Shown here one piece after another: positions 1-36,003 of a DNA stretch of 36,003 nucleotides (positions are counted from its first letter, which is position 1; the number at the start of each line of letters is the position of its first letter). The position numbers and the translations under genes were made by a program. The notes beneath the pieces are model-generated. The model was given only the letters and a program-made list of their open reading frames with translations, searched no databases and was not told the DNA's origin. Source of the stretch: Faecalibacter macacae (GTDB lineage Bacteria > Bacteroidota > Bacteroidia > Flavobacteriales > Weeksellaceae); NCBI RefSeq assembly GCF_003687725.1, contig NZ_RDOJ01000025.1, positions 1 to 36,003 on the forward strand, in the 5' to 3' direction.

Positions 1-56
1 TTGAGATAAAAAATCGTTCGAAAAAATCGGATGCCCGAAACTGCAATTGCGTATAA
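1..56 (-). mobile_element. Partial fifth gene cassette at the window edge
   Basis: On the minus strand a new cassette begins at position 56 with TTATACGC, directly after the crossover G (complement of C57) of the leftmost attC-like site. It runs off the window, so neither its gene nor its own attC can be seen. It shows that the array continues to the left. No start codon with a convincing reading frame is visible in the 56 bases. Confidence 0.6.
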
Positions 57-243
57 CGAGCCGAGTATTTGCGAAGAACGGGAGAGAAATTGAACGAAGT
101 TCAAGTTCGTACGTTCAAGCAAATTGCTCTTTTCTGAAACTAAATTAGTTTATTGTTTTAAGAAAAGCAATTTTGCGAGCGGAAAAATAAGGGATGAAAG
201 TTTACTTTCAGCCCGTTTTTTCGCAAATACTATGTTATCTGCA
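49..243 (-). repeat. attC-like site of cassette 4
   Basis: Cores lie at C57 (AAC of the R' side) and G234 (GTT of the R'' side), 178 nt from core to core. The outer arms are 64-82 and 212-231 (AGTATTTGCGAAGAACGGG against its near-perfect complement). An inner stem pairs 119-135 with 161-176 and begins GCAA and ends TTGC. Between the stems lie short local hairpins, such as TGAAAG/CTTTCA near 195-210. The layout matches the three other sites, although the sequence is the most divergent of the four. Confidence 0.8.
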
Positions 244-824
244 GGCAAGATTATCCATTAAGATTATCACGAATTATTTTATATTCGTTTTTACGCTCTG
301 ATTTTCTTCTTTCTGATTTTATTTTTTGTTGATATTTTATTTTGTCATCTTTGAAATGCATATTTGATTCAACAAGCCAAGAATTTTGCCTTATCATTAA
401 ACCATTCCAAATACAATCATCGTATCCACAGTTATGTTTAGAATAATCACCAAAATTTCGGTGTTTTATTCTCTTATCTTTTAATATTTTTTGTTGGTTT
501 TCTTTTATGATATTCCATAAATTTTCTTCATCTCCTTTTGTTAAATCTTCACCAATTGTTTTTACTTTTAGATATGTTAATGGATCTTTTATTTGTAAAA
601 AGTCAAACGTTTTTTGGAAATAACTATTAGCAAAGTCTCTTATTTTTAATTTTTGTGAAATTTCTAGCTTTTCATTTTCTAATAAAGAACGATATAATCC
701 AAGAGTATTAAAATCACTATATTTTTTATTGTTTTCAATTATAGACAAATATTCAGAAAACTCTAATTCATTAAATTTTTTTCCAATTTTCATTTGTGCG
801 GATTTTTGGATTGCTTGCAGATAA
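57..824 (-). mobile_element. Integron-like gene cassette 4 (unknown 180-aa protein)
   Basis: A unit of 768 bp between two crossover cores, read on the minus strand from 824 to 57. It starts TTATCTGCAAGCAA. The plus strand at its far attC reads TTATCTGCAGGCAA from 235, so the first 14 bases match at 13 positions and R' and R'' would pair in the excised circle. It holds one gene on the array strand: start codon 31 nt from the cassette start, stop codon about 16 nt before R''. That tight packing is typical of cassettes. No promoter of its own was found. Confidence 0.8.
251..793 (-). CDS. Hypothetical protein, cassette 4
   Basis: A 180-residue, highly charged, probably cytoplasmic protein with no signal peptide or membrane segment. 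I do not recognise a named family. The best-looking conserved block is residues 111-147: it is rich in His, Asn, Cys and Trp, with H120, C122 and C127 close together (HNCGYDDC), followed by WNGLMIRQNSWLVES. The last 30 residues are strongly basic (KSERRKSERKNE), which could suit nucleic-acid binding. It is the sole gene of its cassette, on the array strand, with its start codon 31 nt from the cassette start. No promoter is visible, so it would rely on read-through or on a move to attI. It could be a defence or stress gene, but nothing in the sequence proves that. Confidence 0.75.
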   Translation of the reverse strand: MKIGKKFNELEFSEYLSIIENNKKYSDFNTLGLYRSLLENEKLEISQKLKIRDFANSYFQKTFDFLQIKDPLTYLKVKTIGEDLTKGDEENLWNIIKENQQKILKDKRIKHRNFGDYSKHNCGYDDCIWNGLMIRQNSWLVESNMHFKDDKIKYQQKIKSERRKSERKNEYKIIRDNLNG

Positions 825-1014
825 CGGGCCGCGGCTTGGCGATAGTGGCGGATTAGAAAGCCAATACTTTCAATCTTTCACTAACTTGAGCAACAGCTTT
901 TTATTATTTACTAAATTAACAAAAAAGGAAATATAAAAAGCTGTTGCGACAAAAAATGTACGAACTTTCTATATTTCCCATAACCCGCCATTTCGCCAAA
1001 CCGATGTTAGCGGT
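817..1014 (-). repeat. attC-like site of cassette 3
   Basis: Cores lie at C825 and G1006, 182 nt apart. Outer arms 832-851 and 985-1003 pair (CGGCTTGGCG... with ...CGCCAAACCG), with one extra base in the left arm. The inner stem is a perfect 15-bp pairing of 890-904 with 933-947 (GCAACAGCTTTTTAT). The R'' core contains the stop codon of the nucleotidyltransferase gene. The outer arms are close in sequence to those of the 1930-2127 site. Confidence 0.85.
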
Positions 1015-1937
1015 AGTTTTTTCTTATTTCATGTAGGATTTCTTTCATTTTTGGTTCAATATTTAGTTCGTCAAATAGTTTTTCCGATAAATTTAATGAG
1101 TTTTCAAAAGCTAAAATTATATTTTTAGGATTTAAATCCGATGTTACTGTTTTATACGCAAAATACCAAGTCGTATCAATATCCTTTTCAAGACTTTTAG
1201 TTGGACTTTCCCAATGTTGGGTTTTGTTTGTTCTTGCTCTAATAAGCCAAAGCAAATATTTCTGAACATTTGATAAACTATGATGAGCATGAGCAAATTC
1301 TTCTCGCTTAATTAAGTTGCTTGTTGTCAGTATAACATTCAGTAATGATTGGCTTAGCCACAAAATATTTTCGTCTGTGGTTCTATCAGGGAATTTTACT
1401 TTGATTTGATTTAGCGTTTCCGTTAAAAGTCCGTCTTTGTCAATTAAATTCATTTGGTCAAAATCACTGAACGCAACAATTCCTTCCCACGATTTAATGA
1501 TTTTTATTTCGTCTGTTTTTAAAAAATGAAATTCGCCTCTAATCATATTCTCAAAAATAGCGACTTCACTTCCGTATTCATTAATGAAATATAAAGCGAC
1601 AGGATAAACTTGGTTTACCCATTCTTCAGCCGAAAAGTTTTCTTTGGTTTTTAGAAAGATGTAAAATTCGATGTCAGAATATTTGTCGCCTTCATTTTTA
1701 GTAAATGAACCGTACATAAAAACTGCGGAAACATTTTCGTCTTGTTGAGCTATTGATTTGGTTTTGTTAATCATTTGTAACTGTGTCATTGTTGTAAATT
1801 TTAAATTGTTGATAAATACAAATCATCATAACTTTTGAGAGTAATGATTTATTTCTGTTTTTATTTTTAAACAGTTACTTATAGCTTCATCGGATTGTTT
1901 TTTAGTATTTATGTCGTTTTCGTAAAATTACCGCTAA
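825..1937 (-). mobile_element. Integron-like gene cassette 3 (lincosamide nucleotidyltransferase-like)
   Basis: A unit of 1113 bp read on the minus strand from 1937 to 825. It starts TTAGCGGTAATTTT, and the plus strand at 1007 reads TTAGCGGTAGTTTT (13 of 14 identical), so the two ends would pair in the circle. Its single gene ends inside the R'' core. About 148 nt lie between the cassette start and the start codon, and I see no TAnnTTTG promoter there, so expression probably depends on transcription entering from the integrase side. Confidence 0.82.
1007..1789 (-). CDS. Lincosamide nucleotidyltransferase-like protein (Lnu(B)/Lnu(F) type), cassette 3
   Basis: A 260-residue protein of the nucleotidyltransferase fold. 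The signature G27-S28 followed by D39-x-E41 (MYGSFT...YSDIEFYIF) binds the nucleotide and metal. A second block, NEYGSEVAIFENMIRGEFHF (70-89), matches what I recall of the Lnu(B)/Lnu(F) enzymes, which transfer AMP to lincomycin and clindamycin. Length is close to that group (about 260-273 residues). lnu(F) is itself a known gene cassette of class 1 integrons, so finding a relative here in a chromosomal-type cassette is consistent. The C-terminal half is helical, as in the family. The last Arg codon and the stop codon are supplied by the R'' core of the cassette's attC. The substrate is inferred and could be another hydroxylated drug or a metabolite. Confidence 0.75.
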   Translation of the reverse strand: MTQLQMINKTKSIAQQDENVSAVFMYGSFTKNEGDKYSDIEFYIFLKTKENFSAEEWVNQVYPVALYFINEYGSEVAIFENMIRGEFHFLKTDEIKIIKSWEGIVAFSDFDQMNLIDKDGLLTETLNQIKVKFPDRTTDENILWLSQSLLNVILTTSNLIKREEFAHAHHSLSNVQKYLLWLIRARTNKTQHWESPTKSLEKDIDTTWYFAYKTVTSDLNPKNIILAFENSLNLSEKLFDELNIEPKMKEILHEIRKNYR

Positions 1938-2127
1938 CGTTTCGGGGCTTGGCGTCAGTGGCGGAAATTGAAGCGAAAAGTTTCAATTTAGCGACACAGT
2001 AAGCAAAAGCCAATTAATTGAATAAATTTAAGAAAAAAAGTCAATATAATTGGCTTTTGCGGAATAGAAAGCCGAAACTTTAATTTTAGCCTTAACCCGC
2101 CATTGCGCCAAACCCTTGTTATCTGTC
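1930..2127 (-). repeat. attC-like site of cassette 2
   Basis: Cores lie at C1938 and G2118, 181 nt apart. Outer arms 1945-1964 and 2096-2115 pair (GGGCTTGGCG... with ...CGCCAAACCC) with one extra T in the left arm. The inner stem pairs 2003-2020 with 2042-2060, beginning with 14 perfect pairs (GCAAAAGCCAATTA). Together with short flanks the site fills most of the 405-bp space between the nucleotidyltransferase and methyltransferase genes. Confidence 0.85.
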
Positions 2128-2147
2128 GTTCTTTTTTTCATTTTTAT

Positions 2148-2180
2148 TTTGGTAGATTCAATTTTTTTACATTAAATTTG
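2148..2180 (+). promoter_or_regulatory. Promoter of the cassette-borne methyltransferase
   Basis: TTTG (2148-2151), a 21-bp spacer, then TAAATTTG (2173-2180), a full match to the Bacteroidota -7 consensus. The predicted start near 2187 gives a leader of about 25 nt before ATG 2212. It lies inside the cassette, 29 bp past the R'' core of its attC, so it would travel with the cassette. Confidence 0.6.
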
Positions 2181-2211
2181 TAACCAATGTCTAATGTTGT
2201 ACAATTTGGTT

Positions 2212-3450
2212 ATGAGTGAATATTTAACTATTTCAGAAACAGCGAAGTTACTTAACAAAAGTACTAAAACGCTACGTCGATGGGACGAAGAAGGAAAATT
2301 GTCGGCTGTTCGTGAACCGATGAGCAACTATAGAGTTTATAAAAAAGAAGAAGTTGAAACATTATTTACAGAATTTTTTAATAGTGATGTAAAAGATGAT
2401 GTTTCAAATTTTGTAGAGCCAACTAATGACTATGCAGTATTAGAATTATTTGCTGGTGCTGGTGGTTTGGCTATTGGAATGGAAAAGGCTGGTTTAAAAT
2501 GTGTCGCTTTAAATGAAATTGACAAACACGCTTGTGAAACCTTAAGAAAAAATCGTCCAAATTGGAATGTTTTAGAGGGTGATATTAAAAATTTCAACTT
2601 TTCGGAATATCATAATAAAGTAGATGTTGTAACTGGTGGATTTCCTTGTCAAGCTTTTAGTTATGCAGGTAAAAGATTAGGGCTTGAAGATGCAAGAGGT
2701 ACTTTATTTTACGAATTTGCTCGTGTTGTAAAAGAAGTTAATCCACCAATTTGTATTGGAGAAAATGTAAAAGGTCTATTAAGTCACGATAATGGAAATA
2801 CTCTAAAAGGAATGATTTCTATTTTGGATGAAATTGGCTACTATGTTGTTCCAGTAGAAGTATTAAAAGCGATTAACTACAAAGTTCCACAAAAAAGAGA
2901 GCGATTAATTTTAGTTGGTATTCGTAAGGATATTGATTTGAAATATGAGTATCCAAAACCTTATAAAAAAATCTATAATCTTAAAGATGCTCTTAAAAAA
3001 GGAGAGTTGTTTGATTGCAATGTTCCAATATCTCCAGGTGCGAAATATCCAGAAAGCAAAAAGAGTGTTTTGGATTTAGTTCCGCCAAAAGGATATTGGA
3101 GAGATTTACCTATTGACATTCAAAAAGAATTTATGGGTGCAAGTTTTTATTTAGGTGGTGGAAAAACTGGAATGGCAAGACGGATTGGTTGGGACGAACC
3201 TTGTTTGACTTTAACTTGTAGCCCTGCACAGAAACAAACCGAAAGATGTCATCCAGACGAAACTCGTCCATTTACAGTACGTGAATATGCAAGAATACAA
3301 ACATTTCCAGATGATTGGGAATTTGCTGGTCCTATGGCTCAACAATACAAGCAAATTGGAAATGCTGTTCCTGTAAATTTGGGTTGTGAGGTTGGTTATT
3401 CAATTATAAACTTCTTGAATAAATATTACAACTTATCAAATCCTAAATAA
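2212..3450 (+). CDS. DNA (cytosine-5)-methyltransferase with N-terminal MerR-like HTH
   Basis: A 412-residue m5C methyltransferase. Residues 1-52 form a MerR/excisionase-type helix-turn-helix (LTISETAKLLNKSTKTLRRW). The catalytic part then follows with all main motifs: motif I FAGAGG (80-85), motif IV GGFPCQ with nucleophile C146, motif VI ENV (184-186), motif VIII QKRERL (from 227), motif IX around VREYARIQTFP, and motif X QIGNAVPVN. It should protect host DNA from the neighbouring Eco47II-like endonuclease; that family cuts GGNCC, so the same target is inferred. ATG 2212 is preferred over ATG 2194 because it starts directly at the HTH domain and leaves a short leader after the promoter at 2148-2180. 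It runs against the array direction, and its 3' end overlaps the endonuclease gene by 25 bp. The HTH may let it repress its own gene. Confidence 0.9.
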   Translation: MSEYLTISETAKLLNKSTKTLRRWDEEGKLSAVREPMSNYRVYKKEEVETLFTEFFNSDVKDDVSNFVEPTNDYAVLELFAGAGGLAIGMEKAGLKCVALNEIDKHACETLRKNRPNWNVLEGDIKNFNFSEYHNKVDVVTGGFPCQAFSYAGKRLGLEDARGTLFYEFARVVKEVNPPICIGENVKGLLSHDNGNTLKGMISILDEIGYYVVPVEVLKAINYKVPQKRERLILVGIRKDIDLKYEYPKPYKKIYNLKDALKKGELFDCNVPISPGAKYPESKKSVLDLVPPKGYWRDLPIDIQKEFMGASFYLGGGKTGMARRIGWDEPCLTLTCSPAQKQTERCHPDETRPFTVREYARIQTFPDDWEFAGPMAQQYKQIGNAVPVNLGCEVGYSIINFLNKYYNLSNPK

Positions 3451-4187
3451 TAACTATAATTTTCAAAAGTTATTTGGTCAAGAATAGTACGTTTAGATTT
3501 TTCGGTTTCAGATGAAATTTCATCTAAAGCCGAATTTTCTTTTACGGTTTTATCTTTTTCAATTGATTTTAAATAATCATCAATAGCTTTTGGTAATATT
3601 TTGTATAATTGAAAAAGAGCATTTTCCTCTTTTGTCATTAACTTGTATAGTTCGTCACCAGAAATAATGTAAATTGAAGGATCTTTGTATTTAACCTTTT
3701 TATAAGAAAGTTCCCAATTTTTATTTGTTTTTTTAGTATCAAGTATTCTTGCGTAATATCCTTTTGAACCAGGATTTTTATCAGTTAATTCTTTAAGTTT
3801 AATAAAAATACTTCTAGAATCTTCCCCTTTAACAGTATTAAATTTATTCTTTAGTTCTATAAATATCTTATTATCATTTGATTTTATATCGCATCCTGTG
3901 GGTAATTTTTCGAAATTTTTAATTCCAGATAATATATTTTCGTGAAAAGTACCGATATGATTAGTTATCGTTTTATCCACTTGTCTTATAATTTCATTAT
4001 TTATAAGATCTTCTTCAGAAATTTCATTAAATTTTGAATCAAAGGTTAGCTTAATTACATCAATTTTGTTTTTGTAAAATGTTTCTTTTGTTAGATTTTC
4101 TTTAGCTTTTAAATAAGAATTATATAATATATCAATACATTTTATTAAGTGTTCGTCTGAAATAAAGTTTACGTAGTTATTTGCCAT
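3426..4187 (-). CDS. Eco47II/Sau96I-family type II restriction endonuclease, cassette 2
   Basis: A 253-residue protein. The stretch HIGTFHENILSGI (77-89) followed by D100 and E111-x-K113 (IFIELKNKFNTV) is the hallmark I associate with the Eco47II family of PD-(D/E)XK endonucleases, whose known members cut GGNCC. Length fits the family (about 230-260). Its partner methyltransferase converges on it with a 25-bp overlap, giving a complete type II restriction-modification unit in one cassette. The tail (residues 205-253) is charged and less conserved. I found no TAnnTTTG promoter directly upstream, so methylase-first expression after transfer is plausible because only the methyltransferase has an obvious promoter. 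Confidence 0.8.
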   Translation of the reverse strand: MANNYVNFISDEHLIKCIDILYNSYLKAKENLTKETFYKNKIDVIKLTFDSKFNEISEEDLINNEIIRQVDKTITNHIGTFHENILSGIKNFEKLPTGCDIKSNDNKIFIELKNKFNTVKGEDSRSIFIKLKELTDKNPGSKGYYARILDTKKTNKNWELSYKKVKYKDPSIYIISGDELYKLMTKEENALFQLYKILPKAIDDYLKSIEKDKTVKENSALDEISSETEKSKRTILDQITFENYSYYLGFDKL

Positions 4188-4261
4188 TATGATTATTAAA
4201 ATTTGTTAATGTGCTAAATTATGATTTTTTTTGGTTTTTTGATGGGGATGCATTTAAGAAT

Positions 4262-4462
4262 GACAGATAACGTTTTGGGTATTGCCGAAGGCGGGGAAAT
4301 CAAAGTGCAAATGTTGAGTTCAGCACCGCAGTTAGCAAAACCATTTTTTGTTTGCTAATTTACATTTTTCAAAGCAAATAAAAAATGGTTTTTGCGGAAT
4401 AGAAGTACAAAAGTTGAAGTTTGAACTTTCAGCCCCGCTTTTGGCAATACCTTGTTAGCGGC
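4262..4462 (-). repeat. attC-like site of cassette 1
   Basis: Cores lie at C4271 and G4454, 184 nt apart. Outer arms 4277-4296 and 4433-4451 pair (GGTATTGCC...GCGGGG). The inner stem pairs 4335-4356 with 4373-4395 over about 21 bp (GCAAAACCATTTTTTGTTTG on the left). The bases after the inner stem, TTTGCGGAATAGAA, recur closely in the 1930-2127 site. It fills most of the 405-bp gap between the endonuclease and MBOAT-like genes. Confidence 0.85.
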
Positions 4463-5220
4463 TGGCATTTTGTTTAATTTAAAATATTTTGTTGCGTTAG
4501 TTTATATCGTTCTTTGTGTTATTAAATATCCATAAGTTTTAAAGTAAATTGAATTTCATAATTTCGTTTGTCAACCTTTCATTATTAAATATTTAGATAA
4601 GTTTAGCAATTAGCAAGTCAATAAATCTTGTCAAGATAAAAGTAATAATAAGATAACTCAAATGAAAAATTGGTCGAAACTTTAAGTTAGTTTTTCTAAA
4701 ATTAATTTGAAGGTATTCAGACAATAAAATTCCAATTGAGATTATGAAAAACCAAACTGTAATAAAAGGAAATACAAACTTGATTTCTTTAATCATCATT
4801 GGAATTATATAAATTATATCGTGAGCCAATCCACTTACTATAAAAGTTGCAATCAAAGCTACCCAAGCTGGGAAAATGGTTTTGATTGGTTTATAGCAAT
4901 AAAACAGAAGAAAATATCCCCAAGTTGGATTCCAAAATTTCCAAAATGATTTGAGAGAAGAGGATATAAAAGGTTTAAAAAACATATTTCGAATAACCAC
5001 TGGAATTTTTGTAGAACCTGTTCGATAATATGTATATTCTTCTAAATTCAAAATGTTATTTGTTTTGGTATATTCAGTTAATTGTCTATGAATTACGAAG
5101 TTTTGTCGTTCAAAAGCAAGTCAATAGTAATCCGTTTTAGGTTGTCAAGGGTTGGTCTTTCAAATGTCTTTTGTTGTTATTTCGTTCATTTTACACGGTC
5201 TCGGTTATGCTTGCCGCTAA
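4271..5220 (-). mobile_element. Integron-like gene cassette 1 (first cassette, MBOAT-like protein)
   Basis: A unit of 950 bp, the one next to attI, read on the minus strand from 5220 to 4271. It starts TTAGCGGCAAGCAT, and the plus strand at 4455 reads TTAGCGGCTGGCAT (12 of 14 identical). Its one gene (4593-5051, minus) has a 169-nt leader and 138 nt between stop codon and R''. The leader has no visible promoter of its own. The outward promoter in attI would start transcription within the first bases of this cassette. Confidence 0.8.
4593..5051 (-). CDS. Small MBOAT-like integral membrane protein, cassette 1
   Basis: A 152-residue membrane protein with about four hydrophobic segments. The central part resembles the core of membrane-bound O-acyltransferases of the wax-synthase-like group: an aromatic SFWKFWNPTWGYF stretch (34-46), then about 30 residues later FIVSGLAHD with a conserved-looking His in the position of the MBOAT catalytic His. 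Full-size MBOAT proteins have 350-450 residues, so this would be a minimal or remnant version. The assignment rests on these two motifs only. It is the first cassette after attI and would be the gene most strongly served by the Pc-like promoter. Its role, perhaps acylation of a lipid or surface molecule, is inferred. Confidence 0.7.
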   Translation of the reverse strand: MNLEEYTYYRTGSTKIPVVIRNMFFKPFISSSLKSFWKFWNPTWGYFLLFYCYKPIKTIFPAWVALIATFIVSGLAHDIIYIIPMMIKEIKFVFPFITVWFFIISIGILLSEYLQINFRKTNLKFRPIFHLSYLIITFILTRFIDLLIAKLI

Positions 5221-5359
5221 CACTCAAATATACGAATATATATAATATATACAAATATATTTTAAAAAAACTTAAGTGCTTGTTATTAGATAGGTTAAAA
5301 GAAATTAAGTAACTTTATAAGAATTGAAATAATGTTCGTAAATACAACTTCGGCAATCT
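5221..5359. other. attI-like insertion site and leader between recombinase and first cassette
   Basis: This is the 139 bp between the recombinase start codon and the first cassette. On the minus strand it ends ...TATTTGAGTG and the crossover falls at G|TTAGCGG (C5221 on plus). It has no long inverted repeat like the attC sites, as expected for an attI. It is extremely AT-rich, with runs of TATA around 5235-5262. It is the only place where an unfolded core lies between the recombinase and the array. Together with the 168 bp of cassette 1 upstream of its gene it makes up the 308-bp gene-free stretch 5052-5359. Confidence 0.7.
5225..5255 (-). promoter_or_regulatory. Outward cassette promoter (Pc-like)
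   Basis: On the minus strand a -33 element TTTG (5255-5252) is followed after exactly 19 bp by TATATTTG (5232-5225), a perfect match to the Bacteroidota -7 consensus TAnnTTTG. Transcription should start near 5218, just inside whatever cassette sits at the attI core (5221). This is the position expected of an integron Pc promoter. The assignment rests on consensus match only. Confidence 0.65.
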
Positions 5360-6424
5360 ATGAATATCGATTTTTCTAATTATAAATTTGTAAGTGGTGA
5401 ACACGAAAACAAAAAAGTGATTTGGATTTTATTTGATTATAAAAAATATTCAATTAATCCTTTACGCAAGATAATTAGTGTTAAATATTCAAGGACCCAG
5501 CAAGCTTGGTATGTTTCAGATCATAACAGAAATCGGCAATCTATTGGAATGGATTTAGTTGAATTTAAGAATGCAAATTATTTAAATCATGATCAACGAA
5601 TTGAATTTGATAGATATATTCAAACTTTAAAGCTAAAATCATATAGTCCTAATACGATAAAAACTTATGCGAACGAATTTATTTCATTTCTTCAGATGTT
5701 TAATCAATACAAACCACAAGATATTACAACGGATTTAATACGTCGTTATTTGGTTTATTGTTCACAAGAATTAGAGTTATCCGAGTTTACAATTAATTCG
5801 CGTATGAATGCAATTAAATTTTATTTTGAACAGGTTTTACATCTTAATCGAATGTTTTTTGATATTCCAAGACCTAAAAAACCTATCATTTTACCTAAAG
5901 TTTTATCAATTAATGAAGTAAGGCAAATAATTAATTTGACCAAGAATTTTAAACATCAAATGATTCTAAAATCGATTTACGGAATGGGCTTACGGGTAAG
6001 TGAGGTGGTAAATCTTAAAATAGAAGATTTGGATAGTGATACAATGTTAGTGCATATAAAAGGAGCCAAGGGAAAAAAGGATCGAATTGTTATTTTACCT
6101 GAAACTTTACTTGAAGAATTACGCGAATATTATTTGGAATATAAACCAAAGGATTATTTGTTTGAGAATCGTTTTGGCAATCAAATGAGTACACGAAGTA
6201 TTCAAGTTATTTTTAAAAAAGGATTAGAATTATCTAAATCTCGTAAAAAAGTAGGTGTGCATAGTTTACGTCATTCTTTTGCGACTCATTTGTTAGAGAA
6301 TGGTACTGATGTTACGCTTATTCAGCAGCTTTTAGGACATAATAGTATTAAAACGACATTAACGTATACACATGTTTCAAAAAAGTCGATTCAGAAAATT
6401 CAATCTCCGTTGGATCGTTTATAG
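5360..6424 (+). CDS. Tyrosine recombinase of the integron-like array
   Basis: A 354-residue tyrosine recombinase with the complete catalytic set: R212 (GMGLRVSE), K237 (GAKGKKDR), H301 and R304 (HSLRHSFATH), H327 (LLGHNS) and nucleophile Y336 (TYTHVS). A SAM-like core-binding domain covers about 78-170. Residues 1-75 are an N-terminal extension with the block KYSRTQQAWYVS, of a type common in Bacteroidota recombinases. R-to-Y spacing is 124 residues, XerD-like (131 in E. coli XerD) and far below IntI1 (166), so the IntI-specific insertion is missing, yet the C-terminus ends SPLDRL much like IntI proteins. It diverges from the cassette array exactly as intI does. The last two codons (Leu and stop) overlap the dinB stop codon on the other strand. 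No LexA-like palindrome was seen upstream. Confidence 0.9.
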   Translation: MNIDFSNYKFVSGEHENKKVIWILFDYKKYSINPLRKIISVKYSRTQQAWYVSDHNRNRQSIGMDLVEFKNANYLNHDQRIEFDRYIQTLKLKSYSPNTIKTYANEFISFLQMFNQYKPQDITTDLIRRYLVYCSQELELSEFTINSRMNAIKFYFEQVLHLNRMFFDIPRPKKPIILPKVLSINEVRQIINLTKNFKHQMILKSIYGMGLRVSEVVNLKIEDLDSDTMLVHIKGAKGKKDRIVILPETLLEELREYYLEYKPKDYLFENRFGNQMSTRSIQVIFKKGLELSKSRKKVGVHSLRHSFATHLLENGTDVTLIQQLLGHNSIKTTLTYTHVSKKSIQKIQSPLDRL

Positions 6425-7501
6425 AATATCTTGCTCAAAATCTAATTCTAATTGTCTTCCTTGTGATGTTTTAAAATCAGTTAAATTAGATACAGAAACA
6501 CCTAATAATCTAACATTTCGACCTGCCTGAAAACATTCTTCCAATAATTCTAAAACTAATTTTCTATAGATTTTTTCATTTGTAATTGGGTAAATGGAAG
6601 ATTTACTTCGGCTGACAATTGTAAAATCTTCAAACTTCATTTTTACAGTTATTGTTCGTCCAAATGTTAAATGATTTTCGCACCATTCCCAAACTTCATC
6701 CGTTTGTGGTGCAATATGAGTTTGCATTTCATGAAATAGAGAAATATCATTTGAAAAAGTGTTTTCAGAACCTACAGATTTTCTAACTCTGTCGGGGTTT
6801 ACTTCACGATGATCTTCACCTCGTGCTATGTTAAAATAGTACGAACCAGATTTACCAAACTCTTTCATCATTTTTTCTAAAGAAAGTTGTTTTAAATCCA
6901 AACCTGTATGTATACCCATATTTGCCATTCGTTCAGCAGTTACTTTTCCAATTCCATGAAACTTTTTTATAGGTAGTTGTTCAATAAACTGTTCGGCCAT
7001 CTTAGGGGTAATGACATAAATTCCATCAGGTTTTTGATAATCTGAAGCTATTTTCGCTAAAAACTTATTGTAAGATACTCCTGCAGAAGCTGTAAGATTT
7101 GTTCGTTCCTTAATTTTTTGTTTAATTTCTAGAGCAATATCAGTTGCAATTGCAATATCAAATTTATTTATAGTAACGTCTAAATATGCCTCGTCCAAAG
7201 ACAAGGGTTCAACCAAATCGGTGTATTCTTTAAAGATTTCACGTATTTGATTTGATACTTCTTTGTACACATCGAAGCGGGGTTTAACAAAAATTAATTT
7301 AGGACATTTTCGTTTTGCAATAACAGAAGGCATAGCCGATTTTACACCATATTTTCTGGCTTCGTAACTTGCAGTTGCAACAACACCACGTTCGGCAGAT
7401 CCGCCAACCGCAATACATTTTCCTCTTAGTTCTGGAAAATCACGTTGTTCAACAGAAGCATAAAAAGCATCCATGTCTATATGTATAATTTTACGAAGCA
7501 T
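6419..7501 (-). CDS. dinB: DNA polymerase IV (Y-family, DinB)
   Basis: A 360-residue Y-family translesion polymerase. Catalytic carboxylates are visible in IDMDAFYASVEQRD (D9) and SLDEAYLDVT (D103, E104). The palm and finger block YNKFLAKIASDYQKPDG follows, then helix-hairpin-helix thumb and little-finger domains. The C-terminus has QLELDF (350-355), which fits the QLxLF sliding-clamp-binding motif, so it should act at stalled forks together with the beta clamp. Length is normal. It converges on the recombinase gene with a 6-bp overlap and no terminator between them, so the two transcripts could be antisense at their ends. The antiporter gene lies 18 bp upstream on the same strand, suggesting cotranscription. 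Confidence 0.95.
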   Translation of the reverse strand: MLRKIIHIDMDAFYASVEQRDFPELRGKCIAVGGSAERGVVATASYEARKYGVKSAMPSVIAKRKCPKLIFVKPRFDVYKEVSNQIREIFKEYTDLVEPLSLDEAYLDVTINKFDIAIATDIALEIKQKIKERTNLTASAGVSYNKFLAKIASDYQKPDGIYVITPKMAEQFIEQLPIKKFHGIGKVTAERMANMGIHTGLDLKQLSLEKMMKEFGKSGSYYFNIARGEDHREVNPDRVRKSVGSENTFSNDISLFHEMQTHIAPQTDEVWEWCENHLTFGRTITVKMKFEDFTIVSRSKSSIYPITNEKIYRKLVLELLEECFQAGRNVRLLGVSVSNLTDFKTSQGRQLELDFEQDIL

Positions 7502-7519
7502 GGATGCAAAATTATTACG

Positions 7520-9814
7520 TTATTTTAAATTATAGTGTTTTATAAATTGTTTCAATTTCTTTTTATCTGCAACAATAGTTAAATAATCTCCAGGTTCTAC
7601 AATAACATCACGATCCGGATTGTAGCTAATTTCTCCATTTCGTTCCAATGAAACAACAATACCCAAACAAGCATCTTTAATCCAACCTATATCTTGATAT
7701 TGAATTTCGGGCACATTGTCCGGAATTACAACTTTATCCATTGTAATGTTGATGTGATCTTTGCTATCTTCTGTTGAAGTAGGTACAGATTCGCCAATGA
7801 TTTTTAAATAATTTTCAAATTTCTGAATCTGTTCATCAGTTCCAATAATTCCAATTTCGTCTAATGGATATAAAACAGATTCACTGTTTGGCATTTGTAT
7901 AATTCGGTCGCCGCGCTTAATGTATGCAATATTGATATGGAATTTCGTACGCCAATTTAATTCGCCCAATGGAACACCAATAAAGTTTGCGTGTTGTGGT
8001 ACTTGCATGTCAGAAATATGTGTATTATCCCATGTATATTGATAGTTTTCTTTTTTAGCTTGAAGCTTTTTTTCTTCAAGAATTTCACGTTCATTCAAAT
8101 TAAAAATAAATCGATTCTGGATGATATCATATACTTTATTAAAATGTTTTGATAAGAAATAAAGAATACCTAATAATAATACAATTGGAATAATTACTGC
8201 GATTTTACTTGAGAAAAATTGGTAATAAATAAAGATAATTAAACCTAAAATAAATATTAATCTTAAAGTGAAAATCCCGATAATTGGCGCACGATTAAAT
8301 TTAGATTCGTGCCAGAATTGTGAGACTAATGTTTTAGAGACTTTGTTACCTACTAATGCCCAAAGGAAAGGTGCAGAAATAGTTAATGTGATAATCATAG
8401 TAATGAAATTAGCTTGAAAAAAACTTACATTATCATACAATAACATCAATAGATAATTTTTTGTAAAAGCTGTAATAGCAACAATAATAATCGTATTTAA
8501 AGCTAAATTTTTAATTGTTTTTTCGATGATGATTTTCCACTGATTTTCATCTTTGATGTGTTGTGTATCTGATGAATATCTGTCAATTGTCTGAAGGAAT
8601 TTTTCTGGCAGATTTTTATTTAAAAATTGATAAACAGGTTCGGAAGATTTAATTAAATATGGAGTTGTAAATGTTGTAATAGCAGATACACCAACGGCAA
8701 CTGGGAAAAGGAAATCACTAGTTACACCTAATGATAATCCTAAGCCTGCAACGATAAATGCAAATTCGCCAATTTGTGCCATACTCATTCCAACTTGTAC
8801 TGATTGTTTTAAAGGTTGTCCCGATAATAAAGCACCAAGCGAGGTAAAGAGTAGTTTTCCGAAAATCGTTAAAAATGTAACAATTAAAATAGCCCATTTA
8901 TGTTCCATCATCGAAGCTGGATCGATCATCATACCGATAGATACAAAAAAAATTGTAGCAAATAGTGTTTTTACAGATTGTAAAGTATGTTCAATTTTTT
9001 CAGCATAAACCGTTTCTGCTAAAATAGATCCCATTACAAAAGCTCCTAATTCTATAGAAAAACCAACACTATCAGCTATATAAACCATACCTAAACATAA
9101 TCCGATAGAAAGTATTAGTAAGGTTTCTTCGTCTAAATATTTTTTGATTGAACGTAAAAAAGATGGAATAATGAAAATTCCGCCCAAGAACCATACAGCT
9201 AAAAAGAATCCAAGCTTTACTAAAGAACTTAGCATTTGACCACCGTCAAATTGTTGGCTAACTGCCATTGTAGATAACATTACCATTAATAAAATAACAA
9301 CAATATCTTCTACAATTAAGATTCCGAAGACGACGTTAGCAAACTTTTTTCGTTTCAAACCTAACTCGTCAAACGCTCTAATAATAATGGTTGTAGATGA
9401 ACTGGCTAATAATCCACCAAGAAAAATACTATCCATAGTTTTCCAACCCATCCATTGTCCTACAAAGTAACCAAGAGTTACAATACAAGCAATCTCGACG
9501 AGGGCTGTAATGGATGCACTTCCACCAACATTGAGTAATTTTTTGAAACTGAATTCTAATCCTAAACTAAATAATAGGAAAATAACACCAATTTTTGCCC
9601 ATATTTCAACGTTATGCTCATCGGCAACATTAGGGATGTATTGAAAGTGCGGACCAACTAAAAATCCTGCGATAATATAACCCAACACTAATGGCTGGTT
9701 AATTCTTTTAAAAATTAAAGTGGTAATTGCTCCTACACCTAAAATTAGGCCTAAATCGACGATCAGTTTTGGCAAGTGTTCTTCCATAAATGTATTGGTT
9801 GGATATTTTGTCAC
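7520..9814 (-). CDS. CPA2 family monovalent cation/proton antiporter
   Basis: A 764-residue inner-membrane antiporter. Residues about 10-390 form the Na+/H+ exchanger domain with some 12 membrane helices (INQPLVLGYIIAGFLVGP, VIFLLFSLGLEFS, FGILIVEDIVVILL). A second hydrophobic block (about 430-560) follows, then two cytoplasmic TrkA-C (RCK_C) domains near 605-680 and 690-764. No TrkA-N Rossmann domain is present, unlike KefB/KefC. It likely exchanges K+ or Na+ for H+ and contributes to pH and salt balance; the ion cannot be told from sequence. ATG 9787 (MEEHLPK) is a possible alternative start that would better match the family's usual beginning (MxHLPxLI). Confidence 0.88.
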   Translation of the reverse strand: MTKYPTNTFMEEHLPKLIVDLGLILGVGAITTLIFKRINQPLVLGYIIAGFLVGPHFQYIPNVADEHNVEIWAKIGVIFLLFSLGLEFSFKKLLNVGGSASITALVEIACIVTLGYFVGQWMGWKTMDSIFLGGLLASSSTTIIIRAFDELGLKRKKFANVVFGILIVEDIVVILLMVMLSTMAVSQQFDGGQMLSSLVKLGFFLAVWFLGGIFIIPSFLRSIKKYLDEETLLILSIGLCLGMVYIADSVGFSIELGAFVMGSILAETVYAEKIEHTLQSVKTLFATIFFVSIGMMIDPASMMEHKWAILIVTFLTIFGKLLFTSLGALLSGQPLKQSVQVGMSMAQIGEFAFIVAGLGLSLGVTSDFLFPVAVGVSAITTFTTPYLIKSSEPVYQFLNKNLPEKFLQTIDRYSSDTQHIKDENQWKIIIEKTIKNLALNTIIIVAITAFTKNYLLMLLYDNVSFFQANFITMIITLTISAPFLWALVGNKVSKTLVSQFWHESKFNRAPIIGIFTLRLIFILGLIIFIYYQFFSSKIAVIIPIVLLLGILYFLSKHFNKVYDIIQNRFIFNLNEREILEEKKLQAKKENYQYTWDNTHISDMQVPQHANFIGVPLGELNWRTKFHINIAYIKRGDRIIQMPNSESVLYPLDEIGIIGTDEQIQKFENYLKIIGESVPTSTEDSKDHINITMDKVVIPDNVPEIQYQDIGWIKDACLGIVVSLERNGEISYNPDRDVIVEPGDYLTIVADKKKLKQFIKHYNLK

Positions 9815-9856
9815 TAAAATAAGAATTATTCTTTTGACAAATGGTATGTTGTAGGT

Positions 9857-9889
9857 ACAAAAAAAACGTTGAATTATAGTTCAACGCTT
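9857..9889 (-). terminator. Intrinsic terminator of the methyltransferase gene
   Basis: Read on the minus strand, CGTTGAA (9886-9880) pairs with TTCAACG (9873-9867) and is followed by a run of eight T (9866-9859). The hairpin almost touches the stop codon at 9888-9890. Confidence 0.75.
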
Positions 9890-10595
9890 AATTTATAGTG
9901 ATTTTAGCTAAATAAGAATCTTCTTCTTTTACAATTCGTTTACATTGTAGTCCGTGATGCTCACATGCATTTTTTAAAGTATCAAAATCTAAGTACAACC
10001 AATCAATTGATTCGTCTTGCATTCCTTTATAATGAACAATAAAATCTACTTCTCCGTAATAATTTCTATCACCCGGAATCCATTTTCCACCGTCATCGTC
10101 ATCATCAAACATATATAAAATATCAGTACCATCAATTAAAATCTGTCCAGTGGGAGTTAATAATGATATTAATTTTTCTAAATACGCTCCGATAACTAAT
10201 AAGTTTTGGAAAATTCCAGTTCCATTCATTAAGATTAAAATGGTGTCGTATTTTTCTTCAGTTGGTAAATCTAATAAATTGATAGCCTCAGCATTTTTAA
10301 CACCTCTTAATTTACAAGCTTCTATAGCTTTTGGTGATACATCAATTGCCTTTACATCAATTCCTTTTTCTTGTAAATATAGTGTATGAGAACCAGCCCC
10401 TGCGCCAACATCTAAAGTTTTTCCTTTTGCTAATGATAATGCTCTTTGTTCAAAAGTTGGCATTTCATCAAAATCTCTGAATAAATAATCAATAGGCATA
10501 ACATCTAATTCAGAAATAGATGTCTCTGTATATAAATTTTCAGGATTGTTTTCAGTTTGGTAATCCAGAATTGCTTGTCCAAATAAGTCTTTCAT
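9888..10595 (-). CDS. Class I SAM-dependent methyltransferase
   Basis: A 235-residue soluble methyltransferase. Motif I is LDVGAGAGSH (61-70), the acidic residue of motif II is D85 (AIDVSP), and a motif IV-like stretch lies near ILILMNGTG (120-127). The substrate cannot be inferred. Proteins of this form in Bacteroidota are usually annotated only as class I SAM-dependent methyltransferases. The gene stands alone: a terminator lies directly downstream and the divergent tetR operon lies upstream. A DDDDDGG-type acidic loop (about 164-170) is unusual but not diagnostic. Confidence 0.85.
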   Translation of the reverse strand: MKDLFGQAILDYQTENNPENLYTETSISELDVMPIDYLFRDFDEMPTFEQRALSLAKGKTLDVGAGAGSHTLYLQEKGIDVKAIDVSPKAIEACKLRGVKNAEAINLLDLPTEEKYDTILILMNGTGIFQNLLVIGAYLEKLISLLTPTGQILIDGTDILYMFDDDDDGGKWIPGDRNYYGEVDFIVHYKGMQDESIDWLYLDFDTLKNACEHHGLQCKRIVKEEDSYLAKITIN

Positions 10596-10707
10596 TTTAC
10601 AAAAATACTATTTATTCTTGATGATGTAATTGATAATTTATAGCATAAGTTTAATCGTTTTTTTATCAGTAGAATATGTTGTTTAATGAAATCTATTTGT
10701 TAAAATT

Positions 10708-10749
10708 CTTTTGACAATTTTGTCAAAAGGGAAAAGATTAATACTTTTG
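10708..10749 (+). promoter_or_regulatory. Autoregulated promoter and operator of the tetR-efflux operon
   Basis: A perfect 9-bp inverted repeat with 4-bp spacer, CTTTTGACA-ATTT-TGTCAAAAG (10708-10729), overlaps the -33 element TTTG (10719-10722). After a 19-bp spacer comes TACTTTTG (10742-10749), a consensus -7 box. A further half-site, TTTGTCAAA, lies at about 10759-10767 near the expected transcript start. The layout predicts repression by the downstream TetR protein. Confidence 0.7.
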
Positions 10750-10782
10750 TTTAACATTTTTGTCAAATTAAAAAATGTGCGT

Positions 10783-11367
10783 GTGGAAAAGAAAGATCAA
10801 ACAGAATATATCATAAAAGAAACGGCTAAGAATTTATTCTTTAAAGAAGGTAAATTTAATGCTACGACACAAGAAATTGCAGATGCAGCAGGAGTTAATC
10901 GTACGTTGATTAATTACTACTTCAGATCTCGCAATAATCTATTTAATATTGTTTTTGAGGAAGCTAAGAGAATGGAGGTTGCAAAAACTAATTCTATTAT
11001 GTTTTCTGAGGATGATTTTAAAACTAAGATTTCGCATTTTATTGATCATAGTATTCAAATGAATTTTGAGTATCCTTATTTAGAAACCTATCTAGTTTCG
11101 CAAATTAATCAAGGTACAAATTTTAGAAGAGAATATGTAGATGATCATGCAAAAGCTTTTTATGCGAATGTAGAGCAAGCGATGGAACAAGGTTTGATAG
11201 AAAGAATGGAACCAGTACAGTTTTTGCTAAATATGATATCATTAATCAATTTTCCAATGGCGATACGACCTTTGTTACAATTGAATTTAAAGATATCTGA
11301 TACAGAATATAAACGTATTCTGAAAGAGAGAAAGGAAATCATTATTCAAACATTATTTAAAAAATAA
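10783..11367 (+). CDS. TetR family transcriptional regulator
   Basis: A 194-residue repressor. The N-terminal HTH (about residues 28-47: TTQEIADAAGVNRTLINYYF) is a textbook TetR_N domain; the C-terminal ligand domain is helical and divergent. GTG 10783 (VEKKDQTEYII) is chosen as start because the longer frame back to 10711 would run through the promoter and operator and adds a non-family leader. It lies 14 bp before the TolC gene, so repressor and pump are probably one transcript and self-limiting. The inducing ligand is unknown; such repressors usually sense pump substrates. Confidence 0.88.
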   Translation: MEKKDQTEYIIKETAKNLFFKEGKFNATTQEIADAAGVNRTLINYYFRSRNNLFNIVFEEAKRMEVAKTNSIMFSEDDFKTKISHFIDHSIQMNFEYPYLETYLVSQINQGTNFRREYVDDHAKAFYANVEQAMEQGLIERMEPVQFLLNMISLINFPMAIRPLLQLNLKISDTEYKRILKERKEIIIQTLFKK

Positions 11368-11381
11368 ATCTAAAAAATTAT

Positions 11382-12713
11382 ATGAAAATTACCAATATAT
11401 CCACAAGATTAAGATGGATAGGTGTTGCAATTCTCTTTGCATTTTTTCAGACAGTTTCTGCTCAACAAACTTTAACGTTGAAGGAAGCAATAGATTTTGC
11501 TTTAAAAAATAAAGCGGAAGCTTTAAAAGCAAAAAATGAAATTAAGCGAGGAGATTTACAAATCAAGGAAGCAAAATCTGGAGCGTTACCACAAATTTCT
11601 GCATCTGGTGCATTGCAATACAATGCAATTATTCAGGAGTCTGCATTACAAATGAATGATGAATTAATGGTAATCCGTATGGGGCAACCGTGGAATACTA
11701 ATGCGACTGTATCTGTTTATCAAGCCTTATTTGATCAACGTGTTTTTACTGGGTTGAAAGCTGCAAAATCAACTCGTGAATTTTATCAAATTAATGCACA
11801 ATTAACAGACGAACAAATTATCGAGCGTGTATCTACTGCATATTATCAAGTTTTTGTAACGGAACAAAAATTACAAAATATTGATGCATCTTATGATAAT
11901 ACAAATAAGATAAAAAAGATTATCCAAAGTTTATACGATAATGGATTAGCTAAAGAAATTGATTTAGATCGTACAAAAGTTGGTTTAGTTAATATTCAAT
12001 CTGCTCGTCAACAAATTGTAAACTCTGTTGCTTTACAAGAAAATGCATTGAAGTTTTACATGGGAATGCCAATTGAGACTGAAATTGAATTAGTTGGTGA
12101 AGATGTAACAATCAATGAATATCTATTAGAAGAAAAATTTGATTATACTAAACGTACAGAAGTTGCTGCTGTTCTTAAACAAAAAGAATTATTAGGATAT
12201 AATCTTGAAGCTACTAAAGCATTATTATACCCAACAGTTGGTTTAGCTGCTAATTATGGTATCAATGGATTTGGTCAAAATTTCCCAATTCATAATTCTA
12301 CTTATTGGTCTGATGTAGCAAATTTTGCATTACAAGTTAAAGTGCCAATTTTTACAGGAGGTGCTACAAAATCGAAAATAGCGCAAGCGCAATTAGATAT
12401 TGATGCATTAGATATTGATATTAAAGACATGATTTTAGGTTTAGATTTAGAATATCATAATGCAAAAACTCAGATCGAGAATTTAGTTGTGAATTTAGCA
12501 AACCAAAAAGAAAATGTTGCTTTAGCTAAAAAAGTATTTGATAATACACAAGCTAACTACCAACATGGATTAGCTTCTTTAACAGAGGTTTTAGATTCTG
12601 AACAAGCATATACAGAAGCTAAAAATAATTACTCTAATGTATTATTAGAGTACAAAGTTGCTGAAGTTGCCTTACTTAAGGCAAGAGGCGAATTAAATAC
12701 TATTTTACAATAA
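11382..12713 (+). CDS. TolC family outer membrane efflux protein
   Basis: A 443-residue outer-membrane channel subunit. A signal peptide covers residues 1 to about 27 (hydrophobic WIGVAILFAFF, then TVSAQ). Two OEP repeats follow with long helices and the typical start LTLKEAIDFALKNKAEALKA (31-50). The family forms a trimeric channel that spans the periplasm and outer membrane and docks to an RND pump. It is the first structural gene after tetR, followed 20 bp later by the adaptor gene. Outer-membrane protein first, then adaptor and pump, is the common order in Flavobacteriia. Confidence 0.92.
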   Translation: MKITNISTRLRWIGVAILFAFFQTVSAQQTLTLKEAIDFALKNKAEALKAKNEIKRGDLQIKEAKSGALPQISASGALQYNAIIQESALQMNDELMVIRMGQPWNTNATVSVYQALFDQRVFTGLKAAKSTREFYQINAQLTDEQIIERVSTAYYQVFVTEQKLQNIDASYDNTNKIKKIIQSLYDNGLAKEIDLDRTKVGLVNIQSARQQIVNSVALQENALKFYMGMPIETEIELVGEDVTINEYLLEEKFDYTKRTEVAAVLKQKELLGYNLEATKALLYPTVGLAANYGINGFGQNFPIHNSTYWSDVANFALQVKVPIFTGGATKSKIAQAQLDIDALDIDIKDMILGLDLEYHNAKTQIENLVVNLANQKENVALAKKVFDNTQANYQHGLASLTEVLDSEQAYTEAKNNYSNVLLEYKVAEVALLKARGELNTILQ

Positions 12714-12733
12714 CACCATCGAATTTATATAAA

Positions 12734-13804
12734 ATGAAATTAGTTAAAACTTTACTTTGGGTAGTAGCAGCTGTCGCACTTTTAGGTGGTGGTGCTTATA
12801 TCTTAAAAAATAATAAAGCAAAACAAGAACAAGAAGTTAAAATTGTAGCTTCTAAAATAGAAGAAATTGTAGTTAATACAGCAAAATTAGAGTATAAAGA
12901 TTTATCTGCTGATTTTACTGTTAATGGTAATTTCGAACCAATTCAGGAAATGACTTTTCCATCAGAAATGTCTGGTAGAATTGTAAATGTTTTAGTAAAT
13001 GAAGGTGATTATGTACGTGTTGGACAAACTTTAGCAACAATTAAAAAAGATGCTATTGAAATTGATATGACACAAGCACAAAACAATTTACAAAATGCAA
13101 TTATTGATAACCAACGTTACGAAAATGCATTTAAAACAGGAGGTGTTACTAAACAACAAGTAGATAACTCTCGTTTACAATTAAAGAATGCTCGTGCAGC
13201 TGTAGAGGCTCAGGGTGTTCGTGTTCGTGATACAAATGTAAAAGCTACAATTGCTGGTGTTGTAAACAAACGTCACATCGAACCAGGATCTGTAGTTTCG
13301 GCAGGAACACAGATGTTTGATATTGTTAACGTTTCTCGTTTAAAATTAAAAGTTGCAGTTAACGAATCAGAAATTGTAAACTTAAGAGTAGGTCAAAATG
13401 TAAAAGTTACCGCTTCTGTATTACCAGAAGATGCTTTTGTTGGACGTATTACTTTTATCGCTCCTAAAGCAGATGCTTCTTTAAATTTTCCAGTAGAAAT
13501 CGAAGTTTCTAATAATAATAAATTAAAGGCAGGTATGTTTGGTACTGCTGTTTTCTCTTCATCGGATGATGCTACTGCTACAAAAGCTATTGCAGTAATT
13601 CCTTCAGCTGCCTTTGTAAATGGTGTTTCTTCTAATACAGTTTTTGCAGTAGAAAATGGAGTTGCCAAATTAACGAAAGTTGTTTCTGGTAGAGTTATCG
13701 GTAATTATGTTGAAATTTTATCAGGATTAAAAGTTGGTGCTGAAGTTGTAACTTCTGGTCAAATCAATTTATCTGACGGAGAAAAAGTAAAAGTCGTAAA
13801 ATAA
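12734..13804 (+). CDS. RND efflux periplasmic adaptor (membrane fusion protein)
   Basis: A 356-residue HlyD/AcrA-type adaptor. An N-terminal hydrophobic segment (6-24) anchors or exports it; there is no lipobox Cys. The lipoyl-like half-motif GRIVNVLVNEGDYVRVGQTL lies near 80-99, followed by a short alpha-hairpin (about 105-165), the second lipoyl half, a beta-barrel domain and a membrane-proximal domain. The short hairpin is usual for Bacteroidota adaptors. It bridges the TolC-like channel and the RND pump. Its stop codon is 6 bp ahead of the pump gene, which supports translational coupling. Confidence 0.92.
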   Translation: MKLVKTLLWVVAAVALLGGGAYILKNNKAKQEQEVKIVASKIEEIVVNTAKLEYKDLSADFTVNGNFEPIQEMTFPSEMSGRIVNVLVNEGDYVRVGQTLATIKKDAIEIDMTQAQNNLQNAIIDNQRYENAFKTGGVTKQQVDNSRLQLKNARAAVEAQGVRVRDTNVKATIAGVVNKRHIEPGSVVSAGTQMFDIVNVSRLKLKVAVNESEIVNLRVGQNVKVTASVLPEDAFVGRITFIAPKADASLNFPVEIEVSNNNKLKAGMFGTAVFSSSDDATATKAIAVIPSAAFVNGVSSNTVFAVENGVAKLTKVVSGRVIGNYVEILSGLKVGAEVVTSGQINLSDGEKVKVVK

Positions 13805-13810
13805 TAACGA

Positions 13811-16800
13811 ATGAAATTAGCTGAAATATCGATTAAACGACCTACGCTTATTATCGTATTATTTACGATTTTAACGCTTGGTGGTTTATTAAGTTATTCG
13901 AGTTTAGGATACGAATTAATCCCAAAATTTGATGTTAACGTAGTTACAGTTTCTACAATTTATCCTGGAGCTTCTCCTGGAGAGGTAGAAAACTCTGTAA
14001 CCAAAAAAATAGAGGATGCAGTATCGTCCTTAGAAAATGTAAAGAAAGTTGAGTCTAAGTCCTATGAGAGTGTGTCAATCGTTATGATTACATTAAACTC
14101 TGATGCTGATGCCGATTATTCTTTAAATGATGCACAACGTAAAATTAATCAGATAGTTTCTGATTTACCAGATGATGTAGAAGAACCATCGTTAAGTAAA
14201 TTCTCTATGTCTGATTTACCAATTATTACAGCTGGTGTATCTTCTGATAAATTAAATGATAAAGATTTATACGATTTATTAGACAAAAAGATCGAACCAA
14301 TTTTAGCTCGTGTAAAAGGTGTTGCACAAGTTAACTTAATTGGTGGTCAAGAACGTGAAATTCAGGTTCGTTTAGATGCTAAGAAATTAGAAGGTTATGG
14401 TTTATCTGTCCCTCAAGTTCAGCAAGCAATCTTAACATCAAACTTAGATTTCCCGACTGGTAATATTAAGACAAGAGAAAATTCAACTATTATTCGTCTT
14501 TCAGGTAAATATCAATCTGTAGAAGAATTAAATGGATTAGTTCTTACAACAAATAACGGAATTCAGATTCGTTTATCTGAAGTAGCATTGGTTTATGATG
14601 CTCAAAAAGAAGTTGAGAAAGTTGCTCGTTTAAATCAAGAACCATCTATTATTTTCCAGGTTGTTAAACAATCTGATGCAAATGCTGTTGAGGTTTCATC
14701 GTTAATTCAAAAAGCAACAAAAGATATTGAAAAACAATTTGAATCACAAGGAGTTAAGGTTCGTATCATGAATGATACTTCTATCTTTACTTTAAACGCT
14801 GCAAATTCGGTTGTTTTCGATTTAGTTTTAGCCATTGTTTTAGTTGCAGTGGTAATGTTATTATTCTTACACAGTATTCGTAATGCATTTATTGTAATGG
14901 TTGCCATTCCGGCATCATTAATTGCTACGTTTATTGGTATGGAATTATTAGGATACACACTTAACTTAATGACTTTATTAGGTCTTTCGTTAGTTGTTGG
15001 TATTCTGGTGGATGATGCCATCGTTGTATTAGAAAATATTTACCGACACATGGAGATGGGTAAATCTCGTATTAGAGCTTCTTACGACGGAGCTGCCGAG
15101 ATTGGATTTACTGTAACTGCGATTACTTTAGTAATTGTTGTAGTATTCTTACCAATTGCCTTATCAACTGGTTTAGTTGCTGGTATTATTGGTCAATTCT
15201 GTGTAACGGTTGTTATTGCAACTATGTTATCATTATTATCATCATTTACAATTGTACCTTGGCTATCTTCTCGTTTTGGTAAATTGGAGCATTTAACTGG
15301 TAAAAATTTATTCGAGAAATTTATTCTTTGGTTTGAAAGTGTTTTAAATTCATTCACTAATTGGATCGGAAATTTATTAAAATGGTGTTTAAGCAGCGTT
15401 TGGACTAAAATTGCTTCTATCGTTGGTGCTGTAGCATTATTAGTTGCATCATTTATGTTAGTTCCTTTTGGATACATCGGAACAGGTTTCTTCCCTAAAA
15501 TTGATAAAGGAGAATTCTTAGTACAGATTGAATTACCTAAAGATGCATCTGTTGAACAAACAAATCAAAAAACAATTCAGATTGAGCGTTATTTAAGCCA
15601 AAAACCTGATATTGTAGATATGATTACAACAGTTGGTCAACAATCTGGTGGTATGGGTGCTTCTCAAGCTACTGCTTACCAGGCAGAGATTGATGTAATT
15701 TTGACTGATAAATCTTTACGTGCTGATAATTCATCTATCTATGCAGCTAAGATTAAAAAAGAATTACAAGAACAATTTGTTGGAGTAAAAATTAAAACGG
15801 TACCAGTAGGTTTAATTGGAGCTGAAAATGCACCATTAAAATTAACTGTAACGGGAACAGACTACGAAGCAGCTGCGAAGTTTGCTACACAAGCTTTAAA
15901 TGTTTTAAAAGCTATTCCAGGTTCATCAGAACCAGAATTAACTTCTGAAGATGGTAATCCAGAAATTACTGTTTCTGTAGATCGTGATAAAATGTCTGCT
16001 TTAGGATTAAACTTACAAACAGTTGGTCTTACTATGCAAACAGCTTTCTCTGGTAATACAGATGGTAAATACCGTGATGGAGCATATGAATATGATATTA
16101 ATATTCAGTTTGATGATTTTAACCGTCGTTCAATTGAAGATGTAAGAAATATTATTTTCGTAAATAATGCAGGACAACAAATTAAATTGAGTCAGTTCGC
16201 TGAAGTAGTTCAAGGTTCTGGACCATCATTATTAGAGCGTCGTGACAAAACAGCCGCAGTTTCTATCGAATCACAAGTAGTTGGTCGTGCAGTTGGTACG
16301 GTTGCTAACGAGTGGATGGAAAAAATCCAAGAATTAGAAAAACCAGCAGGAGTAGACTACGTTTGGGGTGGAGATATGGAAAACCAAACGGAAGGTTTTG
16401 GTACATTAGGAATCGCATTATTAGCCGCTATTATCTTAGTTTACTTAGTAATGGTTGCTTTATATGATTCGTTTGTTTATCCTTTCGTGGTATTATTTTC
16501 AATTCCATTATCGTTAATTGGTGTATTTGTAATTTTAGCATTAACGGCAAACTCATTAAACGTATTTACGATTCTGGGTATGATTATGTTAATTGGTCTT
16601 GTATGTAAAAATGCCATCTTACTTGTCGATTTCACAAATCAACGTAAAGAAGCTGGCGAATCAACTTACAACGCATTATTACAAGCTAATCACGCGCGTT
16701 TACGTCCAATCTTAATGACAACGATCGCCATGGTATTTGGTATGATTCCTATTGCGATGGCAAAAGGAGCTGGTGCCGAAATGAACAATGGTTTAGCATG

Positions 16801-16975
16801 GGTAATTATTGGTGGTTTAATTTCATCGTTATTCTTAACGTTAATTATTGTACCAGTTGTTTACTCAATCTTTGATAGTTTAATAAGAAAGTTTACAAAA
16901 GGAGAACCAATCGATTATGAAGCTGAAATGAAAGCAGATTACGAAGAAGTTCAGATTAAAGAAGAATGGGAGTAA
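13811..16975 (+). CDS. RND efflux transporter permease
   Basis: A 1054-residue inner-membrane pump of the AcrB/MexB superfamily with 12 membrane helices and two large periplasmic loops. The proton-relay Asp pair is D401-D402 in GILVDDAIVVLENIY. The loop with IYPGASPGEVENSVTKKIED (about 49-68) is typical. It is driven by the proton gradient and exports hydrophobic or amphiphilic compounds; HAE-type (drug) specificity is more likely than metal export because the conserved metal-pump motifs are not evident. It is the last gene of the TetR-regulated operon and is followed by a strong terminator. Confidence 0.93.
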   Translation: MKLAEISIKRPTLIIVLFTILTLGGLLSYSSLGYELIPKFDVNVVTVSTIYPGASPGEVENSVTKKIEDAVSSLENVKKVESKSYESVSIVMITLNSDADADYSLNDAQRKINQIVSDLPDDVEEPSLSKFSMSDLPIITAGVSSDKLNDKDLYDLLDKKIEPILARVKGVAQVNLIGGQEREIQVRLDAKKLEGYGLSVPQVQQAILTSNLDFPTGNIKTRENSTIIRLSGKYQSVEELNGLVLTTNNGIQIRLSEVALVYDAQKEVEKVARLNQEPSIIFQVVKQSDANAVEVSSLIQKATKDIEKQFESQGVKVRIMNDTSIFTLNAANSVVFDLVLAIVLVAVVMLLFLHSIRNAFIVMVAIPASLIATFIGMELLGYTLNLMTLLGLSLVVGILVDDAIVVLENIYRHMEMGKSRIRASYDGAAEIGFTVTAITLVIVVVFLPIALSTGLVAGIIGQFCVTVVIATMLSLLSSFTIVPWLSSRFGKLEHLTGKNLFEKFILWFESVLNSFTNWIGNLLKWCLSSVWTKIASIVGAVALLVASFMLVPFGYIGTGFFPKIDKGEFLVQIELPKDASVEQTNQKTIQIERYLSQKPDIVDMITTVGQQSGGMGASQATAYQAEIDVILTDKSLRADNSSIYAAKIKKELQEQFVGVKIKTVPVGLIGAENAPLKLTVTGTDYEAAAKFATQALNVLKAIPGSSEPELTSEDGNPEITVSVDRDKMSALGLNLQTVGLTMQTAFSGNTDGKYRDGAYEYDINIQFDDFNRRSIEDVRNIIFVNNAGQQIKLSQFAEVVQGSGPSLLERRDKTAAVSIESQVVGRAVGTVANEWMEKIQELEKPAGVDYVWGGDMENQTEGFGTLGIALLAAIILVYLVMVALYDSFVYPFVVLFSIPLSLIGVFVILALTANSLNVFTILGMIMLIGLVCKNAILLVDFTNQRKEAGESTYNALLQANHARLRPILMTTIAMVFGMIPIAMAKGAGAEMNNGLAWVIIGGLISSLFLTLIIVPVVYSIFDSLIRKFTKGEPIDYEAEMKADYEEVQIKEEWE

Positions 16976-17004
16976 TCCTATTTTATATAAACTTACTATT
17001 ATAA

Positions 17005-17039
17005 AAATGCCGTTCAGTTTTCTGGACGGCATTTTTTTA
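17005..17039 (+). terminator. Intrinsic terminator of the efflux operon
   Basis: ATGCCGTTCAG pairs with CTGGACGGCAT (one G-T pair) around a TTTT loop, followed by seven T. It lies 30 bp after the pump stop codon. Confidence 0.85.
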
Positions 17040-17068
17040 TTACATTTAATTAAAATCTACCAATTATT

Positions 17069-17860
17069 ATGAAAACTATACTCTCAATATTTTTACTCCA
17101 ATTTGCACTTTTTACCTTTGGTCAAAATCCTAGCAATACGTTAAATGGTTTATATAAAAATTCAGCTAAGAATTCACTTTATTCAACATTGAATTTTGAT
17201 GGAAATGGAAAAGTTACCGTTTCAGAAATGGATGCTTATGATTTTTTTGAACGCAATGATTCGATTGTGATTTTAGTTGATCGAATACCGTTTGTTTTAA
17301 AGAAAAATAAGAGTAATATTTTAAAGGGAGTTGGAGATTGGATTGATGGTGAATCTTTTAAATCCACAGAGAAATCTTTTACTTATAACCAAATGACTCC
17401 AGCTAATATACAAAGAGCTAAATGGGTTGCTAATCATTACGATATAAATTATAAAAACATATTGGATTATGCATTTGATGAAAATATTGGTTTTGATCAG
17501 TTAAATAAAAATCTAATTATTAAAAATGAAAGTGCTTGTAATGAAGGATTTGATCTTGCTTGTATACAAGTTTTTTCATTGAAATTGATAGAAAATATGG
17601 GTGGCTTTAGTCAGATTGTTAATTCAGATTCAATAGAAAATATTAAAGCACAACCCGATGATGATTTAGAAAAATTAGGTCAAAAGATTATAACTTTAGG
17701 AAACGCAGAAGGTTACGGATTATTAGCAAATTATTATATGTTTCTTGGTAACGAAGAAAAATTTAAATATTACAAAGATCTTGGATTAGAAAATGGTTGT
17801 AAGCTTTGTTTTAACTTAGAAATTAATAGTTTAGTTGAAGAAATAGAAGGAGGTGAATAA
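17069..17860 (+). CDS. Secreted hypothetical protein, first of two tandem paralogues
   Basis: A 263-residue exported protein with signal peptide (1-19, ending LFTFGQ). I do not recognise a named domain. The mature protein opens with LNGLYKNSAKNSLYSTLNFD, then a probable beta-rich half to about residue 105, then a helical half. In that half CNEGFDLACIQ and GLENGCKLCFNL recall the Cys-spaced Sel1-like repeats of cysteine-rich secreted proteins. The next gene is a diverged copy (shared GNGK, NDSI/NDSL, C-x-EGFDL-x-C, GYGL). The two are separated by their own terminator, so each is likely transcribed alone. Probably periplasmic; function unknown. Confidence 0.8.
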   Translation: MKTILSIFLLQFALFTFGQNPSNTLNGLYKNSAKNSLYSTLNFDGNGKVTVSEMDAYDFFERNDSIVILVDRIPFVLKKNKSNILKGVGDWIDGESFKSTEKSFTYNQMTPANIQRAKWVANHYDINYKNILDYAFDENIGFDQLNKNLIIKNESACNEGFDLACIQVFSLKLIENMGGFSQIVNSDSIENIKAQPDDDLEKLGQKIITLGNAEGYGLLANYYMFLGNEEKFKYYKDLGLENGCKLCFNLEINSLVEEIEGGE

Positions 17861-17868
17861 AATAAATT

Positions 17869-17904
17869 TAAAAAGAGAATCGATATTTGATTCTCTTTTT
17901 TTTA
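17869..17904 (+). terminator. Intrinsic terminator between the tandem paralogues
   Basis: AAAGAGAATC (17872-17881) pairs with GATTCTCTTT (17889-17898), followed by T-rich sequence. It overlaps any start of the next gene before 17905, which supports ATG 17929. Confidence 0.75.
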
Positions 17905-17928
17905 TATTTAGTTGTAATTAAATACAAT

Positions 17929-18687
17929 ATGAAGCTAAATTTCTTTTTTTTACTTTTCTTTATTATTGGAATTTTTTCTAAAGTATATTCTCAGCCACGC
18001 AATGACTTAAAGGGAATTTACCAAGGAAATTCTAAATACACCTATAATCTATTAGAGTTATTAGGCAACGGTAAAGCAATAATTAATAATGATATCGCTT
18101 CTGAATATTTTCACGAAAATGATAGTTTGTTTGTCTTTGTAGATATGAATGTATCTATCTATTCAATTGAAAAATCTAAATTGAAAGGATTAACAAAATG
18201 GCAAAAGAATGAAAATCTAAAATTAATTTCTAAATCAGAAATAAATGATGAAATAGAATTTGAACCTAATCAAAGGGCAGATTGGTTAAAACGTTTTTAT
18301 TTGAATAATTCTCAGCTTAAACTTTCAAAATTAATGGATAATGGATTGTTGCCTTTGCATTTTGAAGATATCAATAAAAATAATAAAATACTTTGTGATG
18401 AAGGTTTTGACTTGGGTTGTGTTCAGAATTTTTCCTATTTAACTTTACAACTCTTAAATCAAGATTATACAACTGTAAATAATAATTCGTCGGAATTTGA
18501 TGAACTAAAAACAATTGCACAACGTGTCATTGATCTTAAGAATCCAGACGGATATGGTTTAATGTATTCGTATTACGTGATGAAGGACCAAGAGACAAAA
18601 GGCGAAGATTTTTTAGAAAAAGGATTGAGCGAAGGAAGCCAGTTGTGTTTAAAATTATCAATGGATAAATTAAGTTTAGAACCATAA
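17929..18687 (+). CDS. Secreted hypothetical protein, second tandem paralogue
   Basis: A 252-residue exported protein with signal peptide (1-22, hydrophobic FFFLLFFIIGIF then SKVYSQ). ATG 17929 is chosen because it gives a clean signal peptide; the longer frame from 17887 begins inside the upstream terminator hairpin. It shares the layout of the preceding gene: DLKGIYQGNSKYTYNLLELL at the start of the mature protein, then CDEGFDLGCVQNFS and GYGLMYSYYV. The copies are clearly diverged, so the duplication is not recent. Function unknown. Confidence 0.78.
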   Translation: MKLNFFFLLFFIIGIFSKVYSQPRNDLKGIYQGNSKYTYNLLELLGNGKAIINNDIASEYFHENDSLFVFVDMNVSIYSIEKSKLKGLTKWQKNENLKLISKSEINDEIEFEPNQRADWLKRFYLNNSQLKLSKLMDNGLLPLHFEDINKNNKILCDEGFDLGCVQNFSYLTLQLLNQDYTTVNNNSSEFDELKTIAQRVIDLKNPDGYGLMYSYYVMKDQETKGEDFLEKGLSEGSQLCLKLSMDKLSLEP

Positions 18688-18717
18688 AAAAAGGGAATCA
18701 ATTTGATTCCCTTTTAC
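18688..18717. terminator. Bidirectional intrinsic terminator
   Basis: AAGGGAATC (18691-18699) pairs with GATTCCCTT (18705-18713), with A-rich and T-rich flanks. It lies between the convergent paralogue gene and the PhnA-domain gene. Confidence 0.75.
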
Positions 18718-18735
18718 ATTTATATAGCTATAGAA

Positions 18736-19320
18736 TTATGCTTGTTTCTTTACGTACTTCGTTAAAATCACAATTGATTGACCTTCAACTTTTCCTTCAA
18801 TCTGCTCGTGGTTGTCGTGTACTAAACGAATATTACGAACTGCAGTTCCGATTTTAGCATTTAAAGAAGATCCTTTAACATCTAAATCCTTTGTTAACGA
18901 TACAGTATCACCATTAGCTAAAATATTTCCATTACAATCTTTGTGTAATTGTACAGCTCCATCCCCAATATGATCTCCAGATGCTTTTGCATATTCTAAT
19001 GTTTCATCATCAAAATACATCATATCAATAGCGTCTGCAGCCCAACTTTCGTTACGGAAACGGTTCAACATTCTCCAAGATAAAACTTGTACACCAGGTA
19101 CTTCGCTCCACATAGATGTTAATAAAATAGGCTCCCAAAAAGCAGCATCTAATTCTTCTCTTTTTTCAACTTGTGCTAAACATTTTTCGTTGATTAAAAT
19201 AATACGATCAGGATTACTTGATGCATCGGGTTGAACTTCATAAATTTTTAAATTATCAGTTGCTCCACTTAATTCACATTGATTTCCACTACGTTCTTTT
19301 AAAAGAGTATCTATTTTCAT
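18736..19320 (-). CDS. PhnA (YjdM) domain protein
   Basis: A 194-residue cytoplasmic protein. Residues about 127-194 match the YjdM/PhnA C-terminal domain ([20 protein letters not shown], then [12 protein letters not shown]). E. coli YjdM is about 110 residues with a zinc ribbon; here the N-terminal 120 residues are longer and keep only scattered Cys (C15, C47), so a proper ribbon is not evident. Despite the family name, a role in phosphonate use is not supported for such proteins and no phn genes are nearby. It stands alone between terminators. Confidence 0.82.
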
Positions 19321-19427
19321 CTATTATTATTTTTTTGTTGTGCAAAGATAAGATTTATTATTAATTATTCATTTTTGAGCGTATTAATAGAATAATTCTA
19401 TAAATTTAAAGTTCCTAAACAAGAAAT

Positions 19428-20279
19428 ATGAAAGTAACAAAATTCAATGGTGAATTAGTTGATTATAATCCCAAGGCATTAAAAATATCATTAACAAAAT
19501 CTGGAGCAACTAAAGATGAAGTTGAAGAAGTTTTTGATTTGATGACTCCAGATATTTTTGATGGAATAAAAACACAAGATTTATACACCTTAGCTTTTGA
19601 AAATTTAAAGAAATACAGAAGTTCTTATGCTGCACGTTACTCTTTAAAGAAAGCTTTAAGAGATTTGGGTCCTGAAGGATATTATTTTGAGAAATACATT
19701 AAACGATTAATGATTTCTGCAGGATTTAACGCAATTAATAGCCAAACGGTACAAGGAACTGCAGTAACACACGAAATTGATGTTGTTACAGAAAAAGATG
19801 GCAAATTATATTTTTGCGAGTGTAAGTTTCGTAATGATGTTGATGCGAAAATTAGTGTAACAACACCGATGTATTTTATGTCGAGAATGATTGATGTTTG
19901 CGATCATGAATATACATTTTTCAATAAAACTTTAAAACCAACTAAAGGATTCTTAATTACGAACGCCTATTTAACTTCTGATTCTGTAAATTGGGCTGCA
20001 CATTATAATGTTGGAATGATTTCTTGGAATTTTCCAGAAAAAATGAGTCTGAAATACTTAATTGATAATTTGGCTATTTATCCAATTACATGTTTAACGA
20101 CATTAAATGAAGAACAGCAAAAAGAGTTAATGAAAGAAGGTTGTTTATTAGTACAAGATATTATAGAAAAAGAAGATTATTTATTGTCTTTACATTTAGA
20201 AGATAGCTTGGTTGCTCAGTTAGTAGAGGAAGCGAAAGAATTATTAGCAATTGAACGATTAGAATGTATAATCGAATAA
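19428..20279 (+). CDS. ATP-cone domain fused to a PD-(D/E)XK (Mrr-like) nuclease
   Basis: A 283-residue protein. Residues 1-80 form an ATP-cone (VTKFNGELVDYNPKALKISL...RYSLKKALRDLG), the nucleotide-sensing domain best known from ribonucleotide reductase and NrdR. Residues about 85-210 are a restriction-endonuclease-like domain: E116-x-D118 in THEIDVV and E131-x-K133 in YFCECKFR fit the D...ExK active site of Mrr-type nucleases. The C-terminal part is helical. The combination suggests DNA cleavage gated by ATP or dATP levels, perhaps in repair or defence. It stands alone, with a shared terminator downstream. Confidence 0.82.
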   Translation: MKVTKFNGELVDYNPKALKISLTKSGATKDEVEEVFDLMTPDIFDGIKTQDLYTLAFENLKKYRSSYAARYSLKKALRDLGPEGYYFEKYIKRLMISAGFNAINSQTVQGTAVTHEIDVVTEKDGKLYFCECKFRNDVDAKISVTTPMYFMSRMIDVCDHEYTFFNKTLKPTKGFLITNAYLTSDSVNWAAHYNVGMISWNFPEKMSLKYLIDNLAIYPITCLTTLNEEQQKELMKEGCLLVQDIIEKEDYLLSLHLEDSLVAQLVEEAKELLAIERLECIIE

Positions 20280-20282
20280 ATA

Positions 20283-20315
20283 GAAAAAGCTCGGAATTAT
20301 CCGAGCTTTATTTTT
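20283..20315. terminator. Bidirectional intrinsic terminator
   Basis: AAAGCTCGG (20286-20294) pairs with CCGAGCTTT (20301-20309), flanked by A and T runs. It serves the nuclease gene and the convergent DUF4268 gene. Confidence 0.8.
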
Positions 20316-20775
20316 ATTTAAAAATTTCAAAACTTTCTTTATGATCAATCCAAAATTCATCTAAGTTTATCATTCGTTCTTTTAAGAATGTAATGATTTC
20401 TGGCCAATCAGAATCTCTGAAAATACTTACATTTTCTAATCTAATTTTAACGGTAGAAATTTCTTTTCCATCTTCGTCAAAATCATTTGCAGTCCAAATC
20501 CATTCTTCGCCAATATAACTTTTTAAAACAAGTTCATATTCCTCTAACTGTTCCCAAATCATTTGTCTAAAATCTGGATCCGCATGATCAATCTGAATCA
20601 TAACTTCAGCAAATTTTCTATCTACATTCGTACGAAAGTAAATTCCTTTTACACCAGTTTTATAATTAATCCAGTTAATGCGTTCTCCTTCTGCATTCAT
20701 TTGTAGTTTCATATATCCACCATACGAAACCCAAAAATCTTTTTTCTTCTGAAAAGCTTCTTCTTTTGAGTACAA
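20314..20775 (-). CDS. DUF4268 domain protein
   Basis: A 153-residue cytoplasmic protein. It resembles the small DUF4268 proteins of Bacteroidota: KKDFWVSYGGYMKL near the start, INYKTGVKGIYFR (36-48), then IQIDHADPDFRQMIWEQLEE. DUF4268 occurs at the end of some nuclease-like proteins, and the fold may be related to restriction endonucleases, but no catalytic motif is clear here. It lies next to a PD-(D/E)XK nuclease gene on the opposite strand; that may be chance. Confidence 0.75.
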   Translation of the reverse strand: MYSKEEAFQKKKDFWVSYGGYMKLQMNAEGERINWINYKTGVKGIYFRTNVDRKFAEVMIQIDHADPDFRQMIWEQLEEYELVLKSYIGEEWIWTANDFDEDGKEISTVKIRLENVSIFRDSDWPEIITFLKERMINLDEFWIDHKESFEIFK

Positions 20776-20898
20776 GTCAACAATTTTTTACAAAATTCGT
20801 TAATTTAGATGGAATTACAAAAATTGAGTTAAAATCTATTGAATGCTTGTGTTTAAACACTAAAAACTATTAATTTTAAATTCAAATTAAAGTATAAA

Positions 20899-21384
20899 AT
20901 GAAATTTATAAAAATATTCTCTCTAATTGCCATTTTAGGGTTTAGTAAAATTAACGCACAAGAAGTTAAAGTGATTAAATACGAAGAATTGTTTCAGATG
21001 GTAAATCAACCAACGGATCAATTAATTGCAGTAAATTTTTGGGCAACATGGTGTGGACCTTGTGTGGAAGAAATGCCACATTTTGTTGAGGTAAGTGAGC
21101 AATACAAAGAAAACCCTAATTTCAAAATCTTGTTTGTTTCAATGGATCGTGTAAAACAATTAGAAAAAGTAAAGCAGTTTATTAATGATTATAAAATTAA
21201 TGCTGAAGTTGTTTTATTAGATGATAATAAACGTATGAATGAATGGATTCCTGCAATTGATAAATCATGGAGCGGAAATATTCCTGTTACAGTTTTTTAT
21301 CAGAATGGAGAAAAAGTTCATTTTGTTGGACAAGATATGAGTAAAAATGAACTTGAACAAAATGTTAAAACATTTATAAAATAA
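20899..21384 (+). CDS. TlpA-like periplasmic thioredoxin
   Basis: A 161-residue exported thioredoxin-fold protein. A signal peptide covers 1-20 (SLIAILGF then SKINA). The redox centre is WCGPC (C52, C55) in NFWATWCGPCVEEMP. It probably reduces or forms disulfides in periplasmic proteins. It lies 6 bp ahead of a second exported redoxin, so the two form one operon. TlpA-like proteins of Bacteroidota are numerous, so the exact partner cannot be named. Confidence 0.88.
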   Translation: MKFIKIFSLIAILGFSKINAQEVKVIKYEELFQMVNQPTDQLIAVNFWATWCGPCVEEMPHFVEVSEQYKENPNFKILFVSMDRVKQLEKVKQFINDYKINAEVVLLDDNKRMNEWIPAIDKSWSGNIPVTVFYQNGEKVHFVGQDMSKNELEQNVKTFIK

Positions 21385-21390
21385 CATAAT

Positions 21391-21996
21391 ATGAAAAAAC
21401 ACTTAAAGTTCTTATTTTCTGCTTGCTTAATCTTGATTGGATTAGTAGTAAATGCGCAGTACAAAGTAGGTGATGTTGCTACAGATTTTAGTTTAAATAA
21501 TATCGATAGTAAATATGTTTCTTTGAAAGATTATAAAAATGCAAAAGGTTATATTGTGATTTTCACTTGTAATCATTGTCCTTATGCAAAAGCTTACGAA
21601 GAGAGAATTATTGCATTAGACAAAAAATACAAAGATTTGGGTTATCCTGTTATTGCAATAAATCCTAATGATCCTGATGTTCAGCCACAAGACGGTTTTA
21701 CTGAAATGCAAGTTCGTGCAAAGGAAAAAGGATTTACTTTCCCATATTTATTAGATGAAGGTCAAAAGATTTATCCACAATATGGAGCAACTAAAACACC
21801 ACATGTTTTTTTATTACAAAAAGAAAAGGATAAGAACATCGTAAAATATATCGGAGCGATTGATAATAATTACGAAGATGCTAATGATGTGTCTGAACGT
21901 TATGTAGAAGATGCAGTTGATGCATTGTTAGCTAATAAACCAATAAAAGTAACTTCTACTGTAGCAATAGGATGTACGATTAAGGTTAAAAAGTAA
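21391..21996 (+). CDS. Exported redoxin (AhpC/TSA-like thioredoxin family protein)
   Basis: A 201-residue exported protein. The signal peptide ends near residue 22 (LIGLVVNAQ). The active centre is C60-x-x-C63 in FTCNHCPYAKAYE, the pattern of the group annotated as redoxin-domain thioredoxin-family proteins. The motif KDYKNAKGYIVIF precedes it and TKTPHVFLL (cis-Pro loop) follows. A further Cys sits near the C-terminus (AIGCTIK). It is second gene of the operon with the TlpA-like protein; together they likely handle periplasmic thiol redox or peroxide detoxification. Confidence 0.87.
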   Translation: MKKHLKFLFSACLILIGLVVNAQYKVGDVATDFSLNNIDSKYVSLKDYKNAKGYIVIFTCNHCPYAKAYEERIIALDKKYKDLGYPVIAINPNDPDVQPQDGFTEMQVRAKEKGFTFPYLLDEGQKIYPQYGATKTPHVFLLQKEKDKNIVKYIGAIDNNYEDANDVSERYVEDAVDALLANKPIKVTSTVAIGCTIKVKK

Positions 21997-22014
21997 TTTT
22001 ATAAAAAGATAGTT

Positions 22015-22048
22015 TAAAAAAGCACTCAAGTTTTTGGGTGCTTTTTTA
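22015..22048 (+). terminator. Intrinsic terminator of the redoxin operon
   Basis: AGCACTC (22021-22027) pairs with GGGTGCT (22036-22042), with flanking A and T runs extending the stem. Confidence 0.8.
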
Positions 22049-22224
22049 GTTTGTTACAATATGATAATACTGTAATTAATGGATGTTTTAAGTATTAATA
22101 ACTTAACTATTTAGTGTTGTGGTTAAATTTATTTTAATAAAACATAAAAAAAATGAATTATATTTAATTTAGTTTAATAAATATTTATTAATTTTAAATA
22201 ATTAACACGAATAAAGTACTAATT

Positions 22225-23184
22225 ATGAAGAAATTAATGTTTTTATTATCAGCAGTTTTTGTTTTTACTGCTTGTTCAGAAGATGATCATTCTGAAAATG
22301 ACAATCAACCAAGAGATACAGCAGAAGTTGTAGGAAAACGTGGTTGTGCAACAGATGAGGTTTTTAAAGCACAATTAGCTGCAGATCCAACTTTAGCAGC
22401 TCGCATCCAACAAATTGAAGAGCATGCTAGTAAATTTGATTTATCTAATGCTCGTTTAGTAAATGGACAAATTGTAATTCCTGTTGTTGTAAATGTATTA
22501 TACAGAACTACTGCAGAGAATATTTCAGATGCACAGATTCAATCACAAATTGATGTTTTAAACAAAGATTTTAATGCTCAAAATACAGATTTCGCATCTG
22601 TTCCTTCGGTTTTTTCAGGAGTAAAAGCGAATGTAGGTATCCGTTTCGAGCTGGATCAGGTTCGTCGTAAGTATGTAAATCGTACATCTTGGGGAACGAA
22701 TAATTTAATGAAAGGATCAACAGGTTTAACAGCGTTAACACCAACAACAAAAATGAATCTTTGGGTATGTACTATCGGTAATGGAATTTTAGGATATGCT
22801 CAATTCCCAGGAGGTGCATCTTCAACTGATGGAGTAGTAGTAGATTCTAAGTATTTAGGAACTACAGGAACAGCAACTTATCCATTTAATTTAGGTCGTA
22901 CTGCAACACACGAAGTTGGTCACTGGTTAAACTTACGTCATATTTGGGGTGATGCAACTTGTGGAACTGATTTAGTAGCTGACACGCCAACGCATAACAC
23001 AGCAAATTATGGTGTACCAACTTATCCACATTACAGTACTTGTACAGGTACACCTATTGAAATGACAATGAATTATATGGATTACAGTGATGATAGAGGA
23101 TTGTATATGTTTACAAACGGTCAAAAATCTAGAATGCTATCTTTATTCAGTTCAGGAGGAGCAAGATATAGTTTTGCACAATAA
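22225..23184 (+). CDS. M43-family zinc metalloprotease lipoprotein (pappalysin/cytophagalysin type)
   Basis: A 319-residue lipoprotein. The lipobox ends at C17 (VFTAC) and is followed by acidic SEDDHSEND, which in Bacteroidota often directs lipoproteins to the surface. The zinc site is H229-E-x-x-H233-x5-H239 (HEVGHWLNLRH), followed by a Met-turn region (MNYMDYSDD). This is the pattern of M43B metallopeptidases. Conserved Cys pairs (C182, then Cys in DATCGTD and STCTGT) probably form disulfides. It likely degrades proteins outside the cell. It is a single gene in its own transcription unit with a terminator after it. Confidence 0.9.
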   Translation: MKKLMFLLSAVFVFTACSEDDHSENDNQPRDTAEVVGKRGCATDEVFKAQLAADPTLAARIQQIEEHASKFDLSNARLVNGQIVIPVVVNVLYRTTAENISDAQIQSQIDVLNKDFNAQNTDFASVPSVFSGVKANVGIRFELDQVRRKYVNRTSWGTNNLMKGSTGLTALTPTTKMNLWVCTIGNGILGYAQFPGGASSTDGVVVDSKYLGTTGTATYPFNLGRTATHEVGHWLNLRHIWGDATCGTDLVADTPTHNTANYGVPTYPHYSTCTGTPIEMTMNYMDYSDDRGLYMFTNGQKSRMLSLFSSGGARYSFAQ

Positions 23185-23215
23185 TAGTTTTCTTAACTAT
23201 CTAATATAACCTATA

Positions 23216-23249
23216 GACTCTTAGATTTATATCTAAGAGTCTTTTTTAT
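23216..23249 (+). terminator. Intrinsic terminator of the M43 protease gene
   Basis: GACTCTTAGAT (23216-23226) pairs perfectly with ATCTAAGAGTC (23231-23241) around TTAT, followed by six T. Confidence 0.85.
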
Positions 23250-23282
23250 TTTGTAAATTGAACTAAATTAAAACCTAAATAA

Positions 23283-23738
23283 ATGAGCAAAAATTACAAT
23301 AGAAAAGATATAATAGATCATCTAATTCATCTTAGACAAGAAGAAGTTCAAACATTAGAAAATACGCATAAAATGTATACTGAAAGTTTAGATTTAGATG
23401 AAGATTCTAGTGTAGAAGTTGATGATTTGGTGCAACAAAGTCGATCTACAGAAGATGCTATTACAACCAAATTAAGAATAGACGAAGCTAAAAAAGAGTT
23501 AGAAGTTTTTGTAAAACTTAAACCAGAATTAGTTTCAGGAATTACTGAAGGAAATGTTGTTTTTACAAACAAAGTAAATATTGTTATAGGTTTAGCTTTT
23601 CAGCAGTTTGAATTTGAAGGGGATAAATTTGTAGGAATGAGTACGAAAGCTCCAATTTATAAATATATCGAAGGAAAAGTGAAAGGAGAACAAATTGAAT
23701 TTAATGGAATTGAATATACTATAGAAGAAATACTTTAA
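23283..23738 (+). CDS. Gre-like (GreA/GreB C-terminal domain) protein
   Basis: A 151-residue protein. The N-terminal half (8-75) is helical and acidic, with LRQEEVQTLENTHKMYTESL and a helix rich in Glu and Lys, in the manner of a coiled coil. The C-terminal half, from VVFTNKVNIVIGLAF (about 91-105), through a strand-rich part with MSTKAPIYKYIEGKVKGEQI, resembles the FKBP-like domain of Gre factors (KAPI close to the SPLG region, then a G-K-x-x-G-D/E turn). It may bind RNA polymerase like other short Gre paralogues. Its stop codon is 1 bp before the next gene's start codon, so translation is probably coupled. Confidence 0.6.
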   Translation: MSKNYNRKDIIDHLIHLRQEEVQTLENTHKMYTESLDLDEDSSVEVDDLVQQSRSTEDAITTKLRIDEAKKELEVFVKLKPELVSGITEGNVVFTNKVNIVIGLAFQQFEFEGDKFVGMSTKAPIYKYIEGKVKGEQIEFNGIEYTIEEIL

Positions 23739-23739
23739 A

Positions 23740-24639
23740 ATGCCACAAATACACACAATTGATTTAAATTTTCAGCAAGAAGATCATTCTATTGCTGCTT
23801 ATTTGATAGAAACTGCTCAAGGTCCAATTTTGATAGAATCGGGACCAATGTCTACTTTAGATGCTTTACAAAAAGGTATAGAAAATTTGGGTTATCAATT
23901 AAAAGACATCGAAAATGTTTTATTAACTCACATTCATTTTGATCATGCCGGTGCTGCATGGAAATTTGCAGAACATGGAGCGACTATTTTTGTACATCCG
24001 ATAGGAGTGCCGCATATGCAACATCCAGAAAAATTATGGAATTCGGCTGCTCAAATTTATGGAGATGATATGGATCGCTTATGGGGTGAAATGAAACCTA
24101 TACCAGAAGATCAAATAGTTGGAGTTACTGATGGGAATGTTATCGAATTTGGTGATGTTGTAATAAATGTCTTATATACGCCTGGACATGCGGTGCATCA
24201 TAATGCTTATCAAATAGATGATGTTATTTTTACTGGAGATGTAGCTGGTGTAAAAATTGGAAATGGTCCTGTTGTTCCTCCATGTCCACCGCCAGATATT
24301 AATATTGGTTTATGGAAAGAGTCGATTGAAAAAATAAGAAGTAAAAATCCATCAGCCTTATATTTAACTCATTTCGATCGTCAAGAAAATCCAATGCAGT
24401 TATTAAACGAATTAGAAATTATAATGGACGATTGGGCGAATTATATTAAGCCATTTTACGATGATCAAATTCTGGCAGATAAGATTGTTCCTTTGTTTAT
24501 GAACTATACTAAGAATCAGTTTAAAGAGAAAGGTTTATCTGATGATGAAATTCAGACTTACGAATATGCCAACCCAAGTTGGATGTCAGTAAACGGATTA
24601 CTTCGTTATTGGAAATTAAAAGAACAAGGAAGAATATAA
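23740..24639 (+). CDS. Metallo-beta-lactamase fold hydrolase
   Basis: A 299-residue cytoplasmic MBL-fold protein. The main metal motif is H64-x-H66-x-D68-H69 (LTHIHFDHAG). A further His sits in VHPIGVPHM, the bridging Asp in FTGDVAG (about 166-172) and a last His in LYLTHFD. It fits the general hydrolase group; a thioesterase-like or glyoxalase-II-like role is possible but not shown. It follows the Gre-like gene with a 1-bp gap and ends before a bidirectional terminator. Confidence 0.88.
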   Translation: MPQIHTIDLNFQQEDHSIAAYLIETAQGPILIESGPMSTLDALQKGIENLGYQLKDIENVLLTHIHFDHAGAAWKFAEHGATIFVHPIGVPHMQHPEKLWNSAAQIYGDDMDRLWGEMKPIPEDQIVGVTDGNVIEFGDVVINVLYTPGHAVHHNAYQIDDVIFTGDVAGVKIGNGPVVPPCPPPDINIGLWKESIEKIRSKNPSALYLTHFDRQENPMQLLNELEIIMDDWANYIKPFYDDQILADKIVPLFMNYTKNQFKEKGLSDDEIQTYEYANPSWMSVNGLLRYWKLKEQGRI

Positions 24640-24641
24640 AA

Positions 24642-24674
24642 TTAAAGCTGTCAATTTTGACAGCTTTTTTTATT
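24642..24674. terminator. Bidirectional intrinsic terminator
   Basis: AAAGCTGTCAA (24644-24654) pairs perfectly with TTGACAGCTTT (24657-24667), followed by more T. It lies between the MBL gene and the convergent GH12-like gene. Confidence 0.85.
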
Positions 24675-25476
24675 TAATTTCTACTTCGTATTGTAATATT
24701 TTTATTTCTCCGGTTGAGGTTAAGATTTCAGTTCCAAACTCAAAAGAAGATAAATAGGAATTGTTTTTATATAAATTATGTTCTTTCATATAATTGATGA
24801 ATTCCATTAAAATTAATTTTCCACTTCTGCGTTTATTTAATCGAACAAAAGCAATATAATCCCAGCCTTTATTCAATTCTTTCTTGAAAATTTTACCCGT
24901 ATAAACTTCGTATTGACCATTAGACGTTGTCAGTTTTCCTTGTTTTTTACCAAAAGGTTTAAATTTATTGTAATCTTCCCAAATCATTACTTCGGCACCA
25001 ATTGTTTCAAATGCTACTTTGGGCGAATTGTGTAACCAAAAATCAAAAGCAAGATTGTATTTTTTATCATCAACTTTTAAATCTGTTTTATAATCGACAT
25101 TAAAACTTTTGATTTCTTCTAAGTTTTTAAAATAATTATCAGATTTAATTTCATTTAATTTATACCAAGCGCTTGTTCCTAAAAATATCATAGGATAGCC
25201 CAAAACACCATAAGATTTCCCAGGAGTTTTCCATCTCCAACCCGGCATATCATTTTCTAAAAATATGGATTGATCGTAAGTTCCTTTTTTAATTTTATAC
25301 GTTCCCCATTTATTATTATTTATTTCAAATTCCTTCCAATTTATTATTTCACCCGAATTATGTTTTTCAATTCTTTGGGCAAATAAAAGTAGAGGAGAAG
25401 CAAGTAAAACGAAAATGATTAAGATATTTTTCCACGAATTTTTATTGATTTCAATATAATTATCTTCTGGTTTCAT
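24670..25476 (-). CDS. Probable GH12-family glycoside hydrolase (endoglucanase/xyloglucanase-like)
   Basis: A 268-residue exported protein. A hydrophobic signal segment (about 17-33, NILIIFVLLASPLLLFAQ) follows a polar start. The rest resembles clan GH-C family 12: KSYGVLGYPMIFLG (about 87-100), YNLAFDFWL, then ETIGAEVMIWEDYN with candidate nucleophile E162, and near the end FEFGTEIL with candidate acid/base E250. The spacing of the two Glu fits GH12. The enzyme would cut beta-1,4-glucan or xyloglucan in the periplasm or outside. ATG 25476 is preferred because the longer frame to 25509 begins inside the terminator of the upstream gene. No SusC/SusD genes are nearby. Confidence 0.68.
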   Translation of the reverse strand: MKPEDNYIEINKNSWKNILIIFVLLASPLLLFAQRIEKHNSGEIINWKEFEINNNKWGTYKIKKGTYDQSIFLENDMPGWRWKTPGKSYGVLGYPMIFLGTSAWYKLNEIKSDNYFKNLEEIKSFNVDYKTDLKVDDKKYNLAFDFWLHNSPKVAFETIGAEVMIWEDYNKFKPFGKKQGKLTTSNGQYEVYTGKIFKKELNKGWDYIAFVRLNKRRSGKLILMEFINYMKEHNLYKNNSYLSSFEFGTEILTSTGEIKILQYEVEIK

Positions 25477-25481
25477 CTGTA

Positions 25482-25515
25482 AAAAATAAAAGGATGCCAA
25501 AACTGACATCCTTAT
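25482..25515 (-). terminator. Intrinsic terminator of the nitronate monooxygenase gene
   Basis: Read on the minus strand, AAGGATGTCA (25513-25504) pairs with TGGCATCCTT (25499-25490; one mismatch-like pair), followed by a T-rich run. Confidence 0.75.
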
Positions 25516-25537
25516 AAAAATAATATATTTTCCTGAA

Positions 25538-26479
25538 TTATAATCTGTTTATTAATTCTTTAGCTTTATTAAAATCTAAGATTAATTCGTCAAAGACTTC
25601 TTGTACAGTAGGAATTGAGTCAATTAATGCAGAAACTTGTCCAATTTCTAATTCTCCATTAATTAAATCTCCTTCAAACATACCTTTTTTAGAACGTCCT
25701 CTTCCTAAATGATTTTTTAATTCTTCTGCAGTTGTTCCTTTAATATATAAATCCTGAACTTCGTTATAGAATTGATTTTTAATTAATCGAACCGGAGCTA
25801 ATTCTTTTAAAGTTAACATCGTATCACCTTCTTGTGCTTTTACAATTTCGTCTTTAAAAGCGTCACAAGCAGACGATTCTACAGTTGCTGCGAATCGTGA
25901 ACCAATTTGTACACCATCAGCACCTAAAGCCATTGCTGCTAACATTTGAGATCCAGTAGCGATTCCACCTGCAGCAATTAATGGTATATCAATTTGCTTT
26001 CTGACATTAGGAATAAGACACAAAGTCGTAGTTTCGTCTCTGCCATTATGTCCTCCAGCTTCAAAACCTTCTGCCACGACAGCATCAACACCAGCATCCA
26101 TACATTTTTGAGCAAATTTTGTACTACTTACTACATGTGCAACTGTTATTCCTTCTTTTTGTAATATTTCTGTCCAAGTTTTAGGGTTTCCAGCAGACGT
26201 AAAAACAGTTTTGACACCTTGTTCTATAATAATTTCAATTATTTCTTCTAAATTAGGATATAACATTGGAACGTTTACTCCAAAAGGATTGTTTGTTGCG
26301 GCTTTACATTTGATAATGTGTTCTTTAAGCACGTCAGGGTACATGCTGCCTGCACCAATTAAACCAAGACCTCCAGCGTTACTTACTGCTGATGCTAAAC
26401 GCCATCCACTGTTCCAAATCATTCCACCTTGAATAATTGGATGTTTTATTGAAAATAATTTTGTTATATTCGTGTCCAT
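25538..26479 (-). CDS. Nitronate monooxygenase (2-nitropropane dioxygenase family)
   Basis: A 313-residue FMN-dependent TIM-barrel enzyme. The start IKHPIIQGGMIWNSGWRLAS and AVSNAGGLGLIGAGSM (28-43) bind the flavin. EGFEAGGHNGRDE carries the presumed catalytic His, and PLIAAGGIATGSQM and ALGADGVQIGSRFAAT form the phosphate-binding end. The family oxidises nitronates and includes FabK-like enoyl-ACP reductases; sequence alone does not separate them, though there are no fatty-acid genes nearby. It is a single gene with a clear terminator. Confidence 0.88.
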   Translation of the reverse strand: MDTNITKLFSIKHPIIQGGMIWNSGWRLASAVSNAGGLGLIGAGSMYPDVLKEHIIKCKAATNNPFGVNVPMLYPNLEEIIEIIIEQGVKTVFTSAGNPKTWTEILQKEGITVAHVVSSTKFAQKCMDAGVDAVVAEGFEAGGHNGRDETTTLCLIPNVRKQIDIPLIAAGGIATGSQMLAAMALGADGVQIGSRFAATVESSACDAFKDEIVKAQEGDTMLTLKELAPVRLIKNQFYNEVQDLYIKGTTAEELKNHLGRGRSKKGMFEGDLINGELEIGQVSALIDSIPTVQEVFDELILDFNKAKELINRL

Positions 26480-26650
26480 TTTCTTATATTTAGTTGCTAA
26501 AATTAGATAAATAAATCTAAGAAAAAAGTATTAATTTTAAGAAAAGACTGACAGTTTGACTTTGGCAAATTATTTGATTCGGAAATTTCGAATTTTTGAA
26601 TCGATAATAGAGAGTTAAACAGTCTCTACTAATAATAAAAAGATATAACT

Positions 26651-26872
26651 ATGTATTGGACTTTAGAATTGGCATCTTACTTAAGTGATGCACCATGGCC
26701 AGCAACAAAAGATGAATTAATTGATTACGCGATTCGTACTGGAGCTCCATTAGAAGTAGTGGAAAACTTACAGTCTATTGAAGACGAAGGGGATTCTTAC
26801 GAAAGTATTGAAGAAATCTGGGCTGACTATCCAACGGATGATGATTTCCTTTGGAACGAAGACGAATATTAA
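26651..26872 (+). CDS. DUF2795 domain protein
   Basis: A 73-residue acidic protein. MYWTLELASYLSDAPWPATK followed by DELIDYAIRTGAPLEVVENL is the DUF2795 signature, well known as a small conserved gene directly ahead of secA in Bacteroidota. The last 25 residues are very acidic (DEGDSYESIEEIW, DDDFLWNEDEY). It is followed by a terminator before secA, so the two are adjacent but probably not one transcript. Function unknown; a nucleic-acid-binding or regulatory role is only a guess. Confidence 0.88.
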   Translation: MYWTLELASYLSDAPWPATKDELIDYAIRTGAPLEVVENLQSIEDEGDSYESIEEIWADYPTDDDFLWNEDEY

Positions 26873-26874
26873 TA

Positions 26875-26902
26875 TAAAAAAGCCCAAATTGGGGCTTTTT
26901 TC
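26875..26902 (+). terminator. Intrinsic terminator after the DUF2795 gene
   Basis: AAAAAGCCC pairs with GGGGCTTTTT around an AAATT loop, followed by T. It lies just past the stop codon and ahead of secA. Confidence 0.8.
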
Positions 26903-27002
26903 AATTCTATAACATCTATATCAAACATAGTTGATGTATATTTACATCGAAAACTATTAAAGGTCAATTCCTTTAGTGGTTTGGATAAGAACGAGCTACA
27001 AT

Positions 27003-30000
27003 ATGAATATTATTAATAAAATTTTACAGGGATTCTTAGGTAATAAGAATGAAAAAGATGTAAAAGAATTACGTAAATACGTAGATTTAGCCAATAGCTT
27101 TGGTCCTACTTTAGAGGCTTTAACTATTGACGAATTAAGAGCAAGAACTACAAGTTTCCAAAAGCAATTAAAAGATGCAACTGTAGAATTTACTTCTCAA
27201 ATTAATGAATTAAAAGAGAAAGTTGAAGCTACTTCTGATTATACAGAGAAAGAAGCATTATACGCTCAGATCGATAAAATAAATAAAGAGGCTTACCAAA
27301 TAGAGGAAAAAATTTTAACAGAGATTTTACCTGAAGCTTTCGCGGTTCTACGTGAAACTGGTAAACGTTTTACAAATAATGAACAATTAGAAGTTACTGC
27401 TTCTGATTATGATAAACAATTAGCTCAATTTGGAGTTGACTATGTTACTTTAAAAGACGAAAACACTGCTATTTGGTACAACGAATGGGATGCTGCTGGT
27501 CGTAAAGTTAAATGGGATATGGCTCACTACGATGTACAGTTCATCGGAGGTTCAGCTTTACACCTTGGTAAAATTGCAGAGATGCAAACAGGGGAAGGTA
27601 AAACGTTAGTAGCAACTTTACCTATTTATCTAAATGCGTTAACAGGTCGTGGAGTTCACTTAGTAACGGTAAATGATTACTTAGCTAAACGTGATATGGC
27701 TTGGATGCGTCCAATTTTCAATTTCCACGGACTAACTGTTGATTGTATTGATAATCACCAACCAAATTCTGCCGGACGTCGTAATGCTTATGCATGTGAC
27801 ATCGTTTATGGTACGAATAATGAGTTTGGTTTTGATTATTTACGTGACAACATGGCAAACGAACCTAGTGCTTTAGTACAACGTGAGTTAAATTTTGCTA
27901 TTGTCGATGAGGTCGATTCTGTTTTAATTGATGATGCTCGTACACCATTAATCATTTCTGGTCCAGTTCCGCAAGGAGATCGTCATGAATTTGATGTTTT
28001 AAGACCAAAAATTGATACGTTATATCACATTCAACGTGAAATGTTAGGTAAAACTTTAAATGAAGCGAAAGCGTTATTTAAAGCTGGCGATTTAAAAGAA
28101 GGTGGTTTCAAATTATACCAAGTTTACCGTGGTTTACCTAAGTATAAACCTTTAATTAAATTCTTATCTCAGGATGGAGTTCGTGCTCAATTACAAAAAA
28201 CTGAAGCATACTTTATTCAAGATAACAACCGTGAAATGCCAAAAGTGGATCAACACTTATATTTCACAATTGATGAGAAATCAAATCAATCAGATTTATC
28301 AGACAAAGGTATTGAGTATTTATCAAAAGGTATGGAAGATGAAAATTTCTTCATTTTACCGGATGTATCTACTAATATTGCTGCAATTGAGAATTCAGGT
28401 AAATCAAAAGAAGAAGTTGCTTTAATGAAAGAAGAGTTCTTCCGTGATTTCTCTATCAAATCTGAGCGTATCCATACAATGTCTCAATTATTAAAAGCAT
28501 ACACTTTATTTGAAAAAGATAATGAGTATGTTGTAGTTGATGGTGAAGTTAAAATTGTTGACGAATCGACTGGTCGTATCATGGATGGTCGTCGTTATTC
28601 TGATGGATTACACCAAGCGATTGAGGCAAAAGAAAATGTAAAAATTGAAGCAGCTACTCAAACTTTCGCAACTGTTACATTACAGAATTACTTCCGTATG
28701 TATAACAAGTTAGGAGGTATGACTGGTACTGCTGAAACAGAAGCGGGTGAGTTCTGGGAAATTTACAAATTAGATGTAGTTTCTATTCCAACAAACCGTC
28801 CAATTTTACGTCACGACAGAAACGATGTTGTTTTCAAAACTAATCGTGAAAAATACAAAGCTGTAATTGAAGAAATTACTAAGTTATCTCAAGAAGACAA
28901 ACGTCCAGTTTTAGTTGGTACAACTAATGTAGAGGTTTCTGAGTTATTATCTAAAGCATTAAAATTACGTGGAATTCAACACAATGTTTTAAATGCAAAA
29001 TTACACAAGAAAGAAGCTGATATCGTAACAGAAGCTGGTCAACCAGGTGCGGTAACTATCGCAACAAACATGGCTGGTCGTGGTACGGATATTAAATTAA
29101 CACAGGAGGTTAAAGATTTAGGAGGTTTAGCGATTATTGGTACAGAGCGTCATGATTCTCGTCGTGTAGACCGTCAGTTACGTGGTCGTGCGGGTCGTCA
29201 AGGTGATCCAGGATCTTCTCAATTCTATATCTCTTTAGAAGATTCATTAATGCGTTTATTCGGTTCTGAAAGAATTGCAAAATTAATGGATCGTATGGGT
29301 CACAAAGATGGTGAAGTTATTGAACATTCAATGATTACAAAATCTATCGAACGTGCTCAGAAAAAAGTAGAGGAAAACAACTATGGTGTTCGTAAGCGTT
29401 TATTAGAATATGATGACGTAATGAACAAACAACGTGAAGTAATTTACAAACGTCGTCGTAATGCATTATTCGGTGATCGATTAGAAGTAGATATCGCAAA
29501 TATGATTTACGATGTTTCTGCATCTATCGTGAAAGAGAATAAAGAATTTGATGATTTTGTTCGTTTCGAGTTAGATTTAATCAAATACTTTACAATGGGA
29601 ACTCCTGTAGATGAAGCAACATTTAAATCGACTTCAGCAAAACAATTATTAGATATCGTTTATCAAGCTGCTATTGCAGATTATAGAGCGAGAATGGAAT
29701 ATGTTGCTGAAACGGCATTCCCTGTAATTGCAGGTGTATATGAAAATCAAGGTCATATGTTCTCTCGTATCCAAGTTCCGTTTACAGATGGTATTCGTCA
29801 AATGACAGTTGTTTGTGACTTAAAAGAAGCATATGAGTCGCAAGGAAAAACGATTACTAAAGATTTCGAAAAATCGATTGTTTTATCTTTAATTGATGAT
29901 AACTGGAAAGAGCACTTACGTGATGTTGATGATTTACGTCGAACATCTCAGAATGCTGTATACGAGCAAAAAGATCCATTAGTAATTTACAAACAAGAAT

Positions 30001-30122
30001 CATTCATGATTTTCCAACGTATGTTAGATACGGTTAATAAAGAAATTATTTCTTTCTTATTTAAAGGTGAATTACCAAATGCTAAAAAATCTGAAGAACA
30101 AACAGAACAACAAGAAGCTTAA
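27003..30122 (+). CDS. secA: Preprotein translocase ATPase SecA
   Basis: A 1039-residue SecA. Walker A is GEGKT in AEMQTGEGKTLVATLPIYLN (near residue 200). The DEAD-type box is AIVDEVDSVLIDDART. The second motor domain has GRGTDI and the arginine-finger block RQLRGRAGRQGDPG. The preprotein cross-linking domain is enlarged, as in other Bacteroidota. The C-terminus ends after LFKGELPN with a Gln/Glu-rich tail and lacks the zinc-binding CxCxGSGK tail, so SecB-type binding there is not expected. ATG 27003 (MNIINKILQGFLG) is preferred; the longer frame from 26976 adds a nonconserved leader. It drives Sec export together with SecYEG. Confidence 0.96.
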   Translation: MNIINKILQGFLGNKNEKDVKELRKYVDLANSFGPTLEALTIDELRARTTSFQKQLKDATVEFTSQINELKEKVEATSDYTEKEALYAQIDKINKEAYQIEEKILTEILPEAFAVLRETGKRFTNNEQLEVTASDYDKQLAQFGVDYVTLKDENTAIWYNEWDAAGRKVKWDMAHYDVQFIGGSALHLGKIAEMQTGEGKTLVATLPIYLNALTGRGVHLVTVNDYLAKRDMAWMRPIFNFHGLTVDCIDNHQPNSAGRRNAYACDIVYGTNNEFGFDYLRDNMANEPSALVQRELNFAIVDEVDSVLIDDARTPLIISGPVPQGDRHEFDVLRPKIDTLYHIQREMLGKTLNEAKALFKAGDLKEGGFKLYQVYRGLPKYKPLIKFLSQDGVRAQLQKTEAYFIQDNNREMPKVDQHLYFTIDEKSNQSDLSDKGIEYLSKGMEDENFFILPDVSTNIAAIENSGKSKEEVALMKEEFFRDFSIKSERIHTMSQLLKAYTLFEKDNEYVVVDGEVKIVDESTGRIMDGRRYSDGLHQAIEAKENVKIEAATQTFATVTLQNYFRMYNKLGGMTGTAETEAGEFWEIYKLDVVSIPTNRPILRHDRNDVVFKTNREKYKAVIEEITKLSQEDKRPVLVGTTNVEVSELLSKALKLRGIQHNVLNAKLHKKEADIVTEAGQPGAVTIATNMAGRGTDIKLTQEVKDLGGLAIIGTERHDSRRVDRQLRGRAGRQGDPGSSQFYISLEDSLMRLFGSERIAKLMDRMGHKDGEVIEHSMITKSIERAQKKVEENNYGVRKRLLEYDDVMNKQREVIYKRRRNALFGDRLEVDIANMIYDVSASIVKENKEFDDFVRFELDLIKYFTMGTPVDEATFKSTSAKQLLDIVYQAAIADYRARMEYVAETAFPVIAGVYENQGHMFSRIQVPFTDGIRQMTVVCDLKEAYESQGKTITKDFEKSIVLSLIDDNWKEHLRDVDDLRRTSQNAVYEQKDPLVIYKQESFMIFQRMLDTVNKEIISFLFKGELPNAKKSEEQTEQQEA

Positions 30123-30144
30123 TTAGATTAAAATTCATAAATTT

Positions 30145-30178
30145 AAAATCCATAATCATAAAGGTTATGGATTTTTTT
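30145..30178 (+). terminator. Intrinsic terminator of secA
   Basis: AAATCCATAA (30146-30155) pairs with TTATGGATTT (30165-30174), followed by T. It covers the earliest possible start of the next gene, so that start is unlikely. Confidence 0.8.
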
Positions 30179-30190
30179 ATGGAAAATAAA

Positions 30191-30691
30191 ATGTTGAAAG
30201 GGATATATTTACACGGCTATCAGGGTTACGTAACAGAAGAAAAGAAAGCATTTTTAGAAAGGTTTGGAGATATATATGCGCCAAATATAGATTATGATAA
30301 TAATCCAGCAATATTATATAAGTTATATGATAATTTTAAAGATGAAAAAATTGATTTTGTTGCAGGAACAAGCTTAGGTGGTATATTAATTTATCATTTA
30401 GCAATTTTATTAGACGTGCCATGTTTATTGTTAAATCCAGCAGTAATAGCATTAGAGCAAGTAAGACCATTTATACCAAAAGAAGCTTTTACTATTGTTC
30501 CTGCTAAAGATATTTTTGTTTTGGTTGGAATGAAAGATGAAGTCGTAAATCCAAAACTTCAGTTAGATTTTTTTGATAAATTAAATCAAGAATCAAACAA
30601 TGTTACAATTAAAATTGATGAAAATTTAGAACATTTTATTCCTTTTCAAAAGTTTGTGGATGTGTTTAATGATTTTAGAAATATTATATAA
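30191..30691 (+). CDS. YqiA-like alpha/beta hydrolase (esterase)
   Basis: A 166-residue small alpha/beta hydrolase. The N-terminal strand with GIYLHGYQG, the nucleophile elbow GTSLGG (serine near residue 61) and late D and H (VGMKDEVV and EHFIP) give a Ser-Asp-His triad in the order of the YqiA/UPF0227 family, usually about 180-190 residues. The substrate is unknown. ATG 30191 (MLKGIYLHG) gives the usual start one strand before the oxyanion loop; ATG 30179 is also possible, while 30167 lies in the secA terminator. The gene ends before a bidirectional terminator. Confidence 0.78.
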   Translation: MLKGIYLHGYQGYVTEEKKAFLERFGDIYAPNIDYDNNPAILYKLYDNFKDEKIDFVAGTSLGGILIYHLAILLDVPCLLLNPAVIALEQVRPFIPKEAFTIVPAKDIFVLVGMKDEVVNPKLQLDFFDKLNQESNNVTIKIDENLEHFIPFQKFVDVFNDFRNII

Positions 30692-30692
30692 A

Positions 30693-30724
30693 AGAAAGGC
30701 ACTCTAGTTAGAGTGCCTTTTATT
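30693..30724. terminator. Bidirectional intrinsic terminator
   Basis: AAAGGCACTC (30695-30704) pairs perfectly with GAGTGCCTTT (30711-30720). It serves the esterase gene and the convergent YtxH/holin operon. Confidence 0.85.
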
Positions 30725-30733
30725 TGAAATAGT

Positions 30734-31066
30734 TTATAACTTTTTCTTGATGTAATCTTGTATTTTTTCAGTAATGATAGGAACTGCAATTACGATTAAT
30801 CCAGAAATTAATATTTTACTAAATCCTTTCATTGGATATTTGTTACTTGCTTTATCTCCAATCCATTGTAGAGTTGATTCTACTTTGTTACTAGCAAAAT
30901 TTTGATCCGATGAAAAAGTAGAAAATGCGTTAAAAGCTTTGTTCATCAAAGAGTTTTCACTTGCTTTTTCACTTGAACGAATTTCTGCTTTCAGACGTTT
31001 TTTTGCTAACCTTAAATCATCTAGATTTTTAATCTGTTTTCGATTATTCTTCATCTTCGTCATCAT
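30734..31066 (-). CDS. Hypothetical small membrane protein of the YtxH/holin operon
   Basis: A 110-residue protein. The N-terminal part is basic (DLRLAKKRLKAEIRSSEKA), the middle is Ser/Asn-rich, and one hydrophobic segment near the C-terminus (about 85-99, KILISGLIVIAVPII) should span the membrane. I recognise no domain. Its 5' end overlaps the holin-like gene by 23 bp, so translation is probably coupled; ATG 31054 is an alternative start. It is the third gene of a small operon with YtxH and holin-like proteins, a grouping common in Flavobacteriia and linked to envelope stress. Confidence 0.75.
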   Translation of the reverse strand: MMTKMKNNRKQIKNLDDLRLAKKRLKAEIRSSEKASENSLMNKAFNAFSTFSSDQNFASNKVESTLQWIGDKASNKYPMKGFSKILISGLIVIAVPIITEKIQDYIKKKL

Positions 31067-31388
31067 CTTGGTTAGTCATAGCATTCATAGCACTTTCTAC
31101 AGCAATATCCGCTAATAGATTTTTTAAATTTTTTCTAAAAATTAAACAAAGTACTAAGAATAAGAAATAAATTCCTGTAACGGCTAAAAATCCATATCCG
31201 TAATTATTAAAGTAATCTCCTAACAGAAATCCAGCTGCTAAACTTCCTAATAATATAAGAAATAATACAGCAGCAGCAACAATGATTGCAAAGATACCAC
31301 TTGCAAACATATTACTTGTAGAATCTACAATTTCGTATTTGGTTAATGTGATACGTTGGTTCACATAGGATTTTACGTCTGAAAACAT
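31044..31388 (-). CDS. Holin-like (Phage_holin_3_6 type) membrane protein
   Basis: A 114-residue protein with an amphipathic start (residues 1-25) and two hydrophobic helices (about 33-57 and 65-85; FLILLGSLAAGFLLGDYF and TGIYFLFLVLCLIF), then a basic and a final acidic tail (DQDDDEDEE-like). This matches the putative holin superfamily seen beside YtxH genes. No phage genes are nearby, so it is a chromosomal envelope protein, not a prophage holin. It is the second gene of the operon, with a 53-bp gap after the YtxH gene. Confidence 0.78.
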   Translation of the reverse strand: MFSDVKSYVNQRITLTKYEIVDSTSNMFASGIFAIIVAAAVLFLILLGSLAAGFLLGDYFNNYGYGFLAVTGIYFLFLVLCLIFRKNLKNLLADIAVESAMNAMTNQDDDEDEE

Positions 31389-31441
31389 AATTAGAGTATG
31401 GCTAGAATTAATATTATAGATTACAGTATTTGATCAATTAA

Positions 31442-31789
31442 TTAAACTCCAACGTTTTCTTGGAATTCGTCTTTAACTTCTTTAGCCTTGTCTTTAGCTT
31501 TACCTGTAACTTCTTCAGCTTTTGCCATTAACTCGTCTTTTTGCTCAGCTAATTTTGCTTTAACTTCTTCTAACTTAGCTTCTAATTCAGCTTTAGCTTT
31601 TTTAGCTTTTTCAGAAAAATCACCAGCGTATTTATCAGCTTCTTTCTTTAATTTATCAGCTTCTTTTTTTAATTTTTTTCTTGTGTCAGCTCCAGATTCA
31701 GGTGCATATAATAATCCAACTACAGCTCCAATCGCTGTACCAATTGCTAAACCAGCTAATAATTTTGCGGCATTATTTGATTTACTCAT
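31442..31789 (-). CDS. YtxH domain protein
   Basis: A 115-residue protein. ATG 31789 begins MSKSNNAAKLLAGLAIGTAI; a hydrophobic Gly/Ala segment (about 8-26) ends in LLYAPESGADTRKKL, the YtxH signature. The rest is a long charged Lys/Glu/Ala helix with repeats such as KLKKEADKLKKEADK, likely a coiled coil, similar to late-embryogenesis-abundant-like stress proteins. The longer frame back to 31921 adds 44 residues that overlap the divergent aminotransferase gene and is rejected. First gene of the YtxH/holin operon. Confidence 0.85.
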   Translation of the reverse strand: MSKSNNAAKLLAGLAIGTAIGAVVGLLYAPESGADTRKKLKKEADKLKKEADKYAGDFSEKAKKAKAELEAKLEEVKAKLAEQKDELMAKAEEVTGKAKDKAKEVKDEFQENVGV

Positions 31790-31889
31790 AATAAAGTTTT
31801 TTTTATAGATTAAACGAATTGTATATTTACAATCTAAAATTACAAAAACAATACCAAATAAGGCAAGCAAACAACAAATTATTTTAGAA

Positions 31890-33089
31890 ATGTTAGTTTT
31901 ATCAAATAAATCACAAAACATGCCTGCATCTCCAATTCGTAAGTTAGTTCCTTACGCAGATGCAGCAAAACAAAGAGGTACAAAAGTTTATCACTTAAAC
32001 ATTGGACAACCAGATATTGAATCGCCAAAAGCAGTATTAGAAGGTTTGAAGAATTTCCCTTCAAATATTATTTCTTATACGCATTCAGAGGGTACTTTAG
32101 AATACAGAGAAGCATTAGCATCTTACTATAATAATAGGGGGATTGATGTGACTTCATCAGATTTTATTGCAACTTTAGGTGGATCAGAGGCATTATTATT
32201 TATTTTCGGAATTATTGCAAATCCAGGAGATGAAGTAATTATTCCAGAACCATTTTATGCGAATTACAACGGATTTACATGTGAAAATGATGTAAACATT
32301 GTGCCAGTTCCATCTTCAATAGAGAATAATTTTGGTTTACCACCAGTTGAAGAATTTGCAAAAAAGATTACAGACAAAACAAGAGCAATCTTAATTTGTA
32401 ATCCAGGAAATCCTACAGGATATGTTTACTCTAAAGAAGAATTAGAGCAATTACGTGATATTGTTTTAGAACATGATATTTATTTAATTGCTGACGAAGT
32501 TTATGCAGAGTATTTATATACAGAAGAACCATTTACTTCTATTTTAAGTTTCCCTGAATTAAAAAATCATGCAATTGTAATTGATTCAGAATCGAAACGT
32601 TTTTCTTTATGTGGTGCTCGTTCTGGTGCAATTGTAACACGTAACCAAGATTTTATGGGTGTTGCTATGCGTTTTGCTCAAGCTCGTTTAAGTCCGGTTG
32701 AATTATCTCAATACATGGCGACTTTAGCACATAACAATGTCGGAAATTATTTTGAAGATTGTCGTGCAGAATACTTAAAGCGTCGTGATGTTTTAGTTAA
32801 TGGTTTAAAAGAAATTCCAGGTGTTATTGTTCCAAATCCAAAAGGTGCTTTTTACTGCATGATTCAATTACCAGTTGATAATGCAGAGAAATTTGCAATT
32901 TGGTTATTAGAATCTTTTAACTCAAACGGAGAAACTGTAATGTTAGCGCCAGGAGCAGGTTTTTATAGTACCCCAAACGCAGGAGTACAAGAAGTTCGTT
33001 TAGCTTATGTTTTAAAAACTGAAGATTTAGTTCGTTCAGTTGAGATTTTAAAAGAAGCGTTAGAGCAATATCCTGGTACAACAAGATAA
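31890..33089 (+). CDS. PLP-dependent class I aminotransferase
   Basis: A 399-residue fold-type I aminotransferase of the aspartate aminotransferase group. The start has HLNIGQPDIESP; the cofactor region includes LGGSEALLFIF, NPGNPTGYVYS (Asn and Asp contacts) and ADEVYAEYLY. The Schiff-base lysine is K236 in SESKRFSLCGARSG, and the substrate carboxylate-binding Arg is probably in VQEVRLAYV. It probably moves amino groups between an amino acid and 2-oxoglutarate; the exact amino acid is not evident. It is divergent from the YtxH operon and is followed by a hairpin and then murB. Confidence 0.9.
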   Translation: MLVLSNKSQNMPASPIRKLVPYADAAKQRGTKVYHLNIGQPDIESPKAVLEGLKNFPSNIISYTHSEGTLEYREALASYYNNRGIDVTSSDFIATLGGSEALLFIFGIIANPGDEVIIPEPFYANYNGFTCENDVNIVPVPSSIENNFGLPPVEEFAKKITDKTRAILICNPGNPTGYVYSKEELEQLRDIVLEHDIYLIADEVYAEYLYTEEPFTSILSFPELKNHAIVIDSESKRFSLCGARSGAIVTRNQDFMGVAMRFAQARLSPVELSQYMATLAHNNVGNYFEDCRAEYLKRRDVLVNGLKEIPGVIVPNPKGAFYCMIQLPVDNAEKFAIWLLESFNSNGETVMLAPGAGFYSTPNAGVQEVRLAYVLKTEDLVRSVEILKEALEQYPGTTR

Positions 33090-33112
33090 TTTACAAATAC
33101 GTAATAAAGAGT

Positions 33113-33141
33113 GTGAAGCTGAATTTATTTCAGCTTTTCAT
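33113..33141 (+). terminator. Hairpin between the aminotransferase gene and murB
   Basis: AAGCTGAA pairs with TTTCAGCTT (33116-33136) with a TTTT tail. The T-run is short, so it may terminate only partly and let some transcription into murB. Confidence 0.55.
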
Positions 33142-33160
33142 TCCATTAAAATATTGAAAG

Positions 33161-34180
33161 ATGAATATCATCGAAAATTATTCTTTAAAATTATATAATA
33201 CTTTTGGTGTTGATGCAAAAGCAGATTTTTTTGTGGACGCAAATAATATTACCGAGTTAAAAAAAGCATTAGTTTTTCGTCGTCAAAAAGATTTGCCAAT
33301 CTTATTTATCGGTGGTGGAAGCAATATGCTTTTCGTTAATGATTTTAAAGGATTAGCTTTAAAACTAAACTTAAAAGGTATTGAAGTTGTTAATGAAGAC
33401 GAAGATTTTGTTTACATTAAAGCGCAGGGAAGTGAAAATTGGCATCAATTTATCCAATGGACATTAACTCAGGATTTTGGAGGTTTAGAAAATTTATCAC
33501 TAATTCCAGGAAACGTAGGAACGGCTCCAATTCAAAATATTGGTGCGTATGGAGTAGAAGCGAAGGATACAATTGTTGAGGTGCAAGCTTTGTCTCTTGA
33601 AACTGGTGATGAACGTATTTTTACAAACGAAGAATGTCAGTTTGGTTACCGCGAATCTATTTTTAAAAATGAATTAAGAGGTCAATATGTTTTAGTTGCA
33701 GTTACGTTTAAATTAACGAAACGTAATCATCAATTAAAAACTTCTTACGGAGCTATTCAAAAAGAATTAGAGGGTGAAGGAATTGCCAATCCAACAATAC
33801 AAGATGTTTCTGCTGCAGTAGTTCGTATTCGAGAGTCTAAATTACCAGATCCTGCTCAAATCGGAAATTCAGGAAGTTTCTTTAAAAATCCTGTAATTTC
33901 TAAAGATGATTTTGAAAAAGTGATAACTCAACATCCAAACATTGTAAATTATCCAGCTGAAAATGGAGTCAAATTGGCTGCAGGTTGGTTAATCGAACAA
34001 GCAGGATGGAAGGGAAAGCGTTTTGGAGATGCAGGTGTTCATGATAAACAAGCATTAGTTTTAGTGAATCACGGTAATGCAACCGGGAAAGAAATCTACG
34101 ATTTATCTGAAAATATCATTCAAGATATTAAAACGAAATTCGGTGTTACTTTAGAACGTGAAGTAAACATGATTTTCTAA
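33161..34180 (+). CDS. murB: UDP-N-acetylenolpyruvoylglucosamine reductase
   Basis: A 339-residue MurB of the longer E. coli type I. NTFGVDAKADFF lies at the start, the FAD-binding stretch is PILFIGGGSNMLF (45-57), then LSLIPGNVGTAPIQNIGAYG (about 117-136). The catalytic Ser is in GNSGSFFKNP, and the type I loop YRESIF is present. It uses NADPH to reduce the enolpyruvyl group to give UDP-MurNAc for peptidoglycan synthesis in the cytoplasm. It lies 71 bp after the aminotransferase gene and ends before a strong terminator. Confidence 0.96.
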   Translation: MNIIENYSLKLYNTFGVDAKADFFVDANNITELKKALVFRRQKDLPILFIGGGSNMLFVNDFKGLALKLNLKGIEVVNEDEDFVYIKAQGSENWHQFIQWTLTQDFGGLENLSLIPGNVGTAPIQNIGAYGVEAKDTIVEVQALSLETGDERIFTNEECQFGYRESIFKNELRGQYVLVAVTFKLTKRNHQLKTSYGAIQKELEGEGIANPTIQDVSAAVVRIRESKLPDPAQIGNSGSFFKNPVISKDDFEKVITQHPNIVNYPAENGVKLAAGWLIEQAGWKGKRFGDAGVHDKQALVLVNHGNATGKEIYDLSENIIQDIKTKFGVTLEREVNMIF

Positions 34181-34189
34181 AAATAATTT

Positions 34190-34224
34190 AAAAAAAGGAA
34201 TCCATTTTTGGATTCCTTTTTTAT
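34190..34224 (+). terminator. Intrinsic terminator of murB
   Basis: AAAAAGGAATCC pairs perfectly with GGATTCCTTTTT around an ATTTTT loop. It lies 10 bp after the stop codon. Confidence 0.85.
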
Positions 34225-34261
34225 ACAGAAATCTTTAAATTATTCAAGCATTTCAATTTTA

Positions 34262-34322
34262 TGTTACTTCTAGCTTGTCGAGAAGTCTTTCAAATTGTTT
34301 TTCTGAGCTTGTCGAAGAAACT
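34262..34322. repeat. Fragments of dispersed intergenic repeat (GCTTGTCGA type)
   Basis: Two copies of AGCTTGTCGA (about 34271-34280 and 34306-34316), each followed by AGAAG or AGAAAC, lie between the murB terminator and the receptor gene. The same core reappears at 35801-35812. This wording is common in intergenic repeats of Bacteroidota genomes. Confidence 0.5.
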
Positions 34323-34324
34323 TA

Positions 34325-35128
34325 TTAGGAATAAAAATCACTACAATCTTTAATTATTTTTTGTAACTGCGCTAATCCATCAGTCATAGCAGCTGGACCT
34401 GGTTGAAGAATAAACTCAGATTTAATCTCATACAATTGATTGTTTTTAATAGCATTAATTTCAGAAAATCCTTCACGAGATTTAACTAAATCAGGCTTAA
34501 ACATTTTTCCGCACCAAGAACCAATAATTAAATCTGGATTAGCCTCAATAACTTGATTTTCCGAAACAATTCTATTTTTTGCATGAAATTCATTTTTTAA
34601 ATCCGGAAAACATAAGTTTCCTCCACAAAGTTCAATTAATTCCATTACCCAAGTAGATCCAGTCATTATTGGTTCATTCCATTCTTCAAAATGGACTTTT
34701 GGTTTAAAATCTATAGATTTTCCAATTTCAAATGCTAAATCTAAATTTCTATTGTACTCATTAATTAATTTTAAACCTTCCAAACGATTTCCAATTAAAG
34801 AAGTGAATTTTAAAATCATATCCAAAATTCCTTCAACCGTATGATGATTAAAAATGTAAACATCAATTCCTCTACGGATTAATTCTGCGGCCAAATCAGC
34901 TTGTAAATCTGAATATCCAATCACTAAATCAGGTTTTAAAGCAATTATTTCATCAAATTTAGCATCTAAAAATGTAGAAACTTTAGGCTTTTCTTTTCTT
35001 GCTTGCGGTGGTCGATACGTAAAACCACTAATTCCAACCAATCGATTTTGCTCACCAATAGCGTATAAAACTTCGGTACCTTCTTCAGTTAAACAGATTA
35101 TACGTTGCGGATATTTAGGTGTATACAT
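34325..35128 (-). CDS. BtuF-like helical-backbone metal/cobalamin receptor
   Basis: A 267-residue periplasmic-binding-protein fold of the cobalamin/iron-siderophore group (TroA-like). RIICLTEEGTEVLYAIGEQ at the start, then KFDEIIALKPDLVIGY (about 65-80), a long linking helix and TGSTWVMELIELCGGNLCF are typical of BtuF. ATG 35128 (MYTPKYPQRI) is preferred; the longer frame to 35263 adds 45 residues that are not a signal peptide. With this start there is no signal sequence, a feature I recall from related Bacteroidota proteins annotated as cobalamin-binding proteins. No transporter genes are adjacent, so its partner is elsewhere. Confidence 0.8.
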   Translation of the reverse strand: MYTPKYPQRIICLTEEGTEVLYAIGEQNRLVGISGFTYRPPQARKEKPKVSTFLDAKFDEIIALKPDLVIGYSDLQADLAAELIRRGIDVYIFNHHTVEGILDMILKFTSLIGNRLEGLKLINEYNRNLDLAFEIGKSIDFKPKVHFEEWNEPIMTGSTWVMELIELCGGNLCFPDLKNEFHAKNRIVSENQVIEANPDLIIGSWCGKMFKPDLVKSREGFSEINAIKNNQLYEIKSEFILQPGPAAMTDGLAQLQKIIKDCSDFYS

Positions 35129-35457
35129 TCTTTTGTGTTTTAGTAAATATACAAAACTGGATTTATATGTTTTAATATGAATATTAATTTTCGATTGGAA
35201 TTTAATGTTCCTTGCTACGCAACTCATTTTCCCGAGTCCTTTCATCAAAGTATTTTGTAACACCAGCTTTTTAATAAGCAGTTATTACAAAATAATCAAT
35301 CCGGGCTATCATTTCTATTTTTTCTTTATAAAATATTTTCCGGTTCGTCATTACGAAGTATTTTATTCAACTGTCCTCCTGAACTTGTTTCAGGATCTCA
35401 TCATTATTTTTATCAGTAATCTGTCATTCCGAGGTATCGAGGAATTTCAAAAGCCTT
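35129..35457. other. Non-coding stretch with repeat fragments
   Basis: I see no credible gene here. It holds pieces of dispersed intergenic repeats: CCTGAACTTGTTTCAGGATCTC (about 35378-35400; its halves GAACTTG and CAGGATC are part of a small inverted repeat) and TGTCATTCCGAGG...AGGAATTTC (about 35421-35450). An open frame across 35205-35525 reads through these repeats and is rejected. Confidence 0.55.
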
Positions 35458-35656
35458 TCGAAGCATTTTTTTTATATAAAATGGCCTTCCGATTAGCAGA
35501 CGAGAGTCAATTCATCGAAATGTAATGTTCGAAATAATTAGTGAGTGAAACGAATCATCTAATCATTTCCATGAAATGAGATGTAAATTGACCGTCGAAA
35601 ATCGTAGCCTTGATTTTTTGAATACTTTTTTATCAAGAAAAAAGTAATAAAGAAAT
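35458..35656. repeat. Structured direct repeat, copy 1
   Basis: About 199 bp starting TCGAAGCATTTTTT and ending GATAAAGAAAT-like (TAATAAAGAAAT). It is nearly identical to 35807-36003, with about a dozen substitutions or small indels. Inside it GTCAATT (about 35507) faces AATTGAC (about 35588), and ACTTTTTT-ATCA-AGAAAAAAGT (about 35624-35646) forms a small hairpin. No reading frame is kept between the copies, so it is likely a non-coding repeat family. Confidence 0.85.
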
Positions 35657-35806
35657 TTAGAATACCTAAGCCACACCGTGGCTTCTCCTTTTAATTTCAA
35701 ATGTTTTGGATCAAGCCAAAATGAACATGATATAAATAGAATAAAAAAAATAGTTTAATTAATCAAAAATCTAAAATCGTCAATCAGCAATATCCTCCGC
35801 AGCTTG

Positions 35807-36003
35807 TCGAAGCATTTTTTTAAATAAAATGGCCTTCCGATTAGCAGACGAGAGTCAATTCATCGAAATGTAATGATCGAAATGATTAGTGAGTGAAACG
35901 AATCATTTAATTCATTTCCGAAATGAGATGTAAATTGACTGTCGAAAATCGTAGCCTTGATTTTTTGAATACTTTTTTATCAAGAAAAAAGTGATAAAGA
36001 AAT
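35807..36003. repeat. Structured direct repeat, copy 2 (reaches window end)
   Basis: About 197 bp, 349 bp after copy 1 and in the same orientation, still matching copy 1 at the last base of the window, so its true end is unknown. The 150 bp between the copies (35657-35806) holds AAGCCAC-ACC-GTGGCTT, another small hairpin, and a TTTTGGATCAAGCCAAAA inverted repeat, and no gene. Confidence 0.85.

What the first reader, a model, noticed from the sequence alone, without database searches (positions are those of the whole stretch)
1..6424. Complete integron-like system in a Bacteroidota chromosome
Seen: a tyrosine recombinase gene, an attI-like core beside it, an outward promoter at that core, and at least four cassettes in a row separated by folded sites with GTTAGCGG/GTTATCTG cores. 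Recombinase and cassettes point away from each other, as in classical integrons. Cassette contents are unrelated to one another (membrane protein, R-M pair, drug-modifying-type enzyme, unknown). Known: integrons are best described in Proteobacteria with IntI. Inference: this is a separate integron lineage of Bacteroidota.
Basis: partly seen in the sequence, partly recalled or inferred. Interest (0 to 1): 0.95.

Follow-up and report, generated by a model that had tools for sequence, protein, structure and literature searches.

The report
New integron class in Bacteroidota bacteria
These bacteria carry what looks like a gene-capture machine resembling the integrons that spread drug resistance, but built on a different enzyme and different attachment sites, which is probably why it has been overlooked.

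Summary
The window holds a tyrosine recombinase, an attI-like site with a promoter-like box, four complete cassettes ending in folded ~200-nt sites, and the start of a fifth. A sister genome has 44 such sites, next to the same recombinase; three Riemerella-like genomes have 44-83. Cassette starts match their own attC R'' box (mean 6.57 of 7 variable positions, 142 cassettes; in-situ control 3.30), the mark of insertion through a circle cut at G|TT. Six species of five genera share a 99.9-100% identical recombinase and attI but four different first cassettes, switching at G|TT. It works like an integron, but is not an IntI integron: the recombinase lacks IntI's extra domain (58 residues against 100), and the R box is CGTTRNNNG, not GTTRRRY. 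A 2026 paper saw aph(3')-IVb enter the Riemerella chromosome without homology; the inserted segment has the length of our predicted cassette, and the reported neighbours flank an attC in a Riemerella-like genome. Our ten paper searches listed nothing that describes this class. That this recombinase does the cutting is inferred, and its relation to IntI by descent is open.

The parts
5360..6424 (+). XerA-like tyrosine recombinase (integron-type integrase without the IntI extra domain), 354 aa
   Evidence: Pfam/NCBIfam; R212, H301, R304 and Y336 invariant in the 37-row alignment; motif spacing
5225..5255 (-). promoter-like TTTG-N19-TATATTTG reading into the cassettes (that this is the Bacteroidota -33/-7 consensus is recalled)
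   Evidence: sequence; TATATTTG-N1-4-GTT in 28 of 48 recombinase loci vs 0.4% of shuffles
5211..5232 (-). attI-like site TATATTTGAGTG^TTAGCGGC; cut between 5221 and 5220
   Evidence: breakpoint of near-identical platforms in other genomes
4271..5220 (-). cassette 1, ORF 4593-5051 (MBOAT-like fragment, below cut-off)
4259..4465 (-). attC of cassette 1 (site D)
1938..4270 (-). cassette 2: Eco47II-type endonuclease 3426-4187 (-) and C5 methyltransferase 2194-3450 (+)
1926..2129 (-). attC of cassette 2 (site C)
825..1937 (-). cassette 3: lnu(H) lincosamide nucleotidyltransferase 1007-1789
813..1017 (-). attC of cassette 3 (site B)
57..824 (-). cassette 4: ORF 251-793 of unknown family; an evident homologue (by eye) is the first cassette of the sister genome (L011:15202-15744)
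45..245 (-). attC of cassette 4 (site A)
1..56 (-). start of cassette 5, cut by the contig end

Best explanation
This is a chromosomal integron of a class found in Bacteroidia. The recombinase captures circular gene cassettes by recombination between attI (which carries its own outward promoter-like box) or an attC in the array and the folded attC of the cassette, cutting between G and TT; excision between two attCs releases a circle. Shown by sequence: arrays in one orientation, usually one gene per cassette, conserved structure with compensatory changes, G|TT boundaries, circle-type matching of cassette ends, the same cassettes in different arrays, species and plasmids. Inferred: that this recombinase catalyses it, that the folded bottom strand is the substrate, and that the attI box drives expression.
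For: Own R'' vs own cassette start 6.57 of 7 against 3.30 in situ, 142 cassettes; earlier subset 6.73 against 3.37, and 3.50 for random starts, 75 cassettes. Recombinase+attI DNA 99.9-100% identical in 6 species of 5 genus codes with 4 different first cassettes, break at G|TT. 45 near-identical cassette pairs with both neighbours different: identity 0.97/0.86 in the 30 bases inside the edges (pairs were chosen for unlike flanks and overlap in origin). 177 of 199 inter-site intervals have their longest ORF on the array strand. Pairing 92.3% vs 66.7% shuffled and 37-45% slid; the bottom strand folds more stably in 103 of 120 sampled sites. G001: 44 sites; the 39 listed lie on one strand within 1980954-2042694, recombinase at 2043425. 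aph(3')-IVb: predicted 28+139 bp flanks, published 27+140; the published insertion neighbours relE/hthR/cdf have counterparts on the two sides of attC L118:2866-3009.
Against: No experiment links this recombinase to the reaction; Xer proteins are also present. In Riemerella-like genomes the main array is away from the recombinase. Some genomes have sites without a close relative of the window recombinase, and G005 (no recombinase) has as many sites, 4, as G007 (with one). 20 of 48 recombinase loci lack the strict attI motif. 18 of 43 loci show no site with R1, and one training site (L015) was not found again by it. Two of 142 cassettes match only 1 of 7. Some shared cassettes diverge before their 3' edge.
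Confidence: 0.92

Rival explanations
1. A canonical IntI integron acquired from another group.
For: TIGR02249 matches at 185.5 bits; the C-terminal end aligns with that of IntI4; true IntI is common elsewhere in the GTDB phylum (84 of 296 genomes).
Against: Below the 265-bit cut-off; 58 residues where 8 of 8 IntI rows have 100; the trees put IntI in its own clade; R' fits GTTRRRY in only 6 of 242 sites.
Confidence: 0.02
2. The arrays are real integron-type arrays, but XerC/XerD or another recombinase moves the cassettes and the adjacent recombinase does something else.
For: Xer proteins are in the same genomes; the recombinase is in trans in Riemerella-like genomes.
Against: Recombinase, attI motif and array lie together in many loci of several genera; the two genus members without such a recombinase have 1 and 4 sites, the others 4-52.
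Confidence: 0.05
3. Palindromic repeats (REP/MITE-like) or terminators that merely separate unrelated genes in a fixed island.
For: Sites are long palindromes and some are scattered.
Against: Breaks and shared cassettes with edges at G|TT, circle-type end matching, one orientation per array.
Confidence: 0.01

Closest known systems
Integrons with IntI (chromosomal and mobile)
   Same: Tyrosine recombinase divergent from a one-strand array, attI, folded attC with a more stable bottom strand, G|TT boundary, mostly single-gene cassettes, resistance cargo, long arrays and forms shared between genera
   Different: Recombinase lacks the IntI extra domain (58 vs 100 residues between two motifs); R box CGTTRNNNG instead of GTTRRRY (recalled consensus); attI adjoins a TATATTTG box; some relatives have the array downstream and co-oriented
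XerA (archaeal Xer; PDB 5HXY, 4A8E) and NCBIfam NF040815
   Same: Nearest solved sequences and folds; 214.5 bits to NF040815, cut-off 220
   Different: Carries an N-terminal extension of about 80 residues and is linked to attI and cassette arrays
CALIN (attC clusters without integrase)
   Same: Stretches of Riemerella and Empedobacter plasmids (L079, L080) hold cassettes; the window recombinase finds no tblastn match in them at E<=1e-20 (L079 is 13 of 37 kb of its plasmid)
   Different: The attCs are of the new type
Homology-independent gene uptake in R. anatipestifer (PMC13148043; section 11 read, other passages seen)
   Same: attC-like 3' end noted by those authors for aph(3')-IVb; inserted segment as long as our predicted cassette
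   Different: The text seen names no integrase, array or attI; their tool found no mobile element, integrons included, in 100 kb around the site

Membership tests
Integron (IntI-defined) | IntI with the additional domain near patch III | tested here: not met
   58 residues in 31 of 31 window-type rows, 100 in 8 of 8 IntI rows (8 of 20 fetched IntI loci were used); score under the TIGR02249 cut-off
Integron (IntI-defined) | attI where cassettes enter, next to the integrase | tested here: met
   Near-identical platform, four first cassettes, break at G|TT; but in G063 and G086 attI is away from the recombinase
Integron (IntI-defined) | attC folds as an imperfect hairpin, conserved in structure | tested here: met
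Integron (IntI-defined) | R boxes RYYYAAC and GTTRRRY (recalled) | tested here: not met
   12 of 235 and 6 of 242; GTTRNNNG in 228 of 242
Integron (IntI-defined) | Crossover between G and TT | tested here: met
   (exact only to within the shared GTT)
Integron (IntI-defined) | Tandem, mostly single-gene cassettes in one orientation | tested here: met
   177 of 199 intervals on the array strand, 14 opposite, 8 without an ORF of 50 aa
Integron (IntI-defined) | Pc promoter driving cassettes | tested here: inconclusive
   promoter-like box at attI; no expression data
Integron (IntI-defined) | Integrase-catalysed recombination of single-stranded attC | not testable with these tools
   needs bench work
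XerA / NF040815 | score over the curated cut-off | tested here: not met
   214.5 bits, cut-off 220; a near miss
XerC/XerD | score over the curated cut-off | tested here: not met
   193 vs 335 and 180.5 vs 329.6 bits

The most novel reading that the evidence does not exclude
Integron-type gene capture has a second enzymatic basis: XerA-like recombinases without IntI's extra domain run integrons in many Bacteroidia, either by independent origin or as an older, wider clade from which IntI is a domain-bearing offshoot. The extra domain held to be needed for attC recombination is then not required, and resistance genes such as tet(X), lnu(H), lnu(I), OXA and aph(3')-IVb travel as cassettes of this overlooked system.
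Probability: 0.75. Interest if true: 0.95.

Novelty: new variant of a known kind. Interest (0 to 1): 0.9.

Why it matters
Integrons have been reported for Bacteroidota (PMC8618304, one passage), but the IntegronFinder 2.0 survey (passages) names one complete integron in Bacteroidetes proper, in Salinibacter ruber, and says an extra domain lets IntI be told from other recombinases. Here arrays of tens of cassettes occur in the window's family, with further clusters in other Bacteroidia families. They were probably missed because integrase profile and attC consensus both differ (inference; IntegronFinder was not run). The system offers a mechanism for the unexplained homology-free uptake of resistance genes in R. 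anatipestifer, shows a near-identical platform in five genera with lnu(I) and tet(X)-like cassettes in some of them, and makes testable how a recombinase without the IntI domain could use folded attC sites.

Tried and rejected
Rfam at gathering and at E<=1 found nothing in the window. Ad hoc palindrome scans were replaced by covariance models; one training site of R1 (L015) does not reappear. A plasmid search with the shared recombinase DNA found 3 records, at most 10% covered. tblastn of plasmids gave 303 records, all under 60% identity, best 42% over most of the protein, in Chryseobacterium (40 rows seen). Independent origin from IntI: first favoured on quick trees (the split from IntI has support 80-91, not starred) and an AU test at p 0.049, then weakened, because several of the XerA-like outgroups proved to lie near new-type sites themselves; common ancestry is as possible. 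AlphaFold model: mean pLDDT 82, pTM 0.50; used only to see that XerA, archaeal Xer and IntI4 are the nearest folds; nothing was concluded about the N-terminal extension. A first measure of motif spacing by regular expression returned nothing and was redone on the alignment. In one search the printed distances count from the far end of the 700-bp stretch, and L143 and L144 were left out for want of coordinates.
Full report
What is in the window. The recombinase (5360-6424, +) sits between an array on its left and dinB on its right. Reading the minus strand from the recombinase there is TTTG-N19-TATATTTG-AGTG^TTAGCGGC (attI-like), then four cassettes, each ending in a folded site of about 200 nt, then the contig end. 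Contents are an MBOAT-like fragment, an Eco47II-type restriction pair, lnu(H), and an ORF without a match. The genus is that of Faecalibacter rhinopitheci: its contig NZ_JADGIK010000011.1 has the length of contig C3 of same-genus genome G006, with the recombinase at the same place to a few bases.

Ends match as in circular cassettes. In an integron the bases after G|TT at a cassette's start belong to the cassette and pair with its own R'' once it is a circle. In the window, cassettes 2, 3 and 4 match their own R'' over the first 10 bases, GTT counted, but not the box that follows their own site; cassette 1 starts GTTAGCGGC at attI, matching its own R'' for 9 bases (sequences). In 26 of 45 loci searched (those with hits at E<=1e-4) the mean was 6.73 of 7 variable positions (75 cassettes under 1 kb; in-situ control 3.37, random starts 3.50). 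In 39 loci it was 6.57 against 3.30 (142 cassettes: 101 with 7, 30 with 6, 8 with 5, one with 4, two with 1). Sites whose cores could not be placed, intervals outside the length limits and overlapping calls were dropped before these counts.

Size and distribution. Model R1 was built from 21 sites. In the genus 14 of 14 genomes have at least one hit: 52 in the window's genome, on several contigs, and 44 in G001, of which the 39 listed all lie on the minus strand in two blocks, 1980954-1987398 and 2016542-2042694, the second ending beside the recombinase at 2043425. Recombinase relatives: at E<=1e-60, 6 of 14 in the genus and 85 of 296 in the family, counts that include the window's genome and, in the family, a looser 40% group; at E<=1e-70, 13 of 395 in the phylum, 3 of them at E<=1e-100. 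Of the 8 genus members without a close relative, 6 have a 40-46% one; the two without (G003, G005) have 1 and 4 sites, the other twelve 4-52. Named relatives come from 18 contigs of Flavobacteriia, Chitinophagales, Sphingobacteriaceae, Cytophagales, Bacteroidales and unplaced Bacteroidota. Model R2 (139 sites) had no hit in 10 of 10 hand-picked genomes of the phylum outside the class, and hits in 6 of 10 within it, some as one-strand clusters such as G302.

Exchange with exact edges. Six genomes (G017, G039, G044, G097, G126, G163; five genus codes) share the recombinase DNA at 100% (G039 at 99.91%) and at least the next 198 bp, to TATATTTGAGTG^TT, then carry four different first cassettes; G017, G126 and G039 share theirs. 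Among 219 cassettes there are 72 pairs at 90% or more identity over 90% or more of their length; 64 have at least one unlike neighbour and 45 have both unlike (flank identity under 0.7, the selection rule). In those 45 the 30 bases inside the edges are 0.97 and 0.86 identical, the 30 outside 0.44 and 0.41. The pairs are not independent: several are the same cassette seen in several loci, and some are duplicates within one array. Not all fit: in some pairs the last 30 bases differ (0.17-0.5), as after exchange or change of the attC. The lnu(I) cassette (1051 bp, 99.9%) lies at attI in G017, G126 and G039 and between attCs on R. anatipestifer plasmid pRCAD0416RA-1.

Sites. Structure counts on 139 sites (131 distinct): 92.3% of cells paired, shuffles 66.7%, slid versions 37-45%; 13 of 14 pairs have a change on both sides (shuffled mean 10.4) (the alignment was fitted to the model, which favours it). 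In a random 120 of 273 sites the strand opposite the genes folds more stably in 103. R' is CGTT-R-NNN-G: GTTRNNNG fits 228 of 242, canonical GTTRRRY 6 of 242, RYYYAAC 12 of 235.

attI. TATATTTG-N(1-4)-GTT lies within 700 bp upstream of 28 of 48 recombinases, against 0.4% of shuffled stretches. That TTTG/TAnnTTTG is the Bacteroidota promoter consensus is recalled. In Riemerella-like G063 and G086 the same motif starts the array (L117:13487, L121:10927), while the only recombinase of this type lies elsewhere, at 510 kb in G063 and about 23 kb beyond the main block in G086. In G076 one site lies about 460 bp past the recombinase and the others elsewhere. Site counts there are 60, 83 and 44 for G063, G076 and G086; the 60 of G063 include copies in its duplicated contig ends.

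The recombinase. Nearest NCBIfam models are XerA-type (214.5 bits, cut-off 220), XerC (193), integron integrase (185.5, cut-off 265) and XerD. In the HMMER alignment with IntI4, residues 182-243 of IntI4 have no counterpart. Between KKDR and HxLRHS there are 58 residues in 31 of 31 window-type rows, 58-59 in 3 of the 40% group, 58-79 in 18 other XerA-like rows, 62-68 in 8 Xer, and 100 in 8 of 8 IntI (8 of the 20 IntI loci fetched were used). True IntI over cut-off occurs in 84 of 296 genomes of the GTDB phylum, among those of the window's own class only in G331. Quick trees put IntI in one clade and the window type in another; holding the two together costs 37 log units, p-AU 0.049, which is marginal, and several outgroup recombinases also lie near new-type sites.

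Layout variants. In some relatives the sites lie downstream on the recombinase's own strand: L101-L104 and L150 of the 40% group, L163, L165, L169 and L175, and also window-type rows L047, L143 and L144. The 43% recombinases of G010 and G011 have the window's divergent layout.

Cargo. Of 147 cassette proteins the commonest Pfam families are Porph_ging of unknown function (7), Adenyl_transf (6), GNAT (4), penicillin-binding transpeptidase type (3), LinB-like (3) and PIN (3); Cass2, 'integron-associated effector binding protein', and RelE-like Gp49 have 2 each (25 of 84 families shown). An oligonucleotide cyclase and restriction-modification genes appear in the defence library, one member each.

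Link to an unexplained experiment. PMC13148043 (section 11 read in full) reports that R. anatipestifer ATCC 11845 took up aph(3')-IVb without flanking homology, together with 27 bp before and 140 bp after the gene, and that the tail resembles attC; their screen of 100 kb around the site found no mobile element, integrons included. On pRCAD0416RA-1 the G|TT cuts give 28 and 139 bp, the same total of 167. Their legend puts relE, hthR and cdf at the insertion site; in G063 a RelE-like and an HTH gene lie on one side of attC L118:2866-3009 and a cation efflux gene on the other. A second RelE-like/HTH pair in that array has no such gene next to it. G063 being that strain is likely but not shown.

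Literature. Ten searches were made (open-access PMC, no preprints). No title or abstract start listed describes this class. Passages only were seen of PMC8618304, PMC2426708, PMC9668308, PMC9024848 and PMC5000701.

Noticed in passing
G063:C1 (L117, L118): The record's ends overlap: 413 of 413 bases compared are identical and sites recur at an offset of 2,154,087, so about 10,000 bp look duplicated at the two ends.
   Followed up: partly
L061:355-2652: Beside the shared recombinase platform lie two transposase-like genes of near-identical sequence around a dihydropteroate synthase-like gene (names from reading the translations, no family search), which suggests a composite element that could move the platform.
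   Followed up: no
G331:C40:3592-4530: A true IntI over the TIGR02249 cut-off in the window's class, where it was the only one in the sample.
   Followed up: no
L079, L080: Plasmids of R. anatipestifer and Empedobacter carry tet(X), OXA, EstT, APH and lnu genes beside new-type attC sites.
   Followed up: partly
window 2194-3450: The methyltransferase of cassette 2 carries an N-terminal MerR-like helix-turn-helix and is transcribed against the array.
   Followed up: no
alignments A2/A3: At the 11th base from GTT, cassette starts have A (0.99) where the complement of R'' has mostly G (0.90), a near-constant mismatch at the end of the R helix.
   Followed up: no
L011:7247-7579 and 9508-9840: A cassette is duplicated exactly within one array (553 bp, 100%).
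   Followed up: partly
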